A stretch of 64,000 bases of DNA, from assembly GCA_903813345.2 (NCBI GenBank), contig CAIIXF020000006.1, positions 27,845,936 through 27,909,935 of the forward strand, read 5' to 3'. The notes below the pieces were generated by a model, which did no database searches, was not told the origin of the DNA, and was given only the letters and a program-made list of their open reading frames with translations. Positions 1 through 64,000 of this stretch are shown here, piece after piece. Positions within the stretch are counted from its first letter, which is position 1. Each line of letters begins with the position of its first letter. A program made the position numbers and the translations under genes. Source of the DNA: Owenia fusiformis (lineage: Eukaryota > Annelida > Polychaeta > Sabellida > Oweniidae).

Positions 1-599
1 GATCACAATGGCAAGTGCATTACTTCCTTTAAGCGCATTGTTGAAATCCATGCATGAGCTTCTTATACATTGTGAAGAGTTCTTAGTACTTTGAAACCGA
101 CTATGCAACAATATAATTATGAATTGTAAACACACCCCAGAATAGCCTGACAACGGTAAAGTCAGATACTCGGTGTACTATCCTTACTCGTTTGTTTATT
201 TCGTGGTATGACAAAAGTTGTTCTATTAAAAACCTGTTTGGGGACCAGTTCAATGGTATACTACAGCACCATCTTTGGATAGAATACTCTAATTTGCAGG
301 CATATAATGCTCAGAATAACTGGGAAACAAGTGAGCATAACAGTGAACGGTAAAATCGTTGAGATTATTTTCTGCGGATGGATGACCTTGGTAGTGGTGG
401 ATTGGTCAATGTACACAAATATGATGACGTTTTGGTACTCCTACTATGTAAGAGAGCAGCAGTTTTGATTTTCGTGGGATATTTTTGTTGACATTTTTTT
501 GACATGAAGGTGAGATGTGTTGCTGCATTTCTCTGAAATTGTTTGAAAATCGATGGGCTGCGATTTGAGAAATTCTAATTCGAACTTTGTCAATTTAAC
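1..599. other. No recognised gene
   Basis: AT-rich sequence with stops in all frames and no motif, tandem repeat or inverted repeat that I recognise. It may be intergenic or intronic. Confidence 0.4.
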
Positions 600-639
600 A
601 TGCATCCCAATGGTACAAAAGTAAGGATAGTTCTACCTA

Positions 640-880
640 CACAGGCCTCAAGAACTCGAACCTCCTTCTTCCATCCTCCGAACACATGCCTCCAGAACTC
701 GTACCTCCTTCTTCCATCCTCCGGACACAGGTCTCAAGAACTTGTACCTTCTTCTTCTAAGAAAAAGGAAGGAACGTTGTTGATGAGTCTGGAGCCTTGC
801 GTTTGGAGGATGGAAGGAAGGAACGTATAGTAGTGGATGAATCTGGAGCCCTGCGTTCGAAGGATGATCTTAAACACTGG
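640..880. repeat. CATCCTCC hairpin repeat cluster
   Basis: Near-repeated units of the form CCTCAAGAACTCGTACCTCC followed by TTCTTCCATCCTCC occur about every 57 bp at 648-760. They are followed by inverted relatives (TCTGGAGCC..TGCGTT..GGAGGATGG) at 785-870. Single hairpin copies with CATCCTCC and GGAGGATG ends recur at 25473, 34476 and 51000, so this is a dispersed small foldback repeat, here partly amplified. The short ORFs crossing it are repeat-encoded and not taken as genes. Confidence 0.6.
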
Positions 881-1175
881 TACGATTTCGATAAACTCTA
901 TATCAGACTGTTACTCATACCCACACACTACAAGGTTAAAAAACGAGATAACTATTTGATGCAAATATGTGACATATCTTTTATACTGACATATCTGACA
1001 TGAATAACACTAGTACCTGCATTAGATAAATGTGAATATACAATTGTTTAAACTATGCTAGGAATAAACACATTGAAGCACTATTGAATCAATCTAAATT
1101 CATCAGACATATGGTTCAGAGTGTATTAATGATTTTGCAAATATAACGTAAGCTTATGAGCAAATTCTAGGTTTC

Positions 1176-1792
1176 ATTGGTCAGTATCAAGCGAAGGTAA
1201 CGACCGTAACATTTGTATCTAAGATGGCGGACGGTAATTGTCGATTTCGATATATTAAGTTTTCATTGAATCAAACTACTTTATAGTTGACGTTGTGCTC
1301 TGATATTTCAACCAAATCAGGCTTATATGACATGGGAACTTTGGAGTTTGATAATTTGTTCATGCACGATGCGTAGGCACCGCAGTGTAACGGTATCTTC
1401 CACTGAATTATGCCTGGGTCACATTTGCTCTGATCCATCGGCCGGCGCCCGGCCGATTGAGTTTTTTCTTTGAAGTAAAAAAAATTCAATAAAGAAAAAA
1501 AAACATGAACGTTACCGTATCATATATTTCCAGCTACCTTCCCTTAAGGCGGTGGGAGGTATCGTTGAACTACGGCGCCCAGGCACGATATTTGAACAAA
1601 TTATCATACTCCAGAGTTTCCATGTCATATATGCCTGATATAGTTCAAATATCAAAGTATTACGTCAAACATAACGTAGTTATATTCGATATTCGATGAA
1701 AACTAAACATATCGAAATCGACACTTACATGTACCATCCGCCATCTTTGATGCGAAGGTTACGGCCGTTACCTTCGCTTGATTCTGACCAGT
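1176..1792. mobile_element. Foldback element with ~300-bp arms
   Basis: The left arm (about 1176-1480) is an imperfect reverse complement of the right arm (about 1505-1792). Outer ends read TGGTCAGTATCAAGCGAAGG on the left and, in reverse complement, TGGTCAGAATCAAGCGAAGG on the right. The pairing continues through the GATGGCGGA and TCGATTTCGATAT segments to an AT-rich spacer near 1480-1505. Two short ORFs, one on each strand, encode similar peptides only because the arms are inverted copies. A partial relative lies at about 31365-31415. No transposase is present, so it is a non-autonomous foldback or MITE. Confidence 0.8.
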
Positions 1793-1799
1793 AAGATAC

Positions 1800-2975
1800 G
1801 TATGCTTAAACATCAACGGATGTTAGAATTCGTTAAGCGAATCAAAAATATACAGGTAGTAAATTAAAAATCGCTTGATAAAATGTCATCATCAGAATGG
1901 CCTACCGGCATATTGAAGCATTTATTAGATTAACCTCTAATCTTTAGTACATTGGAATGAAACATCCTCAATTTTAAGTGATGCAAAGATATACAATAAA
2001 TGAAATTTAAATTTCTAACATTATCATGCAACCAAAAAGCAAGATTCAATGGATTTTTCAATCCAGACGGTAATTAAAAACCTCGATCCTTCCATCTTGC
2101 GCAAAAATATGCGATAATTAAAAAGATATGGGTATACTAGTACGTAACTTTCGAGTTTGAAGGACTGGTCATTTTTATATTGTACATTGGGTTATCACGG
2201 GATTGATCATTAAAAGGTAAACAAAAGTATACTTGGGATGACTATTTCAATTTTAGAATGATTTTGGCGCATTCATTCCTTGCATGCCATTTTCTTAAAG
2301 TCCTTAATGTGCATCCTTTTTTCAGGAAAACGAGATATTCTTTACAATACTCAATCATCGTTCTACTCATTATTGGATGGGCATTCTTTTTCAAATTTGC
2401 CCCTTTAAGGAGTTTCAGAAGTTGGGCCCAAATGTTTTACGCGTAAGACCGCCCCTGGACCAGCATATTGATACTAACCGACAACTCATTTCTTTCAACA
2501 GACCAATCAATCATCATTCAAGACCATAACACCAAGGGACATTTCATTTATACTGGAATCATTTACAAGGTATATGTTTAATTTGAAGGAGTCACACTAA
2601 AAATGTTAACCAGTGTATCCTTTGGTCATCTATTCACCTTGATGGATCTAGATGAACCAACCCATGAAATTCACTGTTTTAATGGACTTCGCGTGTCATT
2701 TTTGTGCCCCGGGTAAACCTACACTATTCCAAATTCAACAAACTGTCACAATTTTACTTTTTCATTTCATTATCGGATAATCGGATTAATCGGATGCAAG
2801 CCTACATTAACTCAATACGTTAAAACCGCGCAAATCGATGAACGTAAAACGCCACAGCGTGAGAGTCGAGTAATTTGACTGAACATGCGCATTGTTTTCA
2901 AAAGTAAATTGTCCACTACAAAACCTGTGAAGCAAGTCAATACGAGCTCAGTTTTACATCGGGTCTATTCCAGTG
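1800..2975. other. Gene-free stretch upstream of the PL8 gene
   Basis: No convincing exon or repeat seen. It presumably holds the promoter and 5' UTR of the PL8 gene, but I cannot place a TATA box or start site. An in-frame TAG at 2976 closes the reading frame upstream of the chosen start codon. Confidence 0.4.
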
Positions 2976-3002
2976 TAGATCGGGGGAAAGTTGAAAATAA
3001 AG

Positions 3003-6000
3003 ATGAAGAACATTCGCTTTTTCTTGTCGGTGGTGTTTATGAAGTGTTGTTTGGCGGAGAGGTTTACTTCTGAACTTGACGACAACTTCAAATTGCTTGC
3101 TATGCCAGAGGATGCAGCTGGGGAGCGATATTCAATAAGATTATCGTACCAATATGTTGAGACAGACAAGATGAAAGACGATGGAAGTTTCAGCGATATC
3201 ACTTATACCGACAATAAGAACAAATGGTCAAAACCATTTTTGATCCATGGCGATAGACTGACCAAACTCATTCAATCGTATTTCTTATCTCACAACGGGA
3301 ACAGTTTTTATCAGAATGACAACATTTGGGAATGGATCGTAAAATCGTGGGAATTTCTTGCGTATACCGCACCCGACAACACGGATTGGAACTGGTGGGG
3401 CAATCAAATCGGCCTCCCAAGGTCTCTCTGGTCTGGTCTCTTTCTTTCGAGGGGTAAAATCAGCGACAAGCTGTACGACGATTTGATTAAAAGATACTGG
3501 ACGGACCGTACAGTGTGGGATTACGAACGAAAGAAAGACGGGTTCATATCGGCGTCAAATCTGGCAAATAGAGCTTTCTTAGGGTTGTTCGAGACATATT
3601 TCCAAAGTCAGGACATATTTGAAACCAGGAGAAGTCAGGTCCTTGAGTATCTAGCTCAGGAAATAGTAAATAAAACGACATATCAAGGTAGAATCTTATT
3701 TCTTAATTAACGAACTACTTTTTCGACTATACTATCAATAAAGAGATGTAACTACAAAAGTAAAATAATCGTTAAAGTTTAAGGGAAAGGTTATTTGATT
3801 GCTGAACTTATTCCCTCTTTATCGTGGCTTGCAATTTATATAATGATATTTTGTAAGTTCTGTCAATCTTGTTCCCTTCCTGAGTGTATAACTCTGTCTG
3901 CAAACGAGCCAACAGTCAGAGAGTGTCACGATTCAAGTGTGGCAGATTTTTGGATGTTTAATGTAACGAAACGGAAACTGTTGAAAAAGCTGGACGATCT
4001 ATTTCATTACAATGAATATTGTTAAAAACTCCTTTGAACATTTTAATAAGATTTTATCCAAAGTGTTGGACACAAGATTTCCCATTATAGACATGTTTTA
4101 AATTGCTCGGTTGATTGTCTAAATTATTCAAAAAGTTGATGGTCTAAATTATTCAAAATGTTTTTTCTTGCTGGCCAAATTTTATTCTACAACTTTTTTG
4201 TATTTTCCTCGTCATCAAGGCGCTAAGAACCAACGCTTGAGAACTATAGATGGCATTTTAGACATTTCGGTAGCTTTTGACTTAATGCCAGATAAACTAA
4301 AATTGCACAAACTTCCAAGATGTGGTTCATGTGATTTCATAGCATCTAATAGAAATAGTAAACAGGTAGTTATTCTTATTGATGGACATTTATCAAGCAA
4401 AAACTATATCAATGCCGGACTTCCTTGGGTATCATTCTTAGGACCCCTTTTGTTCTTGTTCGTCTTAGACATTAGTGCCATTGCTTGATTAAATTAGAAG
4501 CAAATACCTTTTGCAGATGAATCCTCTTTTTTGCTTATACAACGTCATTAATACTATTCATTATAATAATGCAATCGGATATGAACGCTTAACAAAACAG
4601 TAGTCAGTAAGATAAGAGGAGGGAAAGCCCCAGAGTTTAAGATGACAGACATAATTAACTCTCTTGCTTACCGGCTTGTTCGTTCGAATTTTCATCGGCT
4701 AGTTACCAAATATTACACTTCGATGGGATGTTTTAATTGACACAGGCATATTCCGTACGGTACACCTTTCCTTATCTTGATGTGAAATGAGAAGCTATGA
4801 TATTGGTTAACACGCCAGAAATGAACATAATATTATTCGAAGCGTATTTCGAAAATTTTGAAACCGCCATTGATGACGTCATTTGTTTGTCGACTTTTGA
4901 CCAATCAGCGACGATGTCATCTCAATACAGATTTACATTATAAGCGTATGTCATCTTTGAACCCTGGTGTTTCTCCCCCTCTGCAGTAAGATGGCACATT
5001 GAATTCATAATCATCCTAGATCCCTAAGTTTTACCACTGGCCCTTTTCTTGGAATAATGTTTCAATGAAATAAACTTGTTACTGTAGGGGAAGGTGTAGG
5101 AGCCGATTACTGTATTCACGCCCACAATATCCACACAGGGTTCTATGAGGGAAAATACACCAACTCACATTTACGTCTGATGATCTACAATGGCGGATAT
5201 GGAGCTGAGTATATCAAAAGATTTGGCTTCATCTGTATAGCACTTCGCGACTCTTCTTACGCGGTAAGTTGTAATATTAGCATACCCTTCCAGTGGCGTA
5301 GCGTGGGTATTTTTGAGTGTACGCCACGAGGGAGCGAAGCGAACGATCTTTGAGGGGGGTTCGGGGGTGGGTCCTCCCCCAAGAGAATTTGAAAATGAGA
5401 TTGCAGTTGAAGTGTTCTGGATCGTTTTAAAATACGAAATTCCGACGAAATGGACTAATGACATTTAAATTATTGGTCATGTTATCCATTTTTAAAGTGT
5501 GAGGCAATTCAATCTAAAAATCAACTTTTCTCTAAATTTTGAGAGTACACCATGGCGTTTTATGCGTATATGACAGTCATCATATTGGTTTTCCAAATTA
5601 TGAGACTGCATTCACCTACAATCTCAAAGTTTCTATACAGTTAATTGATTGCCAACCAAACAGTAGTTGTACACTCAATTATGTCTGTGGAACATCTGTA
5701 CCAAGTTTCAAGTAAATTGGCCCAGAAGTAGTGAAATGGCAACATCTTTGACGTTACTTTTGGATGACCTTGACGTACATTTGACATTTTAGGTGACAGA
5801 GATTATTATGTCTGAGTTCATAAATGTGTTCCTGGAATGTCATCAGTATTTGGTGCGCGGCTGGACATTCGAGCCGACCTCAGTTGGGCGTAATATTGAT
5901 GATAACCAGCGAGTGACGTATTGGGCGGCTTTAGACTCCGTTTACAAGGTATGACATAGGCGTAGTTTGTCTCACATTGTACCCAGTAGTGTCATCTCTT

Positions 6001-8180
6001 TAAATAGCCTTGCTATTGACCATTTCCCACCAAAATAATATCTTCTTTTCTCCCCTTGTATAGTAATGTTCTCATAGGAGGGTTATTCATTCAACTGATG
6101 CCACTGGGTACTCAGCGTCAGGGACGTCTATTTACATTTGGAAAGCTTTCCCTTTCTGATGAATATAACTTCCCCATCGCATCGTCCAGAATTGATAATT
6201 CAGATGCTACTGTTTCAGGTATTAAAATGGTTATTGGAACTCAATTACCGTAAAGAGGAACTTGAAAACGCGGTTACAAGATATCTCAAACGGGGTCCTA
6301 CTAGTGCAGCAAACGCCCTCGTTGGTAACAAAGGATTATTTGCCTCAGATATGATGGTCCACCATAGACAAGGTTATATGGCGACTGTGCGTATGTTTTC
6401 TACTCGTACGGTCAGACCAGAGACGTGGGTGAGCTCAAGAAGAACACAAAATCCAGATGGGTAAGAACTACATATTGATGAACGATAACTTATTCAGCGC
6501 TACCTGTCTCACTGTCACTATGACAAGTCTTTTGACAGATACTGATATTCCAGGTATTACACGGGCGATGGATTTGTGACTCTTCTACAGGATGACCATG
6601 AGTTCGGATCCAGATTCAACGAGGTTTTCCAGTATTATGATTGGGAAAAGATTCCAGGTACTGAATTTTGAATTATTGAGTACCCCCCCCCCCCCAGGGA
6701 GTCCCCCGCTGTCTGAGCAGAATCAGAAACATACCATTAAAAACCTGATTTTCATGTCACCAACATATTGAATCAGGAAAACGTTTCTATAGTCTAGAAT
6801 TTTTTTGGATGGTGTTCGGCGATCGGCGTTCTTACAACTTCCAATAACTTCATAAATACCGTTTAGACTGACGCATTTTGAACTGGCAACATTTTGAACA
6901 TGTTATGATTTCCATAACATTTCTGCCAATATATGTTACAATGGCAACAATTTATAAGTGGACTTGTAACATTTGGTAACCATTTACAATAATTGGACCT
7001 GAACTATCATTTTTGAGACATAAAAATTATTTTTTCCTCAGAGCCCCAACTTTTGATTTTCGAAGTACCACACTATCGTTTTGATTAAAGATAAAAGCTG
7101 TTGTAAGAAAATGCCCTGATATAAATTTGAACGTTTTAGTCAATGTCAAACGTTCTATATCAATAATAAACAATGTAACTGATTAAGTTATTCAATGTAA
7201 TAGAAGTAATGTTTTCGTTTATATATGTTGTAGGTACGACATGCGAATACAGTGGGCAGGTTCCCCGGGAAGGTATGGAGAGAAATGTTGGCAATCCAAA
7301 TGGGTTTCCTCATCATATTAGTAACGCTGTCTTCGTTGGCAGTGCCTCCGATGACATGTACGGTGTTGCTGCAATGGACTACGATCGTCCAACCGTCAAT
7401 ATAACAATGAAGAAGTCTTGGTTTTTCTTTGATGATGAAGTCGTCTGCTTGGGTAGTGATATAGAGCGACGTGAAACTAATGAGGTGATCGAACTACCGA
7501 TTATCACTACGCTGAATCAAGTAGTTCAAGATGGTAACATTGCATATTGTAATTCAGAAACAAGGCAGTATGTAGGCTCAGACACTACAACAAATGTCCC
7601 TAACGCTAAATGGATTTACCACGACAATATTGGATATGTGTTCCCAAATGGTGCAGATGCTAACGTCGATTCCCATGTTAAAACGGCAAATGGCAAAACT
7701 TTGGAAGTCGCTACCATGTGGATGGAACATGGTGTAGAACCGTATGCGTATATCATGTACCCAGGTGTAACCATAGCTCAAACTGAGGAACGCCACGCTA
7801 ATCCACCAGTGGAGATCTTGCAACAGGACTCAAATGCCCATATCGTGTACCAGTCGACACTTGATATTCTCTCAATGATTGTATTCACCGCTCCAATTTC
7901 CTTTGTTTACCCAGATACGGAATTGTCCTTTTCTTTCACAGTTGATCAGCCTTGTATTTTGATGATTCGACACTTTCAGTCAAATAACACTCTTTCAATA
8001 ACTGCTTCGGTTCCTACCCACTACAGGGCTACAGTACAGATCGCACTCGCTGGTATTCATATCAGAGGATTCGATTCATCGTACAGTCCTGATGAACAGG
8101 AATCCTTAGCTCTATTTAATTTCTCAGATGATCCAATGATTGCTGGAAAAAGTCAAACCAAGAATTTTCAAATTGTTTAA
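3003..8180 (+). CDS. Polysaccharide lyase family 8 (chondroitin/hyaluronan lyase-like), 6 exons
   Basis: Predicted secreted lyase that cleaves acidic glycans by beta-elimination. Exons with matching phases: 3003-3687, 5088-5263, 5793-5948, 6219-6460, 6554-6657, 7234-8180, all bounded by GT-AG. They join to about 769 residues, normal for PL8. The start is the first ATG after an in-frame TAG at 2976; residues 1-18 look like a signal peptide. Family marks in order: NWW with IGLPR (about 130-140), the proposed catalytic Asn186 in SASNLANR, ADYCIHAH then YNGGYG (His241, Tyr266), VRGW..VGRNI (Arg320), MMVHHR, YYTGDGF, IPGTT at the exon 5/6 join, and KKSWFFFDDEVVCLG in the C-terminal beta domain. 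Two oddities: about 16 extra residues between the proposed catalytic His and Tyr, and Asp324 where bacterial enzymes have a second Arg. Family assignment is firm; substrate and activity are unknown. The family is mainly bacterial, so old horizontal transfer is possible. Confidence 0.9.
4168..4488 (+). pseudogene. Non-LTR retrotransposon reverse transcriptase fragment
   Basis: A 106-codon open stretch in intron 1 of the PL8 gene reads like the middle of a LINE reverse transcriptase. It has LDISVAFD, then DKLKLHKL..CG, FIASNRNSKQVV, IDGHLSS and INAGLPWVSFLGPLLFLF. These match the usual order of fingers and palm blocks (D-x-S-A-F-D; GxPQGSxLGPLLF), with a Trp where Gln is expected. No YADD box or endonuclease is seen. 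It is a truncated dead copy in sense orientation; the clade cannot be set by eye. Confidence 0.75.
4614..4983. mobile_element. MITE with 9-bp target duplication (copy 1)
   Basis: A 370-bp element in PL8 intron 1. Ends read AAGAGGAGGGAAAGCCCCAG and, in reverse complement from the right, CAGAGGGGGAGAAACACCAG. It is flanked by the direct repeat CAGTAAGAT at 4605-4613 and 4984-4992. The inverted homologous copy is at 20905-21301. A 9-bp duplication fits Mutator-like elements, but no transposase is present, so the superfamily is an inference. Confidence 0.8.
5291..5400. repeat. Possible DNA-transposon end in PL8 intron 2
   Basis: CCAGTGGCGTAGCGTGGG followed by GAGGGAGCGAAGCGAACG and a G/C-run tract resembles termini of dispersed DNA elements found in many animal genomes. 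I did not find a matching opposite terminus, so limits and class are uncertain. Confidence 0.35.
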
Positions 8181-8373
8181 TCTTTGTAACTTGCTGTCAT
8201 TACAAATTAATCAATTCTGGATTTGATGTCTGTATTTTAGCAGAGACAAATGGTATCAGATGACAAATAGACTCCGCTGCCGGTTGGGATGTTTGATGTC
8301 TCTTTTATTCAATATAGTGCAAAACAAGTGTTACTTGTATATTGTTTGTGATATATTTAACTTTGGAGACTCT

Positions 8374-8379
8374 AATAAA
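8374..8379 (+). promoter_or_regulatory. Polyadenylation signal of the PL8 gene
   Basis: AATAAA lies 194 bp after the PL8 stop codon and just before a short CTAA microsatellite (8389-8406). No competing hexamer was seen nearer the stop. Confidence 0.6.
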
Positions 8380-8589
8380 TATTGAACCAACTAACTAACT
8401 AACTAACTCTGTTATTTGATCTCCTCGAGGCCATAGAATAATTTTTTAATTTCCATTTTGCAACATTAAAGTGGTGATATTACAATATGTTTGTCGTAAG
8501 GAAAAACAAAACAAGGTACTAGAATAGTATTATATACGTCGCATCACCAGCCACGAACTTCAAATCACTAGCTCAATTGCTTCAAGTTC

Positions 8590-9690
8590 TATTGTTAAAC
8601 CTCCACTGTCACAACAAAAGTTCTAAGACATCGTTTTATATTTGACTTTCGCATCTAACTTCTTCGGGTTTTCTACTGTCACAAAACCCAAGTTCTAAGA
8701 CAATAGTTTCACATTTGACTTTCGCATCTACCTTCTTGAAGCCTTCTTCTGTCACACAACCCAAGTTCTAAGACAATTGTTTCAGATTTGACTTTCGCAT
8801 TTACCTTCTTCAAGTCTTCTACTGTCACACAACCCAAGTTCTTAGACAAATGTTTCAGATTTGACTTTCGCATCTAACTTCTTCGGGTTTTCTACTGTCA
8901 CACAACCCAAGTTCTAAGACAATAGTTTCACATCTGACTTTCGCATCTACCTTCTTCAAGCCTTCTTCTGTCACACAACCCAAGTTCTAAGACAATTGCT
9001 TCACATTTGACTTTCGCATCTACCTTCTTCAAGCCTTCTTCTGTCACACAACCCAAGTTCTAAGACAATAGTTTCACATCTGACTTTCGCATCTACCTTC
9101 TTCAAGCCTTCTTCTGTCACACAACCCAAGTTCTAAGACAATAGTTTCACATCTGACTTTCGCATCTACCTTCTTCAAGCCTTCTTCTGTCACACAACCC
9201 AAGTTCTAAGACAATTGCTTCACATTTGACTTTCGCATCTACCTTCTTCAAGCCTTCTACTGTCACACAACCCAAGTTCAAAGACAATAGTTTCACATTT
9301 GATCTTCGCATCTACCTTCTTCAAGCCTTCTTCTGTCACATAACCCAAGTTCTAAGACAATAGTTTCACATTTGACTTTCGCATCTACCTTCTTCAAGCC
9401 TTCTTCTGTCACATAACCCAAGTTCTAAGACAATAGTTTCACATTTGACTTTCGCATCTACCTTCTTCAAGCCTTCTTCTGTCACACAACCCAAGTTCTA
9501 AGACAATTGCTTCACATTTGACTTTCGCATCTACCTTCTTCAAGCCTTCTTCTGTCACACAACCCAAGTTTTAAGACAATATTGCTTCATATTAGACTTT
9601 CGCATCTACCTTCTTCAAGTATTCTACTGTCGCACAACCCTAATAAGACAATTGTTTCATATTAGACTGTCGCATCTAACTTCTCCAAAT
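8590..9690. repeat. 73-bp minisatellite, about 15 copies
   Basis: Tandem units containing GTCACACAACCCAAGTTCTA then AGACAATAGTTTCACATTTG then ACTTTCGCATCTACCTTCTT, with a 73-bp period (GTCAC ends at 9120 and again at 9193). The central units are nearly identical and the outer ones diverged, as expected from unequal exchange. It starts about 210 bp after the PL8 poly(A) signal. No open frame runs through it. Confidence 0.9.
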
Positions 9691-10625
9691 CGACTTTCCA
9701 CAATTCAATTAAAATGTCAAATATTTCTTCTCATCACTCAACTCTTGTCTATAAAATCTTCGTCAACTTAAATGAATGCTTTAAATGAAAATAAATAGGA
9801 TCGTGGGAACTGGGCTCACATGATTTTGAGTTGTTTTGTGCTTTAAGTTTTTATATTGACATTGGATTATTTAGAGAAATGAGCATTTAACAAATGTAAC
9901 AAATTGTCTTTTTATAAATCATATTTGATTGCTTTTATATATTAAATGATTTCCTTTTTAAGTGAGTGAGAAATATTGGTCTGTTGACTTGTTCATGTTA
10001 TTGATGTAGTATAACACAATTATACAGCTATTTACTATGCAGGCATTTTTGACAGTTTATCCAAGACGTTTATTTTATTCATGAATCTAATGTCATGGCG
10101 AACTAGAACGGCAATACCGGTACAATACACACAACTCGCGTTCTAAGACAATAGTTTCATATTTTACTTTCGCTTCTAACTTCTTCACATTTTCTACTGT
10201 CACACAACCCAAGTTTTATGTCAATAGTTTTATATTAGACTGTCGCATCTAACTTCTTCACGTCTTCTACTGCCACACAACCCACGTTGTAAGATAATAG
10301 TTTAATATTTGTCTTTCGCATCCGACTTCTTCAAGAACGGCAATACCGGTACAATACACACAACTCGCGTTCTAAGACAATAGTTTCATATTTAACTTTC
10401 GCTTCTAACTTCTTCACGTTTTCTATTGTCACACAACCCAAGTTCTATGTCAATAGTTTCATATTAGACTGTCGCACCTAACTTCTCCAAGTCGACTTTC
10501 CACAATTAAGATATATCAAATATTCCTTCTCATCACTCAACTCTTGTCTATAAAATCGTCATCAACTTCAATGAATGCTTTAAATTGAAAATAAAGAGGA
10601 TCGTGGGAACTGGGCTCACATGATT
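9683..10625. repeat. Duplicated satellite flank and second short array
   Basis: The array's right flank (9683-9828, from TCGACTTTCCACAATT to GGGAACTGGGCTCACATGAT) occurs again at 10483-10625. Before the second copy lies a short diverged array of the 73-bp unit (about 10136-10480). Inside that, ACGGCAATACCGGTACAATA followed by CACACAACTCGCGTTCTAAG occurs twice (about 10109 and 10334). The whole block looks like a partial segmental duplication of the satellite plus flank. Confidence 0.75.
9836..10095. repeat. Dispersed repeat shared with 19.82-20.21 kb
   Basis: This segment (TTTTTATATTGACATT, then AATGAGCATTTAACAAAT, GAAATATTGGTCTGTT and TTTTGACAGT) matches 19820-20210 in the same orientation and order. 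The second copy has an extra stretch of about 120 bp near 19975-20100. Class unknown. Confidence 0.6.
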
Positions 10626-10749
10626 TAGCTCAAAATTGAATTTTCTGCAATACAAATAGCGACCATTTTGAAAATAAAAGCTTTTGAACTAGGAGCCTAT
10701 GGAATTTATTTTGTTTCAAAATTGGACATTACATGATCCATGGGAAAAA

Positions 10750-10915
10750 TCGAACTATATGATGCGATACTCGAACTACAGTGTATATGATTCGAAACTC
10801 GCATCGTACTATGCGAAATACGCATCATTTTATGCGAAATTTCGAACGAACGTGTCAATTTTACACACGCATTGAGTTCAAACTCGCATAGGATGGTTCC
10901 CGCTCGCATAGGCTG
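10750..10915. other. Cluster of TCGCAT/ATGCGA motifs
   Basis: Within about 165 bp of AT-rich DNA, TCGCAT or its complement ATGCGA occurs many times (for example GATGCGATACTCGAAC, CTCGCATCGTACTATGCGAA, TTTTATGCGAAATTTCGAAC, AACTCGCATAGG, CGCTCGCATAGG), interspersed with TCGAA boxes. It is not a simple tandem repeat. It could be a protein-binding array or a decayed repeat. Confidence 0.4.
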
Positions 10916-11272
10916 TCACAAACAAGTTGCACCTCACTCCATTCATTGAAACTGAAGTTTCTGGATGGTATGTAAAATTGTATTGTTAATCTAATCAATA
11001 TTTCAAGATGATAGGGCCAAAATTGTAGAAACTATGATGATTTTAGTGAAAAGTTATCATTGTTTTTCAAGGAATTGTCGTGCTTCCTAGAATGTTTCTA
11101 CAAAAGGGAAAGAACCATATTCTGTCGAAACTTCGAAATAAATGAGTACTTACAAATCTCCCGCGGAAAATACTGGATATAACGTCGTAAACTTCCGGTG
11201 CTACGACGTATAAGAGAATGGGATGTGGTCATAAAATGAATTTCTACATTGGAGGTTTAAAGGTGTTACTTA

Positions 11273-12095
11273 CAGGGTGACCCAAAAAACAGAACCATTC
11301 AAAAATGAAATAACTTCTTTAATACATTTGTGTAATCAGCTTCATTTTTTATGTACAGAAACTATAATCTATGGATGACAATGTGAGGCTAAATATAAAG
11401 ATGTAATAATAATTACAGTAGATTCAGTAGTGTCAACAAGGCCTTACAAGGGTTGCACATCGTATGTTTAAACCAATCACATTCTTTTTTAAACCAATCA
11501 CATTCAATCCGTCGTTGATTGGTCAAAAATACCGACATAAACATTGAGTCGGTTAAGCACGTGGCTTTCTCATTGGTACAAGGCGGTCATAAAACATCCA
11601 AGATAGGAAAGCTGATCATTTTTTCCATTCTGGTGTTTAAAAGTTCTTCTTTAGCCCTCTTCAAAACTATTTTAAATATTTTACTTTGATACCACATTCT
11701 GCTGTCTTAATGATTTCTTGAGAATTTGTCCTACAGAATTTTGTATAGCGTTTGAGGTGTTCTTGCCCAGCGTCTAGGAATTTTAGTCGCCTTATTTTTC
11801 ATAGGTGTTTTACCATTGCTTATCATTCATTTTTCAATTAAATTAATACTAAACGAGACGTTAATTTTACGTCTTCTTTGGATCTCCAAATATGATTGTG
11901 TCAAAATATTGATTTTTCAAAAATTAGACACATTCTAAGATCATCCATGAAATCACAAATAATCAATTTTGTGATGCAATCTTAATATCATATTATCATC
12001 CATAGATTCTAGTTTCGGAGTTTGTGCACATAATTAGGATAGGTATTTAATAGATAATTACACTTTTAGAAGGCTTTGTTTTTGGGGTAGCCTTG
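11273..12095. mobile_element. Degenerate Tc1/mariner-type element
   Basis: The left end CAGGGTGACCCAAAAAACAG follows TA (11271-11272). The right end GGGGTAGCCTTG precedes TA (12096-12097) and is its diverged inverse. The inverted similarity extends inward to about 11385 and 11990 (ATCCATAGATT..TAGTTTC). No transposase frame survives. Confidence 0.6.
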
Positions 12096-12111
12096 TATTT
12101 TCGGGATCACC

Positions 12112-12240
12112 TCATTATACCGACGCGTATTATACCGAAACCCATTATACCGACGCGCATTATACCGAAACCTATTATACCGACGCGCATTGTGCCGAAA
12201 GCCAACATAGGCCTACCGATGCCCGTTGTACCGAAATCCG
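12112..12240. repeat. ATTATACCGACGCGC / ATTATACCGAAACCC tandem repeat
   Basis: Two 15-bp half units alternate to make a 30-bp period (CATTATACCGACGCG then CATTATACCGAAACC), decaying toward the right into CCGATGCCCGTTGTACCGAA. The reverse complement of the same repeat lies at 16744-16838. The ORFs across it are repeat artefacts. Confidence 0.85.
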
Positions 12241-13082
12241 TGCCAGTGGGACGGCACGTTGCCTTAACCTATCAGTTTTATGTGCACTTCTGCGTGGGAC
12301 TATATCTTTACAGCAGAAATTTCAAGTTTTTGTCAGTGTAGACATAAAAAGTTGCGGTCCTCATACTCGCGCGTTTTTCAATATTTTCATTTGAAACTCG
12401 CAAGAACGGTGCTTTGAATCTAGCTCTATACATAATTTTTTCATTGAACAGACAAGTCTTGAAAATTAAAAATTCATTTTTATTTACTTCCACAATATTT
12501 TAACTTTAAACTTTTTAATATGAGACTAGATGTTAATCTGTTTTTTTTTTATATATTCATATTCAATTAAAAGTTAATCGCGCAAAGACATATTTTCAGA
12601 TAAAGCTTAGGGATTATAAATCTTTGAACATCTTTACATCTCAGTTGCGGCCAGAAATTTTTTAACTGATGCTAGGCGTTTCGAATTGAGGGGTCGTCTC
12701 AACAAACTTAATTCCAGTTAACCATCAATTTCTGTGTTTCATATCTAGGATAAAGTCATAATTCTGTTATTTATGTTTGATTATGGTAAACACTGTACTT
12801 AATAAAATATATTTAACTGTGGTAAATTCTGTATTCAATGAAGTAAACATTTATTTATACTGTATTGTTTCATTGGTAGAAATAAATAATTGTGCTATTA
12901 AATATAAAGTTTCACATTTCTTATTGAACTTGATACGAGGGGTGATCAATAAGTAATGGACGCTTTCTTACACAGATACTTTTTATAGACCAATCCCTTT
13001 GATTTTCCTACCAGTGATACATCATTCAATTATCTATCAATTCTGAAGATTTGAAGACAAGATATATAATACATATTGATAT

Positions 13083-13624
13083 TTATCCCATACTTGGACG
13101 TGTTACGGGTACATAAAGCCGGTTTGTAAAAACTTATATTTTCATCAGCGGGCAGATATAGCTTTACGTCCCGCTCCGAGCGGGCAGATATACTATATCT
13201 GCCCGCTACGTCATAATCGCTGTTCCCGTATTGGTTCTTTTTTGTAACGTTCGCATACTGTAAACGACAATGGGGAATAAAAACGCAGACAATCTCGACC
13301 TGTTTGATGCTTTAAAGAAGGGAAGGAGCAGTGTACCGGCGTTAATAATCAAAGATTTGAATAGGAAAGAAACAGGAATACAAAACTGGACATGAATATT
13401 TTAAGAATATTCCACGGTTGGTTGCAAAGTTTCTGAACTTTGGCAAATTGAACAATGTGATTGGTATGGGATAAACAGATCATCCTATAGTCGGTTCAGG
13501 ATATTTGGATTATCCCTTGGCCAATATAATATATCTACCCTCGGGACCTACGGCCCTCGGGCAGATATATTATATTGGCCTCGGGATAATCCCAATATCC
13601 TGAACCTCATATAGGATAATCTCT
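13083..13624. mobile_element. Palindrome-rich insertion nested in the mariner arm
   Basis: Its absence from the right mariner arm marks it as an insertion: GATAT at the left breakpoint continues as ATCTTTATTTCC after about 13624. It holds several palindromes. GCGGGCAGATATAGC pairs with ATATCTGCCCGC (13148-13205). GGTTCAGGATATTTGGATTA with the CCAATATAATATATCT block (13492-13545) pairs with the inverted copy at 13560-13615. TTATCCCATAC at 13084 is matched by GTATGGGATAA at 13464. Exact ends and class are unclear; two nested hairpin elements are possible. Confidence 0.6.
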
Positions 13625-13866
13625 ATATCTTTATTTCCATGAAGGAGGTACAGGTACCCCGGGACCGACATTTACGTCACATATTCAGATTTTAGCCAGT
13701 TTGGTAAATTTCAGTTAGATTTGAACGTTTTATATGCAACATGTGTTGTGTTGTTTAAAAAATTTTGCTGACTGGTAACACATAAACAGAAAGTATTGTA
13801 ATGTCAGAGTGTTGTATGGAAGGGGTTTGCAGGTCAATTTGAGAAAGCATTCAGTGGAAGAAAGGG

Positions 13867-14154
13867 GTGGTGAGAGAAGGGAACACCCTACTCCAAATGG
13901 ACAATGCACCTGTCCACAGATCTCGAAATGTTCAGAAAACAATATCCCTGGACCTCAAAATTGAGCCCCTGGACAATGCGCCATATTGTCCAGATCTGCT
14001 CACATGTGACTTGTTTATTTCTATACTACTTATTTCTATAGAGAAAGGACGCAGGTTTATTGACATTGATGAAATAAAACAACCCGTGCAACTGCATCTT
14101 GCTACCATGTCAGAGAATGGATTCAGCCTTGTCTCACAATCTTTAGGAGGATGA
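13867..14154 (+). pseudogene. Mariner transposase C-terminal remnant
   Basis: The open stretch encodes LLQMDNAPVHRSRNVQKTI and then PLDNAPYCPDLLTCDLFIS. This corresponds to the second catalytic Asp (xxDNAxxH) and the PYSPDLxPxDxxLF block of the DDE/D domain of mariner transposases. The helix-turn-helix N-terminus and first catalytic Asp are missing, and the frame ends early. It lies inside the inverted arms of the element at 12936-14572 and is non-functional. Confidence 0.85.
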
Positions 14155-15060
14155 GGAATTGTGTACATGTAGCACTTGATGGAAACTATTTAGAGGGCCC
14201 TGTGGAATGAATGTGGCATGAATACCACATAGTGATGATAAAATATTCAAAATTATTATATTATTACTATGGCATAACAAAATGGGGTAATTCATGATCA
14301 TAATGGTTTGTTTTATTCAGCCTGCATTCAACTGCATTGCATGTTAAACAATCTAAAATAGCTTCGAATATGTGACGTAAATGTCGGTCCCGGGGTACCT
14401 GTACCTCCTTCACGGAAATAAAGATATATCAACATGTAATATATATATTGTCTTCAAATCTTCAGAGTTGAAAGATAATTGAATGATGTATCACTGGTAA
14501 GAAAATCGAAGGGATTGGTCTATAAAAAGCATCTGTGTAAAAAAGCGTCCATTACTTATTGATCACCCCTCGTAATTACTATATTTTCGATCTTGTGCTG
14601 ATGGGGCCAAACATTGTTGTCATTGAGAGAGAGCAAGATATGTTGCCATGGAGATAGTAAGAAACGCATTCATTTGCTTTACTTTAAATCTTTACAAATC
14701 CAAGTATTATTTTTATCAATGTGTGCCCCAATGATCCCATTAATTCTGAAGTTATTTCATTTTCTAACCATTTCACAAACATTTTTTCATATAATACTTC
14801 TAAATTGGCATCATTTCCATGTTTAAATTGCTTATACAGTTTTTGGCTACTGATATCATCTCTATCATCAGTTTTCATTCCACAAACGAAATATCAATTA
14901 TTTTGCCCAATATTTCAGTTTCATTATTTTGAAACATTGAATACATGTTTTAATTGGCAGTTTAAAATGGTGCTCATTAACTAAGTCCAATATTCAGCGT
15001 CCTTTTAATATCTATTTAGGGGCAAATCAATACTAGGCTTTGCAAATCATCTGATTCTCA

Positions 15061-15217
15061 ATTTGCCAAGGGCCGGTAAACGGTTGGACCTTCGGACCGG
15101 GTGTCCGTAGTGACAATGATCAACAACTCCGTACCTGAGGCTCGAACGCGGGACCTCCGTATCCCACGACGTTCAACCGCAAAGTAGCCTCAGTCTACGC
15201 CACTAGGCTACCCTGCT
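15061..15217 (-). repeat. tRNA-derived SINE (minus strand)
   Basis: Read on the minus strand from 15217 it has an A-box-like TAGCCTAGTGGCGTAGACTG and, about 45 bp further, a B-box-like GCGTTCGAGCCTC, the RNA polymerase III promoter pair of a tRNA. A unique tail follows with ACTACGGACACCCGGTCCGA. It does not fold as a clean tRNA, so I call it a SINE head rather than a tRNA gene. Confidence 0.7.
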
Positions 15218-16325
15218 TAGGTGTCAAAACTGCTAAAAAATAATGTAGTTGTTACAATCATTTGCTTGGATAAACATGATATTACATTTCTTAATTGATT
15301 AATCTGATTTAATTGGAATCGAAGTTCGACCAGCGATCAAGGCAATGCAATCAACAACTCTTGCAAATGCGAACGGGAGTCGTAAAGACAGAAAGTACAA
15401 GAATCGTGATCAATGTAAAGTATAATATTTAAACACATCTTTGAATATCGGGTAGGAGAAACGTTCCAAAATGAAGAAGAATCATTTAGAACATTTGATT
15501 TGCTGCCAATATATCAATTGCGTCTCAAATGAATGAAATAAAAGGTTTCGCTGGCCACTAAAGCCGATGAGTGAAAACAATTCTAGATCGCTCAATATAA
15601 CGGTAAGTGAATAGGTTTGTGTATATATATATGTCGAGGAAAATAAGCTATTTCGACGCTTGAAATAATCTGATTACGCTTATTAATAATTACGCGTGGC
15701 TATTAAACACAAATGTCGTGTAGAACAAAAACAAGAAAACTGAACGGCGGGCCTATTAAGGAAAGTTTTCAAAGTGTTCAAGATATTTCCGCATGTTCAA
15801 AAAACACAAAATTTTAAATTTATATTTTAGGCTATCCATATTTTGTCAGATATCTCCAATTCATATTACAGGGAAAACATAATCATGCTTCTGAAAAGAA
15901 TTTACAATCACTACTCAAAATGAGGCACGGACACGAGTACAGAGAAAAGCTTAGTGAAGGCATTTATCTAATAGTGGCTTTTCCATATAGCTTTGAAATC
16001 GCGTTAAGGTTTCATTTTAATGAGATTTTAGGAGATCTGCATTTTTAATCACTAAAGACTAATGTTTTCTTCTATTTGAATTCTTTGTGTAATTTTCTAT
16101 CAAAACAACTTAGTTTTTGCACTGTTATTTACCTTTATTCAAATTCTAGAGATTTTCAAGTTTTCTAAAAATGGTCGGGCTAAATCCCCTTTGACAAAGT
16201 AACATACATTGGTAATATAAAGGGCTTTCTTCAATGTAACAAAAGCGAGGGGCTTAGTATATGCATTTACACCTTCATTTACAAAACAAAATTCAAATCG
16301 AAGAAACTTAATAAAAGTAGCACAA

Positions 16326-16602
16326 GTGATTTACTCGATTACGCTGGTTACCGGAACGGTTCGTTTATGTAACTTAAGTGAGGAATTAAATCGACGATTC
16401 TGTTGTCTTCTGGGCTATTTTTTCGCAAACATGAACTTTTTCTAAAACATCTGATACTAATACACGTTTGTGAGAAAAAACGTCGTGGGGATTCAGCCTA
16501 CAACGCGTGAAATAAGGAAAAAAGAAAATCGTACCTTCGACGTTCCGACATTTTGTTACCAAAACGAACCGTTTCGGTAACCAGTGTAATCGAGTGGATC
16601 AC
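16326..16602. mobile_element. 277-bp hairpin-ended MITE
   Basis: GTGATTTACTCGATTACGCT with GGTTACCGGAACGGTTCGTT on the left pairs with ACGAACCGTTTCGGTAACC..GTAATCGAGTGGATCAC on the right, about 40 bp with few mismatches. There is no coding capacity. Target duplication is not clear. Confidence 0.75.
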
Positions 16603-16743
16603 CAGTGACTAGGCTATATTTTCTAGCTTTGGGTCAAATTATAATCTGCAACTTGACTTATTTGTAGGTTTAAATCGAGAAAGCAAAAAATTCGTAACCA
16701 GGAAGTTCATCCATTTTGTTATAGTTGTGGAACAGTGATTATG

Positions 16744-16838
16744 GCATTCGGTATAACGCCTTTCGGTACAATGCGCGTCGGTATAATGGGTTTCGGTATA
16801 ATGTGCGTCGGTATAATGGGTTTCGGTATAATGCGCGG
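16744..16838. repeat. Inverted copy of the 15/30-bp ATTATACC repeat
   Basis: TCGGTATAATGCGCG and TCGGTATAATGGGTT half units alternate with a 30-bp period, the reverse complement of the array at 12112-12240. The ORFs reading MRYNGFRYN-like peptides on both strands are repeat-encoded. Confidence 0.85.
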
Positions 16839-16986
16839 ACCCCGTATTTTCTACCTCTGTTGGGGTCGTTCCACCATAGGGTAGGTTTTATATGTATATG
16901 TATTTTCACAAGAACTTGCATTTTAAGATATTTTATTTTCGATTTAATGATTCAAATTACACTTTTAATATTCATCACTTCGTAGC

Positions 16987-17265
16987 ATGGTGCCGCTTCA
17001 CAACTTCATTCGGGGACGTTATTTGGTCTGGGTGGTTCAAATGGATCGGGTCCACCACAAAATATAAATTCCACAAATTTTATCGGGATGTCGTCCGAGC
17101 CCCACCCCACAAGTCCTTCCACGACCTCCTCAGAGCAGCCCGTTTCCATGCTAATTTCATTGACAACACAGGACGATCCCATGGCAACACTGTTCTTAAC
17201 GCTGAAGAAAGGGATGATGCTTGTAGAATTGTTTGTTTATTGTTTTATTTATTTCCTTAATTCCA
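16987..17265 (+). other. Possible exon, unrecognised
   Basis: The stretch after TTCATCACTTCGTAG is less AT-rich than its surroundings. It is open in two frames for about 90 codons. One frame gives a Ser/Thr/Pro-rich peptide ending at a TAA at 17268. No family is recognised and no downstream donor is convincing, so a terminal exon or chance are both possible. Confidence 0.2.
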
Positions 17266-17279
17266 AATAATACAAGTAC

Positions 17280-19340
17280 AATCACAATAGTGGAAGACAC
17301 CCCAAGGGGCATATGAGCCACGTTATATTAAACAAAAAACATTAACAAGTAGCGGAATAAATACATGATGTGCTGCGAATCTACTATAAGATATATTTCT
17401 TTCCAAAAATAATGTATGGTTATCATTTTGTATTCCTGCTGATGATTATATAAAAGATGAATGGTTAGTTTTGTAGATTCATTGACTCTTTTTGACTTGT
17501 TAGATAATAAAACAATAATATTCGTCACTCTGGTAATATATTAAATAACTCAAGTTCATTTACCTCAGAGAATAATGGTGATAGAAACAGAAAATAATAA
17601 TCTCAAACGATGCTGTTTCTATGTGTAGTTTATTGTCATAGTTTGTTGTCATAGTAAGTTTATTGTCATTGTTTATTATATCGTTCATTGTTACCTGGGT
17701 ATTCTATTGTTCAATTATTACGTCATAAATGGTACATTATAACTGTGCAATAGCGGATCTGGGCGGTGGCGCCGGGAACGCGCGCACCCCCTAAAATGTT
17801 TCCAATAAATCATAGTGTTAGAATTCTCAGAAAAATTCAGAAAATTAATACAAAAACTAGTCTCAAACAGAAGCCTTTCTTAATGAAGTCATTGATATTT
17901 TAATGGGAAAATGCTCAGAATTCAAGAATTCATTAAATTGCATTACCATAGAAACCTAATTATAAAGCACACCTGAATATAAAATGAACTTGAGTTATTA
18001 AATAAGTCAACATTATTGTAAGCACTTACAATTGGCAAACATCCAGATCCATATAACTTCTGATTTCAGTACTCTTGATTAGTGAACCAACACACGTCCT
18101 TAACATTCTAGGGAATCCGGGTGTAAATGCTTTGCCCCTCAGACAAGGAGGAAGGCGTTGGTCGAATAAGTTTACGATTATTGCTAAAAAGTAAAAATGA
18201 ACATAATCACGGTGACCAAGTGTTAACAGTGGAGATTGTCCCTAACTTCAGTTATCCGCAAACGCGTTAATTGCACGAGTCTTTTGCTATAGCCTTGTTA
18301 AATCGGAAAATGAGCGATTCTGGCAGTGGTACACATATTTTGCCTGAAAATCACTAGCCTGCCTTGTATTCAATGAATACATCGATTCATAAGGAAAGTA
18401 CTCACAAATTAAAAGAGCTAAGACCGAATAATTTTTTTTGGATTAAACTATTTGGACGTGTCCAAAAATATCCCTTCTCCATCGTTAACTCCACTTTCTA
18501 CATTATGGCAATTTTAAGATAAAGATAGTTAAAATATAAACATGATCTTAAGAGTAGTAAATGTTATTCCACGTTGTTGAATGGATAGTCTGTTTAAACT
18601 TAATAATTAAATGACACAAAATGCAAATTCAGTACATATTTCTGGCATTTTTGGTATATAATTGCGAGTACTATGAAGTATGATCGCCAAAATAGATACT
18701 GGGTATGAAGAAGAGGATTTTAGGTAGAAGTCAAGTAATGTCAGTTTGTAAAATATATTTGTAGAATATTCTTACCTTTTTGCTCCATTCTAACGAATGT
18801 CGTATTCCATTTTCTTAAAAAACACGTCTAAATCGTTTGAAAAACACGCCGTCCATTGTTAAGACTTGAGCATCGTTATAATTATAATTAGCTAACCCTT
18901 GTAACCACATAATACTGCCTAATTGGGCGCATCATTTTGATACGTCAAGATCAAGAAGTCCTGCATTACGTTCTCTTCCATGAAGAACACACACACGGAC
19001 AACTGACAAACTGACAACTGCCACGTCGGCCTTTGCACACAATTTAAGGTGCCACATTTTTGTAAAACAAACATTTGGACGACATTTTCTCGAAACTACA
19101 TTAATGGCATTTCAGAAACACCAGTATAAACAAATATTGTATGATACAGAAAATAACGTTTTTGTAGTTATTGATACTCACGGGTATAATTTGGTCGTTC
19201 TGTTGTAAAACCACTTGCACATCCTAACATAGCACTAAATGTAGATAAATAATATTCACAAATCAGAGAAACCCCTAGAAGACTATATAGTTCATTGCCA
19301 AATCCACATGTTAAGACGTGCAGGTTCTTCATATGTTTCA
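17280..19340. other. Gene-free AT-rich stretch
   Basis: No exon, structured RNA or repeat with definable ends recognised. A few TTTATTGTCAT iterations occur at 17630-17680. Confidence 0.4.
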
Positions 19341-19347
19341 AAGTGTG

Positions 19348-19539
19348 CAGGGTGGCCCAAAATGAATTGAACCCACAAATGTGCTTGTAATTTCTATAAC
19401 CAATAAGATAAGTGCTTCATTTTTCTCTCATAGCCATTGTTTATGAAAAATATTTGTTATCATCTCAGCAGCTTGATTTGGATGAAAGATATTAGCACTA
19501 ACTTAATCTTATGGGTTGCATTCATTTTTGGTCACTCTG
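19348..19539. mobile_element. Small mariner-type MITE
   Basis: CAGGGTGGCCCAAAATGAAT with TGAACCCA on the left is the diverged inverse of TGGGTTGCATTCATTTTTGG with TCACTCTG on the right, which is followed by TA. The length is about 192 bp. The ends resemble those of the element at 11273, suggesting a shared transposase family. Confidence 0.65.
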
Positions 19540-20904
19540 TACATAATACATACACGCGGCCAGAATCAAGATGAGGCAAAAATTAGTAGGCGAGGCTATT
19601 TAAAGGATTTATATTACTACATTTGTTTAAGATGAAAAACGTCTGAAATGCATTATTTTGAGATTTTGTTGGGGCAATTGTCTCGCCTGGCTCGTGTCTG
19701 GCTACGTTTCATCAAATTCATCGAAAAAGTACGAGAACTTCTTACCTCAATATCAGAATCGACTTCATATTTGCAATCCTTGATTCTTCTTGCTTGATCC
19801 AATTTTTGAGAGTTGTTTTGCAGTAGGTATTTATATTGACATTACAGAAGAAAAATGAGCATTTAACAAATTGAACACATTGCCTGCCTATAAAATCATA
19901 TTTATTTGATTCCTTTATTTCCTTTTTATAACTAAGTAAGAAATATTGGTCTGTTATCCGGTTCATTTTGCCATTTAATACACAAATCGTAAAATTTTCG
20001 ACGTCAAAACCTAAAACACTTTGGATAATATTTCGTCTCTCGAAATTATTCCGACCAATACATCAAAATACCAACAAAGTTAAACATAATGAATATATTA
20101 AACGTCGCATGGAGCCGATTACACAATTATAAAGCCGTATACTTTGCATACACTTTTGACAGTATATCCGAATTGTTTTTATTTTAAATATCATTGAATC
20201 TGTCTCGGGTCAAATTGGCATTTACTATATTTTTGATATTCTGATGAAAAAAAATTGCAGGGTAATGACTAGAAGGTAGCCTTTGTTAAAATATGTGTTT
20301 AATAACGATCATTCCGAGTGTGGGACGTCAGTACGTACCTTTTGCAGTAACTTCGTATTATAGATCACAATGGGTGTACTTGCACATTTCTTTGATTAGT
20401 AAGTCTGATTGCATTGATTTTGGGTGTTTTATTTGAATTTCAGTCAAATTTAGTTGCAGAATTACGTGATGATTACGTGTAAATGTAACACTTGTTAATA
20501 ATTATATTACATGAATAATAAAAAATTGTACTGAATCATCATTCGGACCAGAAGAAAGAAAAAAATCAATTTCAAAATGAGAAAAATATTAAATATGAAT
20601 ATCTGAATTTTTCTAATGCAGGTATGATATCTAATACTGAAGTGCCAGATATCTGGATATAGTCTACCTAGATTGTGTCATTGTAAAATAAATTTACATA
20701 CATATCTGCATTTCTCGTATGCAGGTATGGCATTGCACTGAAGTGTCAGTTATACCACGGACCTCTGCCAGATATAAGCTCCTCTGTGTCAAGGCTCAAT
20801 AAATATCATTTGAGCCTACTACCAATAGGGGCTAGAGCTGGCTCCGGATCTGTGAGTTATACCTGGATTGTGTAACTAATTAGCATGTTATGAAGAGATC
20901 GAAC

Positions 20905-21301
20905 CAGAGGGGGGAATAACACCACAGTTCAAATATGACATACGCTTGTAATGTAAACCTGTATTGAGGTGACATACATCTCTGCAGGCTGTCTGATTGG
21001 TCAAAAGTCAACAAACAAATGACGAATTTTCGAAATACGCTTCGAATAATATTATGTTAATTTCTGGTGTGTTAACCAATATCATAGCTTGTTATTTCAC
21101 ATCAAGATGACGAAAGATGTATGGAATATGCCCTCATCAATTAAAACATCACATCGAAGTGTAGTATTTGAAAATTAGCCAATGAAAATTTGAACGAACG
21201 AAGGTGGTAAGCAAGAGACGTAATTATGTCTGTCTTATCCCGTGTCAGGACTGGCATGGGATAATGTCTGTCATCTTTAAAACTCTGGGGCTTTCCCTCT
21301 T
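20905..21301. mobile_element. MITE with 9-bp target duplication (copy 2)
   Basis: An inverted homologue of 4614-4983 over its whole length. Ends are CAGAGGGGGGAATAACACC and, reverse complemented, AAGAGGGAAAGCCCCAGAG. It is flanked by the perfect direct repeat AGATCGAAC at 20896-20904 and 21302-21310. Two independent 9-bp duplications define the family limits. Confidence 0.85.
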
Positions 21302-21864
21302 AGATCGAACGCAGGACGCGTTGTGCAGACGTTATTTACGCATGTAGACGTGAATAACGCGCATGTTGAAAAACACATTCAACGACGCATTATACAAGTA
21401 TTCAAAGAAATATGGACAGCAGCTTTGGAGATCCAAACGACATGAAATATTGACTCTTAGATCTACTGTATGTCATAATTTCAAATACTCCAACATAGAG
21501 GGAATCGTAACGGTTAGTAATAGAGGTCCTACACAAAATCAAATCCAATTTGTCTAATTTTTCGATATTCAAAAAATCTTTTCTAAGTAACTATTAACAC
21601 AAAAATAGATTCGTTTAGGATTACAAGTCCTATATACTTTCTGATAATATACAAGATCAAAACATCAAGGGTTTGCAAATACAAATTTATGCCTAAGAAG
21701 GGTGAGGGAGGAGGTATAAAAACAGACGGTATGTGACATATATCTGTCACATCCTCATATTAATATCGAATATTGTCCTTTGTTTTGATTGGCAGGGGCG
21801 AGGTGAAAGGGAAAATAACATGAAAGGACATATGACATGATACAAGTCATCAACATACACTAAA

Positions 21865-21957
21865 TTTCACCACCTGCCATTTATTACAGAAGCTGAATTC
21901 CGCTGACGCTGTCTGCCAAACGCCGAACACTGTCTGCAAAAACAATTCGTATGTCAC
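21865..21957. mobile_element. GTCACCACCTGCC MITE, diverged copy
   Basis: TTTCACCACCTGCCATTTATTACAG..CTGCCAAACGCCGAACACTGTC..ATGTCAC resembles the better preserved copy at 22465-22597, with a decayed right end. Confidence 0.5.
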
Positions 21958-22464
21958 ATCTTATTCAAGTGATTTCCATAGAAACAAAATTGAAACCACT
22001 AAGTCAACTAACTGCACATTGGTTATCAAATACAGAGAACATAGAAGTAACATCTTATTCAATAATTTATTTATTTTTCTTTAAAAATCAATTATCAATT
22101 TATAACAAATAACATATATTTAGTGCATACACATATACTGTACATCTATAAGTAAGCTACCATCTCTAGAATATTGGAGAAATATGGACATACAATAATC
22201 AAATAGTAGTCCTTTGTGTGTTATACACCATTAGAAAGTCATGGTTATGTTGTAACAATGATGAAGTAAAAGTGTATATAGAAATATCACCATACCTTTA
22301 CATACCATGGAATGGATGTAATCATAATGGACATTCAGGTTGGATGATGTGATTTTATTCAATATTCTCCATGCATTCATAAAAGATATACAGCTGTACA
22401 ATAAAGTACAATATGCACCTGCAAACTCAACTCAAGACATGAACACAAGACAATAACATGCAAA

Positions 22465-22597
22465 ATGTCACCACCTGCCATTTGTTACAGACACTGACCA
22501 TCAACACCAAACACAAACCTCCAACCACCAAACGCCGAATACCATCCACAAAAGTTTGGAGACTCCAACAAAATGCCATCACTTCTGGTGGTGACAT
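22465..22597. mobile_element. GTCACCACCTGCC MITE, best copy
   Basis: A 133-bp element with inverted ends ATGTCACCAC and GTGGTGACAT. The interior holds TGCCATTTGTTACAGACACT then ACCACCAAACGCCGAATACC. Other copies occur near 21865, 40427, 58909 and 59222. No coding capacity; superfamily not assigned. Confidence 0.75.
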
Positions 22598-22599
22598 AA

Positions 22600-24105
22600 A
22601 TACATGACAACTTTGGAGAATATCAAGAATAAACATTGGCCGTGACATGTAAAATTATAACAGTACTCAACATTATGTCCCTTAAATAGTTTACACCGAG
22701 TAAGTCTATAGTACATTGTGCTTTAAGTTTCAGCTTTTGAAACTAAATTTATAGCTTCTTGAGAAATTATTTCACAATTTTTTCTGAAATATTGTCAAAA
22801 TTGAATGATTTAAAAAATCCAAATATTTGATCGCTTGAAATTTTCTAGGTGTATAGTATCACATCCTTGCTGCAAGGGTATTTTACAAGTATATACCCTT
22901 GCTTCTCTCTATTCAATTGTTGGGCTTGAGCAAACAAACTGGACATTAAACAATATTAGCCTACATAACATACCTTAAGAGAACTACTACACACAGTGTA
23001 CAAGGGTAATTAAAATCCTGTTGAACAGTCTACAAAGCTGTCTTTATACTACAGCAGTATGCCCTTACATATCTTATGACTTAGAAGTTTGTTATATGTA
23101 ACAAAAAATCATAGGATTTATACAAATATTAGCTTAAGAATAAACCATCATCCGTAGAACATTCTATAGTATGTCCAAAATTAAAATATTTAACCATTTC
23201 ACGAAAAAGAAAAAGAATACTGCAGAAATATGGTGGTTTGAAGAGGCACAAATGGTAAGATTATTCATAAGTTCCAGGAAAGGAGACATGTAATTGGACA
23301 ATTTGCACAACGCATTTTCTGCGTTGACCACTAGGAAACTCATCTTATATAAGGCCCCAAGAATGAAACTACCTGGGCTTGAGTGAAGGGCTGAATTTAG
23401 GCATAAATGAAGTCCTTTGAAGAAGGATGATAGTATCACATAAATTACTCCTAGTCTTGTGTATTGCTTGTATTGTTGGGACTTTTTTCACCAGTTTTTA
23501 CAGGGGTTGTTAAATACAAAACTGGTTCTAAAACATTACACAGGGGACTACACCACGGCACTGTACATAGCAACCAGCAATGTGTAGAGGTAAGGAAATA
23601 AATCAAATTTATACATAATATTTAATCTGTTCATTTCTTAACAAAAACAAACAAACAAACAATTGTTAAAAATGAGAGAAAAATACCCAATTGGCCCTAC
23701 ATTGTCCGGTAAAATGTGTAAAGTTGAACCCGGCTGGGAACAGCTTAAAATTTTCACATGTGCATTTTCAACCAAATCACTAAATATGAGATGTAAAAAG
23801 CAAAACTTTAAGCAAAACTTTAAAATGCTAATGTTGATAATGTCAATTCTCCTAAGTACATGGCACAAATCGAGAAAATGTATTTATTCATGTTGCTGTA
23901 CATATATCCAGACACTGGTAATGATTTTTCTGAGATTCTACAATTTATAATTTATTCTTTCGAAACCAATCTTTCCTGACTAAAACATATCAAATATAAA
24001 AGCAACATGCTGCCTATAAGTATTGGATTGTACACTAACATAAATGTAAATAATTTGTTGATCTAAGATACAAAATTGGAATATGAACAAAAATAGTTTG
24101 GAAAT
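22600..24105. other. Gene-free AT-rich stretch
   Basis: No coding exon or repeat boundary recognised. The short ORFs on both strands have AT-driven composition and no family likeness. Confidence 0.4.
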
Positions 24106-24110
24106 AAATA

Positions 24111-24336
24111 CTGTAGATACACTTAATTTGGCTCCAGTTTTAATTTGACAGATTGGTGGATTCAGAAAATCTGCCAAATTAAAAATCCGTCGTATTTCTT
24201 TTTGGAATTCAGTTGGAATTTTTGTCCAATGCACTTCAGAAATTAAACTCCAGGGGCCCCTTTTCCTGTCAACATGTCATCAATTCTACATGCAAATCTG
24301 TCAAATTAAGTAGCGTCAAAATAAGTGTATCTACAG
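24111..24336. mobile_element. 226-bp TA-flanked MITE
   Basis: CTGTAGATACACTTAATTT on the left and AAATAAGTGTATCTACAG on the right are inverted. TA lies at both borders (24109-24110 and 24337-24338), as in Tc1/mariner elements. Confidence 0.8.
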
Positions 24337-24835
24337 TATACAGACTTAGTTCTACATGCAGTAGTCTTGAATCAAGCCTCTGGTCGACCATATTTTTCCC
24401 AACCAGGTGTTATCTTTGAGACAATATAGTTACAAGGGCCTGGTACAAGACTATGTATGTTATAATATATCATAGCTAATTAATACAACTTGAGCAAAAT
24501 CAAATTGTAAAACTAAATTATTATCACAATATATCTCCTTGATCCAGGATTTTAGAAAAATTGATATGTTCAATGCATGTGACAAAATAATGCAATTGTT
24601 TTAAAAAATCAAAGAATGAAAATAAAGAATTTCTAATAAAGCACTTTTCTAATGAATGATATTGTACTATAATTGTCTTACTAGGCTCTTATGCCCCCCC
24701 TCCCCCACTCAAACATTTCCCTAAAGAGAAGTAGATAGGAGGGGGTCCAGCTTCTTGCAAAACTATATTAGTCCAATAGTAATGGTTATATGCAAAGAGG
24801 ATTGGAAGCAAGGGTTCCAACCCGATATTCTGTAA

Positions 24836-25010
24836 TCTCCAGGGTTCAGGCGAACCCTGGCCAAAAATTCTGTCAAAATCATGCAGTTTTTCACCATTTT
24901 GAGCATTTCTCAAGTGATTTTAGCCATATTTGGGTCAAAATTGTCAGATGTGAACCCCCCTGGAAATTTTTGAAAACTGAAACCCCCTTGGCAAATCCTG
25001 ACTACGGGTT
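24836..25010 (+). mobile_element. CAGGCCCGTAGCCAGG-family MITE, diverged copy
   Basis: It carries the family core GGCCAAAAATTCTGTCAAAA, TCATGCAGTTTTTCACCATT, CAAGTGATTTTAGCCATATT, TGTGAACCCCCCTGGAAATT and CTTGGCAAATCCTGACTACG. The left terminus is damaged. Other copies are at 30491, 38417, 42613, 42843, 43585, 47179, 47337, 51491 and 63579. Confidence 0.75.
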
Positions 25011-25020
25011 TGATCTCCAT

Positions 25021-25239
25021 TCAATGCGGTAGTTTCCAATCTTCTCTGTATACTTCTACGGCTGCAAGGAGAATGGCCGATATTCTCGATTGAATTTTGT
25101 ATTCATAACCCCGGTTCATAACATGACTACGTGATACCCATATATGGAACAGAATATCGATCGGTGTCCCTGGGAGCCAATCCACCTTGGGTTGTATGTC
25201 AGAATTTTGTTGGGAGAGCATTTTACTCCTAAACTCCAT
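25021..25239 (-). other. Unrecognised 72-codon ORF
   Basis: Begins with ATG on the minus strand and encodes a mixed-composition peptide containing PKVDWLPGTPIDILFHIWV and ending WKLPH. It is less AT-driven than surrounding ORFs and not repeat-derived as far as I can see. There is no family match, and no clear splice partners. Low confidence that it is translated. Confidence 0.2.
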
Positions 25240-25472
25240 ATTTCATTTCAAACCTACATGTAAACTGAATGCTGCGGCACCATATATTTCTAATAACTTA
25301 GCTTACAAAATAAAGCTTGCACCAACGCATCAACATATATGTTTCTGCTCATTATTTACATGTAAATAAATGAAGTTCAAATTCTATATTGAATATTCAA
25401 GTGTATTATATACATTATATGTATTATATAACAGTATTCAAATAACGGTAAAACATGTTATTTCGTTCTTAA

Positions 25473-25555
25473 CATCCTCCATTCGCAGGGCTCCAAAATC
25501 CAGAATATCTACTTTCTAGGAGGTATGGATTCTGGACACCTGCTTGGGAGGATGC
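25473..25555. repeat. CATCCTCC hairpin repeat copy
   Basis: CATCCTCC at the left and GGAGGATGC at the right enclose about 70 bp with internal partial pairing (GGGCTCC..TCCAGAAT / ATTCTGGAC). It is the same family as at 640-880 and 51000-51109. Confidence 0.55.
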
Positions 25556-25759
25556 ACTTTTAAATGCATGTTTAACTAAATATAGCTAATGGTTTAAATC
25601 GTGACACAAATTAATAATTTTACCATAATTACACATTGATACAATGAGCAAAATGGAAGAGAGAATTCATCTTAACAAAGAACTAATAAGTCCAGAAATA
25701 AAAAGAAGAAAAAAAGTCCAGAAATAATCATATTTAAGTATGATTGGTGATAAATTGCA

Positions 25760-26520
25760 TTGAATGACCATGATCATACATGGAATAAACATGATCACAT
25801 GGAATAAATATGATCATGGATGGAATGACCATAATAACTTGGAATGAACATGATCATACATGGAATAAACACGATCATGGATGGAATGACCATGATCATA
25901 CATAGAATATATATGATCATGGATGGAATGACCATGATTACATGGAATGACCATGATCATATATAGAACGATGATGATCACATGGCATAAACATGATCAT
26001 GCATGGAATAAGCGTATGATCATGCATGGAATGACCATGATCATACATAGAATATATATGATCATGGATGGAATGACCATGATTACATGGAATGACCATG
26101 ATCATACATAGAACGATGATGATCACATGGAATAAACATGATCATGCATGGAATAAGCGTATGATCATGCATGGAATGACCATGATCATACATAGAATAT
26201 ATATGATCATGGATGGAATGACCATGATTACATGGAATGACCATGATCATACATAGAACGATGATGATCACATGGAATAAACTTGATCATGCATGGAATA
26301 AGCGTATGATCATGCATGGAATGACCATGATCATACATAGAATATATATGATCATGGATGGAATGACCATGATTACATGGAATGACCATGATCATACATA
26401 GAACGATGATGATCACATGGAATAAACATGATCATGCATGGAATAAGCGTATGATCATGCATGGAATGACCATAATTACTTGGAATGAACATGATCATTC
26501 ATAGAATGAGCATATTCAAA
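25760..26520. repeat. Higher-order satellite, 145-bp unit on an ATGATCAT core
   Basis: Basic monomers of about 20-25 bp (GGAATGACC or GGAATAAAC plus ATGATCAT) are organised into a nearly identical 145-bp unit repeated from about 25938 to 26450. The first part (25760-25930) is less ordered. Each unit holds several palindromic TGATCA sites. The three overlapping 62-codon ORFs at 145-bp spacing on the minus strand are satellite-encoded and not genes. Confidence 0.9.
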
Positions 26521-26839
26521 TTGTACACGGATGGCATTTATAATTATCAAATTAATTAGTTAAATGCGCAATTATTCACACATAGCTAGGCAAGGTGTGT
26601 CCGATTCCAGGCTATCTGAACTCTATTTCAAATAACTGCATGCACCAATCAGATGTTACAGGATTCAATTAAATCTAGTCCTGTGTAGCCAACCATGGAA
26701 AAATTTTTAATCTGCTGGTGTCAAATTAACTGAGAGAGCTTGCTCTTTAAGAATGCAATTCATATTTTAGGATTAATGCTGTAATAAAAGATATTGACCA
26801 TTTTGTACTTGTAACTTTTTTATTTTATTATCTTTTCTG

Positions 26840-27839
26840 ATGATGGTGGCTCAAATGATTCTTATATTTTTCAATCAAAGCTTCGTAGCATTGGTGTGTT
26901 TTTCTATAATGTCTAGCGTATCGACTGGATTTATATCTGTAATGACACCCATAACCATATCAGAGTTTTTTGGAATGAACGAATTTTCACAGAAACTTGG
27001 ATTGGTTTTAACTAGTGGTGTCAATTAACCGCTTGAGCATTAACCGGTTAACCAGGGGTTTTTACCGGTTAAAGTCGGTTAACCGGCGGGAAATTTGAAC
27101 TGATAATTTCAAAGGAAATCTTCATCTTCGATCTTGAAAGTTGAAACAAATTGGAAAAATGATATATCGGCGTTTATTTTTTACGTTCGTCAAGCTTTAC
27201 TCTATTCTATGTTAGTAAGCGCGGGAAAGCAATGTGGCAGGGATTATAGTTGCTGATTGGATGTTTGTAAGGAATTATCGGACCTATCACATGTATGAGT
27301 AGCTCACATGAAACTGACGCTTGAAAAACAAACAGATTAAAATGCAAAGTAAGCGCGGGAAAGCAATATGGCAGGGATTAAAGTTGCTGATTGGATGTTT
27401 GTAAGGAGTTATAGGACTTATGACATGTATGAGTAGCTTACGTGAAACTGACACCATAAAACCAAACGGATTAGCATGCAAAATAAGCGCGGGAAATCAC
27501 AGAATTATACACGGTCAACTAACCGCCCATAAAAACACAGACCGGTCAAGGCATTATCGGCGGTTAACCGGTTAATACTTGACACCTCTAGTTTTAACAC
27601 TGGTTGGGTTAGCTGCATTTCCATTTGCAAAGATCTTTGGCTGGATTTACGAAAATAATAGCCCCCAAGATTCCAAAAATTGTTTTGGAGAGCACTGTTC
27701 AAGAATGACATTCATCATAATGGCCATTTTTGCTTTACTATCGACTCTTTTTAGCTCAGCTCTGTTAAAAGCACGCTGGGAATGTGATAAAAAAATCCAA
27801 AACTTAACCAAAGGTAGTAGAGGAAATAGAGAGGAGTAA
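26840..27839 (+). pseudogene. MFS transporter 3' exon broken by a transposon
   Basis: Two coding pieces, 26840-27012 and 27599-27839, are in one frame once the 578-bp element at 27013-27590 and one copy of its 8-bp duplication are discounted. Together they encode about 138 residues with three or four hydrophobic helices. These include FVALVCFSIMSSVS, GLVLTLVGLAAFPFA across the break and MTFIIMAIFALLSTLF, followed by a charged tail and TAA. The pattern of an MTPI..FFGMNEFSQKLG loop, then helix, then FGWIYEN resembles the last helices of major facilitator transporters, perhaps monocarboxylate-type; the subfamily is uncertain. With the insertion the frame stops at TAA soon after entering the element. 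The 5' boundary of the exon and the upstream exons were not found. A polymorphic insertion allele, a dead gene, or splicing around the element are all possible. Confidence 0.65.
27013..27590. mobile_element. hAT-like non-autonomous element, 8-bp TSD
   Basis: Ends TAGTGGTGTCAATTAACCG and, reverse complemented, TAGAGGTGTCAAGTATTAACC. It is flanked by the perfect direct repeat GTTTTAAC at 27005-27012 and 27591-27598. TTAACCGG-rich subterminal boxes occur near both ends, and an internal duplication (TAAGCGCGGGAAAGCAATRTG at 27215 and 27350) is present. An 8-bp duplication with these ends fits the hAT superfamily. No transposase is present. Confidence 0.88.
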
Positions 27840-27867
27840 AAAATCAACAGTCAAGGGAATAATTCGA

Positions 27868-27873
27868 AATAAA
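27868..27873 (+). promoter_or_regulatory. Polyadenylation signal of the transporter gene
   Basis: AATAAA about 30 bp after the TAA at 27837-27839; it is the nearest hexamer. Confidence 0.5.
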
Positions 27874-28708
27874 CTCTGACAGAAGTAGAAATAACAAGTC
27901 CTTTATATCTATTATAAGCAGGTGGAGACTGATATATGAAATATTAATATTGTAAAACGAAAATGGTTCATTATCCTGAGACGACTACTACGATATATAC
28001 CAATATTATATCAACAAAGTAAATCTTTGATTCACAAGGTGCAAGTTATAATTACTGTATAATATCGATATTATGGTGATATTCATGTAAATGAATGATG
28101 GTGTTGGACCAGCTGAAACTTTAATGAGAGAAGATGTAAAGGAGATAGTATTATTCAACAGTTATGAGTTTTTCAATCTGCTCTCATTGAATTATTTTTC
28201 AATATTTGTTCTCAAGACTATCCAAGAATAAAAATCATAAAACGACATTATCTATGAGATAATTCTCTCGATCAGATTTTTGAATGGAACCTGTTCTTAC
28301 ATGATCACTGAAATGAACATGATAACATGGAGACACTTGAATTTATGAAAAGACAAGAATACATTTACATAGTAGAGGTGTTTTAGGTGCCAGTCAGATC
28401 AATTCAGACAGAGATCATTCAGATCATGGGGTGGGTTAAGTATTTACAACAGTTTGTGGGATAGTTGGCCATAATGAGCCACTACAAATAAACCCAGTGA
28501 CCCATTTGTGTAGTAATATAGCTATCAGGTTCCTGTCATCCAACTCACCTCTAATACATAAAGTTTATACATCCATAAAATACATCAAATGTATATAATA
28601 TACACAACATGGAATTTTTCAAATAAATAACTGTTCATAATTTTAAACCTGATATTTATATATAATGAGGCTGTTATATCTTAATTATATATGTGATATA
28701 AACATCAG

Positions 28709-28714
28709 TTTATT
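28709..28714 (-). promoter_or_regulatory. SCAI: Candidate polyadenylation signal of SCAI
   Basis: AATAAA on the minus strand about 360 bp after the SCAI stop codon. It is the only such hexamer I saw between 28600 and 29072 on that strand. Confidence 0.45.
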
Positions 28715-29072
28715 GGAGAAATATTTACAGATATTTATCATACTAAGGTTTTGACACATTATTTTCCCATTTGGTATTTACTTTCCGACATTTAAGGGGT
28801 CTTTGATGACCCCTTTTATGAGAGGTCAAGGCCGCTTTTCCACTTCTTACAGACCTCATAGCAGAAAATAAATTTTGTGCACCTTTGGCTAATGATCTGA
28901 AAATGCTTAAGACACTAACCAACACTACTACGAATGGGAAAATATGTTGCCAAAAATGAAAAATTGGTAAACAATGTTTTGTAACAGTTTTGATTCCAAA
29001 AAGGAGAACATTTCTTCCACTTCTAGAATGTTGAGTCGATGGAGATGAAGAATTCCTATTGGTTGATGTAAG

Positions 29073-32000
29073 TCATTCGCTGTTGGTCAGTTCTGAGAAT
29101 ACGCTACGCACTTCCAGTAGAGATGCGAGGTCAAGGACTATTTTGTGTAAAGTCTGTACGTTGAGTACATCATCAGGTATTATTGGATGGCTGCTCGGAT
29201 AGAAATCTTTACCCTAAATTCCACAATAAAATAATTCTATACTTATACATGTAGTGAATATACAGTATATAGACTTCACAGAATGCCTGAGCCATGAATT
29301 ATACATGAAATAATTAATTGTATAATAGCTTAAACCTGCTACCCTATAGGCTTGTGTTTAATTGTACATACAAATAAGCCTGATACATTATTGCTAATCT
29401 AAACAAAGGTTCTTATGCTCAAATTCTCTTATTACTCTAAAATAAAATTTAATTTTTTACTTATTTTTTTATTTATTTATTAAAATCATATTAACATATT
29501 TACATAATAATGATAAAGACACCCCAGGAATTGATGTGTAAAAAACTTGTAAGAAAATTAAAACATATGCCATTAAGTTCAGTGTTAAATACATTGAAGC
29601 CCCGATGCAGTATGAAAGTAAAGAAATAACAGAATATAATTACCTTGAAGCCTCGATGCAGAGTCAGAGTTATACTACAGAAAATGAACCTCAGCAGGAT
29701 CAGTCTGAGAAAGTCATCTCCGTAAAACTGCATGTATGAATGGTCTGAAATCGGGAATTCGTGAAGATGTTCATATTGTGTAAAGTTTCAATGAATCCAT
29801 CGCATAATTCATTTGCAAAAACGAGTATAAATAATTGACAACTTGTAACTGACTAAAAACTTAGGGCCAATATTTGTAAAATAATACCCGTGGGCAATAT
29901 CATGAAGGGGTATTATCACAACCAAATACAATCTGACCTTGCATTCAACTACCAATATTAGAAGTAGTTTTAATGCCAAAGTACCAAACACATATACATA
30001 GTTGTTCACACACCTAGCGACCTTGACCTTGAGAAAGTTCGGCCTGCTTCCACAATGAATTTGTCGATCTGGACCTGACACTTATCCCACATTTGGATAG
30101 GAATGTCCACTATATTACATATGTTACAGAATGCGGTCAGAGGGCTGTATAAGAACAGAGTGAATAGGTTCCCTTTTTGGTGTTGATCTAGAAAAAGAAA
30201 CAAAAACAACGAATCAAACATGCATTGATTAACTGTAAAGAGAAAAAATAGTTCATAAATTCCAATCATTAATGCATTTATTTTGTATTTCTTACACGTC
30301 ATAACTCATCATTATGACCCCCCCCCCCACAAAGCAACATAAAAAGAGTTAAAACAACATCAATCCTCTTTTTGTTAACTGGAGGTTTAAGAGTGCTCAC
30401 TCTGAGAAATAAGCTGTATGACAAAATAACTTTAATTAAAGATCATTTGAATAAAAACTACAGTAATCTTTAACTAGGTATATGACATACTCAGGCCCGT
30501 AGCCAGGGGGGGTTCACAGGGTTCGGGCGACCCCCCCCCCCCTGGCCAAAAATTCTTTCAAAATCATGCAGTTTTTCACCATTTTGAGCACTTCTCAAGT
30601 GATTTTAGCCATATTTGGGACAAAATTGTCAAATGTTAACCCCCCCTGGAAATGTTTTAAAATTGACCCCCCCCTTGGCAAATCCTGGCTACAGGCCAGA
30701 GGCCTAATTCATGAAAGCTCCGCAAGCTTGCGTGTCCGCAATGTATTTGCGGACCTATTGCGTGTCCGCAATTTATTGCGTTACGTCGTATTCACAAAGC
30801 TATCCGCAAATCCAGGGCGTGTCCGCATGTTATCTCCGTGTCCGCAAGCCATGTCCTTAACCGGTGTCACTAATTTAGGACACCTATGTCAGTTTGACCC
30901 TTTATAGCGACCCTTGTTAATTTTGACCTCGGGTTGACATTCTGCTTCAAAAAATGGCTGACGAGGTCGGAAAACAACGCTCGGAGGCTTTCTCCAGTAT
31001 TCAATTAGAAGTTATGATGGACATCATAGAAAAAAAGTATGATGTGTTGACGCATTCTCTAAGTGATCTGCTCACGCTTAAAAAAAGAATGAGGCATGGG
31101 ATTGCATTGTGAGGGAGGTAAGCTTAGATCACCAGTATCGGCGTCGTGAACCCATAATTTTACGTACTGTTAGATAATATATTTAGAATTTGTTGCTGAT
31201 ATGGGTTAAATTGAGTAAAGTTGTAAATAAAATTGTCTTATTGACCTACAGTCAATTTATCTAAACTGCAATTTCTTATAGTATCGGAATAAAATAACAC
31301 ATTGTATTCTATTGTACTGTTGTATATCTCAAACAATGTTTGGACTAATTTAATTCCTCACTGGTCGATATCAAGCGAAGGTAACTGCCGTCACTTTCGC
31401 ATTCAAGATGGTAAGAGATAAACCCACAACCACGGAGCCAGTATATACAGAGGCAATCCCAAATGACTTCAATTGTTTCTACACAGTTATTCATAAGAAC
31501 ATTGGAAACAAAAATATCTGTAAAAATTCGAGCGACGCTTGCTTCATGTCTGGCTGTTCTTCGTCCTAGGATCTAGAATGATAAGTTCATCATTATTTAC
31601 TCTAAATTGCGGTAAAAGAGACGCATTTTGTAATTCCCTGCATCCCCCAATAAATATCTATGATTCGATGCTTTCCACACCATACTACTAATATAATATC
31701 ATTTCAAATCAGTTGATAATGATTGAAAGAAATATTCAAGAAAAATCTTCTGGTTTTCTTTGCACGTAAATCTGTTTCTTTTTAACATTTCTCCTTAATC
31801 TCACAACTTTAATACGAAAAATGGTGATCTATCATTAAAGCAATATACTTTGTTTAGATCGATAACTAACAATTTCTAATGAAAAAATATTCGGGGAAAC
31901 GAGTCCTTCAATTCGGGGGATCCTCTGGGGATTTTACAGTGTTGTTTATATATTGGTCAATTTTAGCGATCTTTTAACACCGTAAACTCACCATATACTT

Positions 32001-35000
32001 CTGAAATGGCTCTCAGGGAAATTTTCGGAAAGTTAGACCGGGGAACCCTCGAACCCCCGGTGGCTACAGAGTTGTATATCATCTAGACAGGTGAATAATG
32101 ATAAAAGTTATAACATAATCGAGAGCGAAATCTACTTCAAAATATATTCCCGGGGTGATATTGAAATTAGCAGAATGATATGGATATAAGATATGATACA
32201 CTCCCCTCACTGGCGGATTAGGGGGCCCGGCCCCCCCCCCTTAGGTGGGCCCAGAAAAAAAAAATTGGGCCCAAAAAAATTTTTGGGCCAAAAAAGGCCT
32301 TCAGGCCCCAAAAAGTTGGCCTTTTTGGTCATTACTGGGCGTTTTAAGGCCTTATTTTTTAATTTTAGGCCAAATTTTGAAGAAAATGGGCCTCAAAATT
32401 TCAAAATTTGGGCCCACTTTGGGGTTTTAGGGGCCGTTTTTTCTCAGATTTGAAATTTGGGCCCCCCCCCTTGTTGATTCCCAGATCCGCCCCTGCCCCT
32501 CCATAAGTTTGGCAACCGTTCTTGTGTTCATGGACTGACGATGACAAATAGCTACCAGAGGGTACTTATTATTCATATTCAAAATGTACATAATTGAAGT
32601 TGCGGTGTTCCGCAACATTGAAAACCTTAAAAACTACTCATAACACATTGCTTTTACATCCATATTTGAACGTCTATATCACATTCTAATTTTTATTTTA
32701 TTTATTTAGAAAATTGTCCTGATGAAAGGATGATATATGAAATACACATGTACGTATTTCCATCACTTAAAGCTAATGTTAAATGTGTTCTCAAGGGGAT
32801 TGATTACGCTTAATTTTCAAAGAGTGACTTGCGGTAAGTACGGAGGTACCGCACGATAATGACGTAATTCTCGCGGTACCGCAAGATATCTGCGGTGATG
32901 CTGACTTTGCGGCCCTTTTGTGAATTGGAAATAGCCGTACCGCAGGGAGTTGCGGAATTCCGCAAGCTTGCGAAGCTTTCATGAATCGGGCCTCTGATAC
33001 TACATGAAAAAGGTACCTGTACCTACCTTGCATGGTTTGGGGGAGGTGAAGAGGTGAGAGCAGACATATTAGAGGCTGACCAAACAAGTTTGGAAAGTTC
33101 TGAAATGATCAGAGAATACATATTAGAGGCTGGCCAAACAAGTTTGGAAAGTTCTGAAATGATGGGAGAATATTTACTACATGTATAATACAATACTTGT
33201 CAACGAAAATATTTTATGATATAGCTAACTCACAAAGATTGCATTATAATGTACATAGCAAATGCAATGAGGGAAGGGAATGGGAGTTTTGACATTGTTT
33301 TTCCATTGTATACTAGATGGGGAGTTTGTTTTCTCAAGATTTGGTGTAATTTCCAATGTTCCTTGGCAATTCCCTACTGCAGCTACTTGGTGAAGGTGAA
33401 ACTAGGTAATATATCTTAAAACATTTTATGATATAGCTACATGTAACTCATTGTAACAGACAGGTTTTTGGATGCGATGTGTATCAGAATGATGTTCCTC
33501 GGCAATTCCCTACTGTACCTGGTGATGAAATGAGGTAATAGAGAGGTAAGGCTTTATGTTTTAAAAGAATATGTACACTGAATGTGAACATGTAATATTA
33601 CATGTATATATACAGTATATATATAGTCTGCCTCTAGGGATCACTTATTCCATTCAAAGTATCCACTTGCCCAAAAAATTTGTTATCATCAGGTTCCTGG
33701 AAAAACCTACTGAAATGGGGACAATAATTCCTGGGGATCATTATGCGTAGGCGTCAGAAGGGGGGGGGGTGCATGGAGTGTAAGAGGGGAAATATGCCGC
33801 TTGACCCCCCGACATACACAGCCTTTGACCACACAAAAAATTGTCCTACTACCTATATTTTCTGGAAAAAATGCACCTCTCTTTTGAAATATGGTCTGAC
33901 GCCCATGTTATGTAACATGTTAGTCAAAATCTTACCTGAAAAGCGGCACTGTTGTCACTATCTGCTATTATAAACAATGGCTTTCTGGTGTATAGGTACA
34001 GATCTCCAGGATGTAAGCTAAAAATAACAAATACAAATTGTGAATTTTTGCATCAAATTTACCACTTGCTCATTTAAAGATGGCAGCACTGGATATCAAA
34101 TTGATACTAAGTTAGAATGGTTGAATAGGGTTGTATGAATATTGATAATCAAACACCCTACCATATAATATATTTCCTCTGTCCTATGTAATTATGATAC
34201 TGGTACATGTACAGCATTATAGATTAAGTTATTTGAGATCTCAGTATCCAGGCATATTTTATCTCAGTTTATGAAGCTCAACGGAGGATGAATTCAAGTG
34301 TTTTGGCCAAAATTATAAAAAAAATGTATAATTTAACAGAATTTCAACATCATTGTTTTTATGTTCAAATAAAAAAAATAACAGATTTATAGCTTTTAGA
34401 GTCATATATCAGGCGACATAAACTATCCAAATTGAGACCGGCGTTTAGGATGTTATTTATAAGACACCATTCTTACATCCTCCGAAATGGTTCCAGATGT
34501 CATCCAGTAAGTTCTGGAGGCCTGTGTTTGGAGGATGCCCTACTTACCAATGAGGGTCTTTTAATGAGCCAGTTCTCTTTGCTTTATTGGTAATTTCCAA
34601 TCCATCACGTCTACTGTTCATCACAATGCCTCCATAGTCGTAAGCAACTGAAAGTATAAAAGCAGAGGGGTGTACATGTATATGGATGGTTTAATAATAT
34701 TATTTAAAGGGTCTTGTTAACCTCTTGAATACCCAGAATGATGGATATATCTGTCACAAATAAAATCCATTTGGAACCCAGAGCGACAGATATATCTGTC
34801 ACAGAATTTTTCACTTAAACTGCTCTAACTTTGGCATTTTTTATCCAATCTTCACAACTAATGTTTTAGAATGTATGTAATGGGTCTATGTTTACTCTTC
34901 TTATGAAATCAAATATCAAACATAGTGTTTTTAGATGTAAATATCCAGAAAACTAGCAGAAAATGAAAAATGCTCTGGTTTCAAACCCTTTTTAGAGGCT

Positions 35001-38000
35001 GGTATTCAAGAGGTTAATGTAAAATAAAAAAAAACAGAAGTGATTAGCTTTACACATTTTGAATACCTCCTCACCTATTTAACAATAATATTGATTTTAT
35101 TCATAGAGGGGTGTATATACAGAATGTCTCAAAACAGGCTAAATAAATGAAAACGACAGGCAAAATCATAGGTTCTGGGCCGATATAAAGATGGCAGCAC
35201 CAACAGAATCCAGTATTATCTTTTTCTAAATAAACACAGAGCGATTACCATGCCATCTTTATTTAAAAAAATTATATCTATCGACCTCAGCCTATGGGCA
35301 AAATTAATGGAAATCATAAATTTAACATAAAAAGTTGAAAAGTCCCTAAAAACAACAGGCGATTTTGTAAAAATAACAGGTGAAAATTGCCTGTTGCCTG
35401 CTGCTAATAAAATGAAACCACTGAAACCCCTCATTGATGAAAATTGAAACAGAAGTGTTTTGTTTTGAAGTGGCCTGTATCCTCATTGACCAATGCTCCA
35501 CTTGTGCATTTGGGGCTTTCAATCATTATGAGTGTCTGACTGATTTGATGTGAAAACACCTGATTTAACAATAACCTGGATTTTATTTTAAAAAAAGTGA
35601 AGAATTACTTTTTATCATAATTATGAACTGATTAAGAGATAAAATGACTCAACATTCCAGTTCTAATGTTTTAGACAAGTCGATGAAATAGAAATATTTA
35701 TCTGTAGAAGTTATTTACTGGGAAGGATGGAATATGAGTTTTATACTGATGACCGATATGATATTTTCCAAGGGATGGAGGGAATCAATGAAACCACATG
35801 TGACCACAGGACAAATCCAGGCTTATATGTGCATAGCCAATATATCCATTTGAATTTTTCATGGCCAAGGAAATAAAAACTTAGAATTAAACCATTCAAG
35901 TAAGTTCATTATATCAATTTCCCACGCATTTAATGCATTTAAATAAATACCTGTTTATTCAGTAAAAGCGATCTTTTAAAGAGATATAGTGGCATGCACA
36001 CAGAAGTCAGTTGAACCCTTTCACCTGTACATGACACAGAAAATATTGATCACAACTTCGCATTCATCAAATGAAATTAAACCTTTGTCCAAATGCTAAT
36101 TTTTAAGTAAAGCTGATTCACTAATCTGACCAATAACAAAAGAATCCAATCAAGTCCAGCAATCAACATCCTATTGCTTAACCTGCATGATTCATCCTTT
36201 GCCATTCACCTGTAATTTTTAATGCTGCCAAGGGGTCTTTAATCCTATATTCATTCCCCAGGCAGAGCTGCCTGCATTCAAGTACAAGTGAACTTTCCCT
36301 ATCAACAAAATAACATCAAGCAATGCTTTCAAACTCAAATAAAGTTTAACAGAATAAATTTTTAAGGAAGAAATTTGAGAAATGAAATCGAGACTCTAAA
36401 TTATGTAAAAATAGAATAAAATCAGAAAAATCATTCAAATTTTCGAGAGAAATTGAACAAATGGAAATTGATATACATTGCACTTGACTACCAGCAACTG
36501 CCTGGAGTTTTATTTAGCCAATAGCACAAAGCTATTCATAGTTCAGAATGGAATGTTGACCTATGTCATTTTACAAATAAATGTGAAGTGAAACTTCAAT
36601 GTATATAATGTTAAACCGAATATATCGACACAGGACAAATATCGATCAGTATCAGGCCAAGGAGAACAACTTGAATTGCGAGATGATTATCGTCAAAGTT
36701 CTTACGACTACAGGTGAGTAGAAAATCATTAATACCTGGAGTTAGAAATCACCGTTAAAACTGTTAGGACATTGTGACATTTATTTTGGGATTTCCAACC
36801 AATGTGGAAGTTTAACACTGGATGATATATATAAGCAGATAAGTAGACGAAGCCATTTGATTTTAAGATAACTAGTGCGTATGGTGTTTATCATCTGAGG
36901 TGTGAGGTAGGTTTGACAGTTGACAACTTTCTGATTAGCTTTTCCTGTGATATGATAAGCTACAATAGCTACATCCTTCATGGTCAGAAAGAAGTGAAAT
37001 ACCCTTGGACCAAGGATGGATAAGCTAACAACCCGGTGAATTAATTTTGACAATCATCATGAAATGTATTAGGGTTCTTTTTAAAGATTAAGAGACTTGA
37101 GATAGATTATAGACGATCGAGAAACTATATTGAAATGTATCTAGTCCAGCAAGTTCAGTATTCTGAACCCCTTACCCAGGCCTGTCAACTTGGGAACACC
37201 TAACATGAGTGACTTGGAAATGTTGAACACCTCCCCTCAAAATGTGGACACCTTGGTCCAAATCTGAACACCTTGATCCAAATTTTGAACACCTTGGTTT
37301 AGATTTTATTACATCTTGCCAAATTTTGAACACCTCAAAATTTTCACGCTCCCTACGCTCGCGTTTCAAACATCCATCAACGGGGGGGGGTAGGTACGAA
37401 AAATTTCGAAGGGAATGCGTGACATATCCGTAATTCGCGTGAAAAGTCCGAACGGAATGCGTACGTTTTTTTCCCGTCGTTCGTATTTTTGCTGTGTAGA
37501 CGATCTTTTTTAGAAAATTTTCTCCAGAAATATTTTTGCTTGACAATTACCAGGTAAAATGCGTATTTGCGTGACATTTTCTGTCACGCAAAAATAACTG
37601 GCGTGACTTCAAATTCTTCAGCAAATGCGTGACAAATACGCAAATTGCGGGACAGTTGACAGGCCTGCCTTACCCCACCCCTCTCTCTCTCTATATATAT
37701 ATTATTCCCTATATAAAATACAGGGTATAATTTTTTTTTTATTAATCATTTTTTATTTCAAGTTCATATATTATAACATTTAATTTCATACAATGAAAAT
37801 TCAACAAGGTTAATCAATTTAACATTTGTGTTGAACTTCGAAGTAAATATACCATACACAGGGCATAATAGGGACAGGGTTGACTGACTCCCCGTGCATT
37901 AGGAAGAATCATGTGGAAGAGTTCTGGACACCTGCATTCAGAGGATGTGGCATTTTATGCTGGTCTTAAGGTTTCATGTTTGCAGATCATATAACTTTTC

Positions 38001-41000
38001 TTACAGTAGGTGTATCAAAAAGAGAAACAAAGATTATGAACTAATGAAATGCATGCATTATTGTCTGGTCAAAAGAATGTTACCTTTTCAATTTTATCAA
38101 AAAATACAATGTCGGATTGAACTATGCTTGTTGGAATAGAAACACGTATCTTTATAGGAATCTTTTCTCATTCTATTTTGCCAGCCTTGTAGTCATTAAA
38201 GTATCTATTGCAGGTGTATCTTTGTGTATCTCTACATTGCACCTTGCCTGACCACTGAACCAAATACAAGCATATAAACCAATAATTAATTGATCTTAAT
38301 TACTCTAATAGGTCACAAAAATGTCACCAAACAAATCAATAATTACAATATGAATTATAAGACATGACCAATCTCTCCTGTGTTCAAGAAGCATCAAGTC
38401 TGTAAATGGTCTCATTCCAGGCCCGTAGCCAGGGGGGTTCGCAGGGTTCAGGCGACCCCCCCCCCCCCTAGCCAAAAATTCCTTCAAATCATGTAGTTTT
38501 TCACCATTTTGTGCACTTAACAAGTGATTTTAGCCATATTTGGGCCAAAATTTTCAAATGTGAACCCCCCTTGGAAATCCTGGCTACGGGCCTGCATTCA
38601 CCTTTGATAAGTGATGAAGATGTAAATGACGGAGGGGTGAGAGGTTCACACCTTGCTATATCTAATTAACAGATTTTAGAAGTGGAGAGATTACATGTTA
38701 AGTTCTCTACAATCCCTTGGAATAGCTTCAGATGAATAGATGAAGAGAGACTCTGATAAATCATAAATTGTTAAGTTCCTTTTAGAGGCATTCTCTACTG
38801 AACTTAATTGAAATAATGAGTGGATCAATTTACATGTAAAACTATCCATGGCAGGAAATGATATTATTAACGAGGAACCAGAATTGGCAACAGACACAGC
38901 ATCATTCTGTAAGCAATAGAATACACTCATATTTTCTTTGATCAAATGTTAAGACTCTATCCTCTGATCACAACTAATATTTGGATACTATCCTACACGA
39001 AAACAACACATTAATAAAATTGATTAAAATCACAATTATTAATTTTGAATACATCTTGACTTCTCCTTAGTATTTCATATTTCCAAAGAAAGCTAGTGGC
39101 AGCTCAAAGTTTGGATCTCCATTTGGACGTGACATTTAGGATATACTCACACAACACTACCAAGATGCATTCACATTTGGCAAATAGACAAGGTACGGGT
39201 GTTCATGACTATTTCTTTAAAACTGAATCTGGTCAAACATAAAATTTGGCTTTGGTCCATATCTCTGAACCTAGGCCATCAGACATCATTAACTATTCCT
39301 TCATTTTTCTGGATAATTTATTGGATGGTGATTTTGGACCGATTTCCGGCTTTGAGCAGGAGTGACAGATTCTAGTGTCTATGATTTATGCCACCATGTC
39401 AACTTCATTTAAATGGTTTTCAGTGTTAAATGTACACATGTCAATGGCAGAATGTTTACACCAAATTATATTTATTATAGGTTTTGAATATAAAAGTCAA
39501 AGACCTGTATTTCAAAAGGTAAACATGTGGGCGACAACAATACCTCTAAAAGGGTATTTTTACTGATTCAAAGACTTTCAAAACTTTGGTCTGTGTATAA
39601 AATTGTGAACAGCACATACAAACTATAATATCTTAAAGTAGTATAGCTAAAGTATTTATGTTGAACTTGAATAGATTTTTTGATTTAACACTACAACTTT
39701 GGATTTACCCAACTTTGAGACCTTGCAATAAATCACTCCAAGGTCAGGGCTTGTCGTGAATTTTTTCTGAAAATGTATGAGAATTTGAAATCGTAACAAA
39801 AAATGTTTTTCCTTAATTTCATAAAAAATATTGAAAGGAACGTCTTATTGCACTGTGGGAAAAGTAACTTAGGCTGGAGTTAAGAATTAAGACTGTAACA
39901 TTAGTAAAAGGGATGTTAAGTGGTTAAGGGTAATATACACTGTGAGTTATGTAATACACAATGGAACACAGCCAAGATCAAAATGTGGCATTGTTGAAAC
40001 CTAGATACTGTACAAACTGTGATAATAAAGTCTCTCAATATAACATTGTATCTTTTAGCCAAAGTGTAATCTCTCTCCCATATGGATTGTCCGGAATTGA
40101 AAAACAAATACATGAACCTGGTCTGGGCACTATAAAGATGAATATTATCAGGGACAGACGCACATTTCAAGTCAGAAAAATATGGGCCCCAAAAACCAAA
40201 AATTGGGCCTGGTGATTGATGTGAATAAATTATAGGCGAAACCACCTCAAATTTTCCTTTGATTCAAACATATGAACCGTCTTTAGTTCACTTCTTTCCA
40301 TTGTGCCCAATGTTGAAGGAAGACATGACATGAACCTCATGATCAAAACCATGGTTTCTTTTGAGAGTCTATTTTTCAACTTTATTTATGGATTCACATA
40401 AACTAATCAAACCACTGACGGGCAAAATGTCACTACCTGCCATTTTTACAGACACTGACCGCCATACACCAATTACCAAACACCACCGCGGCGGCAGCCA
40501 CGGAAATGTCACCTTCACAGTGGTGATATAAAAACATTTGGTTGCATGTGATTCCTCAGCAATCTACTGTATGTCGATGAATAATTACAATTAGTTCATC
40601 ATTTTTGTACTGGCTGATAATGTAAACAGGTCTGGAAATGTGATTCATTGCATGTATAATTAAGGCCTGGATGCCATATTAATTAAAATATATAAATAGT
40701 TCTTAGTTGTAATCACCTATGATTAGAGTACAAAAAATTCAAGATTCAGTCGATGATGCTTTAACAATAATAGGATCTTGATATTAACAGATTATGTTAT
40801 TATTTGTTTTGGAGAAAAAGTGTTTGTATAAGCTGAGGAAGAATGAAGGAGTGGGTTATATACAGTAGATACATGTATCATGTCAAACATATACATATAT
40901 GGGAAATATACATATGCTGGCTATATACATGTATGGGATTATCCTGTACATTAATAATGATTTACTATCTGTCATTTGGTGCATTTCACAAAGCTGCTAT

Positions 41001-44000
41001 ATTTAGATCAATATATAAGTCTATATTGTATATTGTCTGCTAACTATTAGATAGATCACATCCTATTGAGAAATTAATGGTTCTTCTATTATCACAAATA
41101 CTAGTTTTCTGCATTAGAAAAAGTCAAATTCTGTGCAGAAATTCTGGATGAAAAAATCAAATTCTGTGCCAAATTCTGCGTGAAATCCCAAATTCAGCGA
41201 TAAATTCTGCAAGCAACAGCTTCATCTGAACTATCATATAATATCTGTGAAATATGAATACACAGTATTGCATTTTACTAAACTGTAGACTCATTAAATC
41301 AATTTGAAATCTTTTGCACTAACGTTTCAGTCAAAGGTTACTTTGAGCAGGTTAAATCATCCTCAGTTCTGCTTCTTTGACATTCCTTAAAACATGTTTA
41401 ATAGTGCTCACTTTGTTAGCTAAAAAGGTCCCATTGACTAAGTATAGATATATGCATGGGAAAATATTTTTTTGCCCAAAAGGCAATAGTCTACAACTTG
41501 TTACCTTTAATTAGAGTAAAGCTTATTTCAGTACTTAATACTTAAATAATGGTACTTAACATAATTTAATGGTACCTAACTACTCTATTGGTTCAGCCGA
41601 AGACAACCAACTGCCCAACGGCAAATTTCATTTAATTTAATTTGTTGTCATCACACATTCTCGTTTTTTCATCATATCATCATTATTTTAACATCTCAAT
41701 ATACCTTTAATTTTTTCTGAATTCAAAATTTACCAAAAAGTATCAGAAAACTCAGAAAACTCAGAAAACTGTTTTCCTGATTTGTAAAGCTCGACTCCTT
41801 TTTGCTAGACAGGAGACGTCAAATAATTTCAAATGTAATTTCATAAATCACACTCTGAAGTTTTTATATGCACATGGATCAACTTCAAATACATTCAAAT
41901 AGATACCAACTCTCACCAAGTTAAGTTAACTTAATAAAAAAGATATGTTTGACAAGGCTAGACATGTCATTTATAAATAAAACATCAATACCTGTATGTT
42001 TCTTATGGCAACCCTTTCTATCATGATCCATTAGGGCATTGAATAAGGCAGATGGATAAATGTTATCCCGTTCCCGGACTATAGTCCTGCACTGAGCGCA
42101 TTCATTTGCCTGTACGATTACAACTTGGGAGAATTATCTACGCCCCTTACACTTAAGATACCTACCTCAATGCATTATAGAACTCAAGATGTAACTTCTA
42201 ATATATTGGAACCGCCGATTGTCTGGGTATATCGGCAGAACGGGAACATTTCTCTCTTTCATCTAGAGAGATTCCATCACTTTTCAAAATGGCGGTTGGA
42301 TTTAAAAGGGGAATCCCCCGTTTGGCTGTCCCGGATGTAGCCCGGAAGTACCAATATGGAGGAATATGACGGTTGAAATAAGTTAAATGTTACACGCAAA
42401 TATTGCGATCAAAAACGAAAATGTCTTCGTTCTGCCGATAAACCCAGACAATTGTGGATTCAACTACACGAAAAGAATGCTAAATTACCAAGGAATCTAT
42501 TGAAGTAGGTATCTGAAGTGTAAGATGAGTAAAAAATTCTCCCATGTTGTAATCGCACAGGCAAAAGATTGAGATGTTCACAGGACCATAGTCCGGGAAC
42601 GGGATAAGATAAGTGCAGCCAGCTTTTGCCAAGGGGGGTTCAGTTTTTTATTTCCAGGAGAGGAGGTTCAAATTTGACAATTTTGTCCAAAAATCACTTG
42701 AAAAGTGCTCAAAATGATGAAAACTGCATGATTTTGAGAGACATGGCAAGTCGTAATGATAAACCAATGTTTCCTTGCAGTCATACCTTGATGGATTATG
42801 ATGTGGCCTATGTTCACTCGAAACAATGAGACTGGTTTAAACAGGCCTGTAGCCAGAATTTGCCAAGGGGGGGGGGGCATTTTTAAAAAGATTCCAGGGG
42901 TTCACTTCAGATAACTGTAGCCCAAATATGGCCAAAATCACTTGAAAAGTGCTCAGAATGGTGAAAATTGCATGATTTTTAAAGAATTATAGGCTAGGAG
43001 ATTCGCTCGAACTAAGTTTACATACAGGTTCAGATAGGAAATAGATAATCAGTGGCAGGGGACAGAGGGAAGCACTGATACAATACTAGGGCTATAAACT
43101 GATCAAGCGAATTTATAAATGACAAAATTCATGTTCTGGCACACATTAACCTTACATGTCCCAAGAAATATCTAAACGTTTACAAAAAGGATTGGACCAA
43201 ATTCAATATTATCATTTGAGATCTAAATTAATCAACTATACAAACATGAAAGTAGAAGGAAGTGGTCATTTACTTATATGTAAGAAAGGAATGTGAAACT
43301 AGACTGTGACATGTATACTTCAACTACAAAGGTACATCACTAAAAGGAAATTGGCTGACAGAACATGATAAATATATATATTTTTCTCAGGTAAGGAGAT
43401 TTAGGGAATCTATATTGTTAGTTGATGAAATAGAAAGATGCTATGAGTCTTTCATCAATTCTTACTATACAGGATGATCAAAAAAAGTTTTGAAATGGTT
43501 ATAATTGAAGGATCATCCTTATTGCCTTTAGAAATGTGAAATACTTAAAGATAGTCTTGTAAATAATGAGAATGGGAATGGGAATAATGGTCATATTTGT
43601 ACCAAAGTGAACCCACCTCCCCCTTGCATTTTTTTAAGAAATGAATCCCCCTTGGCAAAAGCTGGCTAACGGGCCTGATGGAGGGTAAGAAAGAAAAGTT
43701 TAAAATCCAACATACATGTAATCCTATTTAAATATCACAAGTTCATAGCCCACTCCCACGGTTTACCTCAAATATTTCAAATAATGATCACCTTCAAAAA
43801 ATGCTTCACTCATAATCATAAAGCTGCTTGATAAATGAGTTGACAGTGTGGAGTGTGAAACATGAAAGGCCTAGAGCATTGAGGCTACCCACATGTGAAA
43901 TGGTCATTGAATTGGCAAATATTATGGCAAATATTCAAAATAAAACATGTGGTCAAAAGTGGACCCCATATACAAAAAAATAACAACTTCTAAATTATAG

Positions 44001-47000
44001 AAATATTTAAACATTTTAAGCAATAATGAAAACATTAGAAAAAAATTGTATAAGTGGCTTGAAAGCCTGGAGTTTGATTTTCAGAATAAATAATTATAAA
44101 CTAACCCATAATCTACCCATACTGAATATTTGAACCCATAATATTGTTCGATCAACACAAATTGCCCCTTGCTGTTGCACATTTGACAAATCAATTTGGA
44201 ATCCTTTTGAATTATTCATAAAACCCTGAAACAATGCCCTCTCGTGTTCCCCAACATAACATGATCATGTGCAATTCTTAATTCTGTACAACAAAAATTT
44301 TAAAATCAATTATTATGGCATTTATCATTTCTACTGGTATAAATGAAGAATGCGTGAAGATGAAAATACACTGTAACCTATACAAAGTTTTTATGTATGT
44401 GTATAATGATGAAGATCTATCAATTTTCTTCACAAATACAGATCAATACACCCCCCCCTCCATCCCCGAACTGACTTCCTAATTCTTTTTTGAAAGTTGC
44501 AAATCCCACAAGTGAGTGATAGCAATAAAAATCTCAAAATATACACAGGGTTTTGTAGCTCTTTAAGTAGATGTAGATGCAGACATCCTGGTCTTAATTA
44601 ATATTATTTAAATGTTATCTCCCAATGATATGTTTCTAATTAGGTGAATCAAGCTTAATTACTGTCAAAATTGCCAAAATTAGTCTCACAGCTGTAATCA
44701 GAACACAAAAGGGACATGGTATACATTGGTATTCAATATTCAATGCATTGTGGAAAGAGATACTGGTGGAACTGATTGTTAGGGAAGGTGTCAAATTATC
44801 AACAGTTGTGGAAATGAGATCTAATTAAATATGCGCATGTCATTGGTCAATTCCGGGCTCAACGATGACGTCAGAAGGAATGACCATATATAGAACGTCG
44901 GTCAGATTTGGTTGACGAACACTGATTGGCGCGGTGAGTTCACAGGTTTATTTTAGTTTGAAAGAGTGGAGATGAAGCTCTCTTTTAAAGGAATATTCCT
45001 TGCCAGACCCTTTCTCTCTTGATATGGTAGCTATAATCATATATATAGTTTTCATATTTAGCAAAACATGGGAAAATGTTTTAATATGGTCAATATTGAT
45101 CATTTAAAAATCTAGTGCTTATTTCCAGTGAGCTGCCATCTTTTAAGATTTCTTGCAGGAAGTGATGTCATCAACTCTCAACTTCTATAACCTTGCCCAT
45201 AACAGTATAGGAAAATAGCACAAAATCACTTCTAGACAAGTGATCATTACTTTCTGTGCAAAAATATTTTCAGGGCTTGTCAACTTAGAATAAAAGAAGA
45301 GATTTTCAGAAGGATTAAATAAGATACAAAGTTGAAAAAGAATATTTAGCTGGTTTTGTAATTCTTAATAGCTCCTCACCTAATGCTATATGCAAAGTTG
45401 AGAGTCGATGACATCACTTCCTGTGTGAAATTTTAAAAGATGGCAGCTTACTGGAATTGAGCATCACATTTCTAAGTGATCAAATTTGACCATATCAAAA
45501 CATTTTTGCGTGTTTTGCTAAACATGGCAAGCATATATGTGGTTATAGCTACAATATGAGGAGAGAGATGGTTTGGTAAGGAATATTCCTTTAAGAAGTG
45601 AAGTCAAACGAATGCAAAGGGTAAACAAAGTTATTTTTGTTATGGTTCGATAAAATTTTAAAATGTTGATTTGTCTTTCACTTGAATATTAAAAAAAATC
45701 AACACTATTCTCTTACAAATCATTGTTTACCCCCTCCCACTAATGAAACTAACTGTTGATAATTGATGGTATGAATATCACTTGATAGATAAAATCAGCA
45801 TGTGTCCAAAGACATATACAACCATATAGTATATCAGTGACCTACCCAGGACATACAAACAATATTCATACCATCAATTATCAACAGTTGTGGAATAACG
45901 AAGTTTTGTTAGGGGGAGGGGGTAAACAATGATTTGTAAGAGAATAGTGTTGATTTTTTAATATTCAAGTGAAAGACAAATCAACTTTTTGAGTTTCTTA
46001 GATGAGGAGAGGGGGGTAAACCGTAATGAAATTAACTTTATTTTTCCATGATTGTTGATAATATCCCTTATTGTATGTTGATTGTTTCAATTTAATTGTA
46101 ATATTGCTCAAGTTCTGAAATGACACTGGACCCATGCAATGTACACAGGTATCTTTTACACAAGGAGTTATGATTCTGTACTTGTATCAGATACTCAATT
46201 TAATGCAATAATGCTTTCAAGGTAAGCATCGTTCCTTCTTTTTTAAGTTTGCAATACACCAGAAAAGAGGTAGAAGAAATATCGGAATAAATCTAGGTGG
46301 TAACTTCATAAAATGTCACTTGGAGATCAATCACAACAAAGCCCACCCTGATTTATGCAATTTTACAAATATTGTATTTAAGTGTTAGGCTCTGAGGTTG
46401 TATGTAAATCTGTATGATCTTTACAAGTTCATGTAATGCAATCCTCTTACTCCACAGGAATAACTCTTGAATTATTATGGAATGTTCTTATTTTTGATTT
46501 TTCATGGTTTTATGCAGTGAGACTCACTTAAAAATGTTACAGAAAAATTGCAGAACTCCAATCAGAAATGTGAACAGTATGTGTTTTTATCAACCGTTTA
46601 CAATTAAATAGCCCCAGTAAATAGCCTATAAAGTAGAAGCCACTTGAAAAACTGTTAAAGTTTGCATTTTTGAGATAACTAAGTAAATACATGAGATATG
46701 TAGGCGGAAGATACACTAAATGTCGTTGAACAGCAGCAGTTGATAAGGAGAGGGGGATTTACAAGGTATTTCCTCTGCCTGGACAGAGAATTTGGAAATG
46801 TGTAGAGTCTGGATGAGTTAAAAATAAAATTAGAAAAATTGTCACTAAATTAGGCCTAACGACATTTTTTAAAATCTAAAATCATCAAGTATCACTTGAC
46901 TTCATGACAAAGTTCTAATATTTGAATTGTTTCAAACTTTCACCCGAAATCAGTTTTTGTTTAAAAAAGTACACAGATGCTTCAGATTTAGAGTATTTCC

Positions 47001-50000
47001 TGTAGCGAACATTCAACAATAAGGATATAAATATTACCACAAGGAAATCAACAAGTTTAGCAACCTTGGTCCCTTCCCTGTACATGTACTTGGTCCAAGA
47101 AAATCTTCAAATATCAAAAGTTAAATTGCGATTTTGGACATCATCTAATGCAAACTTTGAATAAAACATAGATTTTGCAGGCCCATTGCCAGCTTTTGCC
47201 AAGGGGGTTGACTTCTTAAAAATTTGCAGGGGGTTCACTTTTGACAATTTTGGTAAAAGAAAATGGCCAAAATCACTAAAAAGTGCTCAGAATGGTGAAA
47301 AATTGCATGATTTTGAAAGAATTTTTGGCCAAGGTCATGCCCGTAGCCGGGATTTGCAAAGAGGGGTTCACTTTTTGAAAAATTCCAGGGGGGTCACTTG
47401 TGACAATTTTGGTCTAAAAATGGCCAAAATCACTTAAAAAGTGCTAAGAATGGTGAAAAATTGCATGATTTTGAAAGAATTTTTGGCCAAGGGGGGTTCT
47501 GATTTCTTTTTGGATTTTCTGATTTTTGAGAGACTTTTTTCTTGCATCAAGTCTGGTCAGGGTTTTGCCATATTGGTTTTATTTTACATGTACTTTCAAA
47601 TGCCCGAACAGTACAGTATATTCTAATCCATATGAATCCAAATATGTATGATAATAGGATTTTATCAAATTGACAATGATTTGGAGGAAAGCACTTTAAT
47701 AATGCACTTAGGTAGATTAAATTCATTTGCAATACATGTACTTATCATGTTATAGAGTATCTTGTCTTTATAACATTTGAGCGCAACAGGGATCCTACAG
47801 TCCAAAATAGCTGTACACCGACAAAATGCACTTTCCCATTGTAAACCATTGTAAAATATAGAATTTGTGTTTACATTAACTGGGGAACAGTTCTTCCCCC
47901 TCCCCCACCCTCCTCCCCACCCCTCAGGGAAAGGTGTTCACATCAGCAGGTTTTACTGTTAACATAGAGCTAATGAACCATGGATTTTTGAACAATACCT
48001 GTGGACTGTGAATACCTTGGACTAGGAACACCTTGTGTCATTTTTCTCAATACAAATAAGAACACCTTACAAGGGAATACCTTGGAATAGGAACACCTTG
48101 TGTCATTTTTCTCAATACAAATAAGAACTCCTAACAAGGAAACAGCTTGGAATATGCAAATCCCATGTCCTATTTTGTGCAGCTTTGGCCTTATATTATG
48201 AACATCTCTTAATGTGTTAAGCTTTAGCAAGTTCAGACAGCATTCAATATACAATAGACTAGACAAGTACAACTGAAGTTCAGGGTTAATTGCCTCAATA
48301 ATTATTGATGAATCATATTTGTAGAGCAGCTTTATTAGATAAACTTATTGAATTGCTTTTCTGGAATGCGCTTGGTGTTATGGTAGGCTCATTATATATT
48401 GTACATTTATTGAAATATAAATTTAATGAAATAATTCTATTCAGTTAGGTGAACGTTTGTATTTTCTTTCTTGAATTAAAAAAAATATATAATATGAAAA
48501 TTTAAATAAAAAATTCCGTTTTGATTAATATTATGCCATTTTGAAACATAACTCAAATTATGGTTTGTTTCTTTTAGCTGTTATTTCAATGGAATACACT
48601 CAAAAGTGCAGAATCCCTCTTATTATTATTTGACTACAAAATAACAGTAACTATAGGTGTTGACAATAGAAATCTATCAAAGGAATATTCATCATGATAA
48701 ACAAATGCGATAAATGTTGCAGGAACGGAGATATAATGTGTATTGGAATTGGAATTGTTAAGTAAGGGGATCGGAAAATTTTCAATTAAAGAAAGTTGTA
48801 CTTATTGCGCTGTATTTAAGAAAAACTAAGCAATATTGTTATTCATGCTTTAAGTGTAAGTTTATTGATTTAGAGGAATATGCATTAAGGCTTTTTTATT
48901 GCAATAAGTCAATATGACGAAGTAATTTTAATTGCTTTCGTTTTTTTGTATTTTCAGACGTGGACTAAGTAATACCTAAAAAGACCATGCAATGACTATC
49001 ACAAACAGAATGCTCCAGATGTATGAATTACCATACTAAATGCTCCCGTAGCTACATGAGATTACTATAACAACCATGGCTTGTATATGTGCCCCCTATA
49101 CGTGTAGCCCATCACTAACACCAACAACAGCGAGATTTGCCCGAGACCTCGCATACTACATTGAATCCAATGACTGCCTTAGTATCGAGGGTCTATTCTC
49201 ACAGATTGACGATAAAGGGAAGCTCCGTGATATCATCTCAGCGGAGATTCCCATTGATTATTATGGCAGGGGAACCTGTTTGCATCTTGCTTCATGGTTA
49301 GGATATACAGATATATTACAATTTCTGTTCAAGACCAAAGTTCGTGCAAATTTACCGCAATCTGATGGCCGTATTCCGTTACATGCTGCAGCAGAAGCTG
49401 GGCATACAGACACCGTGAAATTCTTGATTAATCGGTTTAATATTGAGCGTCACATCAAAGTTAGTATACAAGATAGACGTGGCCAAACAGCGCTGCATAA
49501 AGCATGTCACGGTGGACACGCAGACACTGTTAAACTCCTTATATGGTGTGGCGCTCGTGTCAACATTAAAGACATTCATGGGCAGACCCCACTGCATAAA
49601 GCAATCCATGGGGACAAGTTGAGCCTGATAGAATTTTTAGTGGTAAATGGAGCCAAAGTTAATAAACAAGACCGTATAGGCAGGACTGCACTTCATTTAG
49701 CAACCGCAGAAGGCAAAGACAATATCGCTGAGTTTTTAGTTGCCATGGGAGCTGATTTAGATATCACAAATAAGAGCCGTAATACTCCATTAGACCTGTG
49801 TGATCGTGAACTGAGACATAAACTGAAAAGGATTATGCAACGTGCGTCATTTTTAATCGATCAAGCAAGCTCAAAACCTCATAAAAACAAAAAGAAGGCA
49901 ATTTTAGAAGGAATGAAAGAGACACCACTCATATCAAAATTGAGGAACTTAGTCACATCAACCCCAACTAAGGATCTAAGATATCAGCTTATGTCGGGAA

Positions 50001-53000
50001 GTTCAAGGAATTTATCAAAAAGTACACCACATCTTCCCAGCTCAAACACCATCTATAGCTCAGATTCAACACTATGTGACGAAAAACCAAAGGAAGTTTA
50101 CAAACCTCGTTTTCGCAAGAAAAAGGATTACTCTCCACCGACCCAAAAACTATATATACCAAAAAGACAAACAGACACAGAATCGATAATTAGTGAGTCA
50201 GTTTCAACGGCATATGAGTCTGGATATTACGCTGACCCCGAACTTGAATCCACAGACCAGGAAGGAGGGTTTGATGCATCCCCCTATCTCGAGGGGCCCA
50301 AACCTTGGTCCCCCATGCACAGATTCAATACAATCCTCTCCCCAAGGTATGATGATTCGGACAGTGACGACGGTGGATTTAAACGATCATCATCAACCAA
50401 AAGTTCGCCAACTAAAACCAAACGTCCAGAATTCAACAAAAATGGGTATAAACAGATTGAAAACACCAATCATCATTTGTATGGGACATTGCTGTAGTAA
50501 CAAAGTGTTTTCCGATATATACTTTTGTTTTACATTATGTATGTTCATTGGTTAGATAAGTTTAAAGTGTTAAGATTATGTATGGTGAAACTTGTGTGTA
50601 TAGTTAATACTTGTTTCTCAGTAAGTCCTCATTCTGATCTGATGATTTAGTGGTTTGGTCAGGAATCAAGAATGTGCTGGTAGCATAGAAGTCAATGGAG
50701 ATTTATCTATGTCTGCTTGTATGTCCTAAAAGAACTTAACAAAGGTGTCTACAAGACAGAAGTGTTCACCAGACAAGGTGTTCTCCAGACTGTGGGATCA
50801 CCAACCAGCATTGTTTACAAGACACGGTAGTTCACAAGAAAAAATATTCATTAGAGGTATTCACTGAACAAGCTGATCATTAGACAGATATGTTCATCAA
50901 GCATCAGAGCATCAAAAGGAGTGTTTACCAGACAGAGGTGTTCACCTGAAAAATATTCATCGAAGAGGTGTTCATTATAAACTGGTTTTCACTATTTCTG
51001 CATCCTCCCCACACAGGCCTTCAGAACTAGTACCTCATTCCTCTGGAAGTATGAAGAAGGTAGGAATGTAGTGGATGAAGTCTTGAGCCCTACGTTGTTC
51101 GGAGGATGCTGTTTCTGTATCAAACATAATCTAAACTCCATAATCATTATTGATACATCACATCCATTGTGCTGTTAGTACAATGAAAAGCCAATGGTGT
51201 AGTATCAAAGAATGATGCAAAAGCTCATCATGTGAGCTAAAAACCAGTGAAATCCAAATTGCATTTTTAATTGTTTTTTATTTAATCATTTTAGCATAAT
51301 CCAAATTGTGAAACAGTCAGTGCCACTGTCACATTAGCTCAATTTGAAGACAAAAAAGTATGTTAAGGGATGGGGTAATAGAAGTTAGTGATCAAACCCC
51401 ATGATACCATGAGTTTTTATGGTATCATAGCTATGAGGGCTGATTTGGACAAAAGAGGCACACTTAGGTGTGGCCCATTGAAGGAACCCCAGGCCTGCAG
51501 CCAGGGGGTCTGTGGGTTTCATGAAATTTTTCACCATTCTGAATCATTTTCAAGTAAATATGGGTCAAAGTTGTCAAATGCGATCACCCTGGAATTTTTT
51601 CGAAAAGTGCCCCCCCCCCTTGGCAAAAGCAGGTAATGGGCCTAGAGCCCCCTCTTATTAAATGCCGACTGAAGGAACATGTCTACCTCAGAGCAATGAT
51701 GACGTCCTCAACAGTTTGAATCTCTCAGTAACTCTTGAATAGTTTCTCTTGCCTTATTGCATTTTCTCCAACGAGACCGAAAGATGTGTTTAGAATGTTA
51801 GGCCCGAGTAATTTAATTCTATGTTTATATTCATTTTTTATATTTTTAATTACGATAATTTTATTAAGATGAAGAATCATTTGGCGACAATATTGATTAA
51901 AACACAAATACCCTGTCAAAATAAATGAAATATGTTAGAGTCAAGATTTATTTTCAATGTTGCACGGTCCTTATTCATTATTTCCTATGCATTTGCACTG
52001 TGATTTGAAACAAATAACAGAGGATATGATAAACACATAATTTATTTACTCTTAGCCTAATCTTGCATGTGAAACAATCATATTGAAGTATCAAGTCAAT
52101 AAAACATGGAGTATTTTGTATGATATATTTCTATACCTACAGTACTTGTATTTTTGTACTAAATAAGAAAATATTAATTGTTTTCCATATTTTGTCTCAA
52201 CTGAACATATCATTTGTATAAATATCATATCCTATGGTATACTTAGTACTAACATACCTTTGGTGTTTAGTTTTTGAAACAAAACTGAATACTTAGAGGG
52301 GTCAATGTGATTCTGAGGTATATTTTAGATTTCTTCCAGATTTATGTATCATTTTCTAATATTTTGTAAAACTGAAATAAACATAATATATGGTACTGCA
52401 CCAAAAATGTTTTGTAGTTTAGTATATACAGCAAATGAAAGAAGAAATCACCATTTAAAGTGTTTCAAATGTATCATTTGTGTTAAGTCCAACCAGGAAT
52501 GTGTATAGAAGCAATAATAAATTGATCAGACAGTGCTGCCATCTAAAAATAGGCTACAAGAATAATATTACTAAAATGTCACAAGAACCAACAAAAGTGT
52601 CAATCAATTCCTTGTGAACCTGGGTGCATTTCTGGAAAAATTAAAGAATCAAGAATCAAAAATTCAAGAACCCCTATGTCAATTGTTTTCTGATTTTGAC
52701 ATCATTTTTTCTTAATTGCTCCTAACAATATAATGAATTCAAGAGTTTCTAAGTTTGAATTACCCCAGAAGTGCACCACTGGGAGAGATATTAATTTAAA
52801 CCAAGCCAAACTTACCATCTTCAGTCTGTTTGGTATTGCCAAGGGAACCATCTGCAGATAAGTAGAGCAGCATTGCCCCGTTTGGTGGGAGCTCTTTAAA
52901 CCCGGAGGCTAGAAAAGTATTGAGCTGGCTGAACGTGGGTTTGTACAGGAGATACTTGTGGGGGTTGTCTCGTTTGTTCAAGTTATTGTTATCCCCCTAT

Positions 53001-56000
53001 AAAGGAAAAAGCATTTCTAAAAACCTTGAATTTATTACTCTTAAAAAACTTGGTTGTTTTGATTGTGAGGTTTTAAGGTCTGAATTTTATAAAATAAATG
53101 TAGATGTACTTTTAAGGTTTAAAAATTTGGGAGCAACTCGTAATGTTCAATGAACTTTTGCCAATTTCAATTTTTTTTACTTTTAGGATTATTTTAAATG
53201 CTCAAATATCTTATAAAAATACATATTCTAAGAATATGTTGTTCACATCTAGAATATATATGCAAACTCCTTTAATAAAGAATGGTATATTTGGCATTGC
53301 AGCTGAAGCTACATGTATATATCATAAAGACCCTGCATCAAAAAGTTGCTACATTGCCTGGAACAATGCATCAATTAGTTGCTGCATGGCCAAATCATCA
53401 GTATACAAAATATCAAAATAGATAATGTATATAATTGAAGGTGCAAGAAATTAAAAATCATTCCCCACAAGAAACATAAAATTGTAAATCTTAGTCATGA
53501 AATATGCACATGCAAAAATGAACAATAAAACATCATTCATATTTTGGTGAAATTCAAAGACAAAATACAAATTGAAAAGTGCATGATGCATAATTGTGTA
53601 TGAACATAAAAAGTTCATATCTGTAACTACATGTACATTGATAAAAATATAATATAAATCTTAAACACCTCAAGATGTTTTTAATTTGAGAAAGACATTT
53701 ACAAAAAAACAGTCATTTTACAACTTGACATATGTTGACATCACAATGAAGGACATGACATCACATCGAGAGAATATAATGACATCACAATATAATGACA
53801 TCACAATTAAATGATCGTACCCAACCAGTTACTGAGGAATCTGAAGGGTAGCGCTTGAGGGATGCTCGATACTACAAAATACCACACACTTATCAGTTGA
53901 GCAGTTCTTTTATAAGCTGCATCATTTTCATATCTATATCATCCAAATGTTTAAGGAAACATGTACTTAAACAATTCAACATATATTCAAGAGTTACATT
54001 GAAAGGTGGAATCAAAGCTGGTCCACAGCAGGTTGATACTAACTTGAGTTATTTGTATCCAAAATGGTGGACAGAATTAGTTCGATATTGTCAAACCTGT
54101 TTTAGCTAAATCAAGTAAACAATCAAGTACAGTACAGTCTGGATTCAAACTATTTCATTGTAAACAAATACACAGAAATCTTCAAACATCTCTTGTAGCG
54201 CTATTGGCAGTTTCAAAGAAAACTAATTTCCTTAGGAAGAAGCTAACTTGAATGACTTGTTATAGTCTTTAGGTTTTCTTTAAAATTGTTTTGAGGTAAA
54301 TTGTTCAAAATTTTCATTAACTTTTTTAGTTTGCAAAGTAGTATTCTAGATTTTGCTCGAGGTTTAGTAGAAAATGGTTTATCAATACTTCAACAAATTT
54401 TGTCTACCATTTTGCGGGATGAGACTTTCATCCTGTATTTCACCAGTGGTTCAAGGCACTCAAAAGAAACATTCATGTTAGCTATGAGTAAATCTTCGAT
54501 GGAATATTTTTGACATGTAGCACATGTGAAATGGCTTTAACCAGACATTACATGTAGGTGGGGAAAAATGTAAAAGTATGTATTAGAAAAATCTAGGATG
54601 AAGAAATCGTAGGGAGAAATCTATTTTTATAAGAATAAAATTAATAGAGAAAAACTCCTGAGAATTTATTTTATGAATACTCAGGTATGTCCAGGTTGAT
54701 GGATATTTTAAGAAAGGGTAAGTGTTCAAGAAATTTCAAAATAAATCACTCACAAAAGAGGGAGTTTTCCCCGGGGCAGGGGATGCATCGTATATCTGTG
54801 TGCTCGTCAAATCCTCCTGCGGCTCACGCTCTAAAGTTTGTAGCATACGGAACATGTCCAAAGTCAGCTCACTGAACTTTACCTGCGAGTAAGATATACC
54901 ATTCATATGGTGTACATGCTTTTGTTTGGCCATTTGGATTTGTCATTTCATAAATTGGTGCATTCGTTTGGTGTTGGTGATGTCTCGAACATTGATTTGA
55001 CCATTTCCACAATGGTGCTCAATATGCCAAATGTGGTGAGTACTTAAGTGAAGTGAGTGTGGTGAGTAGTTATCATATTCCCATCAGGGGGTATTCCATT
55101 ATGTTTCCAAAGCCATTTTCTTGTTAACTTGTGATGTTACACATACATAAATTGGGGAAGATGTTACGTAGCATATTTATAAGTCTACCTCTACTTCAGA
55201 TAAAAATTCTTTCTTAAAAGGTGACCTTTCTACTGTATGGTATTGAAGAAACTTAGCACTTCACAAAACACCTACCTGGTCGTTGCAGTTCCCTACGATG
55301 AACACTTCCTGTAGGGTCAGGTACACTGGCGCCCCCTTTTCTAGAGGTGGAGTATTGAGGGGGGATAACCTATGGGATAACACTATCGATGATGAGTCTA
55401 CATCCACCACATTTAATATCCCATCTGCCTGAAAATATATGGGAAAATAAATCATTAATACAAAATGGATATGTAATATATATGACGATGATGCAATTTC
55501 AGTAAAATTGTTTAATTCACTCAGGGTATGAAAAACGAAAACGAATAAGAAGATAAAACAATGCACTTAAATGTCAAAGAAGATATTTATTATGGCTAAC
55601 CTCCCAAAGCAGTTAATAAAAACACAGAATTGAATCCTGTACTAAGGGCTTATGTTAAATGTCAGACCATTCCAGTGGGGATCAAACCCACAACCCCTCG
55701 CTATCCAGGCAAGAGCTTAACTTGTTCGAATCCATATTTTAACATGAATACATGTATATTACATTCCTTTTTCGAGCCAAAGTCAAAAAGAACCTTATTT
55801 CTGCATATTTACTTATTTCAACATGATACAGCGCAAAATTATTGTAATACCCATACAAAAATCATGCAGATAGTATATTTCTTTATAATACCATATATGG
55901 TCATATCATCAAATATAAAAACGATGCACATGATAAAGATTTTACCAAAAATTCTAAATGATGTTAAATTTAAATCAACCTTTTCCATCTTCAAGGGACT

Positions 56001-59000
56001 AAAATATTGTTATGGTTTGTGTTAAAAGAAAACTTTTTGTGGTATTTCCTGTCAATAGGGAGGTTAAGATACACTGGTTTTGAAAACTTGTACTCGAACA
56101 TGTGGAATTATATGGCATTCTAAGGATAAGTTCTCCCCTTTGTAATTTTTATTTGCCCAATGTATTGTAGACTAGGTAAATTAGGTCCCTGAGAAAATCA
56201 ATCGAGACAGGCATCCAGACTCAAAGTAGATGGAAGTGACCTAAATAAATTTAATTATTCAATTATTTTGCTATTCTATATTCAATAGCATATATGACAT
56301 GAAAAAAAACTTAATAAAACAAACTCCAAATAGCCTCTCGTCTTGATTTTTCTACTTGACGGTTTATAACATCATCTACAATTGAGAATCTGACCTTTAA
56401 TACGATCCCTATAATCATATTATCTTCTGCACTTTTATCTGACTAATTCCGGATACAGTCTAGCTATCAGCCCCTGTGACCCCCCCCCCAATTATATAAG
56501 GTATTATATACAATAAGTCGCAATTAACTGGTTTAACAGTATGGCCATATTGTAGGTTCCATAACCTCTATTAGCCCTAATAGAGAACTAGATAGATCAG
56601 AGTATAGTTTAGGTATCAGCCCCTGTGACCCCCCCCCCCAACTCTATAAGGTATTATATACAATAAGTCTTAGTAAACTGGTTTAACAGTATGGCCATAT
56701 TGTAGGTTCCATAACCTCTGTTAGCCCTAATAGAGAACTAGATAGATCAGAGTATAGTTTAGCTATCAGCCCATGTGACCCCCCCCCCCCCCAACTCTAT
56801 AAGGTATTATATACAATAAGTCGTAATAAACTGGTTTAACAGTATGGCCATATTGTAGGTTCCATAACCTCTGTTAGCCCTAATAGAGAACTAGATAGAT
56901 CAGAGTATAGTTTAGCTATCAGCCCCTGTGACCCCCCCAACTATATAAGGTATTATATACAATATTATATACAATAAGTCGTAATAAACTGGTTTAATAA
57001 CCTCTGTTAGCCCTAATAGAGAACTAGATAGATCAGAGTATAGTTTAGCTATCAGCCCCTGTGACCCCCCCCCCCCCAACTATATAAGGTATCATATACA
57101 ATAAGTCGTAATAAACTGGTTTAATAACCTCTATTAGCCCTAATAGAGAACTAGATAGATCAGAGTATAGTTTAGCTATCAGCCCATGTGACCCCCCCCC
57201 CCCCAACTCTATAAGGTATTATATACAATAAGTCGTAATAAACTGGTTTAACAGTTTGGGGACATTGTAGGTTCCATAACCTCTATTAGCCCTAATAGAG
57301 AACTAGATAGATCAGAGTGTAGTTTAGCTATCAGCCCCTGTGACCCCCCCCCCCCCCTATAACTAGTTGGCTACACACCTTCTCACACAGGGGATGTATG
57401 TAGTTGGGGAAGGGGGGCTCACAAGCAATTATAGCTAGACTATTGGGACAGGAAAGATGACTAATGTTATATCTATACAAAATATGGCATAAATATCTAC
57501 TGATGTTGAAACTCAATGGAATCAATCGCTTGATTCATTAAATAGTACCATTCAGTTATTTAACCAAACTGCATTGAATGGCGATAAAATTTGATATGTG
57601 TTATTAATATCTGATGATTTATGACAGTATAAAACCAAAGAGTTATGCACTTTGCCAGTAAAGTCTGACTTGAGATTTACCCTGTATTAGATGTTATATT
57701 GGTAGACTTCAAACTGTCTCTAGTACTGTATATTAGATTATAGAGAATCAACAAATCTATATGATGGTTGAGGTGTCTGGTATTCTGGTTTTATTTCCTC
57801 ATTTTGAGTTTATAGTGTAAAGTAGATGACTTCAATTAAAAGTTTGGACAAATCATATAAAGGCATTCTATTCATATATACAAATGGAAAGGACACAACT
57901 GACCCAGAGTATGGGTCTAAAATTATACCACTAATGTTATGGAATTTTCGAATATCTTTACCTGAGATTCTAATTTCATTAATAAAAAACCTCATTCACA
58001 TAAAGATGTGTTATTTCACTTTCGTTTTTTGAAAAATTCGAAATGAAAAAAACACATATCAATACTTATTATCCAGCTTGGGACTGAACAATTCACAGAG
58101 CAATGGTTATATGTTTACTTTTTTAAACATGTTTTAGCGATTAGTGGCTGAACTACATCCAGGTCTGATACAGACTGAAAAGTGGAAAATATATGCAATA
58201 CTGGGCAGGGCATTGATTATTCAGAATGAGTTATTATAAACTGTTCTTCCTAGAATACTTATCTGATAAACGTTACATTAATTATTTGTATTCGCAAAAT
58301 TTTCTGACCCCTTGTGGACGCTACAATGCAATAATAACTCCACTGACAATTTCCGCCCCATTTGTTATGACGATATTGCCTGAATGAGGATTGCCCATTC
58401 ATAAAATGATGCTTCAACAAAATTTAATTTTCACCTTTTGCAGTAAAAAATGCTTCATATTCAAGTTTCTTAAATGACAAAATTATGCAACATTCAAATC
58501 AATTTACTCGCATTCTGGAGTTTTTGTTTCATTATTATTATTTTCCAGGAAAAGCTGGCCAATTTGACTCGCCTGCATAGGGGTAATTAATCATTTTACA
58601 ATAGTAAAAGCCTATTGGAAGTGATTGATAGTTTCTTATGAGAGTTCTATGATTTAGCATGTCTTTTGGGCCTGTAACAATACATTTAACCCAAAATCTC
58701 CATTCTAATTCACAACCTCATAATGAACATTTTTAAGATCGTAATTTTACAAGCAAGGTGATTTGACAATTTTTTGGCCTGTTTGTGTATCTAGGTTTCT
58801 GCATTTAACAATATTATTCAGTGTAATATATAGAAGGAATGATATCAGTTTCTCCATTTGGGGAAAACATGGGAGTTAAAATTACAAAGCAAAACATGAA
58901 CATGAAAACTGTTACCACCTGCCATATGTTACAGACACCAACCACCAAACACCAACCACTGAATACCAACAACCAAACACCAAATGGTATCCACTTGTGG

Positions 59001-60725
59001 CGGTGACATTAAAATGAAGATGCAGATCTGGCGATGCAGCCCTGAACTGGAGGTTCGGAAGTAAGAGTTGTACTCTTACTTAAATACCGGTAAATCAATT
59101 GGTCTGACTTCTCATTTCTCATTGGAAAATGGAAAAACACTATTGTAAAACCTATTGTGAAGCTTGGCTGTTCTGACTTCTTGTCTTCATGAATTGGATT
59201 TGTCAATACAAGGCATTGACAAAATGTCATGATCTGCAAATGGTAACTCAAGCGTAACAGTTTGTTACATATACCAACCACTGATGCCAACGCTGTACTC
59301 CAAATGCCCAATATGGGTCATTAAAATGGTGGCTATGACACAATGTGTCCTAACTTCTTGGTGGTACCATAATACAAGAACATAAAGAGTAATAAAAAAT
59401 ATGACAACCAATAAATTATGCTGCGAAACATAACAATGCGTAACCACATGTCAAAGAGTAGGATGATGATATCCAGTTAAAGAATCCAGTCCATTTCTAT
59501 TACACACTTTAGACTCTTCAATTCATACCAATTCAATTAGAATAACATCAGACAACATTGTTTATTATTATTATATCAATCAATGACTTTATTAGATCCC
59601 ACAAGCTCCCCAAGCTCACATTGAAGTGCTGTCTTATTTGTATATAAGACTTGATCTCAACCAGTACCCCATATGATATGTTATGACACAATATGTTATG
59701 TCACAAAATACAATGTGTCACATGATGTGTCATGTCACATGATACCTTGTGTCACATGATATGATATGCCTCAACCTTTATGTAAGACTTCATTTCCCCA
59801 GCATGCCACATGATACGTTTTGGCATGATCAGTTATGTCACATTGGCATATTGTGTCACATGACATGTTATGTCACATGGCACAATGTGTCACATGATAT
59901 ATTGTGTCACATGATATGTTATGTCTTACCTCTATGAAAGCCTTGATTTCTCCTAGCACAAGAGTCCATTCTAACTGATCTTCAGGATCATATATTGAGA
60001 TGTAATCATCAATCTGTTTCCCAAGCTCCTGAAAAAGGTAGGTTTTATACATTACACTGGTAATCTTCGGGGGACTGGGTCCAAAAACCTTATTTGGGTT
60101 TCATTTTTAAAAGATGCTCTTACTTCTGAAAAAGTGTATTTTAGGAAAAATAGGTATCAATTTTCTTAACTGTTTCACAGAAGCTCGAACCTTAGGAAAA
60201 GGAATTTTCAAAAGTTTTTTGAACCTATAATCAATTTCAGATCTGCCTATGCATTATTTGGATCAGTAAAATACAGTAGTTCTGGGCACCTAGTTGGTTA
60301 ACATTTTTGAAATCATAAAAATTCAGAAAAGTTTGATCATTTCTTAGACTCTTAGTTCAAATAATAAATGAGCCTGGCCATAGGAAAACCTGTCTTATCA
60401 CAAAAATTAAAATTGTGCTACAGATCCGAAAATGTGACCAAGATTACAAGAAAAATATGCTAAATTCAAATACGACTTTTTGGTCTATATATGCAAGGCA
60501 AAATTGTTAAAACACAAGCCATGGCTCATTCGAAAAGATCTTTCTCGTCAAGATCATTTCTGAGATGACGAGAAATCTCGTCACTCCAGCTAGTCAAGAG
60601 GTTAAGCAAATCATTCACAGTAACCTACCCTGACTAAATCTCGGACAAGTTTCATCTTTTTCAACAAGAGGCAGACAACAATAAACCTGGCGTACCATCG
60701 TAGCTTTTTCACCATCAGATCTGGC
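29073..60725 (-). CDS. SCAI: SCAI, C-terminal 11 exons (5' part off the right edge)
   Basis: SCAI is a nuclear cofactor that in mammals represses MRTF/SRF transcription and acts with 53BP1 in DNA-break repair. Exons in transcript order: 60725-60629, 60028-59930, 55428-55276, 54882-54754, 52996-52816, 34647-34548, 34017-33936, 33099-33027, 30187-30014, 29744-29644, 29213-29073. All have GT-AG borders and consistent phases, giving about 443 residues; vertebrate SCAI is about 600, so roughly 160 N-terminal residues lie beyond 64000. Diagnostic stretches: VKKLRWYARFIVVCLLLKKM, LVLSHRL-type SSIVLSHRLSPLNTPP, VKFSELTLDMFRMLQTLERE, NPHKYLLYKPTFSQL, LHPGDLYLYTRKPLFIIADS, LFGQPLICLLSP, GNLFTLFL, FYGDDFLRLILLRFIFCS, and LASLLEVRSVF before the stop. 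Intron 34648-52815 is 18.2 kb and hosts an antisense ankyrin gene. No exon is disrupted. Identity is very likely. Confidence 0.93.
29590..29665. repeat. Short duplication of a SCAI exon edge
   Basis: TTGAAGCCCCGATGCAGTATG at 29595 and TTGAAGCCTCGATGCAGAGT at 29645 are about 50 bp apart. The second is the 3' end and donor of the SCAI exon 29644-29744; the first, in the intron, is a decayed copy without a clean GT donor context. Confidence 0.55.
30491..30703 (+). mobile_element. CAGGCCCGTAGCCAGG-family MITE, near-complete copy
   Basis: Inverted ends CAGGCCCGTAGCCAGG and CCTGGCTACAGGCC enclose G- and C-runs and the common core (GGCCAAAAATTCTTTCAAAA, CATGCAGTTTTTCACCATTT). The C-tracts differ between copies. 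A 113-codon ORF across it is not a gene. Confidence 0.85.
30954..31160 (+). pseudogene. Myb/SANT-like Harbinger accessory gene fragment, frameshifted
   Basis: ATG at 30954 opens 52 codons reading AFSSIQLEVMMDIIEKKYDV, then LSDLLTLKK, like the trihelix/Myb domain that accompanies PIF/Harbinger transposases. An A-run near 31080-31086 shifts the frame. After it the expected KNEAWDCIVREVSLDHQYRR (W of the second helix) continues in another frame, while the original frame stops at 31112. The fragment lies just inside the left terminus of the host element. Confidence 0.65.
32208..32495. mobile_element. G/C-run MITE inserted in the Harbinger-like element
   Basis: CACTGGCGGATTAGGGGG and, reverse complemented, CAGGGGCGGATCTGGG form the ends. 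The interior alternates GGGCCC boxes with A-runs. The possible direct repeat CCCCT at the borders is too short to type it. The ORFs reading GPKK-rich peptides are composition artefacts. Confidence 0.6.
33065..33172. repeat. 54-bp tandem duplication covering a SCAI 3' splice site
   Basis: CATATTAGAGGCTGACCAAA with CAAGTTTGGAAAGTTCTGAA at 33065 is repeated almost exactly at 33119. The segment holds the acceptor CTGAAA (minus-strand TTTCAG) and the first 35 bases of the SCAI exon 33027-33099, so a second acceptor with an exon-like start lies directly upstream in the transcript. Confidence 0.85.
34476..34538. repeat. CATCCTCC hairpin repeat next to a SCAI exon
   Basis: CATCCTCC and GGAGGATGC enclose a 62-bp copy that ends about 10 bp from the donor side of the SCAI exon 34548-34647. 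Confidence 0.55.
34717..35017. mobile_element. piggyBac-like MITE with TTAA borders
   Basis: TTAA then CCTCTTGAATACC at the left, GGTATTCAAGAGG then TTAA at the right: perfect 13-bp inverted ends inside TTAA target duplications (34717-34720, 35014-35017). The interior has the palindrome GACAGATATATCTGTCAC. Confidence 0.85.
35018..37170. other. SCAI intron, no further feature
   Basis: AT-rich intronic DNA of the 18-kb SCAI intron. No exon on either strand and no repeat with clear ends was recognised. Confidence 0.4.
37177..37667. mobile_element. hAT-like element with CAGGCCTGTCAACT ends
   Basis: Perfect 14-bp inverted ends CAGGCCTGTCAACT and AGTTGACAGGCCTG. The flanks share CCTTACC (37170-37176 and 37668-37674), a 7-bp or degenerate 8-bp duplication. 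The interior holds GAACACCTTG iterations and several GCGTGACA boxes on both strands near the right end. No transposase. Confidence 0.8.
38417..38596 (+). mobile_element. CAGGCCCGTAGCCAGG-family MITE copy
   Basis: Ends CAGGCCCGTAGCCAGG and CCTGGCTACGGGCCTG are perfectly inverted (16 bp) and define the family termini. The core matches the copy at 30491. Confidence 0.88.
40427..40529. mobile_element. GTCACCACCTGCC MITE copy
   Basis: ATGTCACTACCTGCCATTTT at the left, CACAGTGGTGATAT at the right, interior ACAGACACTGACCGCC; same family as 22465-22597. Confidence 0.65.
42063..42607. mobile_element. 545-bp foldback element with ~200-bp arms
   Basis: TTATCCCGTTCCCGGACTAT at the left is the inverse of ATAGTCCGGGAACGGGATAA at the right. 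Pairing continues through the TTTGCCTGT..GATTACAAC segment and through CTGGGTATATCGGCAGAACG versus CGTTCTGCCGATAAACCCAG, leaving a loop near 42280-42400. No coding capacity. Confidence 0.85.
42613..42740 (-). mobile_element. Truncated MITE of the CAGGCCCGTAGCCAGG family
   Basis: Inverted-orientation copy from GCTTTTGCCAAGGGGGGTTC to GCATGATTTTGAG, lacking the distal end; it begins 6 bp after the foldback element. Confidence 0.65.
42843..43000 (-). mobile_element. MITE of the CAGGCCCGTAGCCAGG family
   Basis: Inverted-orientation copy from CAGGCCTGTAGCCAGAATTT through GGCCAAAATCACTTGAAAAG, decayed at the far end. Confidence 0.7.
43585..43678 (+). mobile_element. Truncated MITE of the CAGGCCCGTAGCCAGG family
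   Basis: Only the right half: AAGTGAACCCACCTCCCCCT to CTTGGCAAAAGCTGGCTAAC then GGGCCTG. Confidence 0.65.
44985..45594. mobile_element. 602-bp foldback element with TTAA borders
   Basis: Arms of about 230 bp: AGGAATATTCCTTGCCAGAC at the left, and its diverged inverse ending AAGGAATATTCCT at the right. The outermost AGGAATATTCCT is itself palindromic. TTAA flanks both ends (44985-44988, 45591-45594), as with piggyBac-type integration. The arms share GATGGCAGC and GAAGTGATGTCATC blocks. Confidence 0.85.
45655..45995. mobile_element. Foldback element with ~130-bp arms
   Basis: TTGATTTGTCTTTCACTTGA, AACACTATTCTCTTACAAAT and CATTGTTTACCCCCTCC at the left are the near-exact inverse of 45865-45995. 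Single-arm fragments of the family lie at about 44795 and 46000-46065. Confidence 0.85.
46070..47175. other. SCAI intron, no further feature
   Basis: AT-rich intronic DNA with no exon or bounded repeat recognised, apart from short relatives of the foldback arm near 46735-46765. Confidence 0.4.
47179..47500 (-). mobile_element. Two adjacent MITEs of the CAGGCCCGTAGCCAGG family
   Basis: Two copies head to tail in the same orientation (47179-47336 and 47337-47500). Each runs from (C)CCCATTGCCAGC or CCCGTAGCCGGG through GGCCAAAATCACT..AAAAGTGCT to GAAAGAATTTTTGGCCAAGG. The 83-codon ORF here is MITE-encoded. Confidence 0.8.
48005..48135. repeat. 65-bp tandem duplication
   Basis: AGGAACACCTTGTGTCATTT with TTCTCAATACAAATAAGAAC at 48025 is repeated at 48090; a degenerate third unit may precede it. 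Confidence 0.75.
49076..50497 (+). CDS. Ankyrin-repeat protein, intronless, nested in a SCAI intron
   Basis: Complete 473-residue frame on the strand opposite SCAI, starting at an ATG in good context (CAACCATGG) and ending at TAG. After a 60-residue N-terminal region come five clear ankyrin repeats at about 64-96, 97-133, 135-167, 168-200 and 201-233, with GRTALHLA- and GQTPLHKA-type motifs. A partial sixth (RNTPLDL) runs to about 254. Repeat 2 has a short insertion (NIERHIKVSIQ). Residues 260-473 are Ser/Thr/Lys-rich and probably disordered, with an acidic DDSDSDDGG patch. There is no transmembrane segment or enzymatic domain, so it is likely a cytosolic or nuclear scaffold; I do not recognise the orthologue. 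A possible acceptor (TTTTCAG at 48951-48957) could start the exon, with a non-coding exon upstream. Lack of introns would fit an old retrocopy that stayed functional. Confidence 0.92.
   Translation: MACICAPYTCSPSLTPTTARFARDLAYYIESNDCLSIEGLFSQIDDKGKLRDIISAEIPIDYYGRGTCLHLASWLGYTDILQFLFKTKVRANLPQSDGRIPLHAAAEAGHTDTVKFLINRFNIERHIKVSIQDRRGQTALHKACHGGHADTVKLLIWCGARVNIKDIHGQTPLHKAIHGDKLSLIEFLVVNGAKVNKQDRIGRTALHLATAEGKDNIAEFLVAMGADLDITNKSRNTPLDLCDRELRHKLKRIMQRASFLIDQASSKPHKNKKKAILEGMKETPLISKLRNLVTSTPTKDLRYQLMSGSSRNLSKSTPHLPSSNTIYSSDSTLCDEKPKEVYKPRFRKKKDYSPPTQKLYIPKRQTDTESIISESVSTAYESGYYADPELESTDQEGGFDASPYLEGPKPWSPMHRFNTILSPRYDDSDSDDGGFKRSSSTKSSPTKTKRPEFNKNGYKQIENTNHHLYGTLL
51000..51109. repeat. CATCCTCC hairpin repeat copy
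   Basis: GCATCCTCC and GGAGGATGC bracket 110 bp with internal inverted similarity (ACAGGCCTTCAGAACTAGTA..CTTGAGCCCTACGTT). Likely in the 3' UTR or just past the ankyrin gene. Confidence 0.65.
51491..51648 (+). mobile_element. CAGGCCCGTAGCCAGG-family MITE copy
   Basis: From CAGGCCTGCAGCCAGGGGGT to CTTGGCAAAAGCAGGTAATG with GGCCTAG; core ATTTTTCACCATTCTGAATC and a C-run at 51610. Confidence 0.75.
52098..52103 (+). promoter_or_regulatory. Candidate polyadenylation signal of the ankyrin gene
   Basis: AATAAA on the plus strand 1.6 kb after the stop; a second at 52376-52381. Either would give a long 3' UTR that still ends before the SCAI exon at 52816. Confidence 0.3.
55650..55735 (-). repeat. 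tRNA-derived SINE head or tRNA relic
   Basis: On the minus strand AAGCTCTTGCCTGG is followed by GGGTTTGATCCCCACTGG, an A-box-like and a good B-box sequence at near-tRNA spacing. No acceptor stem pairing could be confirmed, so a functional tRNA is unlikely. Confidence 0.5.
56465..57356. repeat. 127-153-bp satellite with a poly(C) run in every unit
   Basis: Units start at about 56465, 56614, 56764, 56917, 57050, 57177 and 57329. Each begins TATCAGCCCCTGTGACC, then 7-16 C, then AACTATATAAGGTATTATAT, and ends CTAGATAGATCAGAGTATAG. Two shorter units lack the CAGTATGGCCATATTGTAGG segment. Located in a SCAI intron (55429-59929). Confidence 0.92.
58909..59009. mobile_element. GTCACCACCTGCC MITE copy
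   Basis: CTGTTACCACCTGCCATATG at the left and GTGGCGGTGACAT at the right, with ACCAACCACTGAATACCAAC inside. Confidence 0.65.
59222..59371. mobile_element. GTCACCACCTGCC MITE, diverged copy
   Basis: ATGTCATGATCTGCAAATGG at the left, GTTACATATACCAACCACTG inside, CTTGGTGGTACCATAA at the right; decayed and slightly longer than other copies. Confidence 0.45.
59670..59929. repeat. Degenerate GTCACATGATATGTTAT repeat abutting a SCAI exon
   Basis: Irregular iterations of TGTGTCACATGATATGTTATG occur. The last one, ATGATATGTTATGTCTTAC, ends exactly at the donor of SCAI exon 59930-60028, so the 5' splice site (minus strand GTAAGACAT) lies in the edge of the repeat. Confidence 0.75.
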
Positions 60726-60729
60726 CTGA

Positions 60730-61670
60730 AACAACATCGGATTTTAATACAGGGAATTCATTTGAAAATGAAAAAAATATACATTTGATTCAAAACAATA
60801 AAATATTTACATTTAAAATAATTGTGTAAAATATTGCGGACTAATTTACAATGTGCATTGAGCAATAAAATAGAGTAGGAGAAACCAGCCGTAAAGTGTA
60901 CTTCCTACGGGCAAATATTAAAATACACGTCAGCATTCTCTTATTGACTCTCTGATGTCATTACAATGACATATTAGACACATTTCTCAAGACAATAACG
61001 ATTTCAAAGAATCTTATATGTTTTTATAAAGGTCACATTTTCAAGCCCTACGGGTAGGAATGACTTTTTCAATCAGCACAGGTATATGTTTCACATTTCT
61101 ACACCCTACATAATTCTTAAGCTTGAAATATTATTCCTCCAAAATATGACATCCATACATTTTTCCTAAAATGCCATAAAATATTAATGAATTGTGTAAT
61201 AAATATTGATCATCTTAAATGTAACATTATAAACTATGGACTGTTATTGTTATTGCAAAAATGATGATTTTGACAACTTTCTGCCACCAAAGATAAATCA
61301 TACATAAATGCGATTACAACATACTCAAGTCTAATAAGACATTTAGACAACAATTACATCTACTTGCAACAAATAAGAACATATTATGATGCTTTAACGG
61401 TACTTCTGAATTATAGACGATTTCTATTGAGAAGAATCTTTCCCGAAGTAAAATAGAGGAAAAGATGAAAAATAATCACGACAGGGAAAGGAGTGATATT
61501 AACAGTTAAAAATGGGGCAAAAGACATGGGGGAATGAATACAATGTGACCCTTTTAATCATGTGATCAGTTCTCAGCCAATGAGAGAGACAGAAATAACA
61601 ATAATATAATAAATTCACTGAAAATTATTTCTTTCAAGATTTTCATCAGAAACATGGTATTTTAGTTTAT
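60730..61670. other. SCAI intron, no further feature
   Basis: AT-rich. No further SCAI exon was recognised here or up to 64000, so the upstream exons must lie beyond the window. Confidence 0.45.
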
Positions 61671-61673
61671 ATA

Positions 61674-63020
61674 CCGTATTATCTCTATTAAACGAACACT
61701 CTCTAATAAACGCACACCCGACTTTTTGTCCCAGGTTAGAAAGTCCTGTCCAGATAATATTGAGATCTGACAAAGCTCTAATAAAAAAAACATTGTAGGC
61801 GATAATAGAGTATTTTCACCGTTCGTTAAAATAATGCATCATGATTCATGACGTCACGATTTCCCATCATGCAACGTAAGAAATTTCTTCAGGTGTTCGT
61901 GTAAATAACACACAATAGTGTATTTATATACAGTAAAACCTGCGAACAGGGAATGCTCTTGGGACTGGAGGAAAGTTTCCTTGTTCAGAGGTTTTCCCTA
62001 TAGAGAGGGGCCGCACTTTCAGCAAACTCAAAATTGCCCAATAAGCATATTTGTAATATATACTGATTGATTGTACAAATGCCGACTCCATACTTGGTTA
62101 CGTTCTCCTCATGTTGATTTTAGCTGCTGCTAGCGTCTGATGATGTCTAGTTGATGTAATTATTGATATGATGTGTAGAGATATATTGCTAAGAACTGAA
62201 TTTCAAGTTTCATCAACCCCATTTTATATCATTGATAATCTGGAAGTTGGATCAGTAAAAGATTTAAAGAGATTTGGCTCAACATGACCATGTACTTACT
62301 ATCTGTTATCTCCATAAAACAATTGTGTCAGTCCCTAGATTATCACAACTGATTTGATGTAATTAAGTTTTTGAAAGGAAGAATTGGTGTCATGATAATA
62401 AGTAACAAACAGATTAGTATTAGTTTTAAAATAAATCAAGGTAATTAACAGTGGGTGGGATGCTACATCATGTCAACAATTGGCTTATCTTAATCTCAGT
62501 CATATTAATCCAAGCTTTTTATATTCAGATATTGGCTTAAGACTTTCACACCTCTGAAAAATAATGGAATATACAGTGTCACCAATATTCAAAATTCCTT
62601 GTTCACAGGTGAATTTTCATATATTGCCCCAAAATAGTGTTCCTTGTTCCCTGTTCACAGGTTTTCCCTACAGAGAGGGTCTGTTAACATGCAAGTCAAT
62701 GGAAAAATATTCGGTTCTTTTGAAAAGCATTCCTTGTTCATAGGTTTTCCCTACAGAGAGGTATTCCATCGGACAGGTTTTACTGTACTAAATTTGTCGT
62801 CTAGGAGCTCACAATTCAAGGTAAAAACATAACATATAGCATATTCTCTCTAATAAACGCACATGTCTACTATATTTGATCGATTTTAAGTATAGAAGTA
62901 ATTTTTCACCCATTATCGCCCACCATCATAATTTTTCAGAATTCCCGGGGATTAAGCTGCTTGAAACCTCTCCCCCACGGGAATTTGCTAAGCGCACTGC
63001 ATTTAATAGAGATAATACGG
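61674..63020. mobile_element. TA-flanked element with a nested insertion
   Basis: CCGTATTATCTCTATTAAAC at the left is inverse to TTTAATAGAGATAATACGG at the right, with TA at 61672-61673 and 63021-63022. CTCTAATAAACGCAC occurs at both flanks of an inner element (61931-62785). No transposase. Confidence 0.75.
61931..62785. mobile_element. pogo/Tc1-like element, CAGTAAAACCTG ends
   Basis: CAGTAAAACCTGCGAACAGG at the left and CAGGTTTTACTG at the right, flanked by TA at both ends. The motif GTTTTCCCTACAGAGAGG occurs three times inside (about 61990, 62659, 62743). It lies within the element at 61674-63020, giving the order of insertion. Confidence 0.8.
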
Positions 63021-63104
63021 TACATCAAATTGTCAGGAAAATAAAAATAAACATGACATAACACTACTTTTATAGTATTATCTGTTCATGATAATTATTA
63101 AATA

Positions 63105-63278
63105 CAGTAAAACCTTTAGAACACCTTTGGGTCCTCTAAAAAGTGTTCTACAGTACTTGGGAGGTGTTTCACTTATTGAGGTTCATTTAACATTAGTCAG
63201 TCTGTCTTTGGACTCTGAAAAGTGTTCCACTAACAGAGGTGTTCCACTTCTAGGTGTTCCACTTTACAGGATTCACTG
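63105..63278. mobile_element. 174-bp pogo/Tc1-like MITE
   Basis: CAGTAAAACCTTTAGAACAC at the left, AGGATTCACTG at the right, TA at both borders. Internal GTGTTCYAC boxes are related to those in the 61931 element. Confidence 0.7.
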
Positions 63279-63578
63279 TACTGTATAGTGTTTCCCTGTA
63301 ATGGCATAAGTTAAACCTGTATATCTGAAAACTTCTCTTATCTGATTTTTGAAATCTTGTCATCTGATATTTTAACATATAACTGCTGATGGGAATATGA
63401 AATAATATTGATGTATTTAGATATTCCTAAATGTACCTTCAGTTTCAATTGTTATATAGATTTGGTTCATTATTAAGGGAGATAAAATATTATAATTAAG
63501 TAATTAACTTACAAATAAAGACCAAGACCCTCAAAACCTATCACCATCATGTAAAAGTAGTTCGAAATATTTCACACA

Positions 63579-63740
63579 GGCCCATTGCCAGAGGGGTGTC
63601 GACAATTCTTTTAAAATACTGCAGTTTTTCAGCATTTTTCAAGTGATTGTCATTTTTGGCCCAAGATTGTCAAAGTTGAACCCCTCTGAAATTGTTTTAA
63701 AAAGTGAACCCCCATTATCAAAAGCTGGCTACAAGCCTGT
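63579..63740 (+). mobile_element. CAGGCCCGTAGCCAGG-family MITE copy
   Basis: From CAGGCCCATTGCCAGAGGGG to AAAGCTGGCTACAAGCCTG with the usual AAGTGATTGTCATTTTTGGC core. Confidence 0.7.
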
Positions 63741-64000
63741 TACTAGCCTTGCCCAAGTCGGTCACTTTTACTCATCTTGATTTCTATTATATTCAAGATC
63801 AGATAAGTAAAACAAATACCGACTTGGGCAATGCTAGCCTGTTACTTATACATGATAATATGTAATAAAAATAACAACTTGTATTAAGGAAACCAAAAAC
63901 TGAACACCTCCACCTCAAAAATACTGCGCTCCCAATGAACAACATTTGGTTAAGTTGTGGCTTTCACAATAAATGTTAGTACATACACATGAGTGCTTGA

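Follow-up and report, generated by a model that had tools for sequence, protein, structure and literature searches.

The window considered here, a stretch of 64,000 nucleotides from the annelid Owenia fusiformis, contains at positions 3003-8180 of its forward strand what is quite probably an endogenous animal gene for a predicted secreted lyase of polysaccharide lyase family 8 (PL8); counting this gene, the genome contains at least 15 intact paralogues. The preliminary description of this DNA had proposed a PL8 gene on the basis of signature motifs, all of which are present, in order and in frame, and the proposal is borne out by the profile search that it recommended. In this search, the N-terminal helical domain (Lyase_8_N, E 1.9e-14), the super-sandwich domain (Lyase_8, E 2.2e-54), and the C-terminal beta-sandwich domain (Lyase_8_C, E 3.3e-8) of the family were matched in that order, all above the Pfam cut-offs. 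The best relative of the protein in the PDB is chondroitinase AC (E 1.8e-38, residues 56-717). Searches of the window for tRNA genes and for Rfam families each returned no match.

The structure of the gene, listed in Table 1, agrees with the six in-phase exons and spliceosomal-type introns described earlier, since the joined frame encodes 769 amino acids with one terminal stop and is interrupted by five GT-AG introns in phases 1, 0, 0, 2, and 1. Three alternative joins, which yield 766-768 amino acids and place the exon 1-2 and exon 2-3 junctions differently, were set aside in favor of the 769-residue model because the same junctions were recovered in relatives. All five introns lie at the same alignment columns and in the same phases in 12 of the 14 other copies as modelled, and two of the five positions are common to the copies L011 and L012; this support is not wholly independent, as the window protein served as the query for the models of its relatives. 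The suggestion of a secreted product holds as far as the N-terminus is concerned, which is signal-peptide-like by eye and by hydropathy (mean 1.7 over residues 5-18), and secretion itself stays a prediction. The C-terminus of the window copy has neither a Ser/Thr-rich tail nor a membrane segment.

Table 1. Features of the PL8 gene, with positions counted from the first nucleotide of the window.
Feature	Position	Strand	Description
Exon 1	3003..3687	+	Start resembling a signal peptide (MKNIRFFLSVVFMKCCLA); initial portion of PL8 N-terminal helical domain
NWW (N130-W132), exon 1	codons 3390-3398	+	Presumed aromatic patch
N186, exon 1	codon 3558-3560	+	Catalytic-Asn equivalent by alignment
Intron 1 (phase 1)	3688..5087	+	Position common to 15/15 modelled copies
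Exon 2	5088..5263	+	Catalytic-His and catalytic-Tyr equivalents; family-specific insert
H241, exon 2	codon 5123-5125	+	Catalytic-His equivalent by alignment
Stretch between HxH motif and YNGGYG	5126..5185	+	Holds the insert of ~15 residues
H256 and R258	5168-5170 and 5174-5176	+	Invariant residues of the insert stretch
Y266, exon 2	codon 5198-5200	+	Catalytic-Tyr equivalent by alignment
Intron 2 (phase 0)	5264..5792	+	Common to 13/15 modelled copies
Exon 3	5793..5948	+	Conserved Arg equivalent R320 (codon 5889-5891)
D324, exon 3	codon 5901-5903	+	In place of the second Arg of chondroitinase AC
Intron 3 (phase 0)	5949..6218	+	Common to 13/15 modelled copies
Exon 4	6219..6460	+	Super-sandwich domain match begins; conserved E407 (codon 6420-6422)
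Intron 4 (phase 2)	6461..6553	+	Common to 13/15 modelled copies
Exon 5	6554..6657	+	Carries YYTGDG of the super-sandwich domain; PGTT where it joins exon 6
Intron 5 (phase 1)	6658..7233	+	Position common to 15/15 modelled copies
Exon 6	7234..8180	+	Remainder of super-sandwich domain (KKSWFFFDDE); C-terminal beta-sandwich domain
Stop codon, exon 6	8178-8180	+	

The description of the gene as an animal one is supported by its surroundings, as the genome contains 42 Wnt matches, 13 matches to the chondroitin-synthase family, and ordinary GH56 hyaluronidases, and the scaffold bearing the window gene is 40.8 Mb long. The copies of the family, at least 15 in number, are located on chromosome-scale scaffolds, where C6 has 12 clustered copies and one further copy, and C9 has two. 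The 14 other copies share 41-84% identity with the window protein, and no stop codon was found inside the aligned, modelled region of any of them. At the sequence level, the family is under purifying selection, with dN/dS values of 0.15-0.26 in 18 of 20 pairs of copies, the two other pairs being saturated; a pseudogene was ruled out because the frame is open and dN/dS is about 0.2. The family is mixed in its C-terminal ends: several copies carry Ser/Thr-rich tails, among them an open tail of 1,953 codons in L020, and four (L018, L019, L021, and L022) end in a hydrophobic, membrane-spanning-like segment followed by a basic tail, so that some copies seem to be held at the cell surface by a stalk.

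For comparison, 80 bacterial loci were kept of 420 relatives, a set that is not a neutral sample of PL8 because it was picked by patterns requiring NWW or WFFFD-like motifs. One locus (L053), whose chosen frame gave no blastp match, was dropped, and the 79 that entered the alignments, together with four plasmid-record sequences (taken from 12 records found) and the chondroitinase AC entry 1cb8, form the 84 other sequences referred to below. Among viral contigs, 75 pattern matches contained no relatives, and the phages provided a single match, of 25%, in an unannotated faecal record; a baculovirus-type envelope protein has been named hyaluronate-lyase-like, according to the available part of the source (PMC5380684).

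The phylogenetic check likewise did not place the gene inside a bacterial group. The animal copies form one deep clade (SH-aLRT 100) that is not nested in any group of the sampled bacterial, plasmid, and 1cb8 rows and whose stem measures 1.35-1.54 changes per column. In the first tree, two Clostridia join this clade with a support of 96 and a long-branch warning. In the second, built from 69 of the 99 rows after removal of those two Clostridia and 28 more rows, five of them as long branches, actinobacteria and haloarchaea are nearest to the clade, again under the warning of the program that long branches meet. Since long branches meet in both trees, neither nearest-neighbor placement is accepted.

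These results bear on the origin of the family. PL8 is described as mainly bacterial in the available part of the literature (PMC7911691), which would fit contamination by bacterial DNA or a recent acquisition from a bacterium associated with the animal; such an origin is nevertheless extremely improbable, and was rejected because of the introns, which the copies share, the large scaffolds, as the copies occupy several regions of scaffolds of 39-41 Mb, and the low identity of bacterial sequences, which is 24-28% among the 79 that matched. The single clade and its long stem likewise speak against it. A bacteria-to-animal transfer of PL8 is plausible. Old vertical inheritance, in which an early eukaryote or animal ancestor already had PL8 and most animals later lost it, is a reading of the origin only and comes somewhat short of an even chance. 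It gains from the position of the animal clade outside all sampled bacterial groups and from a eukaryotic, intron-bearing PL8 gene with a signal peptide, like the annelid gene in these respects, in a marine fungus (PMC7911691, available part), and nothing decisive among the sequences compared here stands against it. Vertical inheritance is also compatible with the best explanation of function discussed below.

Among known PL8 systems, chondroitinase AC (PDB 1cb8/1hm2) shares the three-domain architecture and 27% identity with the window protein, and its catalytic Asn, His, Tyr, first Arg, and Glu align with those of the animal copies; the source of these structures is presumably Pedobacter heparinus. 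The differences are substantial, in that the animal copies are longer by about 15 residues between His and Tyr, carry Asp or Gly in place of the second Arg, and contain introns, while Ser/Thr-rich tails and membrane-spanning-like ends occur in some of them. Against the NCBIfam model of chondroitinase AC (NF043001), the exon-6 piece scored 128 bits, where the whole-protein cut-off is 1000, and the exon-1 piece was unmatched. Bacterial hyaluronate and xanthan lyases (PDB 1c82, 1f1s, 1j0m, and others) also match in the super-sandwich domain, but with scores below that of chondroitinase AC. Third among the distinct PDB sequences matched by the window protein is 7r2x (E 2.5e-18), 'Mannuronic acid specific lyase', which we take to be a fungal PL8 enzyme. 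Both proteins contain the stretch GNKG[YL][WF]ASD[FM]MVH, and the alignment to 7r2x spans residues 332-589 of the window protein. With the animal profile, the match (257-713) sets in where the insert gives way to YNGGYG, so that the comparison covers the part of the protein beyond the insert. The His-Tyr insert is lacking in four PL8 sequences of actinobacteria and haloarchaea (L108-L111), which are separated by a branch of 100% support from the animal and chondroitinase-AC-like rows.

The Asn, His, Tyr, and Arg that we take to be the catalytic residues of PL8 correspond to N186, H241, Y266, and R320, which occur together in 15/15 animal copies and in 72/84 of the other sequences, and the Glu equivalent (E407) is also kept in all 15. 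The extra residues between His and Tyr are present in every animal copy and in 0/84 others. The second Arg, located four residues after the conserved GR Arg and presumably R292 of bacterial chondroitinase AC, is absent from all 15 (Asp in 13, Gly in two), compared with Arg in 74/84 others. H241 was paired with the catalytic His by MAFFT but not by phmmer against 1cb8, and a weak phmmer match to hyaluronate lyase (E 0.04) runs through H239 and Y248 with no insert; H239 is invariant among the copies, whereas Y248 is not. Y248 was rejected as the catalytic Tyr, being Trp in 7/15 copies and absent in 2/15, where Y266 is Tyr in 15/15 and 84/84. For the catalytic Asn, N130 of the NWW motif was discarded, as the 1cb8 alignment gives N186 as the equivalent instead, 49-58 residues before the His in the five sequences measured. 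N189, which was paired with the 1cb8 Asn in a narrower alignment, is Asn in 0/84 others in the wider one, where N186 is Asn in 72/84. Through the added loop and the loss of the second Arg, the substrate has probably moved away from that of chondroitinase AC.

As the insert lies between two catalytic residues, activity may be altered or lost. The copies might no longer be lyases, the loop and the lost Arg having turned them into glycan-binding proteins, with the stalked copies as surface receptors, a reading in line with the presence of the insert beside the active site and the loss of the second Arg in all 15 and with the tails and membrane-spanning-like ends of some. It is nonetheless improbable, given that pure binders usually lose catalytic residues and every copy retains the equivalents of Asn, His, Tyr, Arg, and Glu, the first four as in most of the other sequences. 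In the favored reading, the enzyme would enter the secretory pathway and bind a chain of acidic sugars within the cleft that its helical domain forms, where Asn186 and Arg320 would neutralize the carboxylate of the uronic acid, His241 and Tyr266 would take its C5 proton, and the chain would be cut by beta-elimination, leaving an unsaturated sugar.

Such products might be finished by a GH88/105-like hydrolase. The genome has one GH88-family match, on C7, single and unlinked to the PL8 copies, which matches PF07470 (E 1.5e-43, positions 25-319 of 352) in an exon flanked by ttgcag and gtatgt; its activity is uncertain because its best NCBIfam match is the beta-galactosidase BglB, with 75 of 420 bits, far below the cut-off. 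No heparinase II/III-type match was found in the genome search, an absence that is not proof. The role of the lyases, as the most likely guess, would be to digest, outside the cell, uronic-acid glycans from food or the environment, either glycosaminoglycan-like or algal and microbial, and copies tethered to the membrane may work at the surface of an epithelium. Rather unlikely, by comparison, is a main action on the chondroitin- or hyaluronan-like matrix of the animal itself, in development or remodelling. The chondroitin-synthase matches favor such an action, and membrane-spanning-like ends would fit local activity at the cell surface, but large tandem expansions are more typical of digestive or environmental enzymes, and GH56 hydrolases are encoded as well, so that the lyase is not the sole route for hyaluronan or chondroitin. 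A bolder reading, less likely than not, is that the animal has a lyase route of its own for acidic glycans, in which a remodelled active site would be common to the at least 15 PL8 enzymes, some secreted and others tethered to the membrane on stalks, with the GH88/105-like hydrolase as the finisher.

Animals are usually said to process acidic sugar chains by another chemistry, and one animal with a family of 15 or more intact PL8 genes would be a clear exception to this picture. Among the titles and abstract openings surveyed, there is no recognizable study of an animal PL8, and database entries may well exist; the main text of a study on arthropod carbohydrate-active enzymes does not mention PL8 (PMC11543626). 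Beyond the preliminary description, the analysis adds the number of copies, the insertion in the active site, and the apparently membrane-anchored relatives. The family offers a source of new lyase specificities that can be put to the test directly, and it provides an example of how an enzyme of bacterial type has expanded and apparently become tethered in an animal. If the animal does possess its own lyase route, this would constitute an endogenous animal counterpart of a bacterial polysaccharide-utilization system, and its substrate specificity would be unlike any seen in PL8 from bacteria.

The PL8 gene observed in the window is real and its identity is firm. A scan of GT/AG sites around the exons proposed in the preliminary description yielded the same six-exon gene, encoding 769 amino acids, together with three alternative models of 766-768 amino acids that differ at two junctions. 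When the joined exons were searched with PL8 profiles, as had been suggested, the protein matched all three Pfam PL8 domains above their cut-offs, and its nearest PDB relative is bacterial chondroitinase AC (E 1.8e-38), followed by 7r2x, a lyase specific for mannuronic acid (E 2.5e-18), and then by xanthan lyases. Its start looks like a signal peptide, judged by eye only, which agrees with the secretion previously proposed.

The window (C6:27845936-27909935) belongs to a 498-Mb genome assembled into 525 contigs, in which C1-C12 measure 31.9-62.2 Mb each and C13 measures 0.66 Mb; the contigs inspected beyond these were C14, C15, and C20. Matches to Wnt (42), to the chondroitin-synthase family (13), and to GH56 hyaluronidase (ten, representing two neighbouring genes) identify the host as an animal, in line with the earlier description of an animal gene. 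No study of animal PL8 was recognised in a literature search at the level of titles and the starts of abstracts. One source assigns hydrolases for such glycans to multicellular eukaryotes and lyases to bacteria (PMC11848413), and the word "polysaccharide" is absent from the main text of a compendium of transfers to animals (PMC13342648). The PL8 genes are listed below with other features of the window and genome, among which the inverted arrays of CATTATACCGACGCG resemble transposable-element termini.

Locations of PL8 genes and of other features in the window and in the Owenia fusiformis genome
Feature	Location	Details
Foldback element upstream of the lyase gene	window 1178-1790	several arm pairs, 76-89% complementary
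PL8 lyase gene	window 3003-8180 (+)	six exons
Minisatellite just downstream of the lyase gene	window 8610-9688	73-bp unit, 14.8 copies, 91% match
Second, decayed minisatellite array	window 10128-10486	4.8 copies
Inverted arrays of a 15/30-bp repeat (CATTATACCGACGCG)	window 12102-12204 and 16742-16844	about 4.5 kb apart, arms up to 95% complementary
Inner inverted arms between the CATTATACCGACGCG arrays	window 12934-13082 and 14426-14574	
Tandem array	window 25770-26473	145-bp unit, 4.9 copies, 94% match
Open frame with ankyrin repeats	window 49079-50491	471 aa, Ank E 1.6e-36
PL8 clusters on C6	24.3, 25.2 and 27.8-28.0 Mb	twelve genes
Single PL8 gene on C6	6.7 Mb	one gene
PL8 genes on C9		two genes
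PL8 copy L020 (loci L020 and L103)	G000 C6, ~6.686-6.693 Mb, minus strand	the 6.7 Mb gene on C6, with a long last exon
GH88 match	C7:34360786-34361745	only match in the genome
Open frame just downstream of the GH88/105-like exon	L104 (stretch on C7) 2906-3745	279 aa, repeated unit of ~39 residues

Across the genome, the Lyase_8 model produced 29 matches that resolve into 15 genes, a number to be read as a lower bound. The other 14 copies (loci L009-L022), modelled by a custom spliced protein-to-DNA aligner with the window protein as query, are 41-84% identical to the window copy and contain no stop codons inside the aligned region. The small extra first exons of L010, L018, and L021 are possible aligner artefacts, as is the start of L009. 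Introns at alignment columns 234 and 461, both in phase 1, are shared by all 15 copies; the remaining three occur in 13 and are missing from L011 and L012, which carry one intron of their own. The dN/dS values of 0.15-0.26 in 18 of 20 pairs indicate that the genes are under constraint, and silent sites are saturated in two pairs, namely the window copy with L011 and with L012. Taken as a whole, the observations are best explained by an endogenous gene for a secreted PL8 polysaccharide lyase, one of at least 15 intact paralogues, an explanation that is considered probable.

The active site was compared in an alignment of the 15 animal sequences with 84 others (79 bacterial, four from plasmid records, and chondroitinase AC, 1cb8). 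The equivalents of the Asn, His, Tyr, and Arg residues (N186, H241, Y266, and R320 in the window protein) are jointly kept in all animal copies and in 72 of the 84 others, and position 407 is Glu in every animal copy and Glu or Asp in every other sequence. The four residues presumably have the catalytic roles known in chondroitinase AC and in hyaluronate lyase. No passage on these roles was found in PMC4175358 or PMC11596371. MAFFT aligns H241 with the catalytic His; the phmmer alignment to 1cb8 places the gap differently, and a weak phmmer alignment to hyaluronate lyase (E 0.04) runs through H239 and Y248 instead of H241 and Y266. This contrary alignment slightly lowers confidence in the lyase explanation and slightly raises that in its rival, according to which the PL8 copies are glycan binders and no longer lyases, which is still judged unlikely.

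Its domains and catalytic residues place the window gene in PL8, as a variant with a new active-site loop. Compared with the 84 other sequences, all of which have 8 or 9 residues between His and Tyr, the animal copies have a longer loop, with a spacing of 24 residues in 13 copies and 23 in two, and the extra stretch includes the invariant His256 and Arg258. Four residues past the conserved Arg, they carry Asp (13) or Gly (two) in place of the second Arg present in 74 of the 84. A natural reading is that the basic residues of the loop would replace the missing Arg in substrate contact, thereby altering specificity. Separately, Arg replaces the catalytic His in 12 of the 79 bacterial relatives (including those at loci L046, L055, L056, L060, and L067) and Asp replaces the catalytic Asn in 12 of the 84 other sequences; these are the same twelve, since 72 of the 84 keep both residues, and they constitute a group of bacterial PL8 relatives whose active site is changed.

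Regarding origin, identity to the best 80 of 420 bacterial relatives, taken over their best segments, is 24-29%. In both of two quick trees, the animal copies form one clade (SH-aLRT 100) whose stem measures 1.35-1.54 changes per column and which is nested within no sampled group. Two Clostridia join the clade in the first tree (support 96, with a long-branch warning). The second tree, to which four actinobacterial or haloarchaeal sequences were added, places it on the chondroitinase-AC-like side with a branch support of 100, its position within that side being an open fork. Because the program warned of long branches meeting in both trees, no donor is inferred, and with one fungal PDB entry as the only outside eukaryote compared, bacterial transfer and old inheritance are both candidate origins.

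The unsaturated sugar left by lyases is removed by GH88 and GH105 enzymes. The single GH88 match covers positions 25-319 of 352 with E 1.5e-43, and its nearest PDB relative is 3k11, a putative glycosyl hydrolase (E 5.5e-28), followed by GH105 proteins. The exon is flanked by ttgcag and gtatgt, and the sole TGA within the match lies directly past the gtatgt donor site; these borders fit a eukaryotic gene. The best NCBIfam model is the beta-galactosidase BglB, with 75 bits against a cut-off of 420, which counts against the GH88/105 reading. The gene, which is unlinked to the lyase genes, is a possible partner enzyme for them. The heparinase II/III C-terminal family had no match in the genome profile search, which is not proof of absence.

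The C-terminal tails, obtained by extending the last-exon frame past the alignment until a stop was reached, could change through splicing invisible to such a translation. The window copy stops at its aligned end, and L012, L014, L015, and L016 stop 0-6 residues past theirs, while L011, L009, and L013 continue for 24, 45, and 76 residues, respectively. L010 enters a Thr-rich stretch that is open up to the locus end, and L017 bears an acidic tail of 180 residues with basic residues at its end. The last exon of L020 extends for 1,953 Ser/Thr/Pro-rich, mucin-like codons, 1,150 of them for Ser or Thr, and no membrane segment was seen in this tail. L018, L019, L021, and L022 finish with a strongly hydrophobic segment, averaging 2.6-3.6 in hydropathy over 19 residues, and a basic tail behind it, as would be expected of a single-pass membrane protein. 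The window gene belongs to an expanded animal PL8 family, some of whose members are apparently membrane-bound.
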